Source of the DNA: Nitrosomonadales bacterium
Lineage (GTDB): Bacteria; Pseudomonadota; Gammaproteobacteria; Burkholderiales; Gallionellaceae
Length of the DNA: 64,000 bases
Assembly: GCA_016234685.1 (NCBI GenBank)
Contig: JACRAT010000003.1
Coordinates: 1 to 64,000, forward strand
Direction of reading: 5' to 3'
The translations under genes and the position numbers were made by a program. The notes beneath the pieces were generated by a model, which made no database searches, was not told the origin of the DNA, and saw nothing but the letters and a program-made list of their open reading frames with translations. The first letter of the stretch is position 1. The number at the start of each line of letters is the position of its first letter. Below, piece after piece: positions 1-64,000 of this stretch.

Positions 1-74
1 GAACTCAAGATGATGTCCGCCACAAAAAACGTCATACGGTTCACGTCAGCAAAGAAGTTCTTCATACGATCCAT
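1..74 (-). CDS. Hypothetical protein, N-terminal fragment cut by window edge
   Basis: A reading frame opens with ATG at 74 and runs off the left edge, giving about 25 residues that begin MDRMKNFFADVNRM. A GGAG ribosome-binding site lies at 81-84 with a 6-base spacer, the main support for a real start. The visible part ends in a hydrophobic stretch (FFVADIIL), which could begin a membrane segment. No family is recognisable from so short a piece. It is divergent from the cytochrome gene at 428. Confidence 0.4.
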   Translation of the reverse strand, partial: MDRMKNFFADVNRMTFFVADIILS

Positions 75-427
75 GTCTATCTCCATTCGGTTTCCAGCAT
101 TCGTCACACGTCGAGCTACGCTCCATTCATGACTTGCTTGCCACTGTGACCGACAGTCATTAAATAAGTTCGCAATGCGTGACAAAAAATTCACACGGCC
201 TTAGCCCGAGCAACGCGCAATCAGTGGTCGGCGAGCAGAAAAATGCCTGTGCGAGGCTTTACCGCATTCCAAGTTTTGGTTAGATGTTGCATAATTGTTG
301 CGCGCAATTGTCCAGTATATGGTTCAATTCGAAACAGCATCTCATTCAGTGCAGTATGCTGTGTCGGGAGCGAAACTCGGCGCTTTTTAGAACGATGGAT
401 CTTTAGTCATTTACTTTAGGAGAAAGT
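75..427. other. Intergenic region between divergent genes
   Basis: No gene is seen here. Its AT content is higher than that of the flanks, and it should hold the promoters of the divergent leftmost gene and the cytochrome c gene. I could not settle on a convincing -35/-10 pair. The ribosome-binding site of the cytochrome gene (AGGAGAAAGT just before 428) is at its right end. Confidence 0.5.
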
Positions 428-742
428 ATGAAAGCTATCATCGCTGGTCTGGCGGTAGTAGGGGTGATGTTTGCAGGTAGCGCAATGGCGGCTGATATGC
501 CTGCTGATGGCAAAGCCAAGTGTGCAGCATGTCACGCAATCGACAAAAAGGTAGTTGGCCCGGCATGGAACGATGTCGCGGCTAAGTACAAGGGTCAAGC
601 TGACGCAGAGAAGACTCTGGTCGCGAACATCACTAAGGGTGGTTCGTTCGGCTGGAAGTTCGGCACTATGCCAGCTCGTGGTCTGGGCGCGTCTGACGAA
701 CAGATCGCAGGCTTGGCCAAGTTCATCGTGAATCTGAAGTAA
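428..742 (+). CDS. Periplasmic class I c-type cytochrome (c551/c552-like)
   Basis: Small monohaem cytochrome of 104 residues that should carry electrons in the periplasm. A signal peptide is visible (hydrophobic residues 4-18, AMA cleavage site near residue 22). The haem attachment motif CAACH follows at about residues 32-36. The Met in GTMPARG near residue 80 is the likely sixth haem ligand. The C-terminal helix EQIAGLAKFIVNLK is typical of the family. The gene has a good Shine-Dalgarno (AGGAGA) and its own terminator, so it is probably monocistronic. The exact electron partner cannot be told from sequence. Confidence 0.93.
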   Translation: MKAIIAGLAVVGVMFAGSAMAADMPADGKAKCAACHAIDKKVVGPAWNDVAAKYKGQADAEKTLVANITKGGSFGWKFGTMPARGLGASDEQIAGLAKFIVNLK

Positions 743-762
743 TTCGATTCCGCTGGCTGAAT

Positions 763-790
763 AAAAAAACCGACGAAAGTCGGTTTTTTT
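763..790 (+). terminator. Rho-independent terminator of the cytochrome c gene
   Basis: CCGAC (770-774), GAAA loop, GTCGG (779-783), flanked by a run of seven A on the left and seven T on the right. The symmetrical A/T runs extend the stem and would make it work in both directions. Confidence 0.9.
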
Positions 791-833
791 ATTGGTGGAT
801 GCGGGTAGACAGCCTAGCCAATACAGCAGTGGC

Positions 834-1004
834 GGCAAAGCCCGACTTGGCCGCATCACCAAAGCTGCGGACGGCCACCTCCGAAGTTTGCTGGTGCTGC
901 GCGCGGGCCGTACTCAGCGGCCTCGATGACAACTGGATCGCCACAGTCGCTGGGCCGTGCTGACCTACGGCGAAGCGTTCCGGCTCAACCGGGGCGAAGC
1001 CTGA
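834..1004 (+). pseudogene. Decayed IS110-family transposase, C-terminal remnant
   Basis: Conceptual translation gives pieces in shifting frames that match the C-terminal region of IS110/IS1111 transposases. GRITKAADGHLRSLL resembles the family's GRISKxGDxYLRTLL. RAVLSGLDDN follows in another frame. WAVLTYGEAFRLNRGEA ends at a stop at 1002-1004 in a further frame. At least two frameshifts separate the pieces and the catalytic N-terminal part is missing, so it cannot be active. Confidence 0.7.
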
Positions 1005-1121
1005 ACGTGAAGCGGTGCGCGATAGATTGCGCAGTTTTATGAGAGGCGGTTAAAACGCATTGTGTGAACTCACTCGAATTCAAATGTTCGGCAGAGCTGT
1101 TTATGCCAGACGCGGTTGACC

Positions 1122-1530
1122 TCAGACAGCATCACGCTGCACTTTTTGCACTTGTGGCTTGAAACCGCCCAGCGCGAGAAACCGGTGACGCCAGCGAAAC
1201 GCAGTAGGACGGGAGACGTTGAGCCGCTCCATCGCTTGGGTCAGCGGCAGCCCGTCACGCAGAGCGACCACTTGGTCAAGCCACTTGCCACGTATATGCA
1301 AACCCGCCAGCGGAGGGCAGGTCAGCGCGTTGAACGTCCGGCGGCTGTACCCCGACGAACCGTTCCTGACCACGCGCTCGGCGGCGCAATGAGGGCAGCA
1401 CGACGTATCGCCCAAGCTCCTCTCGATCACCTCGACCGATGCCGCTGACCGCTAGTTCTGCCCCCCGCAGTCTCATTTTTACCTCCCAGTATCCGCGCCT
1501 ATGCGCCACGAAACCAGTATGAGACACCAA
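1122..1530 (-). pseudogene. Decayed IS1595-family transposase, N-terminal remnant
   Basis: The open stretch 1430-1122 encodes a CPHC zinc-finger start, then RRTFNALT, a helix-turn-helix-like part (QAMERLNVSRPTAFRWRHRFL) and an early stop. This is the N-terminal architecture of IS1595-type (ISXO2-like) transposases. About nine residues that should contain the second Cys pair are absent between SSG and RRTFNALT. The DDE-type catalytic domain that should follow RWRHRFL is missing. The preceding N-terminus continues in another frame towards 1530. It lies next to the IS110 remnant and opposes it. Confidence 0.72.
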
Positions 1531-1551
1531 GTGGCTCAGGGTATGAGCCTG

Positions 1552-2220
1552 TTACTGCTGTTCGATACTAGAGCCAAAATAATCGGTTAGTTTACTAGGA
1601 TTGTCGATCATGCCATCGGCCTGCCAAGAGGCGAGGTCGGTATGGGCGTCAATGTAGCCGTAGCGGGCGATGATGGATTTCATACCGGCGGCGCGTCCGG
1701 CCTGCATGTCGCGCAGATCATCGCCGAGATACAGGCAGTGCGACGCTGCGATACCCATCAGTTCGGCAGCGTGCAGCATGGGAGCGGGATGCGGTTTGGC
1801 GTGGGCGCAGGTGTCGCCGCTGACTAGACAGGCGGCGCGTTCGGCATAGCCTAGTGCCTGCATCAGGGGGAGGGTGAATCGGTGCGGCTTGTTGGTGACA
1901 ATGCCCCAAGGCAGGCGGCGTTGCTCCAGTTCGTCTATCAGCTCTGCCATGCCGAGGAACGGGCGAGTGTGATCGCAGATGTGAGCGGTGTAATGGGCCA
2001 GAAATTCGTCACGCAATGCAGGAAAATCAGCATGTTCCGGCGTAACATTCATGCCGAGTCCGAGTAGTCCGACCGAGCCGTGCGAGGCTTGCGGGCGGAT
2101 GGTGGCCAGCGGTAACGGTGGCAATCCGTGTTGCTGGCGGACGTGGTTGAGTGCGGCACCCAAGTCCGGGGCGGTGTCGGCAAACGTGCCGTCTAGATCG
2201 AACAGTATGGCCTTAATCAC
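1552..2220 (-). CDS. gph: Phosphoglycolate phosphatase (HAD family)
   Basis: Haloacid dehalogenase-type phosphatase of about 222 residues that should hydrolyse 2-phosphoglycolate, a by-product of DNA repair and of Rubisco oxygenation. The nucleophile motif [13 protein letters not shown] is at the N-terminus, VTNKPH is the second motif and [17 protein letters not shown] the acidic third motif. I chose the GTG at 2220, which overlaps the ubiG stop (GTGATTAA) and places the usual [11 protein letters not shown] at the N-terminus. A longer GTG start at 2256 would add 12 unusual residues. It is co-transcribed with ubiG, a common betaproteobacterial pairing. Confidence 0.9.
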
Positions 2221-2908
2221 GGCGGGTGGCGACGATATAGTTGACGTCGGTATCACGCCCCAGCGAGTAAACTTTGCTGATCGGGTTGTAGCTCATGCCG
2301 GTGACGTTGCTCACGCCCAGTCCGGCGTTGCGGCAATACTGAGCCAGTTCGGAAGGCTTGATGAACTTGGCGTAGTCGTGCGTGCCGCGTGGCAGCAGAT
2401 TCAGGATGTATTCTGCGCCGATCACGGCGAACAGATAGGACTTCGGGTTGCGGTTCAGCGTCGAAAAAAATACGTGGCCGCCCGGCTTGACCAGTTGCGA
2501 GCAGGCGCGGATGACGCTCTGCGGATCAGGCACGTGCTCCAGCATCTCCATGCAGGTGACGACATCGAACGAGGCGGGTTGCTCGGCAGCGAGTTGTTCG
2601 ACGGCGATCTTGCAGTAGGTCACTTGTTTGCCGCTTTCCAACAGATGCAGCTTGGCGACTTGCAGTGCCTTGTCGCCAAGGTCGATGCCGGTGACTTGAG
2701 CACCGATACCCGCCATGCTTTCCGATAGGATGCCGCCGCCGCAGCCGACATCCAGTACGGTTTTGCCGGAAAGTGGGGTAATGCGGTTGATGTGATCCAA
2801 ACGCAAGGGATTGATTTCATGCAGCGGCTTGAATTCGCTGGTCGGATCCCACCAGCGGCTGGCGAGTTGGCTGAATTTTTCCAGTTCGATGGGGTCGGCG
2901 TTGGTCAT
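2213..2908 (-). CDS. ubiG: Ubiquinone biosynthesis O-methyltransferase UbiG
   Basis: SAM-dependent O-methyltransferase of 231 residues acting at both O-methylation steps of ubiquinone synthesis (2-polyprenyl-6-hydroxyphenol and 3-demethylubiquinol). The SAM-binding motif [16 protein letters not shown] is at about residues 51-66, and the family block [11 protein letters not shown] follows. The N-terminal [25 protein letters not shown] is diagnostic for UbiG. Its stop overlaps the gph start, suggesting translational coupling. The ompA terminator lies upstream, so ubiG-gph should have its own promoter. Confidence 0.96.
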
Positions 2909-2956
2909 GGCGGTTGCTCAAAAAAGGGTGGGCGGAATGTAGCAAAACGGCGCGCA

Positions 2957-2987
2957 ATAAAAAAGCCCCGCGTGGCGGGGCTTTTCT
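2957..2987 (-). terminator. Terminator downstream of the OmpA-family gene
   Basis: Hairpin AAAAGCCCCGC / GCGGGGCTTTT with a 3-base loop. Read on the minus strand it ends in a T-run (the A-run at 2959-2964), as expected for the gene stopping at 3002. Confidence 0.88.
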
Positions 2988-3001
2988 TGATTTTGGCTGA
3001 A

Positions 3002-3691
3002 TTACTTCAGGCGAGTGCCGGCGACGCGGATAGAAACGCGACGATCTGGTGCCAAGTAATCGTGCAACTTGCCGCCCTTGAGCTTCTTCGCGCCATCTGC
3101 CTTGGTGACGGGATCGCTACTACCACGGCCTTCGGTCGCAATCTTGTTGGCGGGAATGCCCTTGCTGACGAGGAAAGCCTTCACCGATGCGGCGCGAGCC
3201 TCAGAGAGCTTCTGATTGCGAGTCTTGGAGCCGATACGGTCGGTGTGACCGATGATGGTCACTTTGTCGAAGTTCACGCCATTCAGGTCGGTGGCGAACT
3301 TGTTCAGGCCGGTCTGTGCGCCGCCCTTCAGCTCAGCTTTGCCGAAATCGAACAACTCGTCAGCACTAAGTTCTACCTTGGTCGGGATGGGGGTGGGCGT
3401 CGGGGCGGGAGCGGATACCGGTGCTGCTGCGGGGGCAGGAGTTGGAGCGACTACAGGCGCGGTCTCAGCGATCTGGACAGGGGCGGCGGGTACGACCGCC
3501 TTGCCGCCGCATTCGGGAATGGCGTTTTCCACGGCCCACTCGTTGGTGCGGACGCAGTTGCCGAATCCGTCACGGGCGACTACGTTTTGCGAATCGTAGG
3601 CATAGCCGACGCTGTTGGGGTGGGCTAGTGCGGGAGCACTGGTTGCGGAAAGAGCGGCCAGCAGCAGGGCGTGGATGGGAGTCAGTTTCAT
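3002..3691 (-). CDS. OmpA-family outer membrane / peptidoglycan-associated protein
   Basis: Protein of 229 residues with a signal peptide (MKLTPIHALLLAALSATSAPALA), a short Cys-containing segment, a low-complexity Pro/Ala linker (about residues 67-105) and a C-terminal OmpA domain. The domain shows IIGHTDRIGS, NQKLSEARAASV, IATEGRGSSDPV and PDRRVSIRV, the signature of non-covalent peptidoglycan binding. It lacks the eight-stranded barrel of true OmpA, so it is a barrel-less family member, common in betaproteobacteria. The start at 3691 is supported by AAGGA seven bases upstream. It is divergent from gyrA. Confidence 0.92.
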   Translation of the reverse strand: MKLTPIHALLLAALSATSAPALAHPNSVGYAYDSQNVVARDGFGNCVRTNEWAVENAIPECGGKAVVPAAPVQIAETAPVVAPTPAPAAAPVSAPAPTPTPIPTKVELSADELFDFGKAELKGGAQTGLNKFATDLNGVNFDKVTIIGHTDRIGSKTRNQKLSEARAASVKAFLVSKGIPANKIATEGRGSSDPVTKADGAKKLKGGKLHDYLAPDRRVSIRVAGTRLK

Positions 3692-3887
3692 GGAGAGTTC
3701 CTTTTGCAGATTAATCATCACTAGAGTGCGAATAGCACTTGAGGCGATGGTATGCGCTAGGCATGGGGCTTGTAAATAGCGGTGTGGCGGAGCCTGCACG
3801 CATCGAGTTTTTGTTTTGTCGACGGCTTGCCCGCCGTGATAAACTCACAGGCTGTTTTACATGTGATTTTTCGGGTCCGCTGCCACT

Positions 3888-6494
3888 ATGGAACAATTCG
3901 CCAAGGAAACTTTGTCGGTCAGTCTCGAAGAGGAGATGCGCAAGTCGTATCTCGATTATGCGATGAGCGTGATCGTCGGACGCGCACTCCCGGATGTACG
4001 AGACGGCTTGAAGCCGGTGCATCGCCGGGTGCTGTACGCCATGCACGAACTTTCGAACGACTGGAATCGCCCCTATAAGAAATCGGCGCGTATCGTCGGT
4101 GATGTGATCGGTAAGTATCACCCGCACGGTGACACGGCGGTGTACGACACCATCGTGCGCATGGCGCAAAATTTCTCGTTGCGCTACATGCTGGTGGATG
4201 GGCAGGGTAACTTCGGCTCGGTCGATGGCGACAATGCGGCGGCGATGCGTTACACCGAGATCCGCATGTCGAAGATCGCCCATCAGTTGCTGGAAGATCT
4301 GGACAAGGAAACGGTGGATTTTGGGCCGAACTACGACGGTTCCGAGCACGAGCCGCTGGTCTTCCCCGCACGCTTCCCCAATCTGCTGGTGAATGGTTCT
4401 TCGGGTATCGCCGTGGGCATGGCGACCAACATCCCGCCGCACAACATGAACGAAGTGATCGATGGCTGCCTAGCGTTGCTTGCCAACCCGGACATGGACA
4501 TCGAAGAGCTGATCGAACTGATCCCCGCGCCTGATTTTCCGACTGCCGCCATGATCTACGGCACGGCAGGCATCAGGGAAGGCTACCGCACAGGACGCGG
4601 TCGCGTCATCATGCGCGCGCGCTGCCACTTCGAGGACATCGGCAAGGGTGATCGTCAGGCCATCATCATCGACGAGCTGCCCTATCAGGTGAACAAGGCC
4701 AGCCTGCTGATGAAGATCGGCGAGTTGGTGCGCGAGAAGCGTCTGGAAGGTATCTCCGAGATCCGCGACGAATCGGATAAATCCGGTATGCGTGCGGTGA
4801 TCGAGTTGAAGCGCGGCGAAGTGCCTGAGGTCGTGCTCAACAAGCTGTACAAAGAGACCCAGATGCAAGACAGCTTCGGCATGAATATGGTTGCCTTGCT
4901 CGATGGTCAGCCGAAGTTGCTCAACCTGAAACAATTCCTCGATGCCTTCTTGCGCCACCGCCGCGAAGTGGTGACGCGCCGTACCGTGTTCGAACTGCGC
5001 AAAGCGCGCGAGCGCGGTCATATTCTGGAAGGGCTGGCGGTCGCGCTTTCCAATGTGGACGAGATCATCGCCCTCATCAAGGCGGCGGCTACGCCTGCCG
5101 ACGCACGTCGTGAGTTGATGGCACGCAGCTGGCGCTCGTCGTTGGTCGAGGACATGCTGTCCCGCGTGAGCGATGCCTCGCGCCCCGACAATCTTTTGCC
5201 AGAATTCGGCTTGGTGGGCGGCAGTTATCACCTTTCTGAAGTTCAGGCGCAAGCCATTCTGGAGTTGCGTCTGCAACGCCTGACCGGCCTTGAGCAAGAC
5301 AAGATCGTAGGCGAATACCGCGAGGTGATGGACAAGATCGCCGATCTGCTCGACATTCTGGCCAAGCCTGAGCGTGTGTCCGCCATCATCGGCGACGAGT
5401 TGGTTGCCATCAAGACGCAGTTCGGCGACAAGCGCCGCAGCGAGATCATCACCTACGTCCAAGACATGACGATGGAAGACCTGATCGCCTCCGAAGATGT
5501 CGTCGTCACTCTGTCGCATAGCGGCTACATGAAGGCGCAATCGCTGGACGAATACCGTGCGCAGAAGCGCGGCGGGCGTGGCAAACAGGCTGCCTCCACC
5601 AAGGAAGACGATTTCGTCGATAACCTGTTCATCGCCAATACCCACGATTACATCCTGTGTTTCTCCAATCGAGGGCGTGCTTACTGGCTCAAGGTCTACG
5701 AAGTACCGCTGGGCAGTCGCGCCTCGCGCGGTAAGCCCATCGTCAATCTGTTGGCGCTGGAGCCGGGCGAGAAGATCAATGCCATCCTGCCGGTGCGCGA
5801 GTTCGTCGAAGACAAGTTCATCTTCTTCGCCACGGCAGGCGGCACGGTCAAGAAGACAGCACTGTCCCAGTTTGGTAATCCGCGCAAAGCAGGCATCATC
5901 GCCATCGCGCTGGACGAGGGCGATTACCTGATCGGTGTGGCCGTGACTGACGGCAAGCATGACGTGATGCTGTTCTCCGACGAAGGCAAAGCAGTGCGCT
6001 TCGATGAGGACGATGTACGCCCGATGGGCCGTGATACGCGCGGCGTGCGCGGCATGAATCTTGCCAAGGGCGGCAAGGTCATCGCTTTGCTGGTGGCGGA
6101 AGACGAGCAGCAGGGCGTGTTGACCGCTACCGAGAACGGTTACGGCAAGCGGACCCCGATCGCCGAATACACCCGTCATGGTCGCGGCACGCAAGGCATG
6201 ATCGCCATCCAGACCTCTGAGCGTAACGGCAAGGTCGTCGCGGCGACGTTGGTCAACACCGAAGACGAGATCATGCTGATCGGTACCAACGGCGTGCTGA
6301 TCCGTACTCGCGTCAGGGAGATTCGCGAAATGAGCCGCGCCACGCAGGGCGTGACCCTCATCAATCTGGGCGAGGGCGATAAACTGGCTGGTTTGAGCCG
6401 CATCGCAGAGACCGAAGATGACTCTGACAGCGCCGATATTTCGGAAAGCTCCGATCTAGCCCCAGAAGGCGACACCGATCCCGATTCCGAATAG
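3888..6494 (+). CDS. gyrA: DNA gyrase subunit A
   Basis: Catalytic DNA-cleavage subunit of gyrase, 868 residues. The breakage-reunion domain contains the active tyrosine in AAMRYTEIR (Y122 in the same numbering as E. coli). The quinolone-determining segment reads [10 protein letters not shown]: residue 83 is Thr and 87 is Asp. The C-terminal half holds the DNA-wrapping beta-pinwheel with the GyrA box (KRGGRGKQ, near residue 560) and ends in an acidic tail ([14 protein letters not shown]). The Shine-Dalgarno is weak. serC follows after 19 bases. Confidence 0.98.
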
Positions 6495-6513
6495 ACAGCA
6501 GGAAGTTTCAGGC

Positions 6514-7611
6514 ATGACAATCTACAACTTCAGCGCAGGCCCCGCCGTATTGCCGAAAGAAGTGTTGCAGCAGGCGCAGGCGGAATTGCTCGACTGGCAG
6601 GGCAGCGGCATGTCGGTGATGGAGATGTCTCATCGCGGGCCGGAATACATGGGCATCCAGGCGCAGGCCGAAGCCGATCTGCGCGAGTTGATGGGCGTGC
6701 CCGCCAACTACAAGGTGCTGTTCCTGCAAGGTGGCGCGCATCTGCAATTCGCCATGATCCCGCTCAACCTGTTGCGCGGCAAGACGCAGGCTGACTACGT
6801 CGATACCGGTCTGTGGTCTAAGAAGGCCATCGCTGAAGCGAAGAAATTCTGTCAGGTGAACATCGCCGCCAGCAGTGCGGCGAGCAACTTCACCTCGGTG
6901 CCGGATGTGGCCGACTGGTGCATTTCACCGGATTCCGCTTACCTGCACTACACCACCAACGAGACCATCGGTGGCGTGGAGTTCGGCTGGGTACCCCCCA
7001 TGTCAGACAATGTCTCCGGCGATGTACCGCTGGTGGCGGATATGTCGTCCAACATCTTGTCGCGTCCCTACGACGTGTCAAAGTTCGGCCTGATCTACGC
7101 GGGTGCGCAGAAGAACATCGGCCCGGCAGGTGTGGCGCTAACCATCGTGCGCGAAGACCTGCTCGGCCACGCGGCGGCGGGTACGCCGACCATGCTGGAC
7201 TACAAGATCCACGCCGACGCCGACTCGATGTACAACACACCGCCCACCTACGGCATCTACATGGCTGGGCTGGTGTTCCAGTGGCTGAAGCGTAACGGCG
7301 GTGTGGCGGCGATGGAGCAGAAGAACATCGCCAAGGCTAAGCTGCTGTACGACGCCATCGACGGCAGCGACGGGTTCTACCGCTGTCCGGTGGCGCTGGC
7401 CGACCGCTCGCGCATGAACATCCCATTCACCCTCAAGGATGCCGCGCTGGATGGCGCGTTCCTCAAGGGTGCTGAGCAGAACGGCCTGCTGCAACTCAAG
7501 GGACACAAGCTGGCGGGCGGGATGCGCGCTTCCATCTACAACGCCATGCCTATCGAAGGCGTGCAGGCGTTGGTGGACTACATGCGGCAGTTCGCTGCCG
7601 GGCGTGGTTAA
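6514..7611 (+). CDS. serC: Phosphoserine aminotransferase
   Basis: PLP enzyme of 365 residues converting 3-phosphohydroxypyruvate to phosphoserine, and serving in the pyridoxal phosphate pathway. Features include the N-terminal [10 protein letters not shown], the PLP-lysine segment [12 protein letters not shown] and a C-terminal [18 protein letters not shown]. Length and both termini match class V SerC. It lies between gyrA and pheA with an 8-base gap to pheA, the usual gyrA-serC-pheA arrangement. An AGGAAG ribosome-binding site lies upstream of the start. Confidence 0.97.
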
Positions 7612-7619
7612 GGATAGAC

Positions 7620-8681
7620 ATGAGCGAAGCACTCAAGCGTTGCCGCGACCAGATCGACCAGATCGACGACACCCTCCTCACGCTGGTCAATCAGCGTGCC
7701 GCATTGGCGCAGGAGATCGGTCACCTCAAACAAGGCGGCCTAGTGCTGCGTCCAGAACGCGAGGCGCAAGTGTTGCGTCGCTTGCAGGAACAGAATCGCG
7801 GTCCGCTCTCCAACGAGGCCATCGCCCAGCTCTACACCGAGATCATGTCGCAATGCCGCGCGCTGGAAGCGCCGCTGCAAGTGGCCTACCTCGGGCCGGA
7901 AGGCACGTTCAGCGAGGCTGCGATGCGTCGCCGTTTCGGGCATGGCACGCAGGGTTTGCCGTGCGCCAATTTCGACGAGGTGTTCCGCGCCGTGGAAAGC
8001 GGCAACGCCAGCTACGGCGTGGTGCCGGTGGAGAATTCCGGTGAGGGGGCCATCGGCCATAACCTCGACCTGCTGTTGCAAAGCCCGCTAAAGGTGTGCG
8101 GCGAAGTCGAAGTGCCGGTGCATCAATGCCTGATGTCGCAATCGGCGCTGGCCGAGGTGCGCCGGGTGTATTCGCATCCACAGTCGCTGGGGCAATGTCA
8201 GGGCTGGCTCAACGCCCATCTGCCCCATGCTGAACGCATCTCGGTGTCGAGCAACGCTGAAGCGGCGCGGCTGGCGGCACAGGAGAAGGGCAGTGCGGCG
8301 GTGGCGGGCAGGCAAGCCGCCGAGCGCTTCGGTGTGGCGCTGCTGGCCGAGAACATCGAAGACGACCCGCGCAACACCACCCGTTTTCTGGTCATTGGCG
8401 ATCAACTGGTCGCGCCGTCCGGCTGCGACAAGACTTCGCTGGTGCTGTCCGCAGCCAATCGTCCCGGCGCGGTACACGATCTGTTGACCCCGCTGGCGCA
8501 GAACGGCGTTTCCATGACCCGCCTAGAGTCGCGCCCAGCGCGTTCCGGCCTGTGGGAATACGTGTTCTTTGTGGACATCGAAGGGCATCAGCAGGATGAA
8601 AAAGTGGCTGCCGCGCTGCAAGAGTTGAAGCGCGTCGCGGCGTTCGTGAAGGTTCTTGGTTCTTATCCGGTCGCCGTTTGA
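7620..8681 (+). CDS. pheA: Bifunctional chorismate mutase / prephenate dehydratase (P-protein)
   Basis: Enzyme of 353 residues making phenylpyruvate from chorismate in two steps. Residues 1-90 form an AroQ-type chorismate mutase (DQIDQIDDTLLTLVNQRAALAQEIG). About 90-270 form the dehydratase (AYLGPEGTFSEAA, PVENSGEGAIGHNLDLLL, DDPRNTTRFLVIG). The last 80 residues are the ACT domain for phenylalanine feedback (LVLSAANRPGAVHDLLTPLA, RLESRPARSGLWEYVFFVD). It is part of the serC-pheA-(methyltransferase)-hisC-aroF-tyrA-aroA run. Confidence 0.97.
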   Translation: MSEALKRCRDQIDQIDDTLLTLVNQRAALAQEIGHLKQGGLVLRPEREAQVLRRLQEQNRGPLSNEAIAQLYTEIMSQCRALEAPLQVAYLGPEGTFSEAAMRRRFGHGTQGLPCANFDEVFRAVESGNASYGVVPVENSGEGAIGHNLDLLLQSPLKVCGEVEVPVHQCLMSQSALAEVRRVYSHPQSLGQCQGWLNAHLPHAERISVSSNAEAARLAAQEKGSAAVAGRQAAERFGVALLAENIEDDPRNTTRFLVIGDQLVAPSGCDKTSLVLSAANRPGAVHDLLTPLAQNGVSMTRLESRPARSGLWEYVFFVDIEGHQQDEKVAAALQELKRVAAFVKVLGSYPVAV

Positions 8682-8700
8682 GCGACTGTCTGGAGTAATA

Positions 8701-9477
8701 ATGGCTTTACCGCAACTGAGCTGGGACGTAGATTTCCTTAAGAACAATCCTTCCCTCAAGGATGAGAATTACGGGATCCCTCCCGATCTCAAAATCATGA
8801 ACTATCCGATCCGCTTGGTTCGTTACTGGTTCATGTACCACTTTTTGCGCGAAGAGACCAAACGACAAGGGCGAGATCTTTCAGTATGTGAGATTGGCGT
8901 CGATGTCGGGCAAATGCTTGGCTTTATGCACGCAGCGATCAATCACGGTGGAGTGAAGTTCGGTTTTGAAAGTTGGGACGCGGTGGATGCGCTGATTCGT
9001 CCCGACATCCTGACGCGCATGGGTTACAACCAGTTCTACGAAGTCGATCTGGAAAGCCCTGAGTTCACTTTAGGCGATGCACAATACGATTCGATGATTC
9101 TGCTGCATGTGCTGGAACATCTGTTCAAGCCTGAAGAACTGGTCAACAAATTGGCGCACAACCTCAAACCGGGTGGCATCATGATTGGTGGTTTTCCATC
9201 CACACCGCAGTCGTTTGCGCAGGCGCGAGAAGACAAGATTCGTGCGACCGCACGCAAGTATGGTCACGTCACAGTGTTTTCGCCCGAGCGTGTGCGTGCG
9301 ATGGCAGAGCAGGCCGGATTGGAAGTGGAATTTTTGACAGGTGCTTTCTGCTTCAGAAAACAGGGATTTTTCCTTGAAAACACACGCTGGTGGCTGCGCT
9401 TCAACCTGTGGTTCGGCGCGACTTTCCCTAGCTGGCCGGGCGAGCTGTACTTCGTGTTCCGCAAGCCACAGAAATAA
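8701..9477 (+). CDS. Class I SAM-dependent methyltransferase, substrate unknown
   Basis: Protein of 258 residues with a Rossmann methyltransferase core: VCEIGVDVGQMLGFM is motif I, YDSMILLHVLEHLFKPEELV is the motif IV region (LHVLEHL), and LKPGGIMIGGFPS is typical of the Methyltransf_11/23 group. The start at 8701 has GGAG seven bases upstream. The usual operon runs pheA-hisC directly, so this is an insertion. Its base composition appears visibly less G/C-rich than its neighbours, which hints at acquisition. The C-terminus is rich in Trp/Phe (WWLRFNLWFGATFPSWPG), perhaps a surface or membrane-associating segment. Sugar or lipid methylation is possible but only a guess. Confidence 0.85.
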   Translation: MALPQLSWDVDFLKNNPSLKDENYGIPPDLKIMNYPIRLVRYWFMYHFLREETKRQGRDLSVCEIGVDVGQMLGFMHAAINHGGVKFGFESWDAVDALIRPDILTRMGYNQFYEVDLESPEFTLGDAQYDSMILLHVLEHLFKPEELVNKLAHNLKPGGIMIGGFPSTPQSFAQAREDKIRATARKYGHVTVFSPERVRAMAEQAGLEVEFLTGAFCFRKQGFFLENTRWWLRFNLWFGATFPSWPGELYFVFRKPQK

Positions 9478-9517
9478 TCCGTCGCGTCCCTCTATTCAAC
9501 ACAGGTTTCGATCTGAC

Positions 9518-10624
9518 ATGAACTACACCGAACTAGCTCCGGCCTACATCCGCGCCATCGCGCCTTACCAGCCCGGCAAGCCTATCGCCGAACTGGAGCG
9601 CGAGTTGGGCATCAGCGGCATCGTCAAACTGGCATCCAACGAGAATCCGCTGGGTGTGAGTCCAGCTGCGGTCGCCGCCATGCAAGAGGCGATCAAGACC
9701 ATCGCGCTGTATCCTGATGGCAACGGTTTCGAGTTGAAAGATGCGCTGGTCAAGCGCTACGGTGTGACGCACGCCAATGTGACGCTGGGCAACGGCTCCA
9801 ATGATCTATTGGAATTGGCAGCACGCGCCTTTTTGCAACTAGGCGACAAAGTGGTGTATTCGGACCACGCCTTCGCAGTCTATGCCTTGGCAACGCAAGC
9901 GGTCGGTGCGACCGGTATCAGCGTAAAGGCCACTGCTGACTATGGCCATGATCTGCCCGCGATGTTGGATGCCGCCAAGTCCGGCAAGGTGAAGATGGTG
10001 TTCATCGCCAACCCCAACAATCCGACTGGCACGTTCCTCAGTCCCGACGAGTTGCTGACATTCTTGCGCGGACTGCCGCCCGAGATGCTGGTGGTGTTGG
10101 ATGAGGCGTACAACGAATATTTGCCGGAAGATAAGCGCTACGATTCAGTCTCTTGGCTGAAAGAGTTTCCAAATCTCATCATCTCGCGCACCTTCTCCAA
10201 AGCCTACGGCTTGGCGGGTTTGCGCGTGGGTTATGCGTTGGCGCACACGGAAGTGACGGACATGATGAATCGTGTGCGTCAGCCGTTCAACGTGAACAGC
10301 GTCGCGCAAGCGGCGGCGGTGGCGGTGCTGCATGACGCCGATTTCGTCAAAAAGACCTTTGAGCTGAACCAGCGCGGCATGTTGCAAATCACCGATGGTT
10401 TGACCAAGCTGGGGCTGAAATACATCCCTTCATTCGGCAATTTCGTAGCCTTCCGCATCGGCAATGCCACGGCGATGTACCGACGTCTACTTGAACTGGG
10501 CGTGATCGTGCGTCCCATCGCTAACTATGAAATGCCGGATTGGCTGCGCGTCAGCATCGGTCTGGAAACTGAGAATGCAAAATTTCTGTCTGCGCTCAAG
10601 CAGGCAATCGGAGAACGTAAATGA
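9518..10624 (+). CDS. hisC: Histidinol-phosphate / aromatic aminotransferase
   Basis: Class I/II PLP aminotransferase of 368 residues. KLASNENPLGVSP lies near the N-terminus, NPNNPTGTFLS and VVLDEAYNEYLPE in the middle, and the PLP lysine in SRTFSKAYGLAGLRVGYA. Sequence places it in the HisC family. Its position between pheA and aroF suggests it mainly transaminates phenylpyruvate and hydroxyphenylpyruvate (the HisC2/HisH_b role), possibly with histidinol phosphate too. The ATG at 9518 gives the normal MNYTELAPAYIRAIAPYQPGK N-terminus. The stop overlaps the aroF start by 4 bases (ATGA). Confidence 0.94.
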   Translation: MNYTELAPAYIRAIAPYQPGKPIAELERELGISGIVKLASNENPLGVSPAAVAAMQEAIKTIALYPDGNGFELKDALVKRYGVTHANVTLGNGSNDLLELAARAFLQLGDKVVYSDHAFAVYALATQAVGATGISVKATADYGHDLPAMLDAAKSGKVKMVFIANPNNPTGTFLSPDELLTFLRGLPPEMLVVLDEAYNEYLPEDKRYDSVSWLKEFPNLIISRTFSKAYGLAGLRVGYALAHTEVTDMMNRVRQPFNVNSVAQAAAVAVLHDADFVKKTFELNQRGMLQITDGLTKLGLKYIPSFGNFVAFRIGNATAMYRRLLELGVIVRPIANYEMPDWLRVSIGLETENAKFLSALKQAIGERK

Positions 10625-11637
10625 TTATCGTAATGGGCAGTGAAGTCACCGACGAAGAAGTGAATGCGGTCGTAAAAAAGGTTGAGGCAGCTGGCCTCAA
10701 GGCCAATATCTCGCGCGGCATTGAGCGCACCGTGATTGGTGCGATCGGCGACGAGCGCAAGCTCACCACCGAGATGTTCACCTCGCTGCGCGGCGTGGAG
10801 TCGGCGATGCATATCGCCAAGCAATACAAGATCGTATCGCGCGAATCGCATAAACAAAGCACGGTGATCGACATCGCGGGCGTACCCTTGGGCGGCAACC
10901 AGATCCAGATCATCGCTGGCCCATGTTCGGTGGAAACGCAAGAGCAGATGGACTTGTCTGCCCAGTTCGTGCACGAAGCCGGTTGTCGTTTGATGCGCGG
11001 TGGCGCGTTCAAGCCGCGCACCAGCCCGTACGCTTTTCAGGGCCACGGTGCGGAAGGATTGGACATGTTCCGCAAGGCCGCCAGCAAATACAACCTGCCC
11101 ATCGTCACCGAGTTGATGGATGCACGCCAGATCGACGTATTCCTCGAATACGACGTGGATGTGATCCAGATCGGTACGCGCAACATGCAGAACTTCGACT
11201 TGCTGAAAGAAGTCGGCCGCACTAACAAGCCCGTGATCCTCAAGCGCGGCATGTCCGCCACTATCTCCGAATGGCTGATGGCTGCCGAATACATCGCCGC
11301 TGGCGGCAATCACAACATCATTTTCTGCGAGCGCGGCGTTCGCACCTTCGAAACCGCCTACCGCAACGTGCTGGACGTGACTGCGATCCCGGTGTTGAAG
11401 AAAGAGACCCATCTGCCGGTGATCGTCGATCCTTCGCACGCAGGCGGCAAAGCGTGGATGGTGCCTGCGCTGTCGCAAGCAGCCATCGCCGCCGGTGCGG
11501 ATGGCCTGCTGGTCGAGATGCATCCCAGCCCATGCGACGCATGGTGCGATGCCGATCAGGCACTGACTCCGCAAGAGTTGAAAAAACTGATGGGTACGCT
11601 AGGCGCGATCGCTGGGGCGATCGGACGGACGCTGTAG
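10621..11637 (+). CDS. aroF: 3-deoxy-7-phosphoheptulonate synthase, type I-beta with ferredoxin-like regulatory domain
   Basis: First enzyme of the shikimate pathway (phosphoenolpyruvate plus erythrose-4-phosphate to DAHP), 338 residues. Residues 1-70 form the ferredoxin-like (FL/ACT-like) domain seen in Thermotoga-type enzymes (MIIVMGSEVTDEEVNAVV). The catalytic barrel follows with IIAGPCSVET, RGGAFKPRTSPYAFQG, IQIGTRNMQNFDLL, ILKRGMS and VDPSHAGGKAWMV. The N-terminal domain allows tyrosine or phenylalanine feedback in relatives. It is coupled to hisC by an ATGA overlap. Confidence 0.96.
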   Translation: MIIVMGSEVTDEEVNAVVKKVEAAGLKANISRGIERTVIGAIGDERKLTTEMFTSLRGVESAMHIAKQYKIVSRESHKQSTVIDIAGVPLGGNQIQIIAGPCSVETQEQMDLSAQFVHEAGCRLMRGGAFKPRTSPYAFQGHGAEGLDMFRKAASKYNLPIVTELMDARQIDVFLEYDVDVIQIGTRNMQNFDLLKEVGRTNKPVILKRGMSATISEWLMAAEYIAAGGNHNIIFCERGVRTFETAYRNVLDVTAIPVLKKETHLPVIVDPSHAGGKAWMVPALSQAAIAAGADGLLVEMHPSPCDAWCDADQALTPQELKKLMGTLGAIAGAIGRTL

Positions 11638-11660
11638 TCGTTAGCTGCCGGCCTCCTGTG

Positions 11661-11696
11661 GCGGGTAGCTAGAATGTTTTTGTGCGAGCTACCCGC
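11661..11696. repeat. 10-bp inverted repeat between aroF and tyrA
   Basis: GCGGGTAGCT (11661-11670) and AGCTACCCGC (11687-11696) are perfect complements with a 16-base loop. No T-run follows, so it is not a classical terminator. A similar but imperfect pair (GCGGGTAGC ... GCTATCCGC) lies near 63326-63363, suggesting a dispersed repeat family. Confidence 0.7.
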
Positions 11697-11723
11697 TACA
11701 AGCTCTAATTCAAGGGAAACAAG

Positions 11724-12596
11724 ATGCTGCAACCTGTCTTCGGAAAGATCGTCATCTTCGGCGTCGGACTGATCGGCGGCTCGTTCGCCTTGGCTTTGCG
11801 CCGGGCGGGGGTGGTTGCGGAGGTGGTCGGCTTCGGACGTAGCGTCGCGACGTTGGAGCAAGCCAAGCAGCTCGGCATCCTCGATCGTATCGGAGCGGAA
11901 GTGGCGCACGAGGTGCATGACGCCGATCTGGTGTTGATCGCCACGCCGGTGGCGCAGATGCCAGAACTGTTTGCGCGCATCGCGCCGCATCTAGGTGCGG
12001 CGACGCTGGTGACGGATGGCGGCAGCACCAAGGGCGATGTGGTCGCTGCGGCGCGCGCTAATCTGGGTGACAAACTCGGCCAGTTCATCCCCGCCCATCC
12101 CATCGCGGGGGCGGAAAAGAGCGGCGCGGGGGCGGCACTGGCCGATCTCTACCAAGGTAAGCGAGTGGTGCTGACCCCGCTGGTGGAGAATTCCGCCGGA
12201 GCGGTGGCGCGCGTGCGTCAGGCCTGGGAAGTGTGCGGGGCCAACGTCAGCGAACTCACCCCCGAGCAGCACGATCGCGTATTCGCCGCCGTCAGCCATC
12301 TGCCGCATCTGCTTTCCTTCGCTTTGGTACACGACATCGCCCAGCGCGACGAGCGCGACCTGCTACTGTCCTTTGCCGCCAGCGGCTTCCGCGATTTCAC
12401 CCGCATCGCCGCCAGTAGCCCAGAGATGTGGCGCGACATCTGCATGGCGAACCGCACCGCGCTGCTGGATGAGCTGGGGCGCTATCAGCAAGAATTGGCG
12501 GTTCTGCATCAGGCCTTGGCCGAAACCGACGCAACCAAGCTGGAAGAGATATTCAGTCTGGCGCGCACGGTACGCAGCAACTGGACTTCGCAATAA
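11724..12596 (+). CDS. tyrA: Prephenate dehydrogenase
   Basis: NAD(P)-dependent oxidative decarboxylase of 290 residues leading to tyrosine. The Rossmann motif [20 protein letters not shown] is at about residues 8-27. The catalytic domain shows [14 protein letters not shown], the catalytic His in [19 protein letters not shown], and [18 protein letters not shown]. It lacks the ACT domain of some TyrA proteins. It could use prephenate or arogenate (cyclohexadienyl type), which sequence alone does not settle. It is followed by aroA-cmk after 32 bases. Confidence 0.95.
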
Positions 12597-12628
12597 ACCA
12601 CCGGGCGTTCCGCCCTGACAGACTCGAT

Positions 12629-14626
12629 ATGACACACGCCGACTTCCTCGATCTTTCTCCTTTGGCTTCTGCGCACGGCACGGTGCGCCTGCCCGGCTCC
12701 AAGAGCATCTCCAATCGCGTGTTGCTGCTAGCGGCGCTGGCGGAGGGCGTGACCGATGTGCGTGATCTGCTGAAGTCAGACGATACTGACCGGATGCTGG
12801 AAGGCTTGGCGACGCTGGGCGTGCAGATCGAATCCCTTGGCGACAACGCTCTTCGACCTAGCTCTGGGCAGGCCTACCGTGTTCATGGCTGCGGAGGCAA
12901 CTTTCCGGTCAAAGAAGCCAAGCTGTTCCTTGGTAACGCTGGCACGGCGTTCCGCCCGCTGACGGCGGCGTTGGCTCTGGCTGGCGGCAATTACGAACTG
13001 TCCGGTGTGCCTCGTATGCACGAGCGGCCCATCGGCGACTTGGTGGATGCGCTGCGCCAGTTGGGCGCGGACATCGAATATCAGGGGAATGAAGGGTTTC
13101 CGCCGTTGCGCATCAAGCCTCCCTCACCCCCATCCCCGCTCCTAGGGGGAAAGGGGAGAGGGCAGGTGCGCGGCGATGTGTCCAGCCAGTTCTTGACGGG
13201 GTTGCTGATGGCTTTGCCGCTGACTGGGCGCACGGTGACAGTGGAAGTGGTGGGCGATCTGATCTCCAAGCCTTACATCGAGATCACGCTGGCGATGATG
13301 GCTCGGTTTGGTGTACGCGTAGAACGGCAGGATTGGCAGCGCTTCGTAGTGTCCGGCGGCCAGCATTACCAGTCGCCGGGTACGATCTTCGTCGAGGGTG
13401 ATGCCTCCTCAGCTTCGTATTTCCTCGCCGCAGGCGCGATAGGTGGCGGCCCGGTGCGCGTCGAAGGTGTGGGCTGCGACAGTGTGCAAGGTGACGTGCG
13501 TTTTGTCGAAGCACTGGCACTGATGGGCGCGCGCATCGAGATGGGGCCGAACTGGATGGCGGCACGCGCGCCGGAATCCGGCAAGCTGACCGCCATCGAC
13601 CTCGATTGCAACCACATCCCCGATGCGGCGATGACGCTGGCGGTGGCGGCGCTGTTCGCCGACGGCACGACCACGCTACGCAACATCGCCAGCTGGCGCG
13701 TCAAGGAGACCGACCGCATCGCCGCTATGGCGACCGAGCTGCGCAAGCTGGGGGCCACGGTGGAGGAGGGCGCGGACTACATCCGCATCACTCCCTCCGC
13801 GATCAGCTACCCGCCGCAAGCTACCAGCTCCGGCATTGATACCTACGACGATCACCGCATGGCGATGTGTTTCTCGCTGGCCGCTTTTGGCGGTGCGGTG
13901 CGTATCAATGAGCCTAAATGCGTGGCGAAGACCTTTCCTGAATACTTTGAGACATTCTCGCAAGTAACTAAACCTATTGAGGTAATTTCCATAGATGGCC
14001 CATCCGCTTCCGGTAAGGGGACGGTGGCGCAACGCGTGGCGCTGGCGCTGGGTTTTCATTATCTGGACAGTGGTGCATTGTATCGCTTGCTGGCATTGGC
14101 GGCGATGCGACGCGGTATCGCGCTCGATGCAGAGGCATGTTTGGCCGAGTTGGCAGGGCAGGTGGACATTCGTTTCGTAGGGGCGGGCATCTGGCTGGAC
14201 GGCGCACAGGTTGGCGATGAGTTGCGCACGGAAGAGAGTGGCGCAGCCGCCTCGAAGATCGCCGCGCTGCCTGCGGTGCGGGCCGCGTTGTTGGACAAGC
14301 AACGTGCTTTCCGCTGTGCGCCAGGGCTGGTGTCGGACGGGCGCGATATGGGCTCAGTGGTGTTCCCGGATTCGGTGCTGAAGGTGTTTCTCACCGCGAG
14401 CGCGGAAGCGCGTGCCGAACGCCGCTATAAGCAGTTGATAGAGAAAGGGATGGGTGCTAATATCGCGGCCCTTTTGCAAGATATACGCGCCCGTGACGAG
14501 CGAGACAGTCAGCGTAGCGTAGCTCCCCTGCAACAGACAACGGACGCAAGTTTGCTGGATACCACGGCTCTGAACATCGAGCAGGCGGTAGAAGAAGTAC
14601 TGGCACGCTATCGTGCGTTGAAGTAG
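12629..14626 (+). CDS. aroA-cmk: Fused EPSP synthase / cytidylate kinase (AroA-Cmk)
   Basis: A single 665-residue frame. Residues 1-445 are 3-phosphoshikimate 1-carboxyvinyltransferase ([69 protein letters not shown]). About 450-665 are cytidylate kinase with its P-loop [18 protein letters not shown] and [12 protein letters not shown]. The joint [25 protein letters not shown] has no stop or start codon. Such bifunctional proteins are known in betaproteobacteria. A palindromic repeat is inserted in frame in the AroA part (about residues 165-180). It links chorismate synthesis to CMP/dCMP phosphorylation just ahead of rpsA. Confidence 0.96.
13121..13168. repeat. G/C-rich palindromic repeat in frame inside aroA
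   Basis: The stretch CCCTCACCCCCATCCCC then AGGGGGAAAGGGGAGAGGG is an imperfect inverted repeat related to the copies in mod (19188) and alaS (57412). It encodes about 16 residues ([14 protein letters not shown]) between IKPP and [10 protein letters not shown]. Other AroA proteins have a short unrelated loop there. Confidence 0.82.
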
Positions 14627-14630
14627 TGGC

Positions 14631-14654
14631 CCCGAACGAGCCCTTCGTTTCGGG
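14631..14654 (+). other. Hairpin between cmk and rpsA
   Basis: CCCGAACGA (14631-14639) and TCGTTTCGGG (14645-14654) pair with a single bulge. It lies about 50 bases before the rpsA start. It could be a weak attenuator or part of the rpsA leader, which S1 is known to autoregulate in E. coli; no T-run follows. Confidence 0.4.
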
Positions 14655-14705
14655 ATGTTTAACCAACCCCCCGTCCCAAGCGGGAAAATCTGGAAGTCTG
14701 CACAA

Positions 14706-16412
14706 ATGAATACAGAAGCGATTGAAATGGAAAGCTTTGCCTCCCTGTTTGAAGAGAGTCTGACGCGCAAGGAAATGCGCGCTGGTGAGTTGATCACTGC
14801 ACAGGTCGTGCGTATCGAACAAAACGTCGTGGTTGTGAACGCCGGACTGAAGTCCGAGAGCTTCATGCCCATCGAAGAATTCCGCAATGACAAGGGCGAG
14901 CTGGAAGTCGCCGCTGGTGATTTCGTTACCGTAGCGATCGAGTCGCTGGAAAACGGTTACGGCGAAACCAAGCTGTCGCGCGAGAAGGCTAAGCGCCTGG
15001 CTGCATGGCACGAGCTGGAAGTGGCGATGGAAGAAGGCAAGATCGTCGAAGGCTACGTCAGTGGCAAGGTCAAGGGCGGTCTGACTGCTCTGGTGAACGG
15101 CATCCGTGCCTTCCTGCCCGGTTCGCTGGTGGATATCCGCCCGGTCAAGGACACTACGCCTTACGAAAACAAGACCATGGAATTCAAGGTCATCAAGCTG
15201 GATCGCAAGCGCAACAACGTGGTGGTTTCCCGCCGCGCTGTGCTGGAAGCATCGCAAGGTGCTGATCGCCAAGCTCTGCTGGAAAACCTGAAGGAAGGCG
15301 CGATCGTCAAGGGTATCGTCAAGAACATCACCGATTACGGTGCGTTCGTTGACTTGGGTGGTATCGACGGTCTGTTGCACATCACTGATTTGGCATGGCG
15401 TCGCGTGAAGCACCCGTCCGAAGTGCTGACTGTTGGCGACGAAGTCGAAGCCAAGATCCTGAAGTTCGACCAAGAGAAGAATCGCGTCTCCCTAGGCATC
15501 AAGCAAATGGGCGACGATCCTTGGAACGGTCTGGCACGTCGTTACCCACAAAGCACACGCATGTTCGGCAAGGTGACCAACTTGACCGACTACGGTGCAT
15601 TCGTTGAGATCGAGCAAGGCATCGAAGGTCTGGTTCACGTTTCCGAAATGGATTGGACCAACAAGAACGTGCATCCTTCCAAGGTCGTCCAACTGGGCGA
15701 TGAAGTCGAAGTGATGATCCTTGAGATCGACGAACAACGTCGCCGTATCTCCTTGGGCATGAAGCAGTGCCAGTCGAATCCTTGGGACGATTTCGAAGCT
15801 AACCACAAGAAGGGCGACCGCGTGCGCGGCCAAGTCAAGTCCATCACTGACTTCGGCGTATTCATCGGTCTGGAAGGCGGCATCGACGGTCTGGTTCACC
15901 TGTCCGACCTGTCTTGGGCACTGGCTGGCGAAGAAGCTGTGCGCAACTACAAGAAGGGCGACGAAGTTGAAGCCGTGGTTCTGGCTATCGACGTTGAGCG
16001 TGAGCGCATCTCCTTGGGTATCAAGCAGATCGACGGCGATCCTTTCAGCGGCTACGTTGCTGGCAATGACAAGGGCGCAGTGGTCAAGGGCGTGGTCAAG
16101 TCCATCGACGCTAAGGGCGCCGTGATCGGTTTGGACGGCGACGTCGAAGCCTATCTGAAGGCATCCGAAGTATCGGCTGACCGTGTCGAAGACATCCGCA
16201 ATCACCTGAAGGAAGGCGACACCGTCAAGGCTGTGATCATCAATGTTGATCGCAAGAACCGTGGCATCAACCTCTCCATCAAGGCATTGGATCGTGCTGA
16301 AGAAGCGGCTGCGATGCAGAAGCTGTCTGCCGAGAACTCCTCGACAGCCGGTACGACCAATCTGGGCGCTTTGCTCAAGGCTAAGCTGGACAACAGCAAG
16401 GCTGATGCCTGA
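14706..16412 (+). CDS. rpsA: 30S ribosomal protein S1
   Basis: RNA-binding ribosomal protein of 568 residues that helps mRNAs with weak Shine-Dalgarno sites bind the 30S subunit. Six S1 (OB-fold) repeats are visible, the later ones with recurring [19 protein letters not shown] / [12 protein letters not shown] / [17 protein letters not shown] patterns. I placed the start at 14706 ([18 protein letters not shown]) because the family starts just before MESFA. GGAAG lies about ten bases upstream. The cmk-rpsA-ihfB order is conserved in proteobacteria. Confidence 0.97.
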
Positions 16413-16425
16413 TTGAGGTGAAACC

Positions 16426-16713
16426 ATGACCCGTTCCGAACTCATCGCGAAACTGGCCGAACGTCATCCGCAGCTATTGGCTAAGGATGCCGAGTTGGCA
16501 GTTAAGGAGATACTGGATGCCATGGGCGAGACTCTCGCCAGTGGCGGACGTATCGAGATTCGAGGCTTTGGCAGTTTTGCATTGAACTATCGTCCGCCTC
16601 GTTTGGGTCGCAATCCCAAATCGGGCGACAAGGTTCAAGTGCCTGCCAAGTATGTGCCGCACTTCAAAGCTGGCAAGGAGTTGCGGGAGCGGGTGGATTA
16701 CTTGCCCGAATAA
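16426..16713 (+). CDS. ihfB: Integration host factor subunit beta
   Basis: DNA-bending protein of 95 residues, the beta half of IHF. Typical HU/IHF features are the N-terminal [16 protein letters not shown], the [12 protein letters not shown] turn and the [30 protein letters not shown] arm and C-terminal helix; RNPKSG is the DNA-inserting tip with the conserved proline. It follows rpsA by 13 bases and is closed off by a terminator. Confidence 0.97.
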
Positions 16714-16736
16714 AGCAATGTAGTTGAAGTAAATGG

Positions 16737-16773
16737 ATTGGCGGTCTATCGCGAGATGGGCCGCCAATTTTTT
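16737..16773 (+). terminator. Terminator after ihfB
   Basis: ATTGGCGG (16737-16744) pairs with CCGCCAAT (16761-16768), followed by a T-run to 16773. It separates rpsA-ihfB from lapA. Confidence 0.82.
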
Positions 16774-16819
16774 GCCCGTTCGTGGTATCTTTGGGCCAGA
16801 ATTTTTCTGCGGATAAGTC

Positions 16820-17116
16820 ATGCGCTATCTCATTTGGCTGCTGCGTGCAGTCGTGTTCTTCCTGCTGTTGGGCTTCGCAGTGAAGAACGATCAGCCGGTC
16901 GAGTTACACTATTTTCTTGGCTATGAATGGCGCGCCTCGCTGGTGGTCATTCTGCTGATGTTCTTTGTCATCGGCGTATGTGCCGGAATGCTGGCGCTGC
17001 TCGGCAATTTGTTGCAGCAACGTAAGGAAATCGCCGCGCTACGCCGCGAGTTGCGATTGAAGAATCAATTGGCGGACGTGGAAAAGACGCAACACCTTCC
17101 CGTTCAGCCGTCTTAA
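16820..17116 (+). CDS. lapA: Lipopolysaccharide assembly protein A (DUF1049)
   Basis: Inner-membrane protein of 98 residues. Two hydrophobic helices are visible (about 5-20 and 41-65), separated by VKNDQPVELHYFLGYEWRASL, the DUF1049/YciS signature. The tail is basic and probably coiled. It partners LapB in controlling the LPS synthesis enzyme LpxC in E. coli. The gene is 12 bases ahead of lapB. Confidence 0.93.
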   Translation: MRYLIWLLRAVVFFLLLGFAVKNDQPVELHYFLGYEWRASLVVILLMFFVIGVCAGMLALLGNLLQQRKEIAALRRELRLKNQLADVEKTQHLPVQPS

Positions 17117-17128
17117 AAGTCGTCACAA

Positions 17129-18304
17129 ATGGAATTCGAACCGTGGATGCTGCTGGTCTTTCCCTTGTTCTTTGGCATGGGATGGCTGGCCGCTCGTATA
17201 GACATCAAACAACTGGTCGATGAGTCCAGTGCTTTGCCGCGCTCCTATTTTCAGGGGCTGAACTTCCTGCTCAACGAGCAGCAGGACAAAGCCATCGACG
17301 CCTTCATCGAAGTGGTCAAGGTCGATCCGCAAACGGTCGAGCTGCACTTTGCTCTAGGCAGCTTGTTCCGTCGCCGGGGCGAGATCGACCGGGCGTTGCG
17401 TATGCACCTCAATCTGGTCGAACGCGCCGATCTGGAGCCGGAAAAGCAACAGCAGGCACTGTTCGAGTTGGGGCAGGATTACCTCAAGGCCGGGATTCTG
17501 GATCGCGCCGAGACAGCCTTCCAGCAATTACATGACACAAGTTATGCCAAGCCTTCGCTGGATTTTCTGCTGGAGATATATCAGAAGGAAAAGGACTGGC
17601 TGAAGGCCATCGAAGTCACGCATAAACTGGGGGCGTTGACCGGTGAGTCATATGCCAAGCCTGCCTCTTTCTTCTATTGCGAAATGGCAGCGGAAGAGTT
17701 GGCGACCCAGCGACCCGACCAAGCCCGCGTACATCTGACGCAGGCCCTGGCGATCTATCCGCACGCCGTGCGTGCCTCGATCATGCAGGGCGACATGGCA
17801 CTGGCCGAGGGGCAGGCTGACCAAGCCATCGAGGCTTGGCAGCGCATCGAGCAACAAGATGCCCAATATCTGCCACTGGTGGCGGAGCGTTTGCTGCAAG
17901 CCTATTGTCTGAATGGACAAGAAGCGGCAGGCATCGCCCAGTTGCAGCGCTATCAGGTCGAGCACCCCTCGCTGGATACGATGAACGTGCTGTTCGGTGC
18001 CATCCTCAAACGCGACGGCGCAGAAGCCAGCTACGAATTGGTGCGGGACGAGCTGAAGCGCAATCCCACCCTGCTGGCGCTCAACAAACTGATCGAAGCG
18101 CGCCTGCTGGAAAATTCCCTAGAGCGCCGCGAAGACCTCGAACTGGTCAAAGCGCTGATCTATCAGCGTACTCGCTCGCTATCCATGTATCACTGCACCC
18201 AATGCGGCTTCAAGGCGCGCAATTTTTACTGGCATTGCCCCGCCTGCCACGGCTGGGACACCTACCCGCCACGTCGTACCGAAGAAACAGGAACCCAGAT
18301 ATGA
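17129..18304 (+). CDS. lapB: Lipopolysaccharide assembly protein B (TPR protein)
   Basis: Membrane-anchored TPR protein of 391 residues that in E. coli couples FtsH-dependent LpxC turnover to LPS transport. An N-terminal anchor ([20 protein letters not shown]) precedes tetratricopeptide repeats from about residue 45 to 320. The C-terminus holds a rubredoxin-like metal site, [26 protein letters not shown], with two CxxC pairs. Its stop overlaps the pyrF start by 4 bases (ATGA). Confidence 0.95.
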
Positions 18305-18996
18305 GCGATCCCAAGATCATCGTCGCCCTCGATTATCCCGCTGCTGCACCTGCGCTGGAATTGGTGGCTAGGCTGGAGCCTAGCTTGTGCCGCTTGAAAG
18401 TCGGCAAGGAACTGTTTACCAGCGCTGGCCCGCAACTCGTCGAAACCTTGCAACAGCGCGGCTTTGAAGTCTTCCTCGACCTCAAATTCCACGACATCCC
18501 GAATACCACCGCCCAAGCCTGCAAAGCGGCGGCGAACTTGGGTATATGGATGGTCAACGTCCACGCGCTGGGCGGACGCAAGATGATGGAAACCGCGCGC
18601 GAAGCGCTGGAACACGTCGCCCATCGCCCCAAGTTGATTGCGGTCACCGTGCTGACCAGCATGGGGCAGGATGACTTGGACGGACTGGGTATCCAAGCCA
18701 CACCCGCCGAACTGGTGCAGCGCCTAGCCGCGCTAGCAGAAGAGAGCGGGCTGGATGGCGTAGTCTGCTCCGCCCAAGAAGCCGCGCTATTGCGCCAACA
18801 ACGCAGCAAAGACTTTTGCCTAGTCACCCCCGGCATCCGCCCCGCCGACGCAGCCGCCAACGACCAGACCCGCATCATGACCCCGCGCGCCGCACTGGAG
18901 GCGGGTTCCAGCTATCTGGTGATTGGTCGCCCAATTACCCAAGCCGCCGATCCGCTGCTGGCGTTACAAGCCATCGCTCAGGGCATTGCGGGCTAA
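18301..18996 (+). CDS. pyrF: Orotidine 5'-phosphate decarboxylase
   Basis: Last enzyme of UMP synthesis, 231 residues. The catalytic segment [16 protein letters not shown] carries the Asp-x-Lys-x-x-Asp signature. [12 protein letters not shown] and TPGIRP (phosphate binding) follow, and [11 protein letters not shown] ends the barrel. Coupled to lapB by an ATGA overlap. In related genomes the heptose gene hldE commonly follows closely; here 3.9 kb of DNA-modification genes intervene. Confidence 0.96.
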
Positions 18997-18998
18997 AC

Positions 18999-20996
18999 AT
19001 GGCTGATTTGCTATCCCAACTTGAACACCTGAACGAGCAGCAACTGCGACGTTTGCTGGTGGAGCACCTCACCCGCCAAAAGCTCGGGCTGTATTGGGAG
19101 GCGAACGCCATCGAACGCGATGCCGCGCTGAATGCCGATGTCGTGTTGCCGAGGTTGGTGGAGGAGTGGAGTTGTTCGCCGAGTGTTCCCTCACCCCAGC
19201 CCTCTCCCGACGGGAGAGGGAGTCAACTCCCTTCCCCCTCCGGGGGAAGGGCTGGGGATGAGGGCAAGCACCCTCTCCCCCCGGGAGAGGGCTGGGGTGA
19301 GGGTGATTTTGTTTACCGCAACCTCATCATCGAAGGCGACAACTACGATTCCCTGCGCCTGCTGCGCGCCACCCATGCCGGAAAAATCCGCGTCATCTAC
19401 ATCGACCCGCCGTACAACACCGGCAACAAGGACTGGGTCTACAACGACCATTACGTCAATGCTTCCGACCGCTGGCGGCATTCGCAGTGGCTGGAGTTTT
19501 TGTATCGCCGCCTCACGCTGGCGCGCGACCTGCTCACGCCGGACGGCGTGATTCTGGTGTCCATCAACGACGAAAACCGCGCGCGGTTGGAGATGCTGAT
19601 GGACGAGGTGTTTCCGGGGATGCGGTTGGGCACGATCACTTGGCGCACACGCCAAGGCTCAAATGCCGACCAGCAATGTTTTCTTTCTGTCGATCACGAA
19701 CATGTGTTGGTGTATGGCAATGAAGGGTTCAGTTTCAATGGCTTTGAAAAAAGCTATGAAATGTATGGCAATGCCGACAGCGATCCGCGAGGCGATTGGC
19801 GGACGAGTAATTTAACGCTCGGCTTTTCCTACAAGGAACGTCCGAATCTGTATTACCCGCTGCAAGATCCGGCAACTGGGGTTGTTTATCCGCCGAACCC
19901 GGATCGTATTTGGGTGTATGCCTCGCGTGATCGTTTGAAAGAAGGGCAAACAGTTCAGACCAAAACGATGGAAGAATTCATCGACCCGGGTCAGATTATT
20001 TTCCCTAAAGATCAGCGCGTCGAAACCTGGAACACGATGGACGAACTGCTCGCTGCGATTGATCGTGGTGATGTTCCCAAGAGTGGCAAGTCGCCAACAC
20101 TGCGCCGCGAATTACCCAATCTGGAATTTTGGTTGGGTCGTCCGGTGGGATTTGGTCGACCGCAGTTCAAGCGCTACAAGGCGGATTTGCGCAATCAAAC
20201 CCAGCCATTATCGAGTTGGATTGTGCCGACTTTCGAGGACGGTAATTACGAAGCGGAAAATAGTTTTGTGTCGAGCACTAACCAAGAAGGCGCACGGGTT
20301 GTCGCGGAGATTTTCGGCGACCGCGCTTTCAACTATGCCAAGCCGCTTTCGCTCATCAAGAACCTGCTCTCTCAAGCCACTCAGCCCAACGACATCGTGC
20401 TCGATTTCTTCGCCGGTTTCGGCACCACCGGACAGGCCGTGTTGGAGCTGAATGCCGAAGATGCTTCGACAGGCTCAGCACAGGTAGGCCAGCGCCGTTT
20501 CATCCTGTGCTCCAGCACCGAGGCCAACAGCAAAGAGCCGGACAAAAATCTGTGCCGCGACGTGTGCGCGGAACGGATGCGCCGCGTGATCAGCGGCTAC
20601 GGCGGCAAGCCGGGTTACACGCCGGAGCAGGGCGGCGAGTTCGCTTATCTGCAATTGGACAAGGTGGACGCCGCCGATGCGCATTTCGAGATCGATGCGG
20701 CGCACGCCTTTCAACTGCTGGCGCTGAAGCGGCTGAGCGTGGTGCGCGCCGCAACGGCGGGCGCGGTGCAGCGCCTCGGGCGGGTGGAGGATTGCGAGTT
20801 GCTGGTGTGCAACGAGGTCAATGCCGAGACGATAGCCACGCTCGCCGCCTGGCCGCAACAGCACGGCGCGGCGAGGCTGGCAATTTATTCCACCCGTCCT
20901 CAAACCTTGAGCGAACAGCTCGCCGCGCGCGGCGTGGAAGCGAATTGCTACAGCTTGATGGATGCGTTGCTGAGCGGGCAGCGGGGTGCGGCATGA
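18999..20996 (+). CDS. mod: Type III-like adenine-specific DNA methyltransferase (Mod)
   Basis: Beta-group N6-adenine or N4-cytosine methyltransferase of 665 residues. The catalytic DPPY motif is at residues 136-139 (IYIDPPYNTGNKDWVYNDHY). The SAM-binding FAGFGTTGQAVLEL is near 470, the order typical of Type III Mod proteins. The N-terminal part (HLTRQKLGLYWEANAIERDAAL) also fits the family. Residues about 63-102 (Pro/Ser/Gly-rich) are encoded by a palindromic repeat cluster, and ASTGSAQVG near 490 by a second repeat. The middle region probably holds target recognition. It begins 2 bases after pyrF and overlaps yhcG by 4. A full-length Res partner is missing. Confidence 0.9.
   Translation: MADLLSQLEHLNEQQLRRLLVEHLTRQKLGLYWEANAIERDAALNADVVLPRLVEEWSCSPSVPSPQPSPDGRGSQLPSPSGGRAGDEGKHPLPPGEGWGEGDFVYRNLIIEGDNYDSLRLLRATHAGKIRVIYIDPPYNTGNKDWVYNDHYVNASDRWRHSQWLEFLYRRLTLARDLLTPDGVILVSINDENRARLEMLMDEVFPGMRLGTITWRTRQGSNADQQCFLSVDHEHVLVYGNEGFSFNGFEKSYEMYGNADSDPRGDWRTSNLTLGFSYKERPNLYYPLQDPATGVVYPPNPDRIWVYASRDRLKEGQTVQTKTMEEFIDPGQIIFPKDQRVETWNTMDELLAAIDRGDVPKSGKSPTLRRELPNLEFWLGRPVGFGRPQFKRYKADLRNQTQPLSSWIVPTFEDGNYEAENSFVSSTNQEGARVVAEIFGDRAFNYAKPLSLIKNLLSQATQPNDIVLDFFAGFGTTGQAVLELNAEDASTGSAQVGQRRFILCSSTEANSKEPDKNLCRDVCAERMRRVISGYGGKPGYTPEQGGEFAYLQLDKVDAADAHFEIDAAHAFQLLALKRLSVVRAATAGAVQRLGRVEDCELLVCNEVNAETIATLAAWPQQHGAARLAIYSTRPQTLSEQLAARGVEANCYSLMDALLSGQRGAA
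19188..19303. repeat. Composite palindromic repeat in frame inside mod
   Basis: The ends are exact 21-bp complements (CCCTCACCCCAGCCCTCTCC+C from 19188; the mirror ends at 19303 with GGGGTGAGGG). Three hairpins lie inside: around 19200-19220 (CTCTCCC GAC GGGAGAG), 19229-19251 (CTTCCCCC TC GGGGGAAG) and 19271-19291 (CCCTCTCCC / GGGAGAGGG). It is translated as a Pro/Ser/Gly-rich insert ending in GEGWGEG, between the N-terminal helices and FVYRNLIIEGDN. Confidence 0.93.
20463..20486. repeat. Second dispersed-repeat remnant in frame inside mod
   Basis: CTTCGACAGGCTCAGCACAGG resembles half of a widespread bacterial palindromic repeat (CTTCGACAGGCTCAG). It encodes ASTGSAQVG between LNAED and QRRFILCSS, where related methyltransferases pass directly to the last strand. 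Confidence 0.6.
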
Positions 20997-22039
20997 GCGA
21001 GTTGCCGAAATCAACCGAGGCGGATTTGTATCACGGCATCCGCGAGGTGTTGCTGTCGGCGCGTGCGACGGTGCGACGCACGGTCAACGATACGATGGTG
21101 CAAACCTATTGGCAGATTGGACGGCTGATTGTCGAAGATGAGCAGGGCGGAGTACAGCGGGCGGAGTATGGAAAAGCGGTGTTGGCTGAGTTGTCACGTC
21201 GCCTGACCGCAGAATTTGGCAAGGGTTTTTCGGCGCAAAGCCTTTGGAGTCATCGTCAGTTTTATCTCGAATTTCCAATTCTCTCCACAGCGTGGAGAGA
21301 ATTGAGTTGGTCTCATTACAAGATGCTTATGCGCATCAAGAATCTGCAAGCGCGTACGTGGTATGCGGACGAAACTGTAAGCCAAGGCTGGAGTGTTCGT
21401 GCACTGGATAGGCAGATTTCTACTTTCTATTTTGAGCGCTTGCTGGGTAGCCAAAATCAGGATGGCGTTCGCACCGAGGCCGCAGGAAAAATTGCTGCTG
21501 AAGCGTCGGTAGATCCCCGCGATTTCATCCGGGACCCTTACGTGCTGGAGTTTTTGGGGGTGCAGCCAGATGCGGGTTTATATGAGCAGGATGTTGAGCA
21601 AGGGCTGATTGACCGTCTGCAACAGTTTCTGATGGAACTCGGCAAGGGTTTCGCCTTCGTGGCGCGGCAAAAACGCTTGCAGGTGGAAGGTGACGATTTC
21701 TTCGTTGATCTGGTTTTCTACAACTATTTGCTCAAATGCTTTGTGCTGATTGACCTCAAAGTGGGCAAGCTGACGCATCAGGATGTCGGGCAACTGGATA
21801 TGTATGTGCGCGTGTTCGATGAGCAGCAGCGCGGCGAGGGCGACAATCCGACGATTGGTTTGATCTTGTGTTCTGAGCGCAATGCGGCAGTGGCGAAGTA
21901 TTCGGCTTTGGCTGACAGCCAGCAACTATTTGCCAGCAAGTATCAAACCTGTTTGCCGACTGAAGCTGAATTGCGTGCCGAGTTGGAGCGCGACCGCGCT
22001 TGGCTGGAAAACGCAAGAATCAGCAAGGAGATGCCATGA
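20993..22039 (+). CDS. yhcG: YhcG / DUF1016 family PD-(D/E)xK nuclease
   Basis: Protein of 348 residues with the two-part YhcG layout. The N-terminal DUF1016 helical domain (about 10-155) contains TYWQIGRLIVEDEQGG, RAEYGKAVLAELSRRLTAEFGKGFS and QSLWSHRQFYLEFP. The C-terminal nuclease-like domain (about 175-335) contains DFFVDLVFYN (D239) and IDLKVGK (D254, K256), a plausible PD-(D/E)xK site. These genes often accompany restriction-modification loci; their function is not settled. It overlaps mod by 4 bases and the next fragment by 4 bases, so it is part of the same operon. It appears intact. Confidence 0.9.
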   Translation: MSELPKSTEADLYHGIREVLLSARATVRRTVNDTMVQTYWQIGRLIVEDEQGGVQRAEYGKAVLAELSRRLTAEFGKGFSAQSLWSHRQFYLEFPILSTAWRELSWSHYKMLMRIKNLQARTWYADETVSQGWSVRALDRQISTFYFERLLGSQNQDGVRTEAAGKIAAEASVDPRDFIRDPYVLEFLGVQPDAGLYEQDVEQGLIDRLQQFLMELGKGFAFVARQKRLQVEGDDFFVDLVFYNYLLKCFVLIDLKVGKLTHQDVGQLDMYVRVFDEQQRGEGDNPTIGLILCSERNAAVAKYSALADSQQLFASKYQTCLPTEAELRAELERDRAWLENARISKEMP

Positions 22040-22314
22040 GTGTGCGTTTGGGAGAGGGCTATCAGGCGTTACTGGTGCAAATTTCTGACACTTACACTCA
22101 GGGGCGTGTTGCCGCGATGCAGGCGGTCAACGCCCATCTCATTGAAACTTACTGGCAGGTTGGGCGGCATATTGTGGAGTTTGAGCAGGGCGGAAAAAAT
22201 CGCGCCGACTATGGCAAGGCGCTGATTAGTAGTCTGGCTAAAGATTTGAACGTGCGCCACGGCAAGGGATTCACGAAAAAACATTTACGGCGTGCTGCCT
22301 CCCTCAGACGATGA
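22036..22314 (+). pseudogene. Truncated second DUF1016 gene (N-terminal domain only)
   Basis: A 92-residue frame begins in an ATGA overlap with yhcG and encodes only the start of another DUF1016 domain (TYWQVGRHIVEFEQGGKNRADYGKALISSLAKDL, HGKGFTKKHL). Homology stops at about residue 85, near 22285, and the last residues (RRAASLRR) are out-of-frame sequence of the next gene. It is a different paralogue from the preceding gene, not a direct duplicate. It looks like one side of a deletion that removed its nuclease half. A small product could still be made. Confidence 0.78.
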
Positions 22315-22819
22315 TCTGGCGCACATTGAATCGTTGCTGATGCGTGAAGAACGTGACTGGCTGGCAGATCGAAGTCTGGTATTGGATGGCAAGGAACTGC
22401 GCATTGGTCGCTACGATGGTTCGGTAAAGTTAAACAACGAGGAGCGCGAGTTCGCTAAAGCGCTGGATCGTGCGGATTTCGTGGCGTGGTGGCATCGCAA
22501 CCCGGATCGCAAGCCTTATGCAGTGCGGCTGGTGCGAGGCGAGCATCAGAACTACTTTTACCCGGATTTTGTGGTGTGCCTGTCGCACCTTCCGGGGGAT
22601 GTACCCGTGGTGCGACTGATCGAGACGAAAGAAAACACCAAGGATGCGGCGCGCAAAGCCCAGCGTATCCCCCAATACTTTGGGAAGGTGCTGTTTCTCA
22701 CCAAAGATCAAAGCCGTCTGCGTGTGGTTAACGATGACGGTAGCTTGGGCAAAGCGGTTGATTGGGATGACTTGCTGCCTGTGCAAGACTGGTTGCGTGC
22801 GTCCAAGCCCGCAGTGTGA
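22292..22819 (+). pseudogene. C-terminal remnant of Type III restriction enzyme Res subunit
   Basis: A 175-residue frame (GTG start at 22292, no clear ribosome-binding site) resembles the C-terminal end of Type III Res proteins. FAKALDRADFVAWWHRNPDRK is followed by YFYPDFVVCL (P91, D92) and LIETKE (E111-x-K113), a PD-(D/E)xK nuclease site. The DEAD-type helicase motor, several hundred residues long in Res, is absent. The frame is shifted relative to the DUF1016 fragment fused to it. Most likely a deletion joined the two genes. A free-standing nuclease domain cannot be excluded. Confidence 0.75.
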
Positions 22820-22870
22820 CGTTGGTTTGAGACGAATTTTGATGAGTTTACATGAGTGAAAAGGATGGGC

Positions 22871-23824
22871 ATGAAGCTGCCATCATTTGAAAACGCCCGC
22901 GTGCTGGTGGTGGGCGATGTGATGCTGGATCGTTACTGGTTCGGCGATGTGGAGCGCATCTCGCCGGAGGCGCCGGTGCCGGTGTTGAAGGTGTCGAAGA
23001 CGGAGGAGCGTCCCGGTGGGGCGGCCAATGTGGCGCGCAATATCGCGGCGCTGGGAGCACAGGCCACATTGTTGTCGGTGGTGGGCGACGATGAGGCGGG
23101 GCGTTGTCTGGAGAAACTGCTGGTGGAGCAGGGCGGGGTGAATGCGCTGTTGCACCGCGACGCGGGCATCTCTACCACCGTCAAGCTACGCGCAGTGGCG
23201 CGTCAGCAGCAGTTGCTGCGCATCGACTTCGAGACTGCGCCCAGCCATGAGGTGCTCAACGCCAAGCTGGCTGAATATCGGGCGCGGGTAGCGGAGGCCG
23301 ATGTGGTGTTGCTGTCGGACTATGGCAAGGGGGGCTTGGCGCACATCGCCGAGATGATCCGGCTGGCGCGTGCGGCGGGCAAGCCGGTGCTGGTCGATCC
23401 CAAGGGCGACGACTATGCGCGCTATCGGGGGGCGACCCTGCTGACGCCAAATCGCAGCGAGTTCCGCCAGGTGGCGGGTACGTGGCAGAGCGAGCAGGAG
23501 TTGACCTCCAAAGCACAAAAGTTGCGTGCTGACTTGGGGTTGGCGGCGTTATTGGTGACGCGCAGTGAAGAGGGGATGACGCTGTTCCGCGCTGATGAGG
23601 TTTATCACGAAGCAGCGCAGGCGCGCGAGGTGTTCGATGTCAGCGGGGCGGGCGACACGGTGATCGCCACGCTGGCGGTGATGTTGGCGAGCGGCGCAGA
23701 GATGAGCGCCGCTGTGCATCTGGCTAATCGCGCGGGCGGCATCGTAGTGGGTAAATTGGGTACGGCGGTGGTCAGCCGGAAAGAGATTTTGGGAGAAGAG
23801 GGAAGGGGGAAGGGAGAAGGGTAG
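22871..23824 (+). CDS. hldE: D-glycero-beta-D-manno-heptose-7-phosphate kinase
   Basis: PfkB/ribokinase-type sugar kinase of 317 residues (the RfaE domain I protein, without the cytidylyltransferase domain). Family motifs are VLVVGDVMLDRYWFGDVERISPEAPVPV at the N-terminus, RPGGAANVARNIAALG, and the catalytic DVSGAGDTVIATLAV near residue 260. It phosphorylates heptose-7-phosphate for LPS inner-core heptose. The ATG at 22871 has AAAGGA upstream; an ATG at 22865 and a GTG at 22856 are alternatives. The last nine residues (EEGRGKGEG) come from a palindromic repeat. The adenylyltransferase must be encoded elsewhere. Confidence 0.94.
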   Translation: MKLPSFENARVLVVGDVMLDRYWFGDVERISPEAPVPVLKVSKTEERPGGAANVARNIAALGAQATLLSVVGDDEAGRCLEKLLVEQGGVNALLHRDAGISTTVKLRAVARQQQLLRIDFETAPSHEVLNAKLAEYRARVAEADVVLLSDYGKGGLAHIAEMIRLARAAGKPVLVDPKGDDYARYRGATLLTPNRSEFRQVAGTWQSEQELTSKAQKLRADLGLAALLVTRSEEGMTLFRADEVYHEAAQAREVFDVSGAGDTVIATLAVMLASGAEMSAAVHLANRAGGIVVGKLGTAVVSRKEILGEEGRGKGEG

Positions 23825-23866
23825 AGAGTGCAGCGCTGGTTTTGCCCTTCTCCCTTTACCCTTCCC
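23800..23866. repeat. Palindromic repeat at the 3' end of hldE
   Basis: The arms at 23800-23821 (GGGAAGGGGGAAGGGAGAAG+GG) and 23845-23866 are complementary over 22 bases with two mismatches, around a 23-base loop holding the hldE stop codon. It resembles the CCCTTCTCCC class of repeats rather than a terminator, although TTTTT follows at 23868-23872. Confidence 0.82.
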
Positions 23867-23882
23867 ATTTTTAGGAGCAAAC

Positions 23883-23963
23883 ATGTATTACATCGTTACC
23901 GGCACAGCCGGCTTTAGCTTCGACATAACGCGCTGCCGTGCATTAGTCTGCGGGGGGGATTGA
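23883..23963 (+). other. Short frame duplicating the 5' end of hldD
   Basis: A 26-codon frame starts at 23883 with a strong AGGAG site. Its first eleven residues, MYYIVTGTAGF, repeat the first eleven residues of HldD ([11 protein letters not shown]), with many synonymous differences. It then loses homology and stops with TGA at 23961-23963, two bases before the true hldD ATG. The two frames are out of phase. It may be a remnant of a duplicated or replaced hldD/epimerase start, and might now act as a translated leader coupled to hldD. Confidence 0.7.
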
Positions 23964-23965
23964 AT

Positions 23966-24964
23966 ATGTACTATATCGTTACTGGGGCCGCAGGTTTTAT
24001 CGGCTCGAATCTGGTCAAGGCGCTGAACGAGCGCGGCGAGACCAATATCATCGCCGTGGATAATCTGAAGAAGGCGGACAAATTCCGCAATCTGGTGGAT
24101 TGCGACATCGCGGACTATCTGGATAAGGAAGAATTCCTCGATAAGCTGGAGAGCGGATTCTTCGATGGTCTATTGGCGGGTGTGCTGCACGAGGGGGCTT
24201 GCTCCGACACGATGGAAGCCGATGGCCGCTACATGATGCAGAACAACTATCAGTATTCGCTGGAGTTGTTGAATTACTGCCAGAGCGAGGAAGTGCCGCT
24301 GCTGTACGCCTCGTCGGCCTCGGTATACGGGGCCGGGCCGCAGTTCCGCGAGTCGCGCGAGAACGAGTCGCCGCTGAACGTCTATGCCTACTCCAAGTTT
24401 TTGTTCGACCAGATCGTGCGGCGACGCTGGAACAAGCGCACGGCTCAGATCGTCGGCTTCCGCTATTTCAATGTCTATGGCGCGCGTGAGCAACACAAAG
24501 GGCGCATGGCTTCGGTGGCATTCCACTTCTTCAACCAGTATCGCGCCGAAGGCTACGTCAAGCTGTTCGAGGGCTGCGATGGCTACGCCAACGGCGGGCA
24601 GTTGCGCGACTTCGTGTCGGTTGAGGATGTGGTCAAAGTCAACATGCATTTTCTGGAGAATCCGGGCAAATCTGGCATCTTCAATCTGGGTACGGGTAAG
24701 GCGCAGAGCTTCAACGATGTCGCAGTCACCACCATCAACACGTTGCGTCTCGCCAAGGGCGAGGCGGCGTTGACGTTGGAAGAGATGCATAGCCATGAAC
24801 TTATCCGCTACATTCCGTTCCCCGATGCGCTCAAAGGTAAGTACCAAAGCTACACCCAAGCCGATATGGCAGCGTTGCGCGCGACTGGCTATGTCGAGCC
24901 CTTCCTGACGGTGGAGCAGGGCGTGGCCCGCTACGTCAGTCAGTTGTTGCAAACCGCAGGCTGA
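23966..24964 (+). CDS. hldD: ADP-L-glycero-D-manno-heptose 6-epimerase
   Basis: NADP-dependent extended short-chain dehydrogenase of 332 residues making ADP-L-glycero-D-manno-heptose for the LPS core. The nucleotide-binding [20 protein letters not shown] is at the N-terminus. [19 protein letters not shown] and YASSASVYG follow, and the catalytic Tyr-x-x-x-Lys is [25 protein letters not shown] is diagnostic for HldD. The start at 23966 gives the normal N-terminus, and the preceding G-rich run may serve as ribosome-binding site. Confidence 0.96.
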
Positions 24965-25155
24965 GGCTAAAGGGGCGGGCGTCGGATTCTTCGAATGCCT
25001 GTTTCGTGGTATTCTTGCGACGCCTGTCATGCAAGCAAGATGCGACCATTACACGAGCAGTAAGCACCGTATTTACATAGTTGGTCGTTCAGCGGCGGTC
25101 ATCCCCCTCGGTTCGAGCCAGCCAGATTTTAATTTCATCTGAAGGAAACAAAGGC

Positions 25156-26454
25156 ATGTCGAGCGTAGAAACACTGGGCGCACTGGAGCGCCGTCTGAAT
25201 GCATCCATTCCGCAGCAAATCATCCGTAGCGAAGTCGAATCCCGTCTGAAAAAGGTAGGGCGCACCGCAAAGGTGGCTGGATTCCGTCCGGGCAAGGTTC
25301 CGTTCAAGATCCTTGAGCAGCAATACGGTGGGCAGATCTATCAAGAAGTGCTGGGCGACAGCCTGCAACGCTCGTTCTCCGAGAACGCGCAGACGCACAA
25401 GCTGAGCGTGGTCGGCTATCCCAAGTTCGAAGTGAAGTCCGCAGGTGCTGAGCAAGTGGAATACGCTGCCACCTTTGAGGTCTATCCCGAGATCACGCTG
25501 GGCGACTTGAGCAGCGAGACCGTGGAACGCTCGACTTACACCCTGAGCGACGCTGATGTCGAGAACACCATCAACACCCTGCGCAAGCAACGCGCAGTCT
25601 ATGTCGTCGCAGATCGCGCCGCTCAGAACGACGACCAAGTACGCATCGATTTCTCCGGCACGCTGGATGGCGTGGTGTTCGACGGCGGTGAAGCCAAGGA
25701 TTTCGTATTCGTGCTGGGTGCGGGTCGTATGTTGCCCGACTTCGAAACCGCGATCACTGGCATGAAAACCGGCGAGACCAAGGCTTTCGATATGACTTTC
25801 CCGGCTGACTATCACGGCAAGGAAGTGGCCGGCAAGCAAGTGACCTTCACCATCACGGTACATGCGGTCGAAGAGCCGCGTCTGCCTGAACTGGATGCTG
25901 CTTTTGCCAAGTCGTTGGGTGTTGCAGATGGCGATGTGGAGAAGGTCAAGGCCGAGATTCGTTCGAATCTGGAGCGCGAAGTCAGCCGCCGAATCAAGGT
26001 TCGCAACAAGGATGCCGCGATGAGCGTGCTGGAAAAGGTCACTCAAGCCGAGTTGCCCAAGACCATGCTGGATTGGGAGATCCAAAACCAACAGCAACAA
26101 GCACTGCAAGAGATGGCCTCCCGTGGCGTGAAGATCCCGCAAGGAGCGACGCTGCCTGCCGAATTGTTCCTCGATCGCGCGCAGAAGCGCGTCAAGCTGG
26201 GTCTGATCCTGAACGAGTTGGTCGAAAAGCATGATCTATCGGCCAAGCCGGATCAGATCAAGGCGCTGGTGCAAGAGTACGCCCAGAGCTTCGAGCAACC
26301 GGAAGAGGTCGTGCGTTGGTATTCCGCCGATCAAGCTCGTATGCAAGAAGTCGAGAATCTGGCGCTGGAAGATAACGTCGTTGCTTGGGTGCATGGCGCA
26401 GCCAAGGTGAGCGATAAGGAACTGACCTTCAAAGAGTTGATGGGGACGAACTGA
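25156..26454 (+). CDS. tig: Trigger factor
   Basis: Ribosome-bound chaperone of 432 residues. The N-terminal ribosome-binding domain contains [17 protein letters not shown] (the family's GFRxGKxP tail signature). The FKBP-type prolyl isomerase domain spans about 150-245 ([30 protein letters not shown]), and a long helical C-terminal cradle follows. The start at 25156 has GAAGGA upstream. It heads tig-clpP-clpX-lon, the standard protein-quality cluster. The 190-base upstream gap presumably holds the promoter; no clear hexamers were identified. Confidence 0.97.
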
Positions 26455-27077
26455 TGAGCCATTCATCGCAGCACAATCTGGAGCCGCACAACAGCGGCTT
26501 GATCCCGATGGTGATCGAAACCAGCGGGCGCGGTGAGCGGGCATTCGACATCTATTCGCGTCTGCTGAAAGAGCGGGTGATCTTCTTGGTCGGCCCGATC
26601 AACGATCAGGTCGCCAATCTGGTGGTCGCGCAGTTGCTGTTCCTGGAATCGGAGAATCCCGAGAAGGACATCCATCTGTACATCAACTCGCCCGGCGGTT
26701 CGATCTCGGCGGGCATGGCGATCTACGACACCATGCAGTTCATCAAGCCGAACGTCTCCACTTTATGCATCGGTATGGCCGCCTCGATGGGCGCGTTCCT
26801 GCTGCAAGCGGGTGAGAAGGGTAAGCGTTTCGCCCTGCCTAACTCTACGGTGATGATCCATCAGCCGCTGGGTGGGTTCCAAGGGCAGGCGACTGACATC
26901 GAGATCCACGCCAAGTATATTTTGAGCTTGCGTGAGCGTCTCTATACCTTGATGGCGCAACACACTGGACGCAACGTGGAAGAGATCGCCCGCGACAGCG
27001 AGCGCGATAATTTCCTGACTGCCAAGCAAGCGCTGGACTATGGTCTGATCGACCAAGTGCTGGATAAACGAGCCTAA
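26454..27077 (+). CDS. clpP: ATP-dependent Clp protease proteolytic subunit
   Basis: Serine peptidase of 207 residues forming the 14-subunit chamber used by ClpX and ClpA. The catalytic Ser111 is in [11 protein letters not shown], His136 in MIHQPLGG, and the Asp near 185 in [11 protein letters not shown], the same numbering as E. coli. A short N-terminal propeptide precedes [23 protein letters not shown]. The ATG overlaps the tig stop by one base (TGATG). Confidence 0.98.
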
Positions 27078-27103
27078 CGGCCTATATACGAGTGAGGGTT
27101 TGA

Positions 27104-28366
27104 ATGGATTCAGACAAGAATAAGGGCGACAATCTGCTGTATTGCTCATTCTGCGGTAAGAGCCAGCATGAAGTTAAGAAGCTCATCGCCGGGCCTTCCG
27201 TATTCGTCTGCGACGAGTGCGTCGAGTTGTGCAACGACATCATCCGTGAAGAGACTCAGACCGATCTGTCCGGTAAGCCGGGTGAAAAGAACGATCTGCC
27301 GGTTCCGCACGAGATCCGTGCCAAGCTCGATGAGTATGTGATCGGCCAAGAGCAGGCCAAGAAGATCCTCTCGGTAGCGGTGTACAACCACTACAAGCGC
27401 CTGAAACATGCCGACCATAAGGATGGCGTGGAGCTGGCCAAGAGCAATATCCTGCTGATCGGTCCGACCGGTTCCGGCAAGACTTTGCTGGCGCAGACGC
27501 TGGCCCGTTTGCTGAATGTGCCGTTCGTGATGGCCGATGCGACCACGCTGACCGAAGCCGGCTATGTGGGCGAAGACGTCGAGAACATCATTCAGAAGCT
27601 GCTGCAAGCCTGTGATTATGATGCGGAACGTGCGCAGCGCGGCATCGTCTATATCGACGAGATCGACAAGATCTCGCGCAAGTCTGATAACCCGTCCATC
27701 ACCCGCGACGTATCGGGCGAAGGCGTGCAGCAGGCGTTGCTCAAGTTGATCGAAGGCACCAAGGCTTCCGTTCCGCCGCAGGGTGGCCGCAAGCATCCGA
27801 ACACCGAGTTCCTGCAAGTCGATACCAGTAACATCCTGTTCATTTGCGGCGGGGCGTTCGACGGGCTGGAAAAGGTGATCCGCAACCGTTCCGAGAAAGC
27901 TAGCATCGGTTTCGGCGCGAATCTGGCCAATCGTGATGACTCCAAGAGCGTGGGCGAAGTGTTCCGTACGGTGGAGCCGGAAGATCTGATCAAGTTCGGC
28001 TTGATCCCTGAGTTCGTCGGTCGCTTGCCGGTAGTGGCGACGCTGGCTGAATTGAACGAGGCCGCGATGATCCAGATCCTGACCGAGCCCAAGAACGCGC
28101 TGACCAAGCAATATCAGAAGCTGTTCGCGATGGAAGGCGTGGAGCTTGAGTTCCGCGAAGGCGTGCTGGATGCTATCGCCAAGAAGGCACTGGCGCGCAA
28201 GACCGGCGCACGCGGTCTCCGCTCGATATTGGAGCAGTCCTTGCTCGACATCATGTTCGACCTGCCATCCATGAACGACGTTAGTAAAGTCGTGCTGGAT
28301 GAAAACGGCGCAAACGGCGAGATCAAGCCGATTGTGATCTACGCGGACACCCCCAAGGCCGCATAG
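27104..28366 (+). CDS. clpX: ATP-dependent Clp protease ATP-binding subunit ClpX
   Basis: AAA+ unfoldase of 420 residues. The N-terminal zinc domain has CSFCGKSQ and CDECVELC. Walker A is [15 protein letters not shown], Walker [10 protein letters not shown], and sensor and pore motifs GYVGEDVE and RGxxG-type [10 protein letters not shown] follow. It recognises tagged substrates and feeds them to ClpP. The gene follows clpP after 26 bases. Confidence 0.98.
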
Positions 28367-28372
28367 GTTTGT

Positions 28373-28398
28373 GATGGCACTTGAATTCAAGTGCCATC
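28373..28398. promoter_or_regulatory. Perfect 26-bp palindrome between clpX and lon
   Basis: GATGGCACTTGAA followed directly by its exact complement, with no loop, centred on GAATTC. It starts 6 bases after the clpX stop and ends 42 bases before the lon ATG. Its centre contains CTTGAA (28380-28385), and CCCCAA begins 14 bases later at 28400. This resembles a sigma-32 heat-shock promoter (CTTGAA, then CCCCAT). It may be an operator, a hairpin or a promoter; only the palindrome itself is certain. Confidence 0.6.
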
Positions 28399-28440
28399 GC
28401 CCCAAGCTACCGTGCAACCTTTTTAAGAGTGAGCCTAGCC

Positions 28441-30852
28441 ATGTCTGATCTCGAATCTACCGTTCCAGACTCCAATCTCTACCCCTTGTTGCCCCTGCGC
28501 GATGTCGTGGTCTTCCCGCACATGGTAATTCCGCTGTTCGTCGGTCGCGCAAAATCCATCAAGGCGTTGGAATCCGCGATGGAGGCGGGCAAGAGCATCG
28601 TGCTGGTGGCGCAGAAGTCTGCCGCCAAAGACGAGCCTTCCATCGAAGATTTGTTTCAAATTGGCAGCCTCGCCAATATCTTGCAGATGCTCAAGCTGCC
28701 TGACGGTACGGTCAAAGTGTTGGTGGAAGGTACGCAGCGTGCTCGCGTACTGCATGTGATCGAGGAGAAGACGCATTTCGATGCCGAAGTCGAGATCGTG
28801 CCGCTGGAGGCCGGGATTGCACTGGAAGCTGAGGCGATGCGCCGTACGCTGATCTCGCAGTTCGATCAATACGTCAAGCTCAACAAGAAGATTCCACCGG
28901 AGATTTTGACTTCGCTGGCAGGTATCGACGATGCCGGTCGTTTGGCCGATACCATCGCCGCGCATCTGCCGTTGAAGCTGGAGCAGAAGCAGGAAGTGCT
29001 GGAGATCTTCGACGTGCGCAAGCGCCTAGAGCATCTGTTGGGCTTGCTTGAAGCCGAACTCGACATCCTGCAAGTCGAGAAGCGCATCCGTGGCCGTGTC
29101 AAGCGCCAGATGGAGAAGAGCCAGCGCGAGTATTACCTGAACGAACAAGTGAAGGCGATCCAGAAGGAACTGGGTGAAGGCGAGGAGGGGGCCGACATCG
29201 AGGAACTGGAGAAGAAGGTCAAGGCCGCCCACATGCCGAAAGAGGCGCTGGCCAAGGCCGAGGCCGAGTTGAAAAAACTCAAGCTGATGTCGCCGATGTC
29301 TGCCGAGGCGACCGTGGTGCGCAACTACATCGACGTGCTGGTGGGCCTGCCCTGGAAGAAAAAGACCAAGATCAGCGCCGATCTGAAGAAGGCCGAAGAG
29401 ATTTTGGAAGCCGACCATTACGGTCTGGATAAAGTCAAAGAGCGCATCGTCGAATATCTGGCAGTGCAGCAACGTGTGGACAAGCTGAAAGCGCCTATCC
29501 TGTGTCTGGTCGGTCCACCCGGCGTGGGCAAGACTTCGCTGGGGCAGTCCATCGCCCGTGCCACCAATCGCAAGTTCGTGCGCATGTCGCTGGGTGGCGT
29601 GCGTGACGAATCCGAGATCCGTGGTCACCGTCGCACCTACATCGGCTCGATGCCGGGCAAGGTGTTGCAGAACATGAGCAAGGTCGGCGTGAAGAATCCA
29701 CTGTTCCTGCTGGACGAAGTGGACAAGATGGGGCAGGATTTCCGTGGCGATCCGTCGTCGGCCCTGCTGGAAGTGCTCGATCCTGAGCAGAACCACACCT
29801 TCGTCGATCACTACGTCGAGGTCGAGTACGATCTGTCCGACGTGATGTTCGTCGCCACTTCGAATAGCTACAACATCCCCGGCCCGTTGCTAGATCGGAT
29901 GGAGATCATCAACGTATCCAGCTATACCGAGGACGAAAAGGTCAACATCGCCACCCGTTATCTGATTCCCAAGTCATTGAAGAACAATGGATTGAAGGAA
30001 GATGAGATCAGCATCTCGGAGAGCGCGATCCGTGACATCCTGCGTTACTACACCCGCGAGGCGGGCGTGCGCGGGCTGGATCGCGAGATTTCCAAGATCT
30101 GCCGCAAGGTGGTGAAGGCGCTGCTGACCAAGGATACCAAGGGCGCGAAGGTCACTGTCACTGCGCGCAATCTGGATAAGTATCTTGGGGTGCGTCGTTA
30201 CAGCTACGGCATCGCCGAGAAGAACAATCAGGTCGGTCAAGTCACCGGCTTGGCGTGGACGGAAGTCGGTGGTGAGTTGCTGACCATCGAGACCGCTGTG
30301 CTGCCCGGCAAGGGCAAGACCACCACCACCGGCAAGCTGGGCGAAGTGATGCAGGAATCCATCCAGGCCGCGCTGTCGGTGGTGCGCAGTCGTGCCAAGT
30401 CGCTGGGCATCAAGCCGGACTTCTACGAGAAGAACGACCTGCACATCCACTTGCCGGAAGGGGCTACGCCCAAGGACGGCCCGAGTGCCGGTGTCGGTAT
30501 CGTGACGGCGATGGTGTCGGCGCTGACCGGCATCCCGGTGCGTGCCGATGTGGCGATGACCGGCGAGATCACCTTGCGCGGCGAGGTGCTGCCTATCGGT
30601 GGCTTGAAGGAAAAGCTGCTGGCGGCGCATCGCGGCGGCATCAAGACCGTGCTGATCCCGCATGAGAATGTCAAAGATCTCATCGAGATACCTGACAACA
30701 TCAAGAACAAGCTCGACATCCATCCGGTGAAATGGATAGACCAAGTGCTGAGCATCGCACTGGAAAGCAAGCCGGAGCCATTGCCGGAGGAAGTGCCGGT
30801 AGTCGCAACGGTTACAACAACGAGTGAGCCGTTAGCGCCCCTCAAACATTGA
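28441..30852 (+). CDS. lon: ATP-dependent Lon protease
   Basis: AAA+ serine protease of 803 residues degrading misfolded and regulatory proteins. Domains in order: the substrate-binding LAN domain ([23 protein letters not shown]), coiled coils, the AAA+ module ([22 protein letters not shown]), and the C-terminal protease with the Ser-Lys dyad in [11 protein letters not shown] and [18 protein letters not shown] chose ATG 28441 (MSDLES) because the family starts just before this. It lies downstream of the palindrome described above. Confidence 0.98.
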
Positions 30853-30878
30853 TACCGTCAAGACTGGTCGAATAGCTT

Positions 30879-30901
30879 AGGGGCGCATCTGCGCCCCTTT
30901 G
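30879..30901 (+). terminator. Terminator after lon
   Basis: AGGGGCGCA (30879-30887), 2-base loop, TGCGCCCCT (30890-30898), then TTT. The rmuC ribosome-binding site follows within a few bases. Confidence 0.8.
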
Positions 30902-30916
30902 CATAAAGGAGCAAGC

Positions 30917-32530
30917 ATGGAAGCTCAGTTGTTGGCATCGATTCCGCTGTTGATCGGCTTGCTACTCGGCGGCGGCGTGATCTGGTTGCTGCTGCGCGGA
31001 CGCATACAGGCCGCAGCGGAGCAGGGCGCTGCCGCCAATCTGGCCGAACTGGCAGGCAGCCGGGAGCGGGTGCGCGCGCTGGAAGAAGAGCGGCTGCTGC
31101 TTCAGCGCGAACATGAGTCACTCAAGTCACAATCTGGTGAGTGGCGCGAGGCGCTGGATCTGGTGCGCGACGAGCGTGCACAACTGACCGAGCGTGCTTC
31201 GCGCGTGCCGGTGCTGGAAGGGCAGGCGCAGAAACTGGAAGCCGCGCTGGCTGAACTGCAACGCCAATCAGCCGATGGGCGCGAGAGTCTGAGTCGTACG
31301 ATGGCTGAGTTGGCGGCAGAGCGGGAGACTATTGCCGGGCTGCGTGCGGAGGTACAGGCTGAGAAAGCGCAGCGTCTACAGTCCGAGGCACAGGTGAATC
31401 GCCTGACCACCGAACTGGCCGAGACTAAAGTCCAGCTTGAGGCTGAGCGCAGCCAAGCGGCGGAAAAATTGATTCTGCTGGTCGAGGCGAAAGAAGCCTT
31501 GTCAAATCAATTCAAGTCGTTGGCCAACGATATTCTAGAAGAAAAGGCGAAGCGCTTCACCGAGCAGAATCAGACAAATCTCGGCCAGTTGCTTGAGCCG
31601 CTCAAGACGCGCTTGCAGGAATTCCAGGGCAAGGTCGAAGAGGTCTACGTGCAGGAAGGTAAAGACCGCACGCAGTTGGCTGAGCAGGTGCGCCAGTTGA
31701 TGGAGCTGAACCAGTCACTGAGTCAGGATGCCAAGAATCTGACCCACGCGCTCAAAGGCTCTAGCAAGGCGCAGGGCAACTGGGGTGAGCTTATCCTTGA
31801 ACGCGTGCTGGAAGCCTCCGGCCTGCGCCGTGGCGAGGAATACATCGTTCAGGAGAGCCACACCCGCGAGGACGGTTCGCGTGCGCAGCCGGATGTCATC
31901 ATCCATCTGCCGGAAGAGCGCCATCTGGTGGTAGATGCCAAGGTGTCGCTGACCGCTTATGAGGATTACGCCACAGCGGAGGACGATGCCGTGCGTCAGG
32001 CCGCAGCCCGTCGCCATCTCGACTCCATCCGGGCGCACATCAAGGGTTTGTCAGAGCGTAACTATCAATCGCTGTATAAGCTGCAATCTCTTGATTTCGT
32101 GCTTATGTTCGTACCGATAGAGCCTGCTTTCATGCTGGCGGTGACCCATGACCGTGAATTGTTCATGGATGCTTGGCAGAAGAATGTGCTGCTGGTCAGC
32201 CCCTCGACCTTGCTGTTTGTGGTGCGCACCGTGGCGCATCTGTGGCGGCAAGAGAACCAGAGCCGCAACGCGCAGGAGATCGCCCGACGCGGCGCGGAAC
32301 TGTACGACAAGCTGGTCGGCTTCGTCGAAGACCTCGATTCCTTGGGTAACCGTCTGAAACAGGCCCAAAAAGATTACGATTCCGCCTACGCCAAATTCAG
32401 CGGCGGACGCGGCAACGTCATTCGTCAGGCCGAGATGCTCAAACAACTCGGCGTGAAGCCGACCAAGACCCTGCCGACCGCGCTGGTCGAGAACGCCTCC
32501 GACGGCGCAGCAGAACTGCCTGCCCCCTGA
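30917..32530 (+). CDS. rmuC: DNA recombination protein RmuC
   Basis: Protein of 537 residues with an N-terminal membrane anchor (LLASIPLLIGLLLGGGVIWLLL) and a long coiled coil (about 35-215) followed by the RmuC domain. The domain is seen in KGSSKAQGNWGELILERVLEASGLRRGEEY, PDVIIHLPEERHLVVDAKVSLTAYE and VSPSTLLFVVRTVAHLWRQE. DAKVSL is part of a predicted nuclease-like fold. It limits inverted-repeat rearrangements in E. coli. The ATG at 30917 has AAAGGAG upstream. Confidence 0.94.
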   Translation: MEAQLLASIPLLIGLLLGGGVIWLLLRGRIQAAAEQGAAANLAELAGSRERVRALEEERLLLQREHESLKSQSGEWREALDLVRDERAQLTERASRVPVLEGQAQKLEAALAELQRQSADGRESLSRTMAELAAERETIAGLRAEVQAEKAQRLQSEAQVNRLTTELAETKVQLEAERSQAAEKLILLVEAKEALSNQFKSLANDILEEKAKRFTEQNQTNLGQLLEPLKTRLQEFQGKVEEVYVQEGKDRTQLAEQVRQLMELNQSLSQDAKNLTHALKGSSKAQGNWGELILERVLEASGLRRGEEYIVQESHTREDGSRAQPDVIIHLPEERHLVVDAKVSLTAYEDYATAEDDAVRQAAARRHLDSIRAHIKGLSERNYQSLYKLQSLDFVLMFVPIEPAFMLAVTHDRELFMDAWQKNVLLVSPSTLLFVVRTVAHLWRQENQSRNAQEIARRGAELYDKLVGFVEDLDSLGNRLKQAQKDYDSAYAKFSGGRGNVIRQAEMLKQLGVKPTKTLPTALVENASDGAAELPAP

Positions 32531-32538
32531 GAGAGAAC

Positions 32539-34529
<1,991 letters not shown>

Positions 34530-34653
34530 GGTGCTGCGAAATTTGAATTCCACTATGCGCCATCCTCTGCGGGGCTGAGCTAGTCTTGCGCCAAGGCGTG
34601 GAATAAGTAGAGACACCCATTGGTCGATCAGTAGCCTCAGGTGCGTGGGCGAA

Positions 34654-37064
34654 TCACTCCAGACGTTGCGGTTTGAATCGGGCAGGCAGGCTTTTGCCGC
34701 CGCGTGCGCGTTTGCTGAGATGGCTTTGCAGGGCGTTGCCGCTGAGTTTGATCTGCTGCTCGCGCGGGCCACTCGTGCCGCTGACGGTCACTTCGGCTGC
34801 ATTGATGACGGTGACGGCAAGCAACTCGTCTTTTTCTTCCAGCCCCATGATGATGACACCCTTGCCGCCGCCCGGCAGGCGCTTGAGTTCGGAGAGAGGG
34901 AACGCCAGTAAGCGGCCCAGCCGTGATACGGCGACGACGTTGGATTGTGCGGCTGGGGTGAATAGCGCGGGCGGTAAGAGCGGGCTTTGTTCCAGTGTGA
35001 TGAACTGTTTGCCCGCCTTGTTGCGGCTCAACATATCGGCTACGGTGCATTGGAAACCGGAACTGGCGGCGGTGGCGATTAGGACGTGCTGAGCCGGATT
35101 GGCACTGAACACTTGGGCGATCTTCGCGCCGGGGGTCAACTCGATCAGCGTGGTCAGCGGTGCGCCATCGCCGCGCCCGGAAGGCAGTTGCGCCACCGGG
35201 ATGCTGCATACCCGCCCGTTGTCGCAGATGACGATGCACTGGTCGGTGCTGCGGCATTCGAATTTGCTGAGCAGGCCGTCGCCTTCTTTGAATGCGGTGC
35301 TGGATAGGTCGAGTCCGTGCCCGGAACGACTGCGTGCCCAGTATTTCTTCGAGAAGATGACGGTGACGGGTTCGTCGGCGACGCTGGCGGAGAGGGCAAT
35401 CTTCTCGGCCTCTTGGATCAGCGTGCGGCGCTCGTCTCCATAGGCTGCGGCGTCCGCCTCGATCTCTCGGGCGACGCGCTCGCGCAGGGCACTATCCTTG
35501 GCGAGTAGGCGATTAAGTTCCTTACTTTCCTTCTCCAGTAGTTTGATTTCTTTCTCTATCTTGATGCCTTCCAGACGAGCAAGCTGGCGCAGGCGAATCT
35601 CCAGAATGTCTTCGGCTTGACGGTCGGAAAGCTCGAAACGGGCGATTAGCGCCACCTTGGGGTCGTCTGATTCGCGGATGATGGCGATGACTTCGTCGAT
35701 GTTGAGGAACACGATCATCCGGCCTTGCAGGATGTGTAGGCGGTCGTTGACCTGATTCAGGCGGAACTCGCAGCGGCGGCGCACCGTGGCGATGCGGAAA
35801 TCCACCCATTCGCGCAGCACCATCGCCAGCGACTTCTGCTGCGGGCGACCATCGCGACCTATCATCGTCATGTTGATCGGAGCGGAGCTTTCCAGACTGG
35901 TGTGGGTGAGCAGCACCTTCATCAGCTCGTCTGGCGTCTGGCGCGAGGATTTGGGCTGGAACACCAACCGCACCGCCTGCGACTTGTCCGATTCGTCGGC
36001 CACCGAGTCCAGCACCGACAGGAGCAGTTGCTTGTTTTGCAACTGCTCCTGCGACAGGCTTTTCTTGTTGGCGCGCACCTTGGGGTTGGTCAGTTCATCC
36101 AACTCTTCCAGCACTTTGCGTGTCGAGACGCCGTGCGGCAATTCATGCACCGCTACCTGCCACTGGCCGCGTGCCAGTTCTTCCACTGTCCAGCGGGCGC
36201 GCATCTTGAGCGAGCCGCGACCGCTGAGATAGCACTCGCGGATGTCGCGCGGCGAGGAAATGATCTGACCGCCGCCGGGGAAGTCTGGCCCGTTGACACA
36301 GGCGAGCAGGGCGTCGTCGCTGAGCGCGGGGTCGCGCACCAGCAGCACCGCAGCCGAGGCGACTTCGCGCAGATTGTGTGACGGGATCTCGGTCGCCATG
36401 CCGACGGCGATGCCGGATGCGCCGTTGAGCAACACCATCGGCAGGCGGGCAGGCAGCAGGGCGGGTTCTTGGAACGCGCCATCGTAGTTGGGGATGAAAT
36501 CCACCGTGCCCATGTCGAGCTCGGACAGCAGCAGCTCGGCCAGCGGTGTCAGGCGCGCCTCGGTGTAGCGCATGGCGGCGGCGTTGTCGCCATCGCGCGT
36601 GCCGAAGTTGCCCTGACCGTCCACCAGCGGATAGCGCAGCGAGAAATCTTGCGCCAGTCGCACCATCGCGTCGTAGGCCGAAGCGTCGCCGTGCGGGTGA
36701 TATTTACCCAGCACATCGCCCACCACGCGGGCGGATTTGACGTGTTTGCTGTTCGCCACCAAGCCCATCTGGCGCATGGCGTAGAGGATGCGGCGCTGCA
36801 CCGGCTTTTGTCCGTCGCACACATCGGGCAGGGCGCGGCCCTTGACCACCGAGATGGCGTATTCAAGATAGGCACGCTCGGCGTACAGCGCGATGGGTAC
36901 GTCTTCGCCTTCGGGCAACGCTGGTAATGGGGCGAAGGCGGGTTTGCTACGGGCGGGTTCGGGCAGAGCGATCGTTTCGGCAGCAGGCTCGGCAGCCGCT
37001 TCCGGCGGGAGCGTATCCTCGAACAGATCGGGTTGCTCTTCAGGCGTATTCTCGATACCCATCG

Positions 37065-37068
<4 letters not shown>
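34654..37068 (-). CDS. parC: DNA topoisomerase IV subunit A
   Basis: Cleavage subunit of topoisomerase IV, 804 residues, which unlinks daughter chromosomes. The N-terminal extension (about 50 residues, acidic/Pro-rich) precedes [31 protein letters not shown]. The active tyrosine is in [11 protein letters not shown]. The quinolone-determining segment reads [13 protein letters not shown], with Ala where E. coli has Ser80. The C-terminal domain is short, as in ParC. The start overlaps the parE stop by 4 bases. Confidence 0.97.
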
Positions 37069-39026
<1,958 letters not shown>

Positions 39027-39082
39027 TATGTGATCGGTGCTGGGTTATCCTGATAACAAAGCTGTCTTGCGCATCACAAAAC

Positions 39083-39111
39083 AAATAAGCCCGTATGATA
39101 CGGGCTTATTT
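39083..39111 (-). terminator. Terminator of tRNA-Ser
   Basis: AAATAAGCCCGTA (39083-39095), TGA loop, TACGGGCTTATTT (39099-39111), a 13-bp perfect stem. Reading on the minus strand it is followed by a T-rich run (GTTTTGTG). It sits between the tRNA and parE. Confidence 0.85.
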
Positions 39112-39120
39112 GCTACTACT

Positions 39121-39213
39121 TGGCGGAGAGAGAGGGATTCGAACCCTCGATCCAGGTTTTGCCCGGATGCACCCTTAGCAGGGGTGTGCCTTCGACCTCT
39201 CGGCCATCTCTCC
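39121..39213 (-). tRNA. tRNA-Ser (anticodon GCU)
   Basis: The minus-strand sequence folds as a class II tRNA of 93 bases. The acceptor stem GGAGAGA pairs with TCTCTCC, with discriminator G and encoded CCA (complement at 39121-39123). The D-arm starts TGGCCGAGAGG. The anticodon loop CTGCTAA gives GCT for AGC/AGU serine codons. The long variable arm and the T-loop GGTTCGAATCC are present. Confidence 0.97.
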
Positions 39214-39224
39214 AACGGGCGCGG

Positions 39225-39253
39225 AGAATAACCCATCGCCCAGTATAGGTCAA
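39225..39253 (-). promoter_or_regulatory. Promoter of tRNA-Ser
   Basis: On the minus strand, TTGACC (39253-39248), a 17-base spacer, then TATTCT (39230-39225), a near-consensus sigma-70 promoter. Initiation would fall shortly before the mature tRNA 5' end at 39213. A G/C-rich discriminator follows the -10 box (GCGCCCG), as usual for stable RNA promoters. Confidence 0.75.
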
Positions 39254-39257
39254 ACCT

Positions 39258-40493
39258 TTATGCGTCTTCTTGATCCAGATCGAAGGCTTTGTGCAATACG
39301 CGCACCGCTAGTTCGAGGTATTTCTCGTCGATGACGACGGAGATCTTGATCTCGGAGGTGGAGATCATCTGGATGTTGATGCCTTCTTCTGCCAGTGTGC
39401 GGAACATCTGGCTGGCGATGCCGACGTGCGAACGCATCCCGACTCCGACCACGGAGACCTTGGCGGTCTTGCTGTCGCCGACTACGGCGCGGGCACCGAT
39501 ATGGCCTTGAACTTGATTCTTCAGGATGTCCATCGTCTTGGCGAAGTCGGTGCGGTTGACGGTGAACGAGAAGTCGGTGGAGCCGTCGGTGCCGACATTC
39601 TGGATAATCATGTCGACGTCGATGTTGGCGTCGGCGACCGGCCCTAATATCTGGTACGCGATGCCGGGCTTGTCGGGCACGCCCAGTACGGTGATCTTGG
39701 CTTCGTCGCGGTTGAAGGCGATGCCGGAAATGATAGCCTGTTCCATTTTGTTGTTTTCCTCAAACGTGATCAGTGTGCCCTCGCCAGGTTCTTCCAGAAA
39801 CGAGGAGAGCACGCGCAACTTGACTTTGTACTTGCCGGCGAACTCCACCGAGCGGATCTGCAAAACCTTGGAGCCCAAGCTCGCCATTTCCAGCATCTCT
39901 TCGAAGGTGATGCTCTTCAGGCGGCGCGCTTCGGGAACGACGCGCGGATCGGTGGTATAGACGCCGTCCACATCGGTGTAGATCTGGCATTCGTCGGCAT
40001 TCAGCGCCGCTGCCAGCGCCACGCCGGTGGTGTCCGAGCCGCCGCGTCCCAGCGTGGTGATGTTGCCGTGCTCGTCCACGCCCTGGAATCCGGCGACGAC
40101 TACGACGTAGTCGTTAGCCAGATCGGTGCGGATGTTCTGTTCGTCGATGCTGAGGATGCGGGCCTTGGTGTGGGCGCTATCGGTCAGAATCTTGACTTGA
40201 TCGCCGGTGTAGCTCTTGGCCTTCAGGCCCTCGGCTTGCAGCGCCATCGCCAACAGACCGATGGTGACTTGTTCGCCGGTGGAGACCACTACGTCGAGTT
40301 CGCGCGGATCGGGCTGGGCTTGGATCTCTTTGGCCAGAGCAATCAGTCGATTGGTTTCGCCACTCATGGCGGAGACGGCGACCACGACCTGATGCCCCTG
40401 CGCTTTGAATTTCGCGACGCGCCGCGCCACGTTCTTGATGCGTTCAGGGGAGCCGACTGAGGTCCCGCCGTATTTTTGGACAATTAATGCCAC
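39258..40493 (-). CDS. lysC: Aspartate kinase
   Basis: Enzyme of 411 residues starting the lysine, threonine and methionine pathway. The kinase domain has [32 protein letters not shown] and [20 protein letters not shown]. Two C-terminal ACT domains (about 265-405) bind the feedback amino acid. Length and sequence fit the monofunctional class as in Corynebacterium/Pseudomonas LysC. An internal start could give a beta subunit in relatives; I did not verify one. Confidence 0.96.
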
Positions 40494-40566
40494 GATATTC
40501 CTGTCGTATGCGTTACAAAAACGGTCGGCATTCTACCCGAAAACGGGCGTGGTGGTTGACCGCGAC

Positions 40567-41487
40567 TCAGCCTTCTTGATCGGTGTTCGATGCATCCTGC
40601 GCACTGTTTTTATTCCCGCTTTGAGCGGCGGCAGTGAGTAACATCGCTAAACGAGATTCAGGGGTTTCCAAGCTGATGCGACCGAGTGTGCCATTGCGAT
40701 AATCGGTGAGCAGGGTGATGGCAGCCTTTTCCAGATCGAGCGTGCCACCTTTTAGGCGATAGGCGCGCTTCTTCGCCAGCGCGTCGATGACGGCGGGCGA
40801 ATCCAGCCCATCGAGCGCGAAGCCATAACGGGTGGCGAGCAGGGCGGGGTAGCGGGCCAGCAGGATGTCGCACAAAAAGGTGGCGACTTCTTCTTCTATG
40901 AGGGCGTTGCGTCCGATGGAGTGACTGGCCGCCAACATCAGTCCGTCGCTGTCGTGCTCGATCTTGGGCCACATCAGCCCTGGCGTGTCGATGATGGTCA
41001 TGTGGTCGTTGAGGTCGAAGCTCTGCTGGCTCTTGGTGATGGCCGGTTCATCGCCCACCGCAGCGGCGCGCCGTTTCAGCAGTGCATTCATCAGCGTGGA
41101 TTTGCCTACGTTGGGGATGCCCATGATCATCATGCGCAGCGGCTTGATCGGGGTGCCGCGATGCGGGGCGAGCTTGGCGCACAGGCCGGGAATCTTGGCG
41201 ACATCGCCCGGCTTTTTGCACGAAAGCGCGACTGCTTTTACGCCGGGTTGCTTGTTGAAGAAATCCAGCCAAGCCTTGGTGGCGGCGGGATCGGCAACAT
41301 CGCTCTTGTTGAGTATCTTCAGGCAAGGGCGCTGACGATGCAGGCGTAGCTCGCGGATGATCGGATTGCTGCCCGCCTCGGGTACGCGGGCATCCACTAC
41401 TTCGATCACCACGTCGATGCGCTCCATGGTTTCGGCGGCTTTTTTCCGCGCCGAAGTCATGTGTCCGGGGAACCACTGAATAGCCAT
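40567..41487 (-). CDS. ylqF: Ribosome biogenesis GTPase YlqF/RbgA family
   Basis: Circularly permuted GTPase of 306 residues that helps mature the 50S subunit in the family. The G4 motif comes first (KILNKSDVADP), then G1 (MGIPNVGKSTLMNALLKRR), then G3 (DTPGLMWP). IQWFPGHMTSARKKAAE is the usual N-terminus, so I use ATG 41487. The Shine-Dalgarno is poor. It is divergent from the fumarase gene, with only 101 bases between the starts. Confidence 0.93.
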   Translation of the reverse strand: MAIQWFPGHMTSARKKAAETMERIDVVIEVVDARVPEAGSNPIIRELRLHRQRPCLKILNKSDVADPAATKAWLDFFNKQPGVKAVALSCKKPGDVAKIPGLCAKLAPHRGTPIKPLRMMIMGIPNVGKSTLMNALLKRRAAAVGDEPAITKSQQSFDLNDHMTIIDTPGLMWPKIEHDSDGLMLAASHSIGRNALIEEEVATFLCDILLARYPALLATRYGFALDGLDSPAVIDALAKKRAYRLKGGTLDLEKAAITLLTDYRNGTLGRISLETPESRLAMLLTAAAQSGNKNSAQDASNTDQEG

Positions 41488-41588
41488 GCTGAATACGGGA
41501 TCTGGGAGAGGTGCGCATTCTACCGCGTTTGACGTGTCCGCCTTGAGCAACCATAATCGGATGACAATTTTTTAGAGTTGAGTGCGCC

Positions 41589-43112
41589 ATGACGATCATA
41601 CGCCAGCAGGATTTCATCGATAGCGTCGCCGATGCTTTGCAATTCATCTCTTATTACCATCCGCAGGATTACATCCATGCGCTGGCCGAGGCCTATCGAA
41701 TCGAGGAATCGCCAGCCGCCCGCGATGCGATGGCGCAGATCCTGACGAATTCGCGGATGTGCGCGCTGGGGCATCGCCCTGTCTGCCAAGATACCGGCAT
41801 CGTGGTGGCTTTTGTGCGGGTGGGAATGGCGGCGCGTTGGGATGCGAATCTGAGCATCGTGGAGATGGTGAACGCCGGGGTGCATAAGGCTTACACCGAC
41901 CATGACAATCCCTTGCGTGCCTCCATCGTCAGCGATCCGGCGGGCAAGCGCAAGAACACTGGCGACAACACGCCTGCCGTGGTGCATGTGGAGCTAGTTC
42001 CCGGCAATATCGTCGAGGTTCGCATCGCGGCCAAGGGCGGCGGTTCGGAGAACAAGGCGCGATTCGCCATGCTGGAGCCTTCGGATGATGTGGTCGAGTG
42101 GGTGGTGAATCAGTTGCCGGAGATGGGGGCGGGCTGGTGTCCGCCGGGCATGTTGGGCATCGGTATCGGCGGTACGGCGGAAAAGGCGATGCTGCTGGCG
42201 AAGGAGGCGCTGATGCAGCCCATCGACATGGCCAAACTCAAGGCGCGCGGTACGCGTACCCGGGCGGAGGAGTTGCGCATCGAGATCCACGACAAGGTGA
42301 ACGCGCTCGGCATCGGCGCGCAAGGCTTGGGTGGGTTGACTACAGTGCTGGATGTGAAGGTGCTCGACTATCCGACCCATGCTGCCTCCAAGCCGGTAGC
42401 CATCATTCCCAATTGTGCGGCGACGCGCCATACTCATTTCGAGTTGGATGGCAGCGGCGTGGCGCAATTCACGCCGCCGGACATCGCCAGTTATCCAGAT
42501 GTGCATTGGCATCCGGCGGAGAATGCGCGCCGGGTGAATCTAGAAGGCTTGACTCGTGCGGACATCGAGCAATGGCAACCCGGCGAGACGATCCTGCTCT
42601 CGGGTAAGTTGCTGACTGGGCGCGATGCGGCGCACAAGCGGCTGGCCGATATGTTGGCCCGAGGCGAGAAACTGCCGTCCGGCGTGGATTTTAATGGCCG
42701 ATTCATTTACTATGTCGGGCCGGTTGATCCGGTGCGCGATGAAGTCGTAGGGCCGGCAGGCCCGACCACCGGGACGCGCATGGATAGATTCACCGAGATG
42801 ATGCTGGCGCAGACCGGGCTGATCGGCATGGTCGGCAAGGCCGAGCGAGGGCCGGTCGCCATCGAGGCGATCAAGAAGCATGGAGCGGTCTACCTGATTG
42901 CGGTGGGCGGTGCGGCTTACTTGGTGGCGAAAGCCATACGCAGTGCGAAAGTGATTGCCTTTGCTGATCTTGGCATGGAAGCGATCTACGAATTCGAAGT
43001 GGAAAACATGCCGGTGACGGTGGCGGTGGATGCGCGGGGACGCTCGGTCCATGACATCGGTCCGGCAGAGTGGAAGAAGCGGATCGGGATCATCCCGATC
43101 AGAGCGGTTTAG
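41589..43112 (+). CDS. fumA: Fumarate hydratase, class I (iron-sulfur)
   Basis: Oxygen-sensitive fumarase of 507 residues with a [4Fe-4S] cluster. Likely cluster cysteines are C66 (GHRPVCQDTG), C184 (GAGWCPPGMLG) and C275 (IIPNCAATRH). The N-terminal alpha-type domain (about 1-290) is followed by the beta-type domain (VNLEGLTRADIEQWQPGETILLSGKLLTGRDAAHKRL, GPTTGTRMDRFTEMML). Both halves are in one chain. The symbol is by family; the gene could also be called fumB. It implies a TCA cycle under low oxygen or iron-rich conditions. Confidence 0.93.
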   Translation: MTIIRQQDFIDSVADALQFISYYHPQDYIHALAEAYRIEESPAARDAMAQILTNSRMCALGHRPVCQDTGIVVAFVRVGMAARWDANLSIVEMVNAGVHKAYTDHDNPLRASIVSDPAGKRKNTGDNTPAVVHVELVPGNIVEVRIAAKGGGSENKARFAMLEPSDDVVEWVVNQLPEMGAGWCPPGMLGIGIGGTAEKAMLLAKEALMQPIDMAKLKARGTRTRAEELRIEIHDKVNALGIGAQGLGGLTTVLDVKVLDYPTHAASKPVAIIPNCAATRHTHFELDGSGVAQFTPPDIASYPDVHWHPAENARRVNLEGLTRADIEQWQPGETILLSGKLLTGRDAAHKRLADMLARGEKLPSGVDFNGRFIYYVGPVDPVRDEVVGPAGPTTGTRMDRFTEMMLAQTGLIGMVGKAERGPVAIEAIKKHGAVYLIAVGGAAYLVAKAIRSAKVIAFADLGMEAIYEFEVENMPVTVAVDARGRSVHDIGPAEWKKRIGIIPIRAV

Positions 43113-43155
43113 ATTTTGGTCGGCGCGCGGAGGTCGAGCGCGACGATAAACAGTT

Positions 43156-43253
43156 TGGCGGGTCTCCCCGCATTGCAACTTGGTGAATCTGGTCAGGTCC
43201 GGAAGGAAGCAGCCACAGCCAGTCGTTGCAAGTGCCGGGGGTAAGGCTCGCCT
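43156..43253 (+). ncRNA. ffs: Signal recognition particle RNA (4.5S, small bacterial type)
   Basis: The conserved SRP domain IV core is present: GGTCAGGTCCGGAAGGAAGC followed by AGCCACAGCC. The flanking sequences GGCGGGTCTCCCCGCATTGCAA and TTGCAAGTGCCGGGGGTAAG, GGCTCGCC pair to form the long hairpin. Ends are approximate. It binds Ffh for co-translational membrane targeting. In many proteobacteria it lies directly before dnaX; here one gene intervenes. Confidence 0.95.
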
Positions 43254-43273
43254 CCTTATGTGATGGGTGTGTG

Positions 43274-43807
43274 ATGAAAAAGCTCGGTGTGTTGCTGATC
43301 GGTTCCTTGCTGAGTTTCCCTGTTTTGGCGGTGGACGGTGTTTCTGTCGAATATGGCAATGGCGACTACACTGACGCGGCGCGTGTTGGCTTGGTGTGGG
43401 ATTGGAATAAGAGCTGGTTCGGTGAAGGCCGCGACTGGCATGTCACGGGTTTCTGGGAAGCTGCCGCCGGGCAGTGGAAGGGGCGCAGCAGCGTCGGCAA
43501 CAACCAGACCGTCACCGATATCGGCTTCACCCCGGTGTTCCGTCTTGAGCAGAAAACGCCTTCCGCGCTAGCACCTTATGTCGAGGCCGCTGTTGGCGTG
43601 CATTTCATCTCGCCTACCTTCATCTATGCCAACCGCAAGTTCGGTAGCAGCTTCCAATTCGGCGACTCTGTCGGTTTTGGCGTGCGGCTGGGCGACAAGC
43701 GGCAATATGACCTCGGCTATCGCTACCAGCATCTGTCCAATGGCAGCATCAAGCAGCCGAATCAGGGCATCAACCTGAACGAGTTTCGATTTACCTATCG
43801 GTTCTGA
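43274..43807 (+). CDS. pagL: Lipid A 3-O-deacylase, PagL-like
   Basis: Outer-membrane beta-barrel of 177 residues with a signal peptide (MKKLGVLLIGSLLSFPVLA). The C-terminal YRYQHLSNGSIKQPNQGINL carries the PagL His-x-Ser-Asn motif (H153, S155, N156); E170 could complete a triad. The chain ends in an aromatic residue (TYRF), as barrel proteins do. PagL removes a 3-O acyl chain from lipid A. The ATG 43274 starts the signal peptide. It is 21 bases after ffs and ends 2 bases before dnaX. Confidence 0.86.
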   Translation: MKKLGVLLIGSLLSFPVLAVDGVSVEYGNGDYTDAARVGLVWDWNKSWFGEGRDWHVTGFWEAAAGQWKGRSSVGNNQTVTDIGFTPVFRLEQKTPSALAPYVEAAVGVHFISPTFIYANRKFGSSFQFGDSVGFGVRLGDKRQYDLGYRYQHLSNGSIKQPNQGINLNEFRFTYRF

Positions 43808-43809
43808 CC

Positions 43810-45414
43810 TTGTCAGCTTCATCTGTTTTAGCACGCAAATGGCGTCCGCGTAGTTTCGCCCAGCTGGCCGGGCAGGAGCACGTGGTGCGAGCGCTGTCGA
43901 ATGCGCTGGCGCAGAACCGTTTGCACCATGCTTACCTGTTCACCGGCACGCGCGGCGTGGGCAAGACCACCATCGCTCGCATCTTCGCCAAATCCCTGAA
44001 CTGCGAATCCGGCGTTACTGCCACGCCGTGCGGTGTGTGCGGCGCTTGCACCGAGATCGACAGCGGGCGTTTCGTCGATCTGATCGAGTTGGATGCAGCC
44101 TCCAACACCCAAGTGGACAATATGCGTGAGCTGCTGGAGAGTGCGCTGTACGCGCCGACCTCTGGCCGCTTCAAGGTCTACATCATCGACGAAGTGCACA
44201 TGCTGTCGAAGTCGGCGTTCAACGCCATGCTGAAGACGCTGGAAGAACCGCCGTTGCATGTGAAGTTCATCCTCGCCACCACCGATCCGCAGAAGATCCC
44301 CGTGACGGTGTTGTCGCGCTGTTTGCAGTTCAATCTGAAGCAACTGCCGCCCGCGCTGATCCTTCAGCATCTCCAGCATGTGCTGGAGCAGGAAGGGATA
44401 GCTTCCGAGCGCAACGCGCTGGCACTGATCGCCCGGGCAGCACAGGGCAGTATGCGCGACGCGCTGAGCCTGCTCGATCAGGCCATCGCTTTCGCCGCTG
44501 GCAGCGTGGACGAGGCCGTGGTGCGCAACATGCTGGGCGCGATCGACCAGAGCTATCTGTTCGACCTGTTGCAAAATCTGCTGGCAGGGGAGGGCGCTGG
44601 ATTGTTGCGCGTCGCCGACGATATGCTGAGTCGTAGCGTGGCATTCGAGGCTGCATTGCAGGACATGGCCAGCTTGCTGCACCGCATCGCGCTGGCACAG
44701 AGCGTGCCACAAGCCATCCCGGAAGACGAGCCTGAGCGCGCGCGTTTGCTGGAACTGGCACAGCGGTTGCGCGCCGAAGAGATCCAACTGTATTACCAGA
44801 TCGCCATACACGGGCGTCGGGACATCGAACTCGCGCCGGACGAATACGCCGGTTTCACCATGACACTGTTGCGCATGTTGGCCTTCAAGCTGGCGGGGGT
44901 GTTGCCGGAACGAGACAAACCTGCACCACAGCCTGCTGTCGCAGCAGTTGCTCGCGAGGAGCGGGTCGCACAGGAAGCACCGCCGGTGGAGTATGTCGCG
45001 CCGCAACCAGTGGCACCGCTGGATGGCGATGTGAACTGGATGGCGCTGATCGGACGCCTGAGTCTTCAGGCGATGGCGCTGGAATTGGCGAAGAATTGCG
45101 TGCTGGAAAGTGCGGCATCCGGCTTGGTGGCGCTCAAGCTGTCGCCCAGCCACAAGCATCTGCTGACCAGCAAGATGGCGCAGGACAGATTGCAAGCCGC
45201 TTTGGGCGAGCACTACGGGCAGGCGGTGCGGCTCTCTATCACTTTGGGCGAGAGCGCCGTGGTGGCGACGCCCGCTGCCGTCGAGCAACATGAGAAACAA
45301 GTCCGCCAGCAGCAGGCGACCGCCTCGATCATGCAGGATGTGTTCGTGCGTGAGGCACAGGCGCAACTGGGGGCGGAACTGGTCGAGAATTCAATCAAGT
45401 CGGTACAACAATAA
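43810..45414 (+). CDS. dnaX: DNA polymerase III subunit gamma/tau
   Basis: Clamp-loader ATPase of 534 residues. LARKWRPRSFAQLAGQEHVVRAL opens the AAA+ domain, Walker A is GTRGVGKTTIARIFAKSLNC, and a zinc module (C-x8-C-x2-C-x2-C) precedes IDEVHMLSKSAFNAMLKTLEEPP. The C-terminal part is a shorter tau region. The only plausible start is TTG 43810, giving SASSVLARKW. No A-rich frameshift site for a separate gamma product was seen. Followed by ybaB and recR, the usual order. Confidence 0.95.
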   Translation: MSASSVLARKWRPRSFAQLAGQEHVVRALSNALAQNRLHHAYLFTGTRGVGKTTIARIFAKSLNCESGVTATPCGVCGACTEIDSGRFVDLIELDAASNTQVDNMRELLESALYAPTSGRFKVYIIDEVHMLSKSAFNAMLKTLEEPPLHVKFILATTDPQKIPVTVLSRCLQFNLKQLPPALILQHLQHVLEQEGIASERNALALIARAAQGSMRDALSLLDQAIAFAAGSVDEAVVRNMLGAIDQSYLFDLLQNLLAGEGAGLLRVADDMLSRSVAFEAALQDMASLLHRIALAQSVPQAIPEDEPERARLLELAQRLRAEEIQLYYQIAIHGRRDIELAPDEYAGFTMTLLRMLAFKLAGVLPERDKPAPQPAVAAVAREERVAQEAPPVEYVAPQPVAPLDGDVNWMALIGRLSLQAMALELAKNCVLESAASGLVALKLSPSHKHLLTSKMAQDRLQAALGEHYGQAVRLSITLGESAVVATPAAVEQHEKQVRQQQATASIMQDVFVREAQAQLGAELVENSIKSVQQ

Positions 45415-45435
45415 AGTAAGTCGGAGGAAATCGAG

Positions 45436-45762
45436 ATGATGAAGGGCGGATTGGGCGGCCTGATGAAGCAGGCCCAGCAGATGCAGGCGAACATGAAGAA
45501 GGCACAGGCGGAACTGGCGACGATAGAGGTCGAAGGTCAGGCCGGCTCCGGCGTGGTCAAGGTGGTGATGACCTGTGCCAACGAAGTGCGTCGCGTGTCT
45601 CTGGACGACAGCCTGATGGGCGACGACAAGGAGATGCTAGAAGACCTGATCGTGGCCGCACTGGCGGATGCCAAGAAGAAGGCCGACGAGGTCAGCAAGC
45701 AGCGCATGAGCGGCTTCACCGCCGGGATGAATCTGCCGCCCGGGTTGTCGTTGCCGTTCTGA
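45436..45762 (+). CDS. ybaB: Nucleoid-associated protein YbaB/EbfC family
   Basis: Small DNA-binding protein of 108 residues: [25 protein letters not shown], then [29 protein letters not shown], the family core. A GGAGG-type site (TCGGAGGAAATCGAG) precedes the start; an ATG one codon later is equally possible. Its stop overlaps the recR start by one base. Confidence 0.95.
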
Positions 45763-46361
45763 TGAAAACCCCTTCCAGCCTGGAAGAGTTGATCGCCGCA
45801 TTGCGCTGCCTGCCCGGAGTCGGGCCGAAGTCGGCGCAGCGCATGGCTTACCATCTGTTGCAGCGCGACAAACAAGGCGCATTGCGCTTGTCGTATTCGC
45901 TGACGAACGCGGTGCAGGGCATCCGCCACTGCGCCAAATGCAATAATTTTTCTGAAGAAGAAATCTGCGTGCTGTGCAGTTCCGGCAAGCGCGACGAGAG
46001 TCTGCTCTGCGTGGTCGAGATGCCCGCCGATCTGTTGATGATGGAACAGACGCAGAGCTATCGCGGCATGTATTTCGTGCTGATGGGGCGCTTGTCGCCG
46101 CTGGACGGCATCGGTGCGAGGGAGCTGCCGCTGGATAGATTGGTGCGGCGTGCTCAGGAGTTGCCGTGCGAAGTTATTCTGGCGACGAATTTCACCGTGG
46201 AGGGCGAGGCGACGGCGCATTACACCGCCACCTTGCTGCGCGCGCAGGGCATCCGGGTATCGCGCATCGCGCGCGGTCTGCCGGTGGGGGGCGAGTTGGA
46301 GCATGTCGATAGCGGGACGCTGGCGCAGGCGATATTGGAACGGCGAGAGGTGATGGGATGA
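45762..46361 (+). CDS. recR: Recombination protein RecR
   Basis: Ring-forming DNA repair protein of 199 residues acting with RecO in the RecF pathway. The helix-hairpin-helix [23 protein letters not shown] is followed by the zinc finger C-x2-C (CAKCNNF...CVLC). A TOPRIM domain ([28 protein letters not shown]) comes next, and [27 protein letters not shown] near the C-terminus. Overlaps both neighbours. Confidence 0.97.
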
Positions 46362-47269
46362 GTGAGCAGCAAGGTGAACGATTGCAGAAGGTGCTGGCGC
46401 AAGCCGGAGTTGGCTCGCGTCGGGAGATGGAAGAATGGATCGCTGAGGGCCGGGTGACGGTGAACGACGAGGTGGCGACGCTGGGTTCGCGCGTGATCGA
46501 GGGCGATGTGATCCGGGCGGGCAAGCGCACGGTGTTCGTCAAGGCGCCGGGGCTGAGTTTGCCGCGTGTGCTGCTCTATCACAAGCAGGAAGGAGAGATC
46601 GTCAGCCGTGACGACCCTGAGAAGCGCGCCAATGTATTCGACAAATTGCCGCGCTTGCGCGGTCAGAAGTGGATCGCCATCGGCAGGCTGGATTTCAATA
46701 CCAGCGGCTTGTTGATCTTTACGACTTCGGGCGAGTTGGCTAATCATTTGATGCATCCACGCTTCGAGGTCGAACGCGAGTACGCCGTGCGCGTGCAGGG
46801 CGAGATGACGCTGGAGCAGATGCAGCAGATGACCAAGCAGGGCATCGAGTTGGAAGATGGTACGGTGGTGTTCGAACGCCTCAGCGATGAGGGCGGCGAG
46901 GGCTTCAACCACTGGTACCGTCTGGTGCTGAAAGAGGGGCGCAACCGTATCGTACGGCGCACTTTCGAGGCGCTGGGCTTGCCGGTGAGCCGCTTGATGC
47001 GCGTGCGTTTCGGCATCGTCAATCTGCCGCCGCGTATCAAGCGCGGGATGATGGCGGAGCTGGGCGAAGGCGAAGTGAAGCAGATCATGGACTGGGCCGG
47101 TTTGTCTGAGCCTGCGCCGATGCCAGAAAGGACTGTGCCGTCAGGCAGAGTCGACCCTCAGCGGGGGGCAGGTGTGCAACGTGGCGCTAAGCCGCCGCGT
47201 CCGCCGCAGGCTGGACAGGCTCGTCGCCAAGCGCCTGATCGAGGACGCAAGAAATCGCCGCGCCGGTGA
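46358..47269 (+). CDS. rluB: 23S rRNA pseudouridine synthase (RluB family)
   Basis: Protein of 303 residues with an N-terminal S4 RNA-binding domain ([23 protein letters not shown]) and an RsuA-type catalytic domain. D112 is in [21 protein letters not shown], the catalytic motif. The C-terminus is a basic, Pro/Gly/Arg-rich tail, probably disordered. RluB modifies U2605 of 23S rRNA in E. coli; the exact site here is inferred. Starts in an ATGA overlap with recR. Confidence 0.92.
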
Positions 47270-47393
47270 CTCTTTGTGCGTCGCCGACTTGCTGTTGGAG
47301 TCAGTCTAGGAACGGAAGATCAAAAACAGGAGCGCTGCACCTGTCCATGTTTGAGGATTTTCCCTTGAAAATGGCGATGTTAAGGGGCAGAAG

Positions 47394-47422
47394 TTGAAGT
47401 CAAATCGTTCTGCCGTTATCAT
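47394..47422 (+). promoter_or_regulatory. Promoter of the barrel-CotH operon
   Basis: TTGAAG (47394-47399), a 17-base spacer, TATCAT (47417-47422). This is a near-consensus sigma-70 promoter in a gap where one is needed. It places the transcription start at about 47429, exactly at the left edge of the foldable leader. Confidence 0.65.
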
Positions 47423-47427
47423 GTCGG

Positions 47428-47484
47428 CGAAGTGGGTTGCCGAGGGCAGCCTAGGACGGCGGCGCAAAGCCGCTTAACTTCGGG
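47428..47484 (+). ncRNA. Candidate structured 5' leader RNA
   Basis: Three nested stems can be read directly. The outer stem is CGAAGT (47428-47433) with ACTTCG (47477-47482). The inner hairpin 1 is GGTTGCC (47435-47441), GAG loop, GGCAGCC (47445-47451). The inner hairpin 2 is GCGGC, GCAAA loop, GCCGC (about 47459-47473). Together they form a three-way junction with the single-stranded stretch TAGGAC between the hairpins. It begins at the predicted transcription start and ends about 45 bases before the start codon. The GCAAAGCC string recalls the cyclic-di-GMP-I riboswitch, but the rest does not match that class. Confidence 0.5.
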
Positions 47485-47529
47485 TTCTAGCTATCAATGT
47501 CGAGTATTAAACAACGTAAGGGGAGCGGC

Positions 47530-48393
47530 ATGTTGAGTCGGTTGCCTCATTGGGTCATTGCCGGATCGTGTGTGTTCTCTCTTGCTGCGAATGCGGCGAC
47601 TTGGGTGCGAGATGAAGGCGAGGCGGCCTTTCAGGCTGGTCTGGATCTCTCGACTCCTGCGAATAAATACTGGGATTACAAAGGCGGGACAACTAGCTAC
47701 ACCTGCGGCCAGTACAGCGAGAAATCTGTCAACGTGGGCATGGAGTATGGTTACTCCTATGATTACACGCTGATGGCCTCGACCTCGATCACCCAAGCGA
47801 ATTGTTCAGGTAATACGCTGACCCGCCCCGGCGCGGTCAACTTCGGTGTGCGTGGACGTTTCGATGAGCGTTATAACGGTGAATCATGGGAACTCAAGTT
47901 GGTCATCCCCGGTACGGTCTACCCGAATGGACAGCCTGCTGCGGTGGGTTATGGCGGGCTTGGGCTTCAGGTCGGCGCTTATTTTGGCACGCCATATGAC
48001 CCCTATAACGAAGACCCATATCGTCCAGGCTTCATCAACCCGGCCACGGACAGCTGGGAATATGGCGGTGCGCTGACCATGTATATGGGAACGCCGTTGC
48101 CGCAAGTGATGGGCTACACAAAGTGGAAGAGCGACCTTTCGCCGTCTTGGCGCGTGGCGGCCAAGTTGCAGGCAGACTGGACTTTGGGAACTCGCGTTCC
48201 TATCGTACCAATCAGGCCACCGCTGGTTCCGGTCCTGCCGGAAGCCCGCGTGATCTCGACTGGGCTGGAGTTCAGCCATTTGCTTGACGAGAATCTGGTG
48301 TTGTCCATCTCTCCGGTTATTCCGCTGTACGGGCAGAATGCTCCGCAGTCGGCCAACCTGTCGATAGGCGTTCACAAGGTATTCCCTCGCTAG
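47530..48393 (+). CDS. Putative outer-membrane beta-barrel protein, unknown function
   Basis: Protein of 287 residues with a signal peptide (MLSRLPHWVIAGSCVFSLAANA). The mature chain has alternating aromatic/polar strands, many Tyr and Gly, two Cys (SYTCGQYSE, QANCSG), and ends with VHKVFPR after AQSANLSIGV-like strands. This suggests a 10-12 strand barrel or transporter-like porin rather than an enzyme. GGGGAG lies just upstream of ATG 47530. No named family is recognised. Co-transcribed with the CotH protein downstream, it may be its export or surface partner. Confidence 0.75.
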   Translation: MLSRLPHWVIAGSCVFSLAANAATWVRDEGEAAFQAGLDLSTPANKYWDYKGGTTSYTCGQYSEKSVNVGMEYGYSYDYTLMASTSITQANCSGNTLTRPGAVNFGVRGRFDERYNGESWELKLVIPGTVYPNGQPAAVGYGGLGLQVGAYFGTPYDPYNEDPYRPGFINPATDSWEYGGALTMYMGTPLPQVMGYTKWKSDLSPSWRVAAKLQADWTLGTRVPIVPIRPPLVPVLPEARVISTGLEFSHLLDENLVLSISPVIPLYGQNAPQSANLSIGVHKVFPR

Positions 48394-48440
48394 CAGTGAA
48401 AAAATTCTCCAGCTTCTTCAGCGAACCATTAGGAGTCGGT

Positions 48441-50444
48441 GTGGTTAGACGTGCTATGGCCGCGTTCTTTGCGGTTGTTTCGGTCTTTTCCTTGCAGGCA
48501 GCTTTAGCTCAGCCTGACATCTCGTCTGCTGAGGTGATACCTTCAGCCGCCACTTTCGACTACCGCCAGAAGGCGGTGCTGGAAGACCAGTTCGGCTTCG
48601 ATCTTTCGGCTAACAGCGACTCCCCCGATCTGGAATACATCGGCCCGAACGGTCGGGTGATGCGCGGGCGCTTGCCACTGCGCTCACTCTACCTTGAGAT
48701 GGACCCGCATCAGGCGGAGTTACTGTTCTACAAGCAGCCGCACGACAACTCCAGCTTCGCTGTGACCGTGTTGCAGGGCGTTGAGCATATCCCCGGCCGC
48801 ATCACGGTAAAGGGTAGCTCGACCAGATACTTCGTTAAAAAATCCTTCTTGATCAAGATCGACAAAGAGACCTCGGCCACTTGGGGCGGCTACAAGCTGA
48901 TCTCCATCAATGCCTTGGTGACTGACCCCAGCATGATGCGGGAATGGCTCTCTTGGGACTTGGCGCGGGCATCGGGCCTGACGACGCTGAATACCATCTA
49001 TACCCGGCTGTACATCAATCAAAAATATATCGGTCTTTATTCCTTTACCGAGTGGGTGACAGGCGATCTGTTCGCGCGTGCTGGTTTAGGTGCGAAGGGG
49101 GAGTTGTATCAGCCGAACGATGCGACTTATTGCGGTGATCTGAGCGGAGGTTCGGAAGACCCATCCCGGCATTGTTACTTGAAGTTCGCCCCACCCGACA
49201 ATAATTTCTCCTCGCTTGAGACCTTGATAAAAGGCGTGAGCGGCACGCCGGTCAAGGATTTCCACGGCTTCATGGACAACAATTTTGATGACGAATCCGT
49301 CATCAACTGGGTAGCGGTCAATGGCTTGGTAGGGAACGGCGACACCTATAACAAGAACTACTTCCTGTATTTCAGCCGCGAGACTGGTCGCTGGACCGTG
49401 ATGCCGTGGGACTATGACTTGACCTTCGGTCGCAGCTGGGACCCTTATCTGCCTTCGCCGAACGACGTGTTCAACGACAACTTCGTGTACTACTACACGC
49501 CCGAGATCGGCTTCCCCGGTATGCTCAAAGTGAAGATGCTGGAGAACCCCATCCTCTTCCAGCGCTTCAAACGGCGTCTAGGGCATCTGTTGGGCGTGGG
49601 CGAGCCGGATGGCGATCCCAGAACCTACGGCTGGTTCTCGCCAGAGCGTTTTGCTGCGCGCGTCAATGCCATCAGGTACAACATCGGTTCGGATGCGCTG
49701 CTCGACCCATTCTCTGCTACCCGACTGTATTCCTTCGACGAGCAGGCCGATGCTCTGAAATATTTTGTGTTGGGGCATTACGCCAATTACAAGATGCGGC
49801 TGTTCAGCGATACTGCCAACTGGACTTCGTACACCTACGATCCGACCATTCCGATGATGCCGCCCCCGGCACAATCGGCTACGCTGAATGCGACTTGGGA
49901 TGTCCGCGCTCCCGGCTATGAAAGGCCGTTGGTCGATCCCTACTTGGGAACCATCTTGGCAGTATTGAAGGTGCGCACCATCAGTCAGCCCGCCACCATC
50001 GTGGGCAAGGTGGTGACCTTCCGTCCGCCGGAAGAGTTGCCTTTGGGGCGCGTACCCGCGCAGTGCGTGCAACGCAGTTGGACGCTCACCGCCAAGATGC
50101 CGGAAACGGCCTCGCTGACGTCAGACATCACGCTCGAATACATGCAGGAGAATTCGCAGAACAGCGAAGTCGGCTCTAAAGTGAAGCGTCAAAAAGATCT
50201 GCTGGTGTGGATGCAACAAGGCGATGAATGGGAGCCGCAACTGACAGTGGTGAACGGTCTGGCCAAGACGCTGACCATACGCAACATCAGCTTCCCGCCC
50301 AATCGTCCGTTGCGTTTCGTGGCTTGTGCCGATGTGCCGTTCGACATGCCCGAGCAGGATACTCGTCTGCTGGAAAAGGAGAATCCCGTTTCCAACCCGG
50401 TGGAGAAGGTCTATCGCAGCCTGATGAAGACCATCTCAAAATAA
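48441..50444 (+). CDS. Secreted CotH-family protein (kinase-like fold)
   Basis: Protein of 667 residues with a strong signal peptide (VRRAMAAFFAVVSVFSLQAALA). The CotH core spans about residues 110-380. It has VKGSSTRYFVKKSFLIKID (candidate ATP-binding lysines), MMREWLSWDLARASGL, RLYINQKYIGLYSFTEWV, GLVGNGDTYNKNYFLY (D301, N-rich loop) and MPWDYDLTFGRSWDP (D324/D326). These match the CotH protein-kinase motifs. The C-terminal 250 residues are of unknown fold. I prefer GTG 48441, which has AGGAG five bases upstream; GTG 48396 would add 15 residues and lie 2 bases from the upstream gene. It probably acts outside the cytoplasm. Confidence 0.85.
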   Translation: MVRRAMAAFFAVVSVFSLQAALAQPDISSAEVIPSAATFDYRQKAVLEDQFGFDLSANSDSPDLEYIGPNGRVMRGRLPLRSLYLEMDPHQAELLFYKQPHDNSSFAVTVLQGVEHIPGRITVKGSSTRYFVKKSFLIKIDKETSATWGGYKLISINALVTDPSMMREWLSWDLARASGLTTLNTIYTRLYINQKYIGLYSFTEWVTGDLFARAGLGAKGELYQPNDATYCGDLSGGSEDPSRHCYLKFAPPDNNFSSLETLIKGVSGTPVKDFHGFMDNNFDDESVINWVAVNGLVGNGDTYNKNYFLYFSRETGRWTVMPWDYDLTFGRSWDPYLPSPNDVFNDNFVYYYTPEIGFPGMLKVKMLENPILFQRFKRRLGHLLGVGEPDGDPRTYGWFSPERFAARVNAIRYNIGSDALLDPFSATRLYSFDEQADALKYFVLGHYANYKMRLFSDTANWTSYTYDPTIPMMPPPAQSATLNATWDVRAPGYERPLVDPYLGTILAVLKVRTISQPATIVGKVVTFRPPEELPLGRVPAQCVQRSWTLTAKMPETASLTSDITLEYMQENSQNSEVGSKVKRQKDLLVWMQQGDEWEPQLTVVNGLAKTLTIRNISFPPNRPLRFVACADVPFDMPEQDTRLLEKENPVSNPVEKVYRSLMKTISK

Positions 50445-50451
50445 CTCGCAT

Positions 50452-50485
50452 CACGCGCCCGGCCTGATCCGGGCGTGTTTCTTTC
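50452..50485 (+). terminator. Terminator after the CotH gene
   Basis: CACGCGCCCGG (50452-50462) pairs with CCGGGCGTG (50469-50477) with a small bulge, followed by TTTCTTTC. It closes the barrel-CotH operon. Confidence 0.68.
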
Positions 50486-50535
50486 AGCGTATCGCCCCGA
50501 GGTCAGGTAAGGCTCTCACTATCGAAATCACGGCT

Positions 50536-51315
50536 TTGAAACACATCACTTCACGCGACAATCCGCTGTTCAAGGAACTGCTCAAGCTGGTCGGCTCACC
50601 CCGCCAGCGGCACAAGTCCGGGCAGACCTTGCTGGATGGCGCACATCTGCTGGAATCCTATCGCGCCGCAGGCGGGCAGCCGCAGGCCTTGCTCGTCACC
50701 AGCGCGGGATTGCTGGATGCCGAAGTCGCCAGATTGCTGGAGCAGTTTCCCGCTGTGCCGCAGATCTTGCTGGACGATGCATTGTTCGCGCAGCTTAGCG
50801 AGTTGAAGACACCTAGCGGCATCCTCGCGCAGATCACCGTGCCAGCGCCTGCGATCATGCCAGCGGAGAGCCGCTTCGCCTTGTTGCTGGAAGACATTCA
50901 AGACCCCGGCAACTTGGGATCGATGTTGCGATCAGCAGCAGCAGCAGGCTGCGATGCGGTGTTCCTGTCGCGCGGTTGCGCCGACGCTTGGTCGCCCAAG
51001 GTGCTGCGCGCCGCGATGGGTGGGCATTTCGCCCATGCCATGAGCCTCCACGAGCAGGTCGATCTGCTGGCGGTGGCGGCCATGTTCGAGGGCCAGACCT
51101 ACGCTGCCTCCCTTGCCGGGCGCACCAGTTTGTATGACTGCGAGTTGCGCGGCAAGACCGCCTTTGCCATCGGCAACGAAGGGGCCGGGCTGAGCGGCGG
51201 GCTGCTCACCGCCTGTCAGCCGTTCATCATCCCCATGCCGGGGCAGGTTGAATCGCTCAACGCTGCCGCTGCGGCGGCCATCTGTCTGTTTGAGGCGGTG
51301 CGTCAGCGCCGTTAA
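50536..51315 (+). CDS. TrmH/SpoU-family RNA 2'-O-methyltransferase
   Basis: Knotted (SPOUT) methyltransferase of 259 residues. An N-terminal substrate-binding part (HITSRDNPLFKELLKLVGSPRQRHKSGQTLLDGAHLLESY) precedes the three SpoU motifs: LLLEDIQDPGNLGSMLRSAAAAG, FAIGNEGAGLS, and IPMPGQVESLNAAAAAAICLFEA. It probably methylates ribose in rRNA or tRNA; the target is not deducible. TTG 50536 is the likely start since it gives KHITSRDNP, the usual beginning. Followed closely by another methyltransferase. Confidence 0.9.
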   Translation: MKHITSRDNPLFKELLKLVGSPRQRHKSGQTLLDGAHLLESYRAAGGQPQALLVTSAGLLDAEVARLLEQFPAVPQILLDDALFAQLSELKTPSGILAQITVPAPAIMPAESRFALLLEDIQDPGNLGSMLRSAAAAGCDAVFLSRGCADAWSPKVLRAAMGGHFAHAMSLHEQVDLLAVAAMFEGQTYAASLAGRTSLYDCELRGKTAFAIGNEGAGLSGGLLTACQPFIIPMPGQVESLNAAAAAAICLFEAVRQRR

Positions 51316-51325
51316 AGGAAATACT

Positions 51326-52147
51326 ATGTACGAAGTCCGCCCTGGTCAGTCCATCGAGTTGTTGAAAGAGCTGCACATCCTTACCCGCGACGGCAAGATG
51401 AATCAGGATTCGCGCCGCAAGCTCAAGCAGGTCTACCACCTCTACCAGTTCATCGAGCCGCTGTTGCAGCAAGTTCGCCAGCAACGCCCGGACATCAGTT
51501 TGGTGGATCACGGGGCAGGCAAGTCCTATCTGGGTTTCATCCTCTATGATCTGTTCTTCAAGACGCTGGACGGCACGCCGCACATCTACGGCATCGAGAC
51601 GCGCGACGAACTGGTGACGCGCTCGCGCGAGTTGGCGCAGCGGCTGGGTTTTGGCGGCATGTCCTTCCTCAATCTCTCAGTGGCGGAATCCATCGAATCC
51701 CCGGTGCTGCCCGCGACCATTGATGTCGTCACCGCGCTCCATGCCTGCAATACGGCCACTGACGATGCCATCCACTTTGCCCTCAAGAAACAGGCGCAGT
51801 TCATCGTGCTGGTGCCCTGCTGTCAGGCCGAGGTCGCTGCCGTGCTGCGCAAGAACAAGGGTAAACAGGCCGGGCGGGGCGCGCTCTCCGAACTCTGGCG
51901 GCATCCCATTCACTCCCGCGAATTCGGCAGCCAGGTCACCAACGTGCTGCGCTGTCTGCAACTCGAAGCACACGGCTACCAAGTGACGGTGACTGAGTTG
52001 GTGGGCTGGGAACATTCGATGAAGAACGAGCTTATCATCGCCCAATACAAGGATCTGCCGCGCCAACGTCCCGCCCAGCGCCTCAACGAGATGTTGCAAC
52101 TGCTCGGGCTGGAAGAGATGAGCGGACGTTTCTTCGCAGGAGTATGA
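51326..52147 (+). CDS. Class I SAM-dependent methyltransferase (Methyltransf_32-like)
   Basis: Protein of 273 residues. SAM motif I is SLVDHGAGKSYLGFILYD, followed by YGIETRDELVTRSRELAQRL, TALHACNTATDDAIHFAL and VPCCQAEVA. The LHACNTATD and PCCQAE blocks resemble RNA-type methyltransferases of the METTL25/TRM13-like group. The substrate is unknown. The gene starts after AAAGGAA and overlaps the truncated haemoglobin by 4 bases. Confidence 0.85.
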   Translation: MYEVRPGQSIELLKELHILTRDGKMNQDSRRKLKQVYHLYQFIEPLLQQVRQQRPDISLVDHGAGKSYLGFILYDLFFKTLDGTPHIYGIETRDELVTRSRELAQRLGFGGMSFLNLSVAESIESPVLPATIDVVTALHACNTATDDAIHFALKKQAQFIVLVPCCQAEVAAVLRKNKGKQAGRGALSELWRHPIHSREFGSQVTNVLRCLQLEAHGYQVTVTELVGWEHSMKNELIIAQYKDLPRQRPAQRLNEMLQLLGLEEMSGRFFAGV

Positions 52148-52542
52148 ACATGCAGCCCAGCAACCTACCCAATCACTACCAACGCATCGGCGGGGCAGAC
52201 AAGGTGCGCCAACTGGTGCAGCGTTTCTACCAGCTCATGGATGAACTGCCGGAAGCCTACGGCATCCGCAAACTGCATCCCGAGAGCCTGCAAGGCTCGG
52301 AAGATAAGCTGTTCAAATTCCTCTCCGGCTGGATGGGCGGCCCGCAACTCTTTGTACAGGAATACGGCCACCCGCTGCTGCGCCAGCGCCATTTTCCGTT
52401 TCCCATCGCCGATGCCGAGCGCGACCAGTGGCTGATGTGCATGGATGCGGCTTTGGAAGAAGTGGTGGAAGAGGCAGCCCTGCGTCAGGAACTCAAAGCC
52501 GCCTTCCTCAAGGTGGCGAACCACATGCGGAATCGGGCTTAG
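52144..52542 (+). CDS. Group II truncated haemoglobin
   Basis: Haem protein of 132 residues of the 2-on-2 globin fold, group II. The proximal His lies in YGHPLLRQRHFPFPI. The group II Trp (G8) is in RDQWLMCMDAAL, and YRYxxIGG-like NHYQRIGGADKVRQLVQRFYQLMDELPE opens the chain. Such globins handle oxygen, NO or redox chemistry. It is coupled to the preceding methyltransferase and its 3' end overlaps the convergent alkD gene. Confidence 0.93.
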   Translation: MNMQPSNLPNHYQRIGGADKVRQLVQRFYQLMDELPEAYGIRKLHPESLQGSEDKLFKFLSGWMGGPQLFVQEYGHPLLRQRHFPFPIADAERDQWLMCMDAALEEVVEEAALRQELKAAFLKVANHMRNRA

Positions 52543-53240
52543 ACCGTCCCGCGCAGATAAGCCAGCCGCCGTTCTTCAGGAAAACGCTCGATGGCGTAGC
52601 GCAGTAAAGTGCGTGGCAGCGTGCGGTAGCGCGGTAGCAGGAAGGCTTCTTCCACCGCCTGATCGCGCTTACCCACCTCGCGCAACATCCAGCCGACCGC
52701 CTTGTGCATCAGATCGTGACGGTCGTCGCAGAGCAGGGCGGCGAGGTGCAAAGTATCGTCGAACTGATGCAGGCGGATGAAGTGGAAGGTGGCGATGATG
52801 GCGATGCGCCGCTCCCACAGCGAAGCCGATGCCGCCAGTTCATACAGCCGCTCACGCGGCTTGTCCGCCAGATAATGTCCGACGATGTGCGGCGCAGAAA
52901 CATCCACCAGATCCCAGTTGTTGATGTGCCGGGTTCGGCTCAGATACAGCTCGTAAGCCGCTGTTTTGTCGTGAACTGTGCCGTGTTTATAGAACTGCAT
53001 CAGCAGCAACAGGGCGAACACGCGCTCTTCGTGGAATTCCGAGGCCAGCAAGGCGGAGATCGTCGCAAGGCTGGCATCCTGCTGTTTCGCCAGCGCCCGC
53101 AACATCGGTACTTTGATGCCCAGAAAGCGGTCACCCTCGCCATACTCGCCGGGGCCGGTCTTGAAAAAGCGTTGCAGAACGACGGCCATCTCGGGCGAGG
53201 CGAGAGCGCGGAGTTGGGCAGAGAGCATCGTGCTGGTCAT
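52539..53240 (-). CDS. alkD: DNA alkylation repair protein (AlkD-like glycosylase)
   Basis: HEAT-like repeat DNA glycosylase of 233 residues. GIKVPMLRALAKQ, HEERVFALLLLMQF, HINNWDLVDVSAPHIVGHYL (with the catalytic-site Trp/Asp region) and RRIAIIATFHFIR are typical of AlkD/AlkC. It removes bulky or N3/N7 alkylated bases. The C-terminal stop overlaps the convergent haemoglobin stop by 4 bases. Confidence 0.9.
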   Translation of the reverse strand: MTSTMLSAQLRALASPEMAVVLQRFFKTGPGEYGEGDRFLGIKVPMLRALAKQQDASLATISALLASEFHEERVFALLLLMQFYKHGTVHDKTAAYELYLSRTRHINNWDLVDVSAPHIVGHYLADKPRERLYELAASASLWERRIAIIATFHFIRLHQFDDTLHLAALLCDDRHDLMHKAVGWMLREVGKRDQAVEEAFLLPRYRTLPRTLLRYAIERFPEERRLAYLRGTV

Positions 53241-53288
53241 TGGCGTCGGGGAAGCGTCGAGTCCATGTTGGACGGGATGGTGCGCTAG

Positions 53289-53645
53289 TTACGGTTTGCC
53301 CGCTTCGTGTCTTTCGATTACCTCGTCGATAAATTTGCGCAGGAAGCTTTCCGTCTGGGCGCTGTGGAAGCGGGCGACCTCTTCGCCGTGGCTGTAGGCG
53401 ACCACGGTGGGGAAGCCGCGCACTTTGTGGCGACCGGCGATCTTCATGTTCTCGTCGGCATCGACGAGGCCGAGCAGGAAGCGGCCTTCGTAGGCGACGG
53501 CAAGCTTGTGGAGCAGGGGGGCGAGCACGCGGCAGGGCGCGCACCATTCGGCGCTGATGTCCATCAGCACGGGCGTTTCGCGTGAACGGGCGACGACGAG
53601 TTGGTCAAAGTTGTGTTCTTCGACGGGGTAGTAGTGGGTGCTCAA
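53289..53645 (-). CDS. Thioredoxin-family protein
   Basis: Cytoplasmic thioredoxin fold of 118 residues. The active site AEWCAPCRVLAP (C35, C38) has Ala rather than Gly after the first Cys. The cis-proline loop is RGFPTVV. TTG 53645 is the start, supported by GGAG five bases upstream. It lacks a signal peptide. Possibly co-chaperone-like or a redox partner of alkD-rsuA neighbours; no specific role is seen. Confidence 0.9.
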   Translation of the reverse strand: MSTHYYPVEEHNFDQLVVARSRETPVLMDISAEWCAPCRVLAPLLHKLAVAYEGRFLLGLVDADENMKIAGRHKVRGFPTVVAYSHGEEVARFHSAQTESFLRKFIDEVIERHEAGKP

Positions 53646-53719
53646 GATGGCTCCGGGGAAATTTTTTCAGGGCGCGATTCTAGCGGGAATGAGCGCGTCC
53701 TGTCAGGCGGGTCATGCGC

Positions 53720-54436
53720 TCAGTCGGCCACCAGCAAGGCTCGCTCTGCCGCTTCCAGATAACACCACTCACCTTCGGCTAGCCCCAGCCCTTCCAGAGT
53801 CAGCTTGCCGATCTCGGTGCGACTAAGGGCGCTGCAATGGTTGCCTGCGGCGGCGAGCATCCGTTTGACCTGATGATATTTTCCTTGCTCCAGCACGATC
53901 TCCAGCCGGTGCGTATCCAGCCGATTGCAGCGCAGCGCGGCCAGCGGCTCGGGCTCGTCGTGGAGTTTGACGCCGGAACGGAGCTTGGCTAGCAGCGCAT
54001 CCGTCACTGGGTCGAAAGTGGTGGCGACGTAAAGTTTGGGGATGTGGCTCTTGGGCGAGGATTGGGTGTGGATGAACGAGCCGTCGTCCGACATCAGCAG
54101 CAGGCCGGTGGTGTCGTGGTCGAGGCGGCCCACCGGCTGCACATCGCGGTTGGCGAACTGTTCCGGCAACAGGCGCAGCACGCCGGGATGGTGGCTGGGC
54201 TTGCGGGAGCACTCGTAGTCGGCAGGCTTGTGCACCGCCAGATAGACGTGCTCACGGTACTGCCATTCATCCTCGAATACCTGAAAAACCAGTCCATCGG
54301 TCTCGAATTGCTCGCGGTAGTCGTCCACTACTGAGCCAGCGATACTCACCTCGCCGTCGGCGATCAATTCACGACACCATTTGCGGCTGCCAAAACCCTG
54401 CGTTTGCAGGATGCGATCTATAGTTTGTTTGCTCAT
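53720..54436 (-). CDS. rsuA: 16S rRNA pseudouridine(516) synthase
   Basis: Protein of 238 residues with an N-terminal S4 domain (TIDRILQTQGFGSRKWCRELIADGEV) and the RsuA catalytic domain; D106 lies in PVGRLDHDTTGLLLMSDDG. LEQGKYHQVKRMLAAAGNHCSALSR is the family's nucleotide-binding segment. Compact length and sequence indicate RsuA rather than RluE. Divergent from mutY. Confidence 0.94.
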   Translation of the reverse strand: MSKQTIDRILQTQGFGSRKWCRELIADGEVSIAGSVVDDYREQFETDGLVFQVFEDEWQYREHVYLAVHKPADYECSRKPSHHPGVLRLLPEQFANRDVQPVGRLDHDTTGLLLMSDDGSFIHTQSSPKSHIPKLYVATTFDPVTDALLAKLRSGVKLHDEPEPLAALRCNRLDTHRLEIVLEQGKYHQVKRMLAAAGNHCSALSRTEIGKLTLEGLGLAEGEWCYLEAAERALLVAD

Positions 54437-54492
54437 GGGGCGCGACTTTAGCAGAAGCCGGGGCTGCCTGCTTTTCTGGTAGAGTCCGCGCC

Positions 54493-55512
<1,020 letters not shown>

Positions 55513-55525
55513 GCGGGAGAGGGTT

Positions 55526-56137
55526 TTAGTCCTCCATCTTTGGCGCGGCCCTGGCTTCCTTCGCCAGCGCCTGCCGATACTCCTCCAGCCGTTTTTCGAA
55601 ATCTTCCGCCTCGCCGTATTCTAGGAATTGCGGGTAGCGCGGATGCGTACCCAGCACCTTGTGGGCATGTTTGATCGGGCAGAAATATTGCTCGGTGCGA
55701 CCGATGATCTCGCGCGCATAGGCGATCAGCCCGTTGCCGTAGGAGCAATACAGGCAGTGGAATTTCTCGATGATGTTGAGGTAGGCGAGATGCTGGTGGT
55801 CGAACACGATGTAGTCGGCACGCTTGACCTTGGGGATGCCGTAGATGGGGAAGCAGGTGGCCTGATAGAACGAAACGCACAGATCGAGCAGCGCCAGCGG
55901 AACGATCATGCTGTAGATGATGGGCGCGGTGATGAGGTTGAGCGGGCGGATGGTGCGAAACCAGCGGAACAGACTGGTCTTCAGCTTGCGGTGCGCTTCT
56001 TCGATGGATTGCTCGAACTCGACGCGCTTGCCCTCGATCTGGAACATGAAGCGACTTTGCTGCTCCCGTAGCGTGGCGCGCAGCTCGTCTTCCAACGCAC
56101 TTATCTGATTGAGTATCTCGCGTATCTTTTCGTTCAT
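55526..56137 (-). CDS. Conserved hypothetical membrane protein with coiled coil and Cys cluster
   Basis: Protein of 203 residues not matched to a named family. An N-terminal coiled coil (about 1-60, MNEKIREILNQISALEDELR) is followed by one hydrophobic segment (about 66-92, APIIYSMIVPLALLDLCVSF). A C-terminal domain contains FHCLYCSYGNGLIAYAREI (C128, C131) and QYFCPIKHAHK (C153, H157). The Cys/His set could bind a metal. The start at 56137 was chosen because upstream in-frame sequence is unlike protein. It is divergent from alaS, and its promoter lies in the 123-base gap shared with alaS. Confidence 0.75.
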   Translation of the reverse strand: MNEKIREILNQISALEDELRATLREQQSRFMFQIEGKRVEFEQSIEEAHRKLKTSLFRWFRTIRPLNLITAPIIYSMIVPLALLDLCVSFYQATCFPIYGIPKVKRADYIVFDHQHLAYLNIIEKFHCLYCSYGNGLIAYAREIIGRTEQYFCPIKHAHKVLGTHPRYPQFLEYGEAEDFEKRLEEYRQALAKEARAAPKMED

Positions 56138-56260
56138 GTCGCGGCACCGTGCTTGGGTTGGACTACGTGCCAGCTTAACAAAAAACGAGATCGGGCAAAG
56201 TCCGTTTATTGATACAGATGGTATGATTCGCCCCCTCGATTTGAACACTCTGGTGCACCG

Positions 56261-58951
56261 ATGAAAAGCAGCGAAATCCGTCAGAAATTCCTCGACTTCT
56301 TTGCCTCCAAAGGCCACACCATCGTCGCCTCCAGTTCGCTGGTACCGCACGACGACCCGACCCTGCTGTTCACCAACGCGGGCATGAACCAGTTCAAGGA
56401 CGTGTTCCTAGGCTTTGACAAGCGCCTCTACACCCGCGCCACGTCGTCGCAAAAATGTGTGCGTGCCGGCGGCAAGCACAACGATCTGGAGAACGTCGGC
56501 TACACCGCGCGCCACCACACTTTCTTCGAGATGCTGGGCAACTTCAGCTTCGGCGACTACTTCAAACGCGAAGCCATCCAGTACGCATGGGAGCTGCTGA
56601 CCGAAGTCTACAAGCTGCCCAAGGATAAGCTCTACGTCACCGTCTACGCTGAGGACGACGAGGCCTACGACATCTGGACCAGAGAGATGGGCTTGGGCGC
56701 TGACCGCGTGATCCGCATCGGCGACAACAAGGGCGCGCGCTACGCCTCCGACAACTTCTGGATGATGGGCGACACCGGCCCCTGCGGCCCCTGCACCGAG
56801 ATCTTCTACGACCACGGTGCGCACATCCCCGGCGGCCTGCCCGGCACGCCGGAAGAAGACGGCGACCGCTACATCGAGATCTGGAACAACGTGTTCATGC
56901 AGTTCAACCGCGACGAAGCCGGCGTGATGCACCCGCTGCCCAAGCCCTCGGTGGATACCGGCATGGGCTTGGAGCGCATCTCGGCGGTGTTGCAACACGT
57001 CCACGCCAACTACGAGATCGACTTGTTCCAAGCGCTGATCACCGCCGCTGCGCGCGAGACTTCCTGCACCGATCTGGATTCGCCTTCGCTCAAAGTGCTG
57101 GCCGATCACATCCGCGCCTGCTCCTTCCTCATCGCCGACGGCATCATCCCCGGCAACGAAGGTCGCGGCTACGTGCTGCGCCGCATCATCCGCCGCGCCA
57201 TCCGCCACGGCTACAAACTGGGCGCACGCGATGCCTTCTTCTACAAGCTGGTGCCGGATTTGGTGGAGCAGATGGGTTCTGCCTATCCTGATTTAGCCGC
57301 TGCGCAAGTGCGCGTGATGGAGATTTTGAAGCAGGAAGAAGAACGGTTCTTCGCTACCATCGAGAATGGTATGGCTATCCTCGAAGCTGAGTTGGTGGCT
57401 TTGGGGGCAGCCCCTCACCCTCAGTCCCTCTCCCGAGGGGAGAGGGAGGCAGAACCCTCTCCCGCCGGGAGAGGGCAGGGTGAGGGAGTCGTGTTCAACG
57501 GCGAGGTGGCCTTCAAACTCCACGACACCTACGGCTTCCCGCTCGACCTCACTGCCGACGTATGCCGCGAGCGCGGTGTGACGGTGGACGATGCCGCCTT
57601 CAACGCCGCGATGGCGCGTCAGAAGGAGCAGGCGCGCGCCGCTGGCAAGTTCAAGATGGCGACCAATCTGGAATATGATGGCCCGGCCACCACTTTTCAC
57701 GGCTACGACACGCTGGAGCACAAGGGCAACATCCTCGCGCTGTACAAGGACGGCGCGGCGATGAACGAGTTGAATGAGGGCGAGATGGGCGTGGTGGTGC
57801 TGGACGACACCCCGTTCTACGCCGAATCTGGCGGTCAGGTCGGCGACCTAGGCGAGCTGCGCAGCGTACACGGCATCTTCGCGGTGGAAGACACGCAGAA
57901 GATACAGGCCACGGTGTTCGGCCACCATGGCGTGGTCAAGACCGGCAAGCTCACCGTCGGCAACGGCGTGAACGCCCGCGTGGACATGCAGGCGCGCGCC
58001 GCCACCGAGCGCAACCACTCGGTGACGCATTTGATGCACAAGGCCTTGCGCGAGGTGCTGGGCGGGCATGTGCAGCAGAAGGGTTCGCAGGTTGACCCGG
58101 ACAAGACGCGCTTCGACTTCGTTCACACTCAGCCGGTGACCGATGCTGAGATTCGCAAAGTTGAGTCCATCGTCAACGCCGAGATACTGACTAATGCCGC
58201 CACCGATGCCAGCGTGATGGGCATCGAGGCCGCGCAGAAGACCGGCGCGATGATGCTGTTCGGCGAGAAATACGGCGACGAAGTGCGCGTGCTGTCCATC
58301 GGCAGCTCCAAGGAACTGTGCGGCGGCACCCATGTGAAGCGCACCGGCGACATCGGCCTGTTCAAGATCGTGGCCGAGAGCGGCGTGGCGGCTGGCGTGC
58401 GCCGCATCGAAGCGGTGACCGGCGCGGGCGCGCTGGCGCTGGTGCAGCAGCAGGAAGACCAGTTGCAACAGGTTGCCGCTGCGGTGAAAGCGCAACCGTC
58501 CGAAGCCGCCGCGCGCGTCGTCCAGATTCTGGATAACGTGAAGTCGCTGGAGAAGGAACTGGCTGCACTGAAATCCAAACTGGCTTCCGCTCAAGGCGAC
58601 GAGCTGGTTTCTCAGGCGCAAGACATCAACGGCGTGAAGGTGCTTGCGGCCAAGCTCGACGGTGCGGATGTCGCCACCCTGCGCGAGACCTTGGATAAGC
58701 TGAAAGACAAGCTGCACACGGCGGTTATCCTGCTGGCGGCGGTCAACGACGGCAAAGTCAGCCTGATCGCCGGTGTCACCGCCGATACGACCTCTAAGGT
58801 GAAAGCGGGCGAGCTGGTCAACTTCGTCGCCACCCAAGTCGGCGGCAAGGGCGGCGGTCGCCCTGACATGGCGCAAGCAGGCGGCACGCAGCCGGAGCAT
58901 CTGGCGGTGGCGCTGGCTTCCGTCGCGGCTTGGGCAGCGGCGAAACTGTGA
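56261..58951 (+). CDS. alaS: Alanine-tRNA ligase
   Basis: Class II synthetase of 896 residues. The aminoacylation core has [43 protein letters not shown] and [18 protein letters not shown]. The editing domain has [24 protein letters not shown] and [18 protein letters not shown] (zinc/editing ligands). The C-terminal DHHA1 domain has [16 protein letters not shown] 25-residue repeat-derived insert sits at about residues 385-409, between the helical tRNA-binding region and [22 protein letters not shown]. All catalytic motifs remain intact. Confidence 0.97.
57412..57486. repeat. Palindromic repeat in frame inside alaS
   Basis: 75 bases, a multiple of three. CCCTCACCCT at the left and CAGGGTGAGGG at the right are complements. 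Inside are CCCTCTCCC/GGGGAGAGGG and CCCTCTCCC GCC GGGAGAGGG hairpins. It is translated as [21 protein letters not shown] and a few more residues. Other AlaS proteins lack this segment. Confidence 0.93.
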
Positions 58952-58957
58952 CCTGAT

Positions 58958-58981
58958 GTAGGGTGCGCAAGCGCACCCTAC
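58958..58981. repeat. 11-bp stem palindrome after alaS
   Basis: GTAGGGTGCGC, 2-base loop AA, GCGCACCCTAC. No T-run follows, so it is more like a REP-type element than an intrinsic terminator, though it could stabilise the alaS 3' end. This sequence type is widespread between genes in proteobacteria. Confidence 0.75.
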
Positions 58982-59033
58982 GATTTACCCATACGGGGTG
59001 CAGCTAATCCGCTAAGTCACTAGGGTAATCGCT

Positions 59034-59054
59034 ACGAGCTACGAGCTACGAGCT
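59034..59054. repeat. Three tandem copies of ACGAGCT
   Basis: Three exact 7-base units plus a partial unit (GCT) at the left, in the gap before the diguanylate cyclase gene. Each unit contains AGCT; the array overlaps in sequence character with the GCTAC/GTAGC repeats at 11661 and 63326. Confidence 0.8.
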
Positions 59055-59119
59055 TTACCTTGCCAATTTCCTTCGCAATGTAGTACGGTGCAAGCCATCT
59101 GATTCACCAGATCCCAGCC

Positions 59120-60901
59120 ATGCACACGCCCTTGTATATCCTGTTCGTATCCATCCCGGGAGAGACGGCGACACAGTTGTCGGCCTTGTTGCGTTTGGAG
59201 GGGTTCGATCCTGTCGAGCAGCGGGTGTACACGCCGGAGGCACTGGATCATGCGCTGGATCAGTATTGGGATGTGTTGCTGGCGGATTTTTCTGCGCAAT
59301 TGTCCATTGACGCTGTCGTTCAAGCGCTGAAATCGCGCACGCAGGATGTTCCGCTCATCGTTATTTCTGGCGACACCGACGAGGCGGTGCTGGTAAATGC
59401 CATGCGCGCCGGGGCGCAGGATTTCGTGTTCCGCGACAAGCTGGAGCGGCTGGTTCCCGCCATCCAGCGTGAACGGGCGGCGGCGATACAGCGCGCCGAG
59501 CAGCGCGATCTGGTGGTCTCCGAGCACCTGTTGCAGGAGATCGACCATCTGATCCTCGATGGCTACGATTCGTTTGCGCTGATGAATCAGGTCTGTCTGC
59601 GTATCGTCGAGTTGTTCGGTTTCCGTCTGGCCTGGATCGGCTTGAAGGGAGGAGATGGCGCGGTTGAGCTCTCAGCCGCCGCAGCGGCGGGTAAGACCGA
59701 CTATCTGGATCATCTTGACGAATCCTGGGATGTCGGAGGGCAGAGCCGGGGCGTGGTGGGTCTTGCCATACGTGAAGGTCGGTCGGTGGTGGTCAAGCCA
59801 GGTGAGGTGGACTACGAGGCTTGGCATTCGGCGATAGTGCCGCATCTTTCGGTGCGCAGCATGGTGGCTTTGCCGCTGGGCGGGCCGGGGCAGGTGATCG
59901 GCGCACTGGCGCTCTATTCGGTGAACGGCGAGATCTTCGGCGAGGCTGCGTTGCAGCGACTGGCTGGTTTCGCCTCGCGTATCACGGTGGCAATGCTGGT
60001 GGCGCAGGAGCAGCAGTTGCTGCGCTTGTTGCAGCAGGCGATGAACAATGCGGCGACGGCGATGTTCATCACACGCACTGACGGCAGCATCGAGTGGATG
60101 AACGAGGCGCTGACTCAATACAGCGGTTATGGGGCGGAAGAGTTGCGCGGCAGGACGCTACGCGTGCTCGATTCGGGGCAGCAGGACAAAACATTCTGGA
60201 TCGAGATGTGGCAGACCTTGCAGGCGGGGAAGGTATGGCGGGGGGACGTGGTCAATCGTCACAAGGACGGGCATCTCTACACCGTCAACCAGACGGTCTC
60301 GCCGCTCTGTGACCACGCCGGTAAGCTGACCCATTACATGGCGATCCAGCAGGATGTGTCGGAAAAGAAAAGGCTGGAGCAGGAGATACGTTTTCTGGCT
60401 TACCACGATGCACTGACCGGCTTGCCGAACCGCATTCTATTTCAGGATCGGGTGCAGCAGGCCATCGTGCAGGCCGAGCGCAACAGCGAGACGCTGGCGC
60501 TGATGTTCATCGATCTGGATGGATTCAAGGCGGTGAACGATACCCACGGTCATGCCAAGGGCGACGAGTTGCTGCAACAGGCTTCTGAACGGATGAAGAG
60601 TTGCGTGCGTTCCGGCGATACCGTGGCCCGTCTGGGCGGGGACGAGTTCACCGTGCTGCTGCTCGATGTGCAGGAATTGGTCAATGTGTTCAAGGTTGCG
60701 CACAAATTGCTGCAAGTGATCGCGCAGCCCTTCGATCTGGGCGACGACTCGGTGGTTTCGGTGACGCTCAGCATCGGCATCGGCATGTATCCGCAAGACG
60801 GCAAGGATTTCGACATGCTGATTTCGCACGCCGACCATGCCATGTACCGCGCCAAGCAGGGCGGCAAGAATCGCTACGAATTCTGCCGCGCAGACGACTA
60901 A
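59120..60901 (+). CDS. Diguanylate cyclase with receiver-like, GAF and PAS domains
   Basis: Protein of 593 residues. A receiver-like domain (about 5-125) has the phospho-site position D56 (VLLADFSAQ), but the N-terminal acidic pair is missing (ILFVSIP). A GAF domain (about 145-300), a PAS domain (about 305-425, AMNNAATAMFITRTDGSIEWMNEAL) and a GGDEF domain (about 430-590) follow. The active site is RLGGDEF at about 507-511, and the product-inhibition site RSGD lies five residues upstream. It should make cyclic di-GMP; no EAL domain is present. It appears monocistronic. Confidence 0.93.
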   Translation: MHTPLYILFVSIPGETATQLSALLRLEGFDPVEQRVYTPEALDHALDQYWDVLLADFSAQLSIDAVVQALKSRTQDVPLIVISGDTDEAVLVNAMRAGAQDFVFRDKLERLVPAIQRERAAAIQRAEQRDLVVSEHLLQEIDHLILDGYDSFALMNQVCLRIVELFGFRLAWIGLKGGDGAVELSAAAAAGKTDYLDHLDESWDVGGQSRGVVGLAIREGRSVVVKPGEVDYEAWHSAIVPHLSVRSMVALPLGGPGQVIGALALYSVNGEIFGEAALQRLAGFASRITVAMLVAQEQQLLRLLQQAMNNAATAMFITRTDGSIEWMNEALTQYSGYGAEELRGRTLRVLDSGQQDKTFWIEMWQTLQAGKVWRGDVVNRHKDGHLYTVNQTVSPLCDHAGKLTHYMAIQQDVSEKKRLEQEIRFLAYHDALTGLPNRILFQDRVQQAIVQAERNSETLALMFIDLDGFKAVNDTHGHAKGDELLQQASERMKSCVRSGDTVARLGGDEFTVLLLDVQELVNVFKVAHKLLQVIAQPFDLGDDSVVSVTLSIGIGMYPQDGKDFDMLISHADHAMYRAKQGGKNRYEFCRADD

Positions 60902-60922
60902 GCCGCAGGTTAAGTCTTACGA

Positions 60923-62299
60923 TCAGAAGGGTAGTTGCAGATTCGGATTCGCTTCCAGCAACACGCGACGGAAATCGTTCTGAATGCGCTTCAGTGAGCT
61001 GGCATCGTCAGCCTCGAAACGCAGCACGATCACCGGTGTGGTATTGGATGAACGAGCCAGACCAAAGCCGTCGGCGTATTCCACGCGCAGGCCATCTATG
61101 GTAATTATCTCTTTTGCGTCAGTGAATTGCGCGCGTTGTTTAAGGTGAGCAACGAGCATTGCGCTCTCGCCTTCCTTTAGTTTGATGTGCAACTCTGGGG
61201 TGCTGATGGCATCCGGCAGGGCGTTCAGACTGGTGTTCGGATCGACGACTTTGCTCAGGATCTCCAGCAACCGCGCCCCGGTGTAGAGGCCGTCGTCGAA
61301 GCCGTACCAGCGTTCCTTGAAGAACACATGGCCGCTCAGTTCGCCCGCCAGCAGCGCGCCGGTTTCCTGCATCTTGGCTTTCATCAGCGAGTGTCCGGTC
61401 TTCCACAGCAGCGGCTTGCCGCCGTGTTCGCGTATCCACGAGTGCAGGTTGCGAGTGGATTTCACATCGAAGATGATCTCCGCGCCGTGATTCCGGCTCA
61501 GCACGTCGGCGGCATACAGCATCAACTGGCGATCCGGGTAGATGATCTTGCCGTCCTTGGTGACCACGCCCAGCCGGTCGCCGTCGCCGTCGAAAGCCAG
61601 ACCCAGTTCGCTATCGTTTTCTTTCAATGCGGCGATCAGATCCAGCAGATTGTGCGGTTCGGAAGGGTCGGGGTGGTGGTTGGGGAAATGACCGTCCACC
61701 TCGCAGAATAGCTCGGTGACTTCGCAGCCGAGTTGGCGATACAGCTCTCCGGCGAAATCGCCCGCCACGCCGTTGCCACAATCCACCGTGATCTTCATCG
61801 GGCGCGCTAGATGGATGTCGCCGACGATGCGCGTGAGATATTCCGGCGTGATGTCGTATCGGGCATAGCTGCCTGCGCCGTGCGTCAGATGCCCGCTTTC
61901 AATGCGGGTGCGCAATGCCTGAATGGCATCGCCGGACAGGGTTTCGTCCGCCAGCACCATTTTGATACCGTTGTAATCGGGCGGGTTGTGGCTGCCGGTG
62001 ATCATCGCCGCGCAGCCGGTCTTGAGCTGATAGGCAGCGAAATAGGCCATCGGCGTGGCGACCTGGCCGATGTCGATGACGTTGATGCCGCTGTTCTGGA
62101 TGCCGCGCGCCAGTGCTAGCGCGAATTCCGGGCCGGACAAGCGACCGTCGCGCCCGATGACGATGGTGTGCTGGCCGCGCGCCGAGGCTTCGGAGCCAAG
62201 TGCGTGGCCGACCGCCTTGACCACTTCGGCAGTCAGCGATTGGCCGACGATGCCGCGAATGTCATATACCTTGAAGATTTCCTGGGCTAACGTCTGCAT
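60923..62299 (-). CDS. algC: Phosphomannomutase / phosphoglucomutase
   Basis: Alpha-D-phosphohexomutase of 458 residues interconverting mannose-6-P/mannose-1-P and glucose-6-P/glucose-1-P for LPS and exopolysaccharide. The phosphoserine loop is AMITGSHNPPDYNGIKM, the metal loop AFDGDGDRLGVVT, and the sugar-binding loop GELSGHVFFKERWYGFDDGLY. The C-terminal phosphate loop is VLRFEADD. The N-terminus overlaps the waaF 3' end by 38 bases, indicating one transcript. Confidence 0.95.
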   Translation of the reverse strand: MQTLAQEIFKVYDIRGIVGQSLTAEVVKAVGHALGSEASARGQHTIVIGRDGRLSGPEFALALARGIQNSGINVIDIGQVATPMAYFAAYQLKTGCAAMITGSHNPPDYNGIKMVLADETLSGDAIQALRTRIESGHLTHGAGSYARYDITPEYLTRIVGDIHLARPMKITVDCGNGVAGDFAGELYRQLGCEVTELFCEVDGHFPNHHPDPSEPHNLLDLIAALKENDSELGLAFDGDGDRLGVVTKDGKIIYPDRQLMLYAADVLSRNHGAEIIFDVKSTRNLHSWIREHGGKPLLWKTGHSLMKAKMQETGALLAGELSGHVFFKERWYGFDDGLYTGARLLEILSKVVDPNTSLNALPDAISTPELHIKLKEGESAMLVAHLKQRAQFTDAKEIITIDGLRVEYADGFGLARSSNTTPVIVLRFEADDASSLKRIQNDFRRVLLEANPNLQLPF

Positions 62300-63314
62300 G
62301 TTGTTCTCCGGGGAGGGTCGGGATGTGCGGCGCTATTTTGGCCGGAGTCAGTTGTTTCATGCAGTTGAAGTGTTCCAGCGGACACTCGCGTTTGAAGCAC
62401 GGGATGCAGGGCAGGTCGAGCTGGATGACTTCGGCCTGAGCCGACAGCGGCGGGGTGAACTGCGGGCTGCTGGAACCGAAGATGGCGACCAGCTTGCGGT
62501 CGAGCGCGGCAGCTAGGTGCATCAGCCCGGAATCGTTGCTGACCACGAAGTCGGCGCAGGAGAGTAGGGCGATGGCCTCGGCCAAGTCGGTCGTGCCGCA
62601 CAGGTTGCGGCAGTTGCCGCCGGAGAGCTGTTCGATCTTGTCGGCGACGGCGCGGTCTTTGGGCGAACCGAGCAGCCACACGGCGTAGCCGCGCTGTTGC
62701 AGAGTCTGCGCCAGTTCGGCGAAGTATTCCTCCGGCCAGCGTTTGGCAGGGCCGTATTCCGCGCCGGGGCAGAATACGGCGACGGGCTGCGCCAGTGCTA
62801 GGCCATGCTTGTTGAGCGTGGCTTGGCGCAGCGCCGGATCGACGGCGAGATGCGGCGCGGGGATGGGGCGCTGGATGTCGCCGCCGCGCGCTTCGGCCAG
62901 ATAGGCGAAGCGTTCCACCATCAGCGGCAGTTTGCTTTTGTCTAGCTTGCGGGCATCATTGAGCAGGAAATAGCGGCTTTCGCCGACGAAGCCGGTGCGC
63001 AGCGGGATGCCGGCAAAGAACGCCACCAGCGCGGACTTCAGCGAGTTGGGCAGGACGATGGCTTGGTCGTAACCGTTGGCGCGCAACGATTTCCCGAGTG
63101 CGCGCCGCGCACCGAGTTGCAGCGCACCATGCGGGAAGGGGTTGATGATGACATCGCTGACCTCGGGCATCAGGCGCAGCAGTTTCTCGGTCCAGGGCGG
63201 AGCGAGTACGTCTAGCGGTGCCGTCGGATGGCGCTGCTTGAGTCGTTGCAGCATGGGCTGCATCAACATGCAATCGCCCACCCAACTAGGCGCGATGACG
63301 AGGATTTTTTGCAT
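62262..63314 (-). CDS. waaF: ADP-heptose:LPS heptosyltransferase II
   Basis: GT9 glycosyltransferase of 350 residues adding the second heptose to the LPS inner core. KILVIAPSWVGDCMLMQPML opens the chain. VFCPGAEYGPAKRWPEEYFAEL, and CADFVVSNDSGLMHLAAALDRKLVAIFGSSSPQFTPP are family signatures. DLPCIPCFKRECPLEHFNCMK is the Cys-rich C-terminal part seen in WaaF. The long overlap with algC suggests the two are translated together. It uses the product of hldE/hldD encoded earlier in this window. Confidence 0.95.
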   Translation of the reverse strand: MQKILVIAPSWVGDCMLMQPMLQRLKQRHPTAPLDVLAPPWTEKLLRLMPEVSDVIINPFPHGALQLGARRALGKSLRANGYDQAIVLPNSLKSALVAFFAGIPLRTGFVGESRYFLLNDARKLDKSKLPLMVERFAYLAEARGGDIQRPIPAPHLAVDPALRQATLNKHGLALAQPVAVFCPGAEYGPAKRWPEEYFAELAQTLQQRGYAVWLLGSPKDRAVADKIEQLSGGNCRNLCGTTDLAEAIALLSCADFVVSNDSGLMHLAAALDRKLVAIFGSSSPQFTPPLSAQAEVIQLDLPCIPCFKRECPLEHFNCMKQLTPAKIAPHIPTLPGEQHADVSPGNLQGI

Positions 63315-63366
63315 GAGAACTGGTGGCGGGTAGCAGGTGGCTGAATCAGGGCTACGCGCTATCCGC

Positions 63367-64000
63367 TCAGACGTGGGTCAGCCAGTGTGCGTACTTGTCG
63401 TTCTTGCCGCCGACGATGTCGAAGAACAGCGATTGCAGCTTCTCAGTGATCGGGCCGCGCGAACCCGAGCCGATGGTACGGGTGTCCAGCTCGCGGATCG
63501 GTGTCACTTCAGCGGCAGTGCCGGTGAAGAAGGCTTCGTCGGCGCAATACACTTCGTCGCGGGTGATGCGCTTCTCGATCAACTCGATGCCCAAGTCTTT
63601 CGCCAGCGTGATGATGGAATCGCGGGTGATGCCCTCCAAGCACGAAGTCAGGTCAGGCGTGTACAGCTTGCCCTTTTTCACGATGAAGATGTTCTCGCCA
63701 GCACCCTCGGCCACGTAGCCGTCCACGTCCAGCAGCAGCGCCTCGTCGTAGCCGTCGTGCGCCACTTCCTGATGCGCCAGGATGGAGTTGGTATAAGTGC
63801 CCACCGATTTGGAACGGCACATGTTCACGTTCACATGATGGCGGGTGAAGCTGGAAGTCTTCACGCGGATGCCGTGCGCCATGCCTTCTTCGCCTAGGTA
63901 CGCGCCCCAAGGCCAAGCAGCCACGGCGACGTGGGTGCTGATCTTGGTGGCGGCGATGCCCATCGCTTCGGAACCGTAGAACACGATGGGGCGGATGTAG
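63367..64000 (-). CDS. ilvE: Branched-chain amino acid aminotransferase, C-terminal part (cut by window edge)
   Basis: Class IV PLP aminotransferase; about 211 residues are visible and the N-terminus lies beyond 64000. [65 protein letters not shown] is the conserved core, and [29 protein letters not shown] is the C-terminal signature. It interconverts Val, Leu and Ile with their keto acids. It lies upstream of waaF on the same strand, separated by 52 bases with a G/C-rich repeat-like segment. Confidence 0.95.

Follow-up and report, generated by a model that had tools for sequence, protein, structure and literature searches.

Composite Palindrome in the mod Gene

The window, i.e., the whole stretch of 64,000 nucleotides analyzed here from a Nitrosomonadales bacterium of the Gallionellaceae, contains a gene for a DNA methyltransferase whose reading frame runs through a long composite palindrome. 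The following features are recognized at this locus.

18999..20996, plus strand: Type III-like Mod (N6/N4 DNA methyltransferase) gene, host of the palindrome (open reading frame; PF01555 N6_N4_Mtase, E=1.4e-17; fold matches)
19188..19303, plus strand: composite palindrome (116 bp) made up of three TM units and coding for 39 residues in the frame of mod (sequence; pLDDT; orthologs)
19188..19220, minus strand: left TM unit in reverse orientation, CCCTCACCCC-AG-CCCTCTCCC-GAC-GGGAGAGGG (sequence; layout as in TMECO type B, PMC4666352 Table 1)
19229..19264, plus strand: middle TM variant unit, CCCTTCCCCC-TCC-GGGGGAAGGG-CT-GGGGATGAGGG (sequence; blastn copies elsewhere in the genome)
19271..19303, plus strand: right TM unit, CCCTCTCCC-CCC-GGGAGAGGG-CT-GGGGTGAGGG (sequence; blastn copies elsewhere in the genome)

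The start of mod at 18999 was assigned by reading the sequence. The best solved folds for a model of the protein are a DNA methyltransferase (6k0w), EcoP15I Mod (4zcf), and Mbo45V Mod (7dsu), in agreement with the Type III-like host proposed when the window had been inspected as letters only (the sequence-only reading). This reading had also described a 116-base composite palindrome with exact 21-base arms and three inner hairpins, which stays open in the frame of mod and adds about 39 residues just before the motif YRNLIIEGDN, and all of this was borne out. The outer 21-base arms of 19188-19303 are exact reverse complements, because the two outer TM units face each other, the inner hairpins are located at 19200-19220, 19229-19251, and 19271-19291, and the insert corresponds to the 39 Mod residues 64-102, ending three residues ahead of YRNLIIEGDN. 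The block as RNA has a fold energy of -95.1 kcal/mol. Mod residues 63-103, nearly coinciding with the insert, show pLDDT values below 50 in a model that was built from 8 sequences and has a mean pLDDT of 65.6 and other low stretches, which is weak evidence that the 39 residues form a predicted disordered linker segment.

Each TM unit consists of a pyrimidine arm, a short loop, a complementary purine arm, and, after two bases, a purine-rich third block ending in GAGGG. This three-block layout with a 2-base gap before the purine third block is present in all three units when compared with Table 1 of PMC4666352 (Holder et al., 2015), and the block at 19188-19303 is, as judged from its letters, a three-unit cluster of the known palindromic repeat TM/PIT/BoxC. 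The likeness to TM/TMECO lies in the layout CCCTCTCCC-loop-GGGAGAGGG-NN-GGGGTGAGGG. The accessible text of that paper describes TM/TMECO, earlier known as PIT and BoxC, as a G/C-rich intrastrand triplex motif that forms a triplex in vitro, and gives its distances to ORFs in Escherichia coli; it reports no transposase or integrase remnants near the E. coli motifs, its main text does not contain the words "intragenic" or "in-frame" (word search), and "endonuclease" had a count of zero for this paper in a literature listing. A known RNA family was dismissed as the identity of the block, the 33 Rfam matches (E up to 1) including none at the gathering score.

Dispersal of the Repeat and In-Frame Copies

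The genome-wide search with the 21-base arm that the sequence-only reading had proposed revealed many further copies in the source genome (2.35 Mb, 43 contigs, 87.7% complete). BLAST of the block against its own genome gave 81 matches on both strands at about 40 separate places, the arm pattern with up to 3 mismatches matched 61 times (13 exact) versus 32 times for the backwards pattern, and the exact gapped arm pattern matched 19 times versus 0 for the backwards control. Because of the BLAST matches and this excess over the backwards control, the repetition of the block is not a matter of chance.

We sampled 48 genome stretches, most of them around copies and two around Y1_Tnp genes, and scored 49 arm clusters from the window and 36 of these stretches; a cluster had to contain at least 3 arm seeds and span at least 20 bp, and some BLAST places, e.g., C9:30347 and C26:160450, are outside the scored set. 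Codon scoring replaced a plain inspection of open frames, because long antisense ORFs are misleading. One coding frame common to both sides was found at 23 of the 49 clusters, all of which are open in that frame. Five clusters show the same coding strand with different frames on the two sides and may represent frame-breaking copies or gene borders; 14 have a coding signal on one side and 7 on neither. No stop codon closing a shared frame was found among the 49 scored clusters. Together with three one-sided cases in an open matching frame, 26 of 49 copies are located within genes in the coding frame. Their first CCC arm falls into phases 0, 1, and 2 in 11, 7, and 6 of the 26 cases, and a GGG arm comes first in 2 more. 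With regard to the frame bias to be checked according to the sequence-only reading, the open frame was found in 23/23 shared-frame copies, but no single reading phase is used. The same two-sided test was passed by 53% of 2,908 random places of the window as compared to 47% of the clusters, so there is no clear avoidance of genes by the copies; different frames on the same strand occurred at 4% of the 2,908 random places versus 10% of the clusters. The pattern of phases and open frames fits a loss of most frame-breaking insertions better than aimed insertion. Besides the block in mod, two in-frame copies are located in the window itself.

13121..13162, plus strand: TM copy in frame inside aroA-cmk (spanned by a PF00275 match; present in congener G001, not in G002)
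57412..57486, plus strand: TM pair in frame inside alaS (spanned by a PF01411 match; absent in G001 and G002)

The host proteins identified by Pfam include EPSP synthase, AlaRS, aconitase, MetH, a LysA-type decarboxylase, a Mur ligase, LeuRS (at two sites), an AcrB-type pump, an HrpA-type helicase, a methylase with a PUA-like domain, EarP, MetRS, MutS, RecQ, and several DNA methylases; one scanned host (L035) gave no Pfam match. A reverse transcriptase ORF (RVT_1) elsewhere in the genome carries a TM unit near each end (L067, G000 C40, about 41631-43287).

Presence and Absence of the Insert in Related Genomes

Downstream segments of 14 sites were searched in the two congeners G001 and G002, 13 of which have orthologs in both, mod being the exception. 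The insert is missing in at least one congener at all 13 ortholog sites; it is common to G001 in aroA, hrpA, both leuS sites, rlmI, mutS, and metG, and to G002 in lysA. In-frame insertion in genes and absence from orthologs, as looked for in protein-coding palindromes, are thus both observed. No target-site duplication, a feature looked for in MITEs, was seen by eye at 10 aligned sites, between relatives so diverged that a short one could be hidden. An assembly artefact was rejected, since TM insertions are shared with congeners at several sites.

The mod linker itself was compared in orthologs from other genera, omitting a fragment without the insert (L291) and a sequence that was too distant (L295). 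The linker is empty in L289 and in the more distant L292-L294, carries one TM unit in L290, and two in L288. The ortholog L287 (genome G015) contains a GTAGG-type REP pair and one TM unit, translated at the same linker. Since orthologs show 0, 1, or 2 units or a different GTAGG-type repeat, the Mod linker is, as far as these alignments indicate, a place of repeat gain and loss. The sequence-only reading had considered the insertion as recent or actively maintained, and a recent change is consistent with the differing number of units (0, 1, or 2) that orthologs have at this site. Palindromes occurring at this linker also in Mod orthologs of other genera might be taken to indicate that the insert is retained by selection for a function, either in regulation or switching of Mod or as a useful peptide. 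However, the number and kind of units vary among these orthologs, with some having none and one a different repeat, the repeat hosts are unrelated genes, the Mod segment is predicted to be disordered, and all three reading phases are used among the in-gene copies, and we regard a selected function as barely credible.

Y1_Tnp Genes Are Not Linked to the Repeat

The sequence-only reading had further proposed to look for an associated transposase, for example of the REP-associated type. Two Y1_Tnp genes were indeed found in the source genome, and in-gene REPs have been published (PMC3733652, accessible text), which would be in line with a REP-associated tyrosine transposase (RAYT) spreading these palindromes. 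However, neither gene is flanked by a TM repeat in this 87.7% complete assembly, a TM-type hairpin is located within 400 bp at only 1 of 31 Y1_Tnp loci and on both sides at none, and the GTAG/CGTC tag is missing from the unit, leaving this explanation very improbable. The expectation of a linked REP-type transposase therefore failed: Y1_Tnp is present but unlinked to TM, and DUF559 genes are flanked instead; the gene with matching ends codes for an endonuclease (the transposase search covered Y1_Tnp). One Y1_Tnp gene lies between GTAGGATGCGC repeats, likely a separate REP system (L077, G000 C15:56937-57278).

DUF559 Genes Are Bracketed by Palindromes

Each of the three DUF559 genes found in the source genome has palindromes on either side, which are of the TM type for two of the genes and of the CCCCCTTT class for the third. 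In the MetRS of this genome, a DUF559 domain lies beside TM units, the left palindrome being imperfect and missed by the strict test. The third DUF559 gene (L081, G000 C16:4412-4735) has a second palindrome family on both sides, GCCCCCTTTAGCC(A/C)AAGGGGGC.

DUF559 is present in 43 of 60 genomes of the family. Among 70 family loci, a fetched subset of the DUF559 matches from which the duplicates L109 and L110 were dropped, a polypyrimidine/polypurine hairpin occurs within 250 bp of DUF559 at 69 and on both sides at 52, and hairpin density is 20-fold higher near DUF559 (172 per 34,672 bp) than further out (44 per 182,010 bp). Across bacteria, such a hairpin lies within 250 bp at 78 of 80 DUF559 loci and on both sides at 62, with a 38-fold difference in density (196 per 39,101 bp versus 19 per 145,505 bp). 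These 80 loci are the best of at least 567 confirmed matches to a profile of the family DUF559, by which remote DUF559 proteins are under-sampled; ten named phyla are represented (Pseudomonadota by 58 of the 80 loci, with 2 loci unplaced), and many loci are from metagenome bins, whose labels may be wrong. Both sets represent 149 distinct places, as L094 and L208 are the same DUF559. The sole control family is Y1_Tnp, with its 1 in 31 loci obtained at the wider distance of 400 bp. The hairpin test failed at one family locus (L146) and two cross-bacteria loci, L190, which appears decayed, and L202. The latter, from Legionella anisa, shows by eye TM arms with a long loop inside an apparent long inverted repeat on both sides. 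Among plasmid-collection records, a hairpin lies beside DUF559 in 8 of 10 (10 fetched of 45), and the two misses are cyanobacterial and have other palindromes on both sides. When a single DUF559 protein was scanned against viral_contigs, no relative was confirmed. The control panel of the DUF559 search returned no match for E. coli, despite its ycjD being annotated as DUF559.

The association also holds when viewed from the repeat. Exact TM matches lie within 700 bp of DUF559 in 6 of 133 cases versus 0.19 expected (133 TM in 20 genomes, with rounded genome sizes), and DUF559 is present in 27 of 29 genomes with exact TM versus 9 of 19 without (Fisher p 0.0006, uncorrected for kinship). Exact TM occurs without a DUF559 being found in G005 and G031, and DUF559 in genomes free of exact TM can have other palindrome classes. 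Palindrome class is shown to track the DUF559 lineage, as judged from 10 changes on the DUF559 tree versus a mean of 30.7 after shuffling, with 0 of 200 shuffles as low (close kin unallowed for), on a poorly resolved tree of about 106 columns. The third block of the innermost palindromes of both sets points inward in 161 cases and outward in 31, with 69 undecided, and inner pairs readable on both sides are inverted in 55 cases and direct in 14.

Our preferred reading, to which we assign a probability of about 0.7, is that the block in mod consists of non-autonomous mobile palindromes of the TM/BoxC type, located in a Mod linker as a probably harmless disordered loop, and that DUF559 spreads such palindromes. 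This role of DUF559 is inferred by analogy with RAYT transposases, which are thought to spread REPs. At 18/70 family and 18/80 cross-bacteria loci, palindromes are not found on both sides, which counts against it, as do the lack of a visible target-site duplication, the loci failing the hairpin test, the genomes with only one of exact TM and DUF559, the poor resolution of the tree, and the single control family.

Whole Units Within Host Genes

Units consisting of palindrome, DUF559, and palindrome are themselves found in frame within other genes. The 23 loci comprise seven in HrpA, five in MetRS, three each in MmeI-type proteins and HsdM, two in ValRS-type class I synthetases, and one each in an Eco57I-type methylase, MetH, and a class III aminotransferase. 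Seventeen of the 23 hosts were scanned with Pfam and the others (L106, L108, L112-L114, and L116) were named from reading their sequences; for the host at L196, Pfam indicates a class I synthetase and sequence reading ValRS. The HrpA units form one clade (support 97), with L120 located at another HrpA position. The MetRS and HsdM units require three tree changes each, which suggests repeated arrivals of units at the same linker of these proteins. No intein domain was detected by Pfam in the 17 scanned hosts, and the insert therefore seems to stay in the host protein. Two loci of genome G083 have a segment of 495 bp in common (93% identity), which starts within the left palindrome and extends past the right one; beyond this segment BLAST finds only short repeat matches. 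With 14 DUF559 matches, some of them fragments, the same genome (L088, L132, L138, L144, L145, L146) ranks first among the 60 genomes.

Conversely, the palindromes may be mere targets, with DUF559 units inserting into or recombining at resident palindromes that were spread by another route. There are about 40 TM places but only 3 DUF559 genes in the source genome, separate DUF559 lineages occur in the same host linkers (3 tree changes each for MetRS and HsdM), as though attracted by a TM already present, and some IS elements insert into REPs, as indicated by the title of a reference. Yet the palindromes lie on both sides, are mostly inverted, and belong to classes tracking the DUF559 tree, and the shared 495-bp unit of G083 extends over the right palindrome and the greater part of the left one. 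We consider resident targets a rather unlikely explanation.

Kinship of the DUF559 Proteins

A DUF559 profile search matched the endonuclease-like protein 3hrl (1.6e-38) and the "mobile intron protein" 3r3p (E=4e-4), the latter indicating kinship with homing enzymes; 16 sequences at E-values of 0.04-0.32, all toxin B chains, were taken as chance. We take 3r3p to be I-Bth0305I. An alignment of 32 sequences has 15 invariant columns, which presumably reflect a PD-(D/E)XK-like pattern. A DUF559 gene has been placed in the EDxHD homing endonuclease family (PMC9403480), a DUF559 has been called Vsr-like (PMC12907096), and a transposase and DUF559 have been described for recombination hotspots of Legionella (PMC12308824), each according to the accessible part of the source. 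No report of a link between DUF559 and repeats was found among the titles and abstract starts listed, a coverage outside of which most subscription papers fall.

The Vsr-like designation and the profile match to 3r3p would also suit a nuclease of the host or of an element that removes or processes palindromes, similar to Vsr-like repair acting on folded DNA, and TM motifs are associated with instability in E. coli according to the accessible text of PMC4666352. The link would then reflect a function on the repeats and not their spread. This leaves unexplained both the bracketing of the gene by repeats and the whole units inside unrelated genes, and we judge it to be distinctly improbable.

Proposed Mechanism and Relation to Known Systems

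If DUF559 spreads the palindromes, as we prefer, the Vsr-like nuclease, whose activity is predicted, would recognize the folded palindrome and nick either the palindrome or its target. Repair might then copy the whole unit as an autonomous element or the palindromes alone as non-autonomous ones, and selection would remove copies disrupting a reading frame or a fold. In-frame copies in linkers would survive because each strand of the palindrome has one to three frames without stops, in most cases two or three. On balance, we are inclined to regard the palindrome-DUF559-palindrome unit as a new class of bacterial mobile elements of about 0.4-0.5 kb, which would encode a Vsr-like endonuclease as their only protein, end in polypyrimidine/polypurine palindromes, spawn non-autonomous TM/BoxC repeats, and be translated in frame and unspliced within essential genes.

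The TM repeat itself and the idea of translated palindromes are already known, whereas DUF559 genes bracketed by such palindromes and the translation of entire endonuclease units in essential genes were not encountered in the part of the literature that was searched. Rickettsia palindromic elements (RPE) and intragenic GTAG/CGTC REPs are likewise palindromic repeats that are translated within unrelated genes, including those for DNA repair and tRNA synthetases (PMC3733652). They differ from the repeats described here in sequence (set apart from RPE by description), and the accessible text of that paper makes no link to DUF559. The REP-RAYT systems (TnpA-REP, REPtron; PMC8266576, accessible part) resemble the DUF559 units in having palindromes around a nuclease-type gene with which these co-evolve, the dispersed copies being thought to be non-autonomous. 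However, they employ an HUH (Y1) enzyme instead of a Vsr-like one and carry a GTAG/CGTC tag instead of a polypyrimidine/polypurine arm with a third block. EDxHD/Vsr-like homing endonucleases share the profile match to 3r3p and the occurrence of several units at one host-gene linker, but DUF559 is bracketed by palindromes and the 17 scanned host proteins are devoid of an intein domain.

Should DUF559 prove to be the mobilizer, this would define a new class of mobile element. TM/BoxC is known in many bacteria without a mobilizer, for which the bracketing, co-varying endonuclease is a direct candidate. Such units could also explain the low-complexity inserts of the PSP or GEG type in bacterial proteins, provide DUF559 with a biological role, and represent a route from mobile DNA to new protein segments, even in tRNA synthetases and DNA repair enzymes.

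The E. coli ycjD Locus

The pairing of DUF559 and TM is also observed in E. coli, where ycjD, a DUF559 gene flanked by sapF and fabI, is followed by a TM motif about 170-200 bp downstream. In two fetched strains without the ycjD region, efflux genes follow sapF and there is no clean empty site. Of 5,426 E. coli genomes, 3,361 have a single place that covers at least 80% of the 1,150-bp query. The locus differs from those of the source repeat in having one clear TM downstream and another kind of palindrome upstream. This upstream element is a perfect inverted repeat, TCACCTCATTCTGACA (L297, L307).
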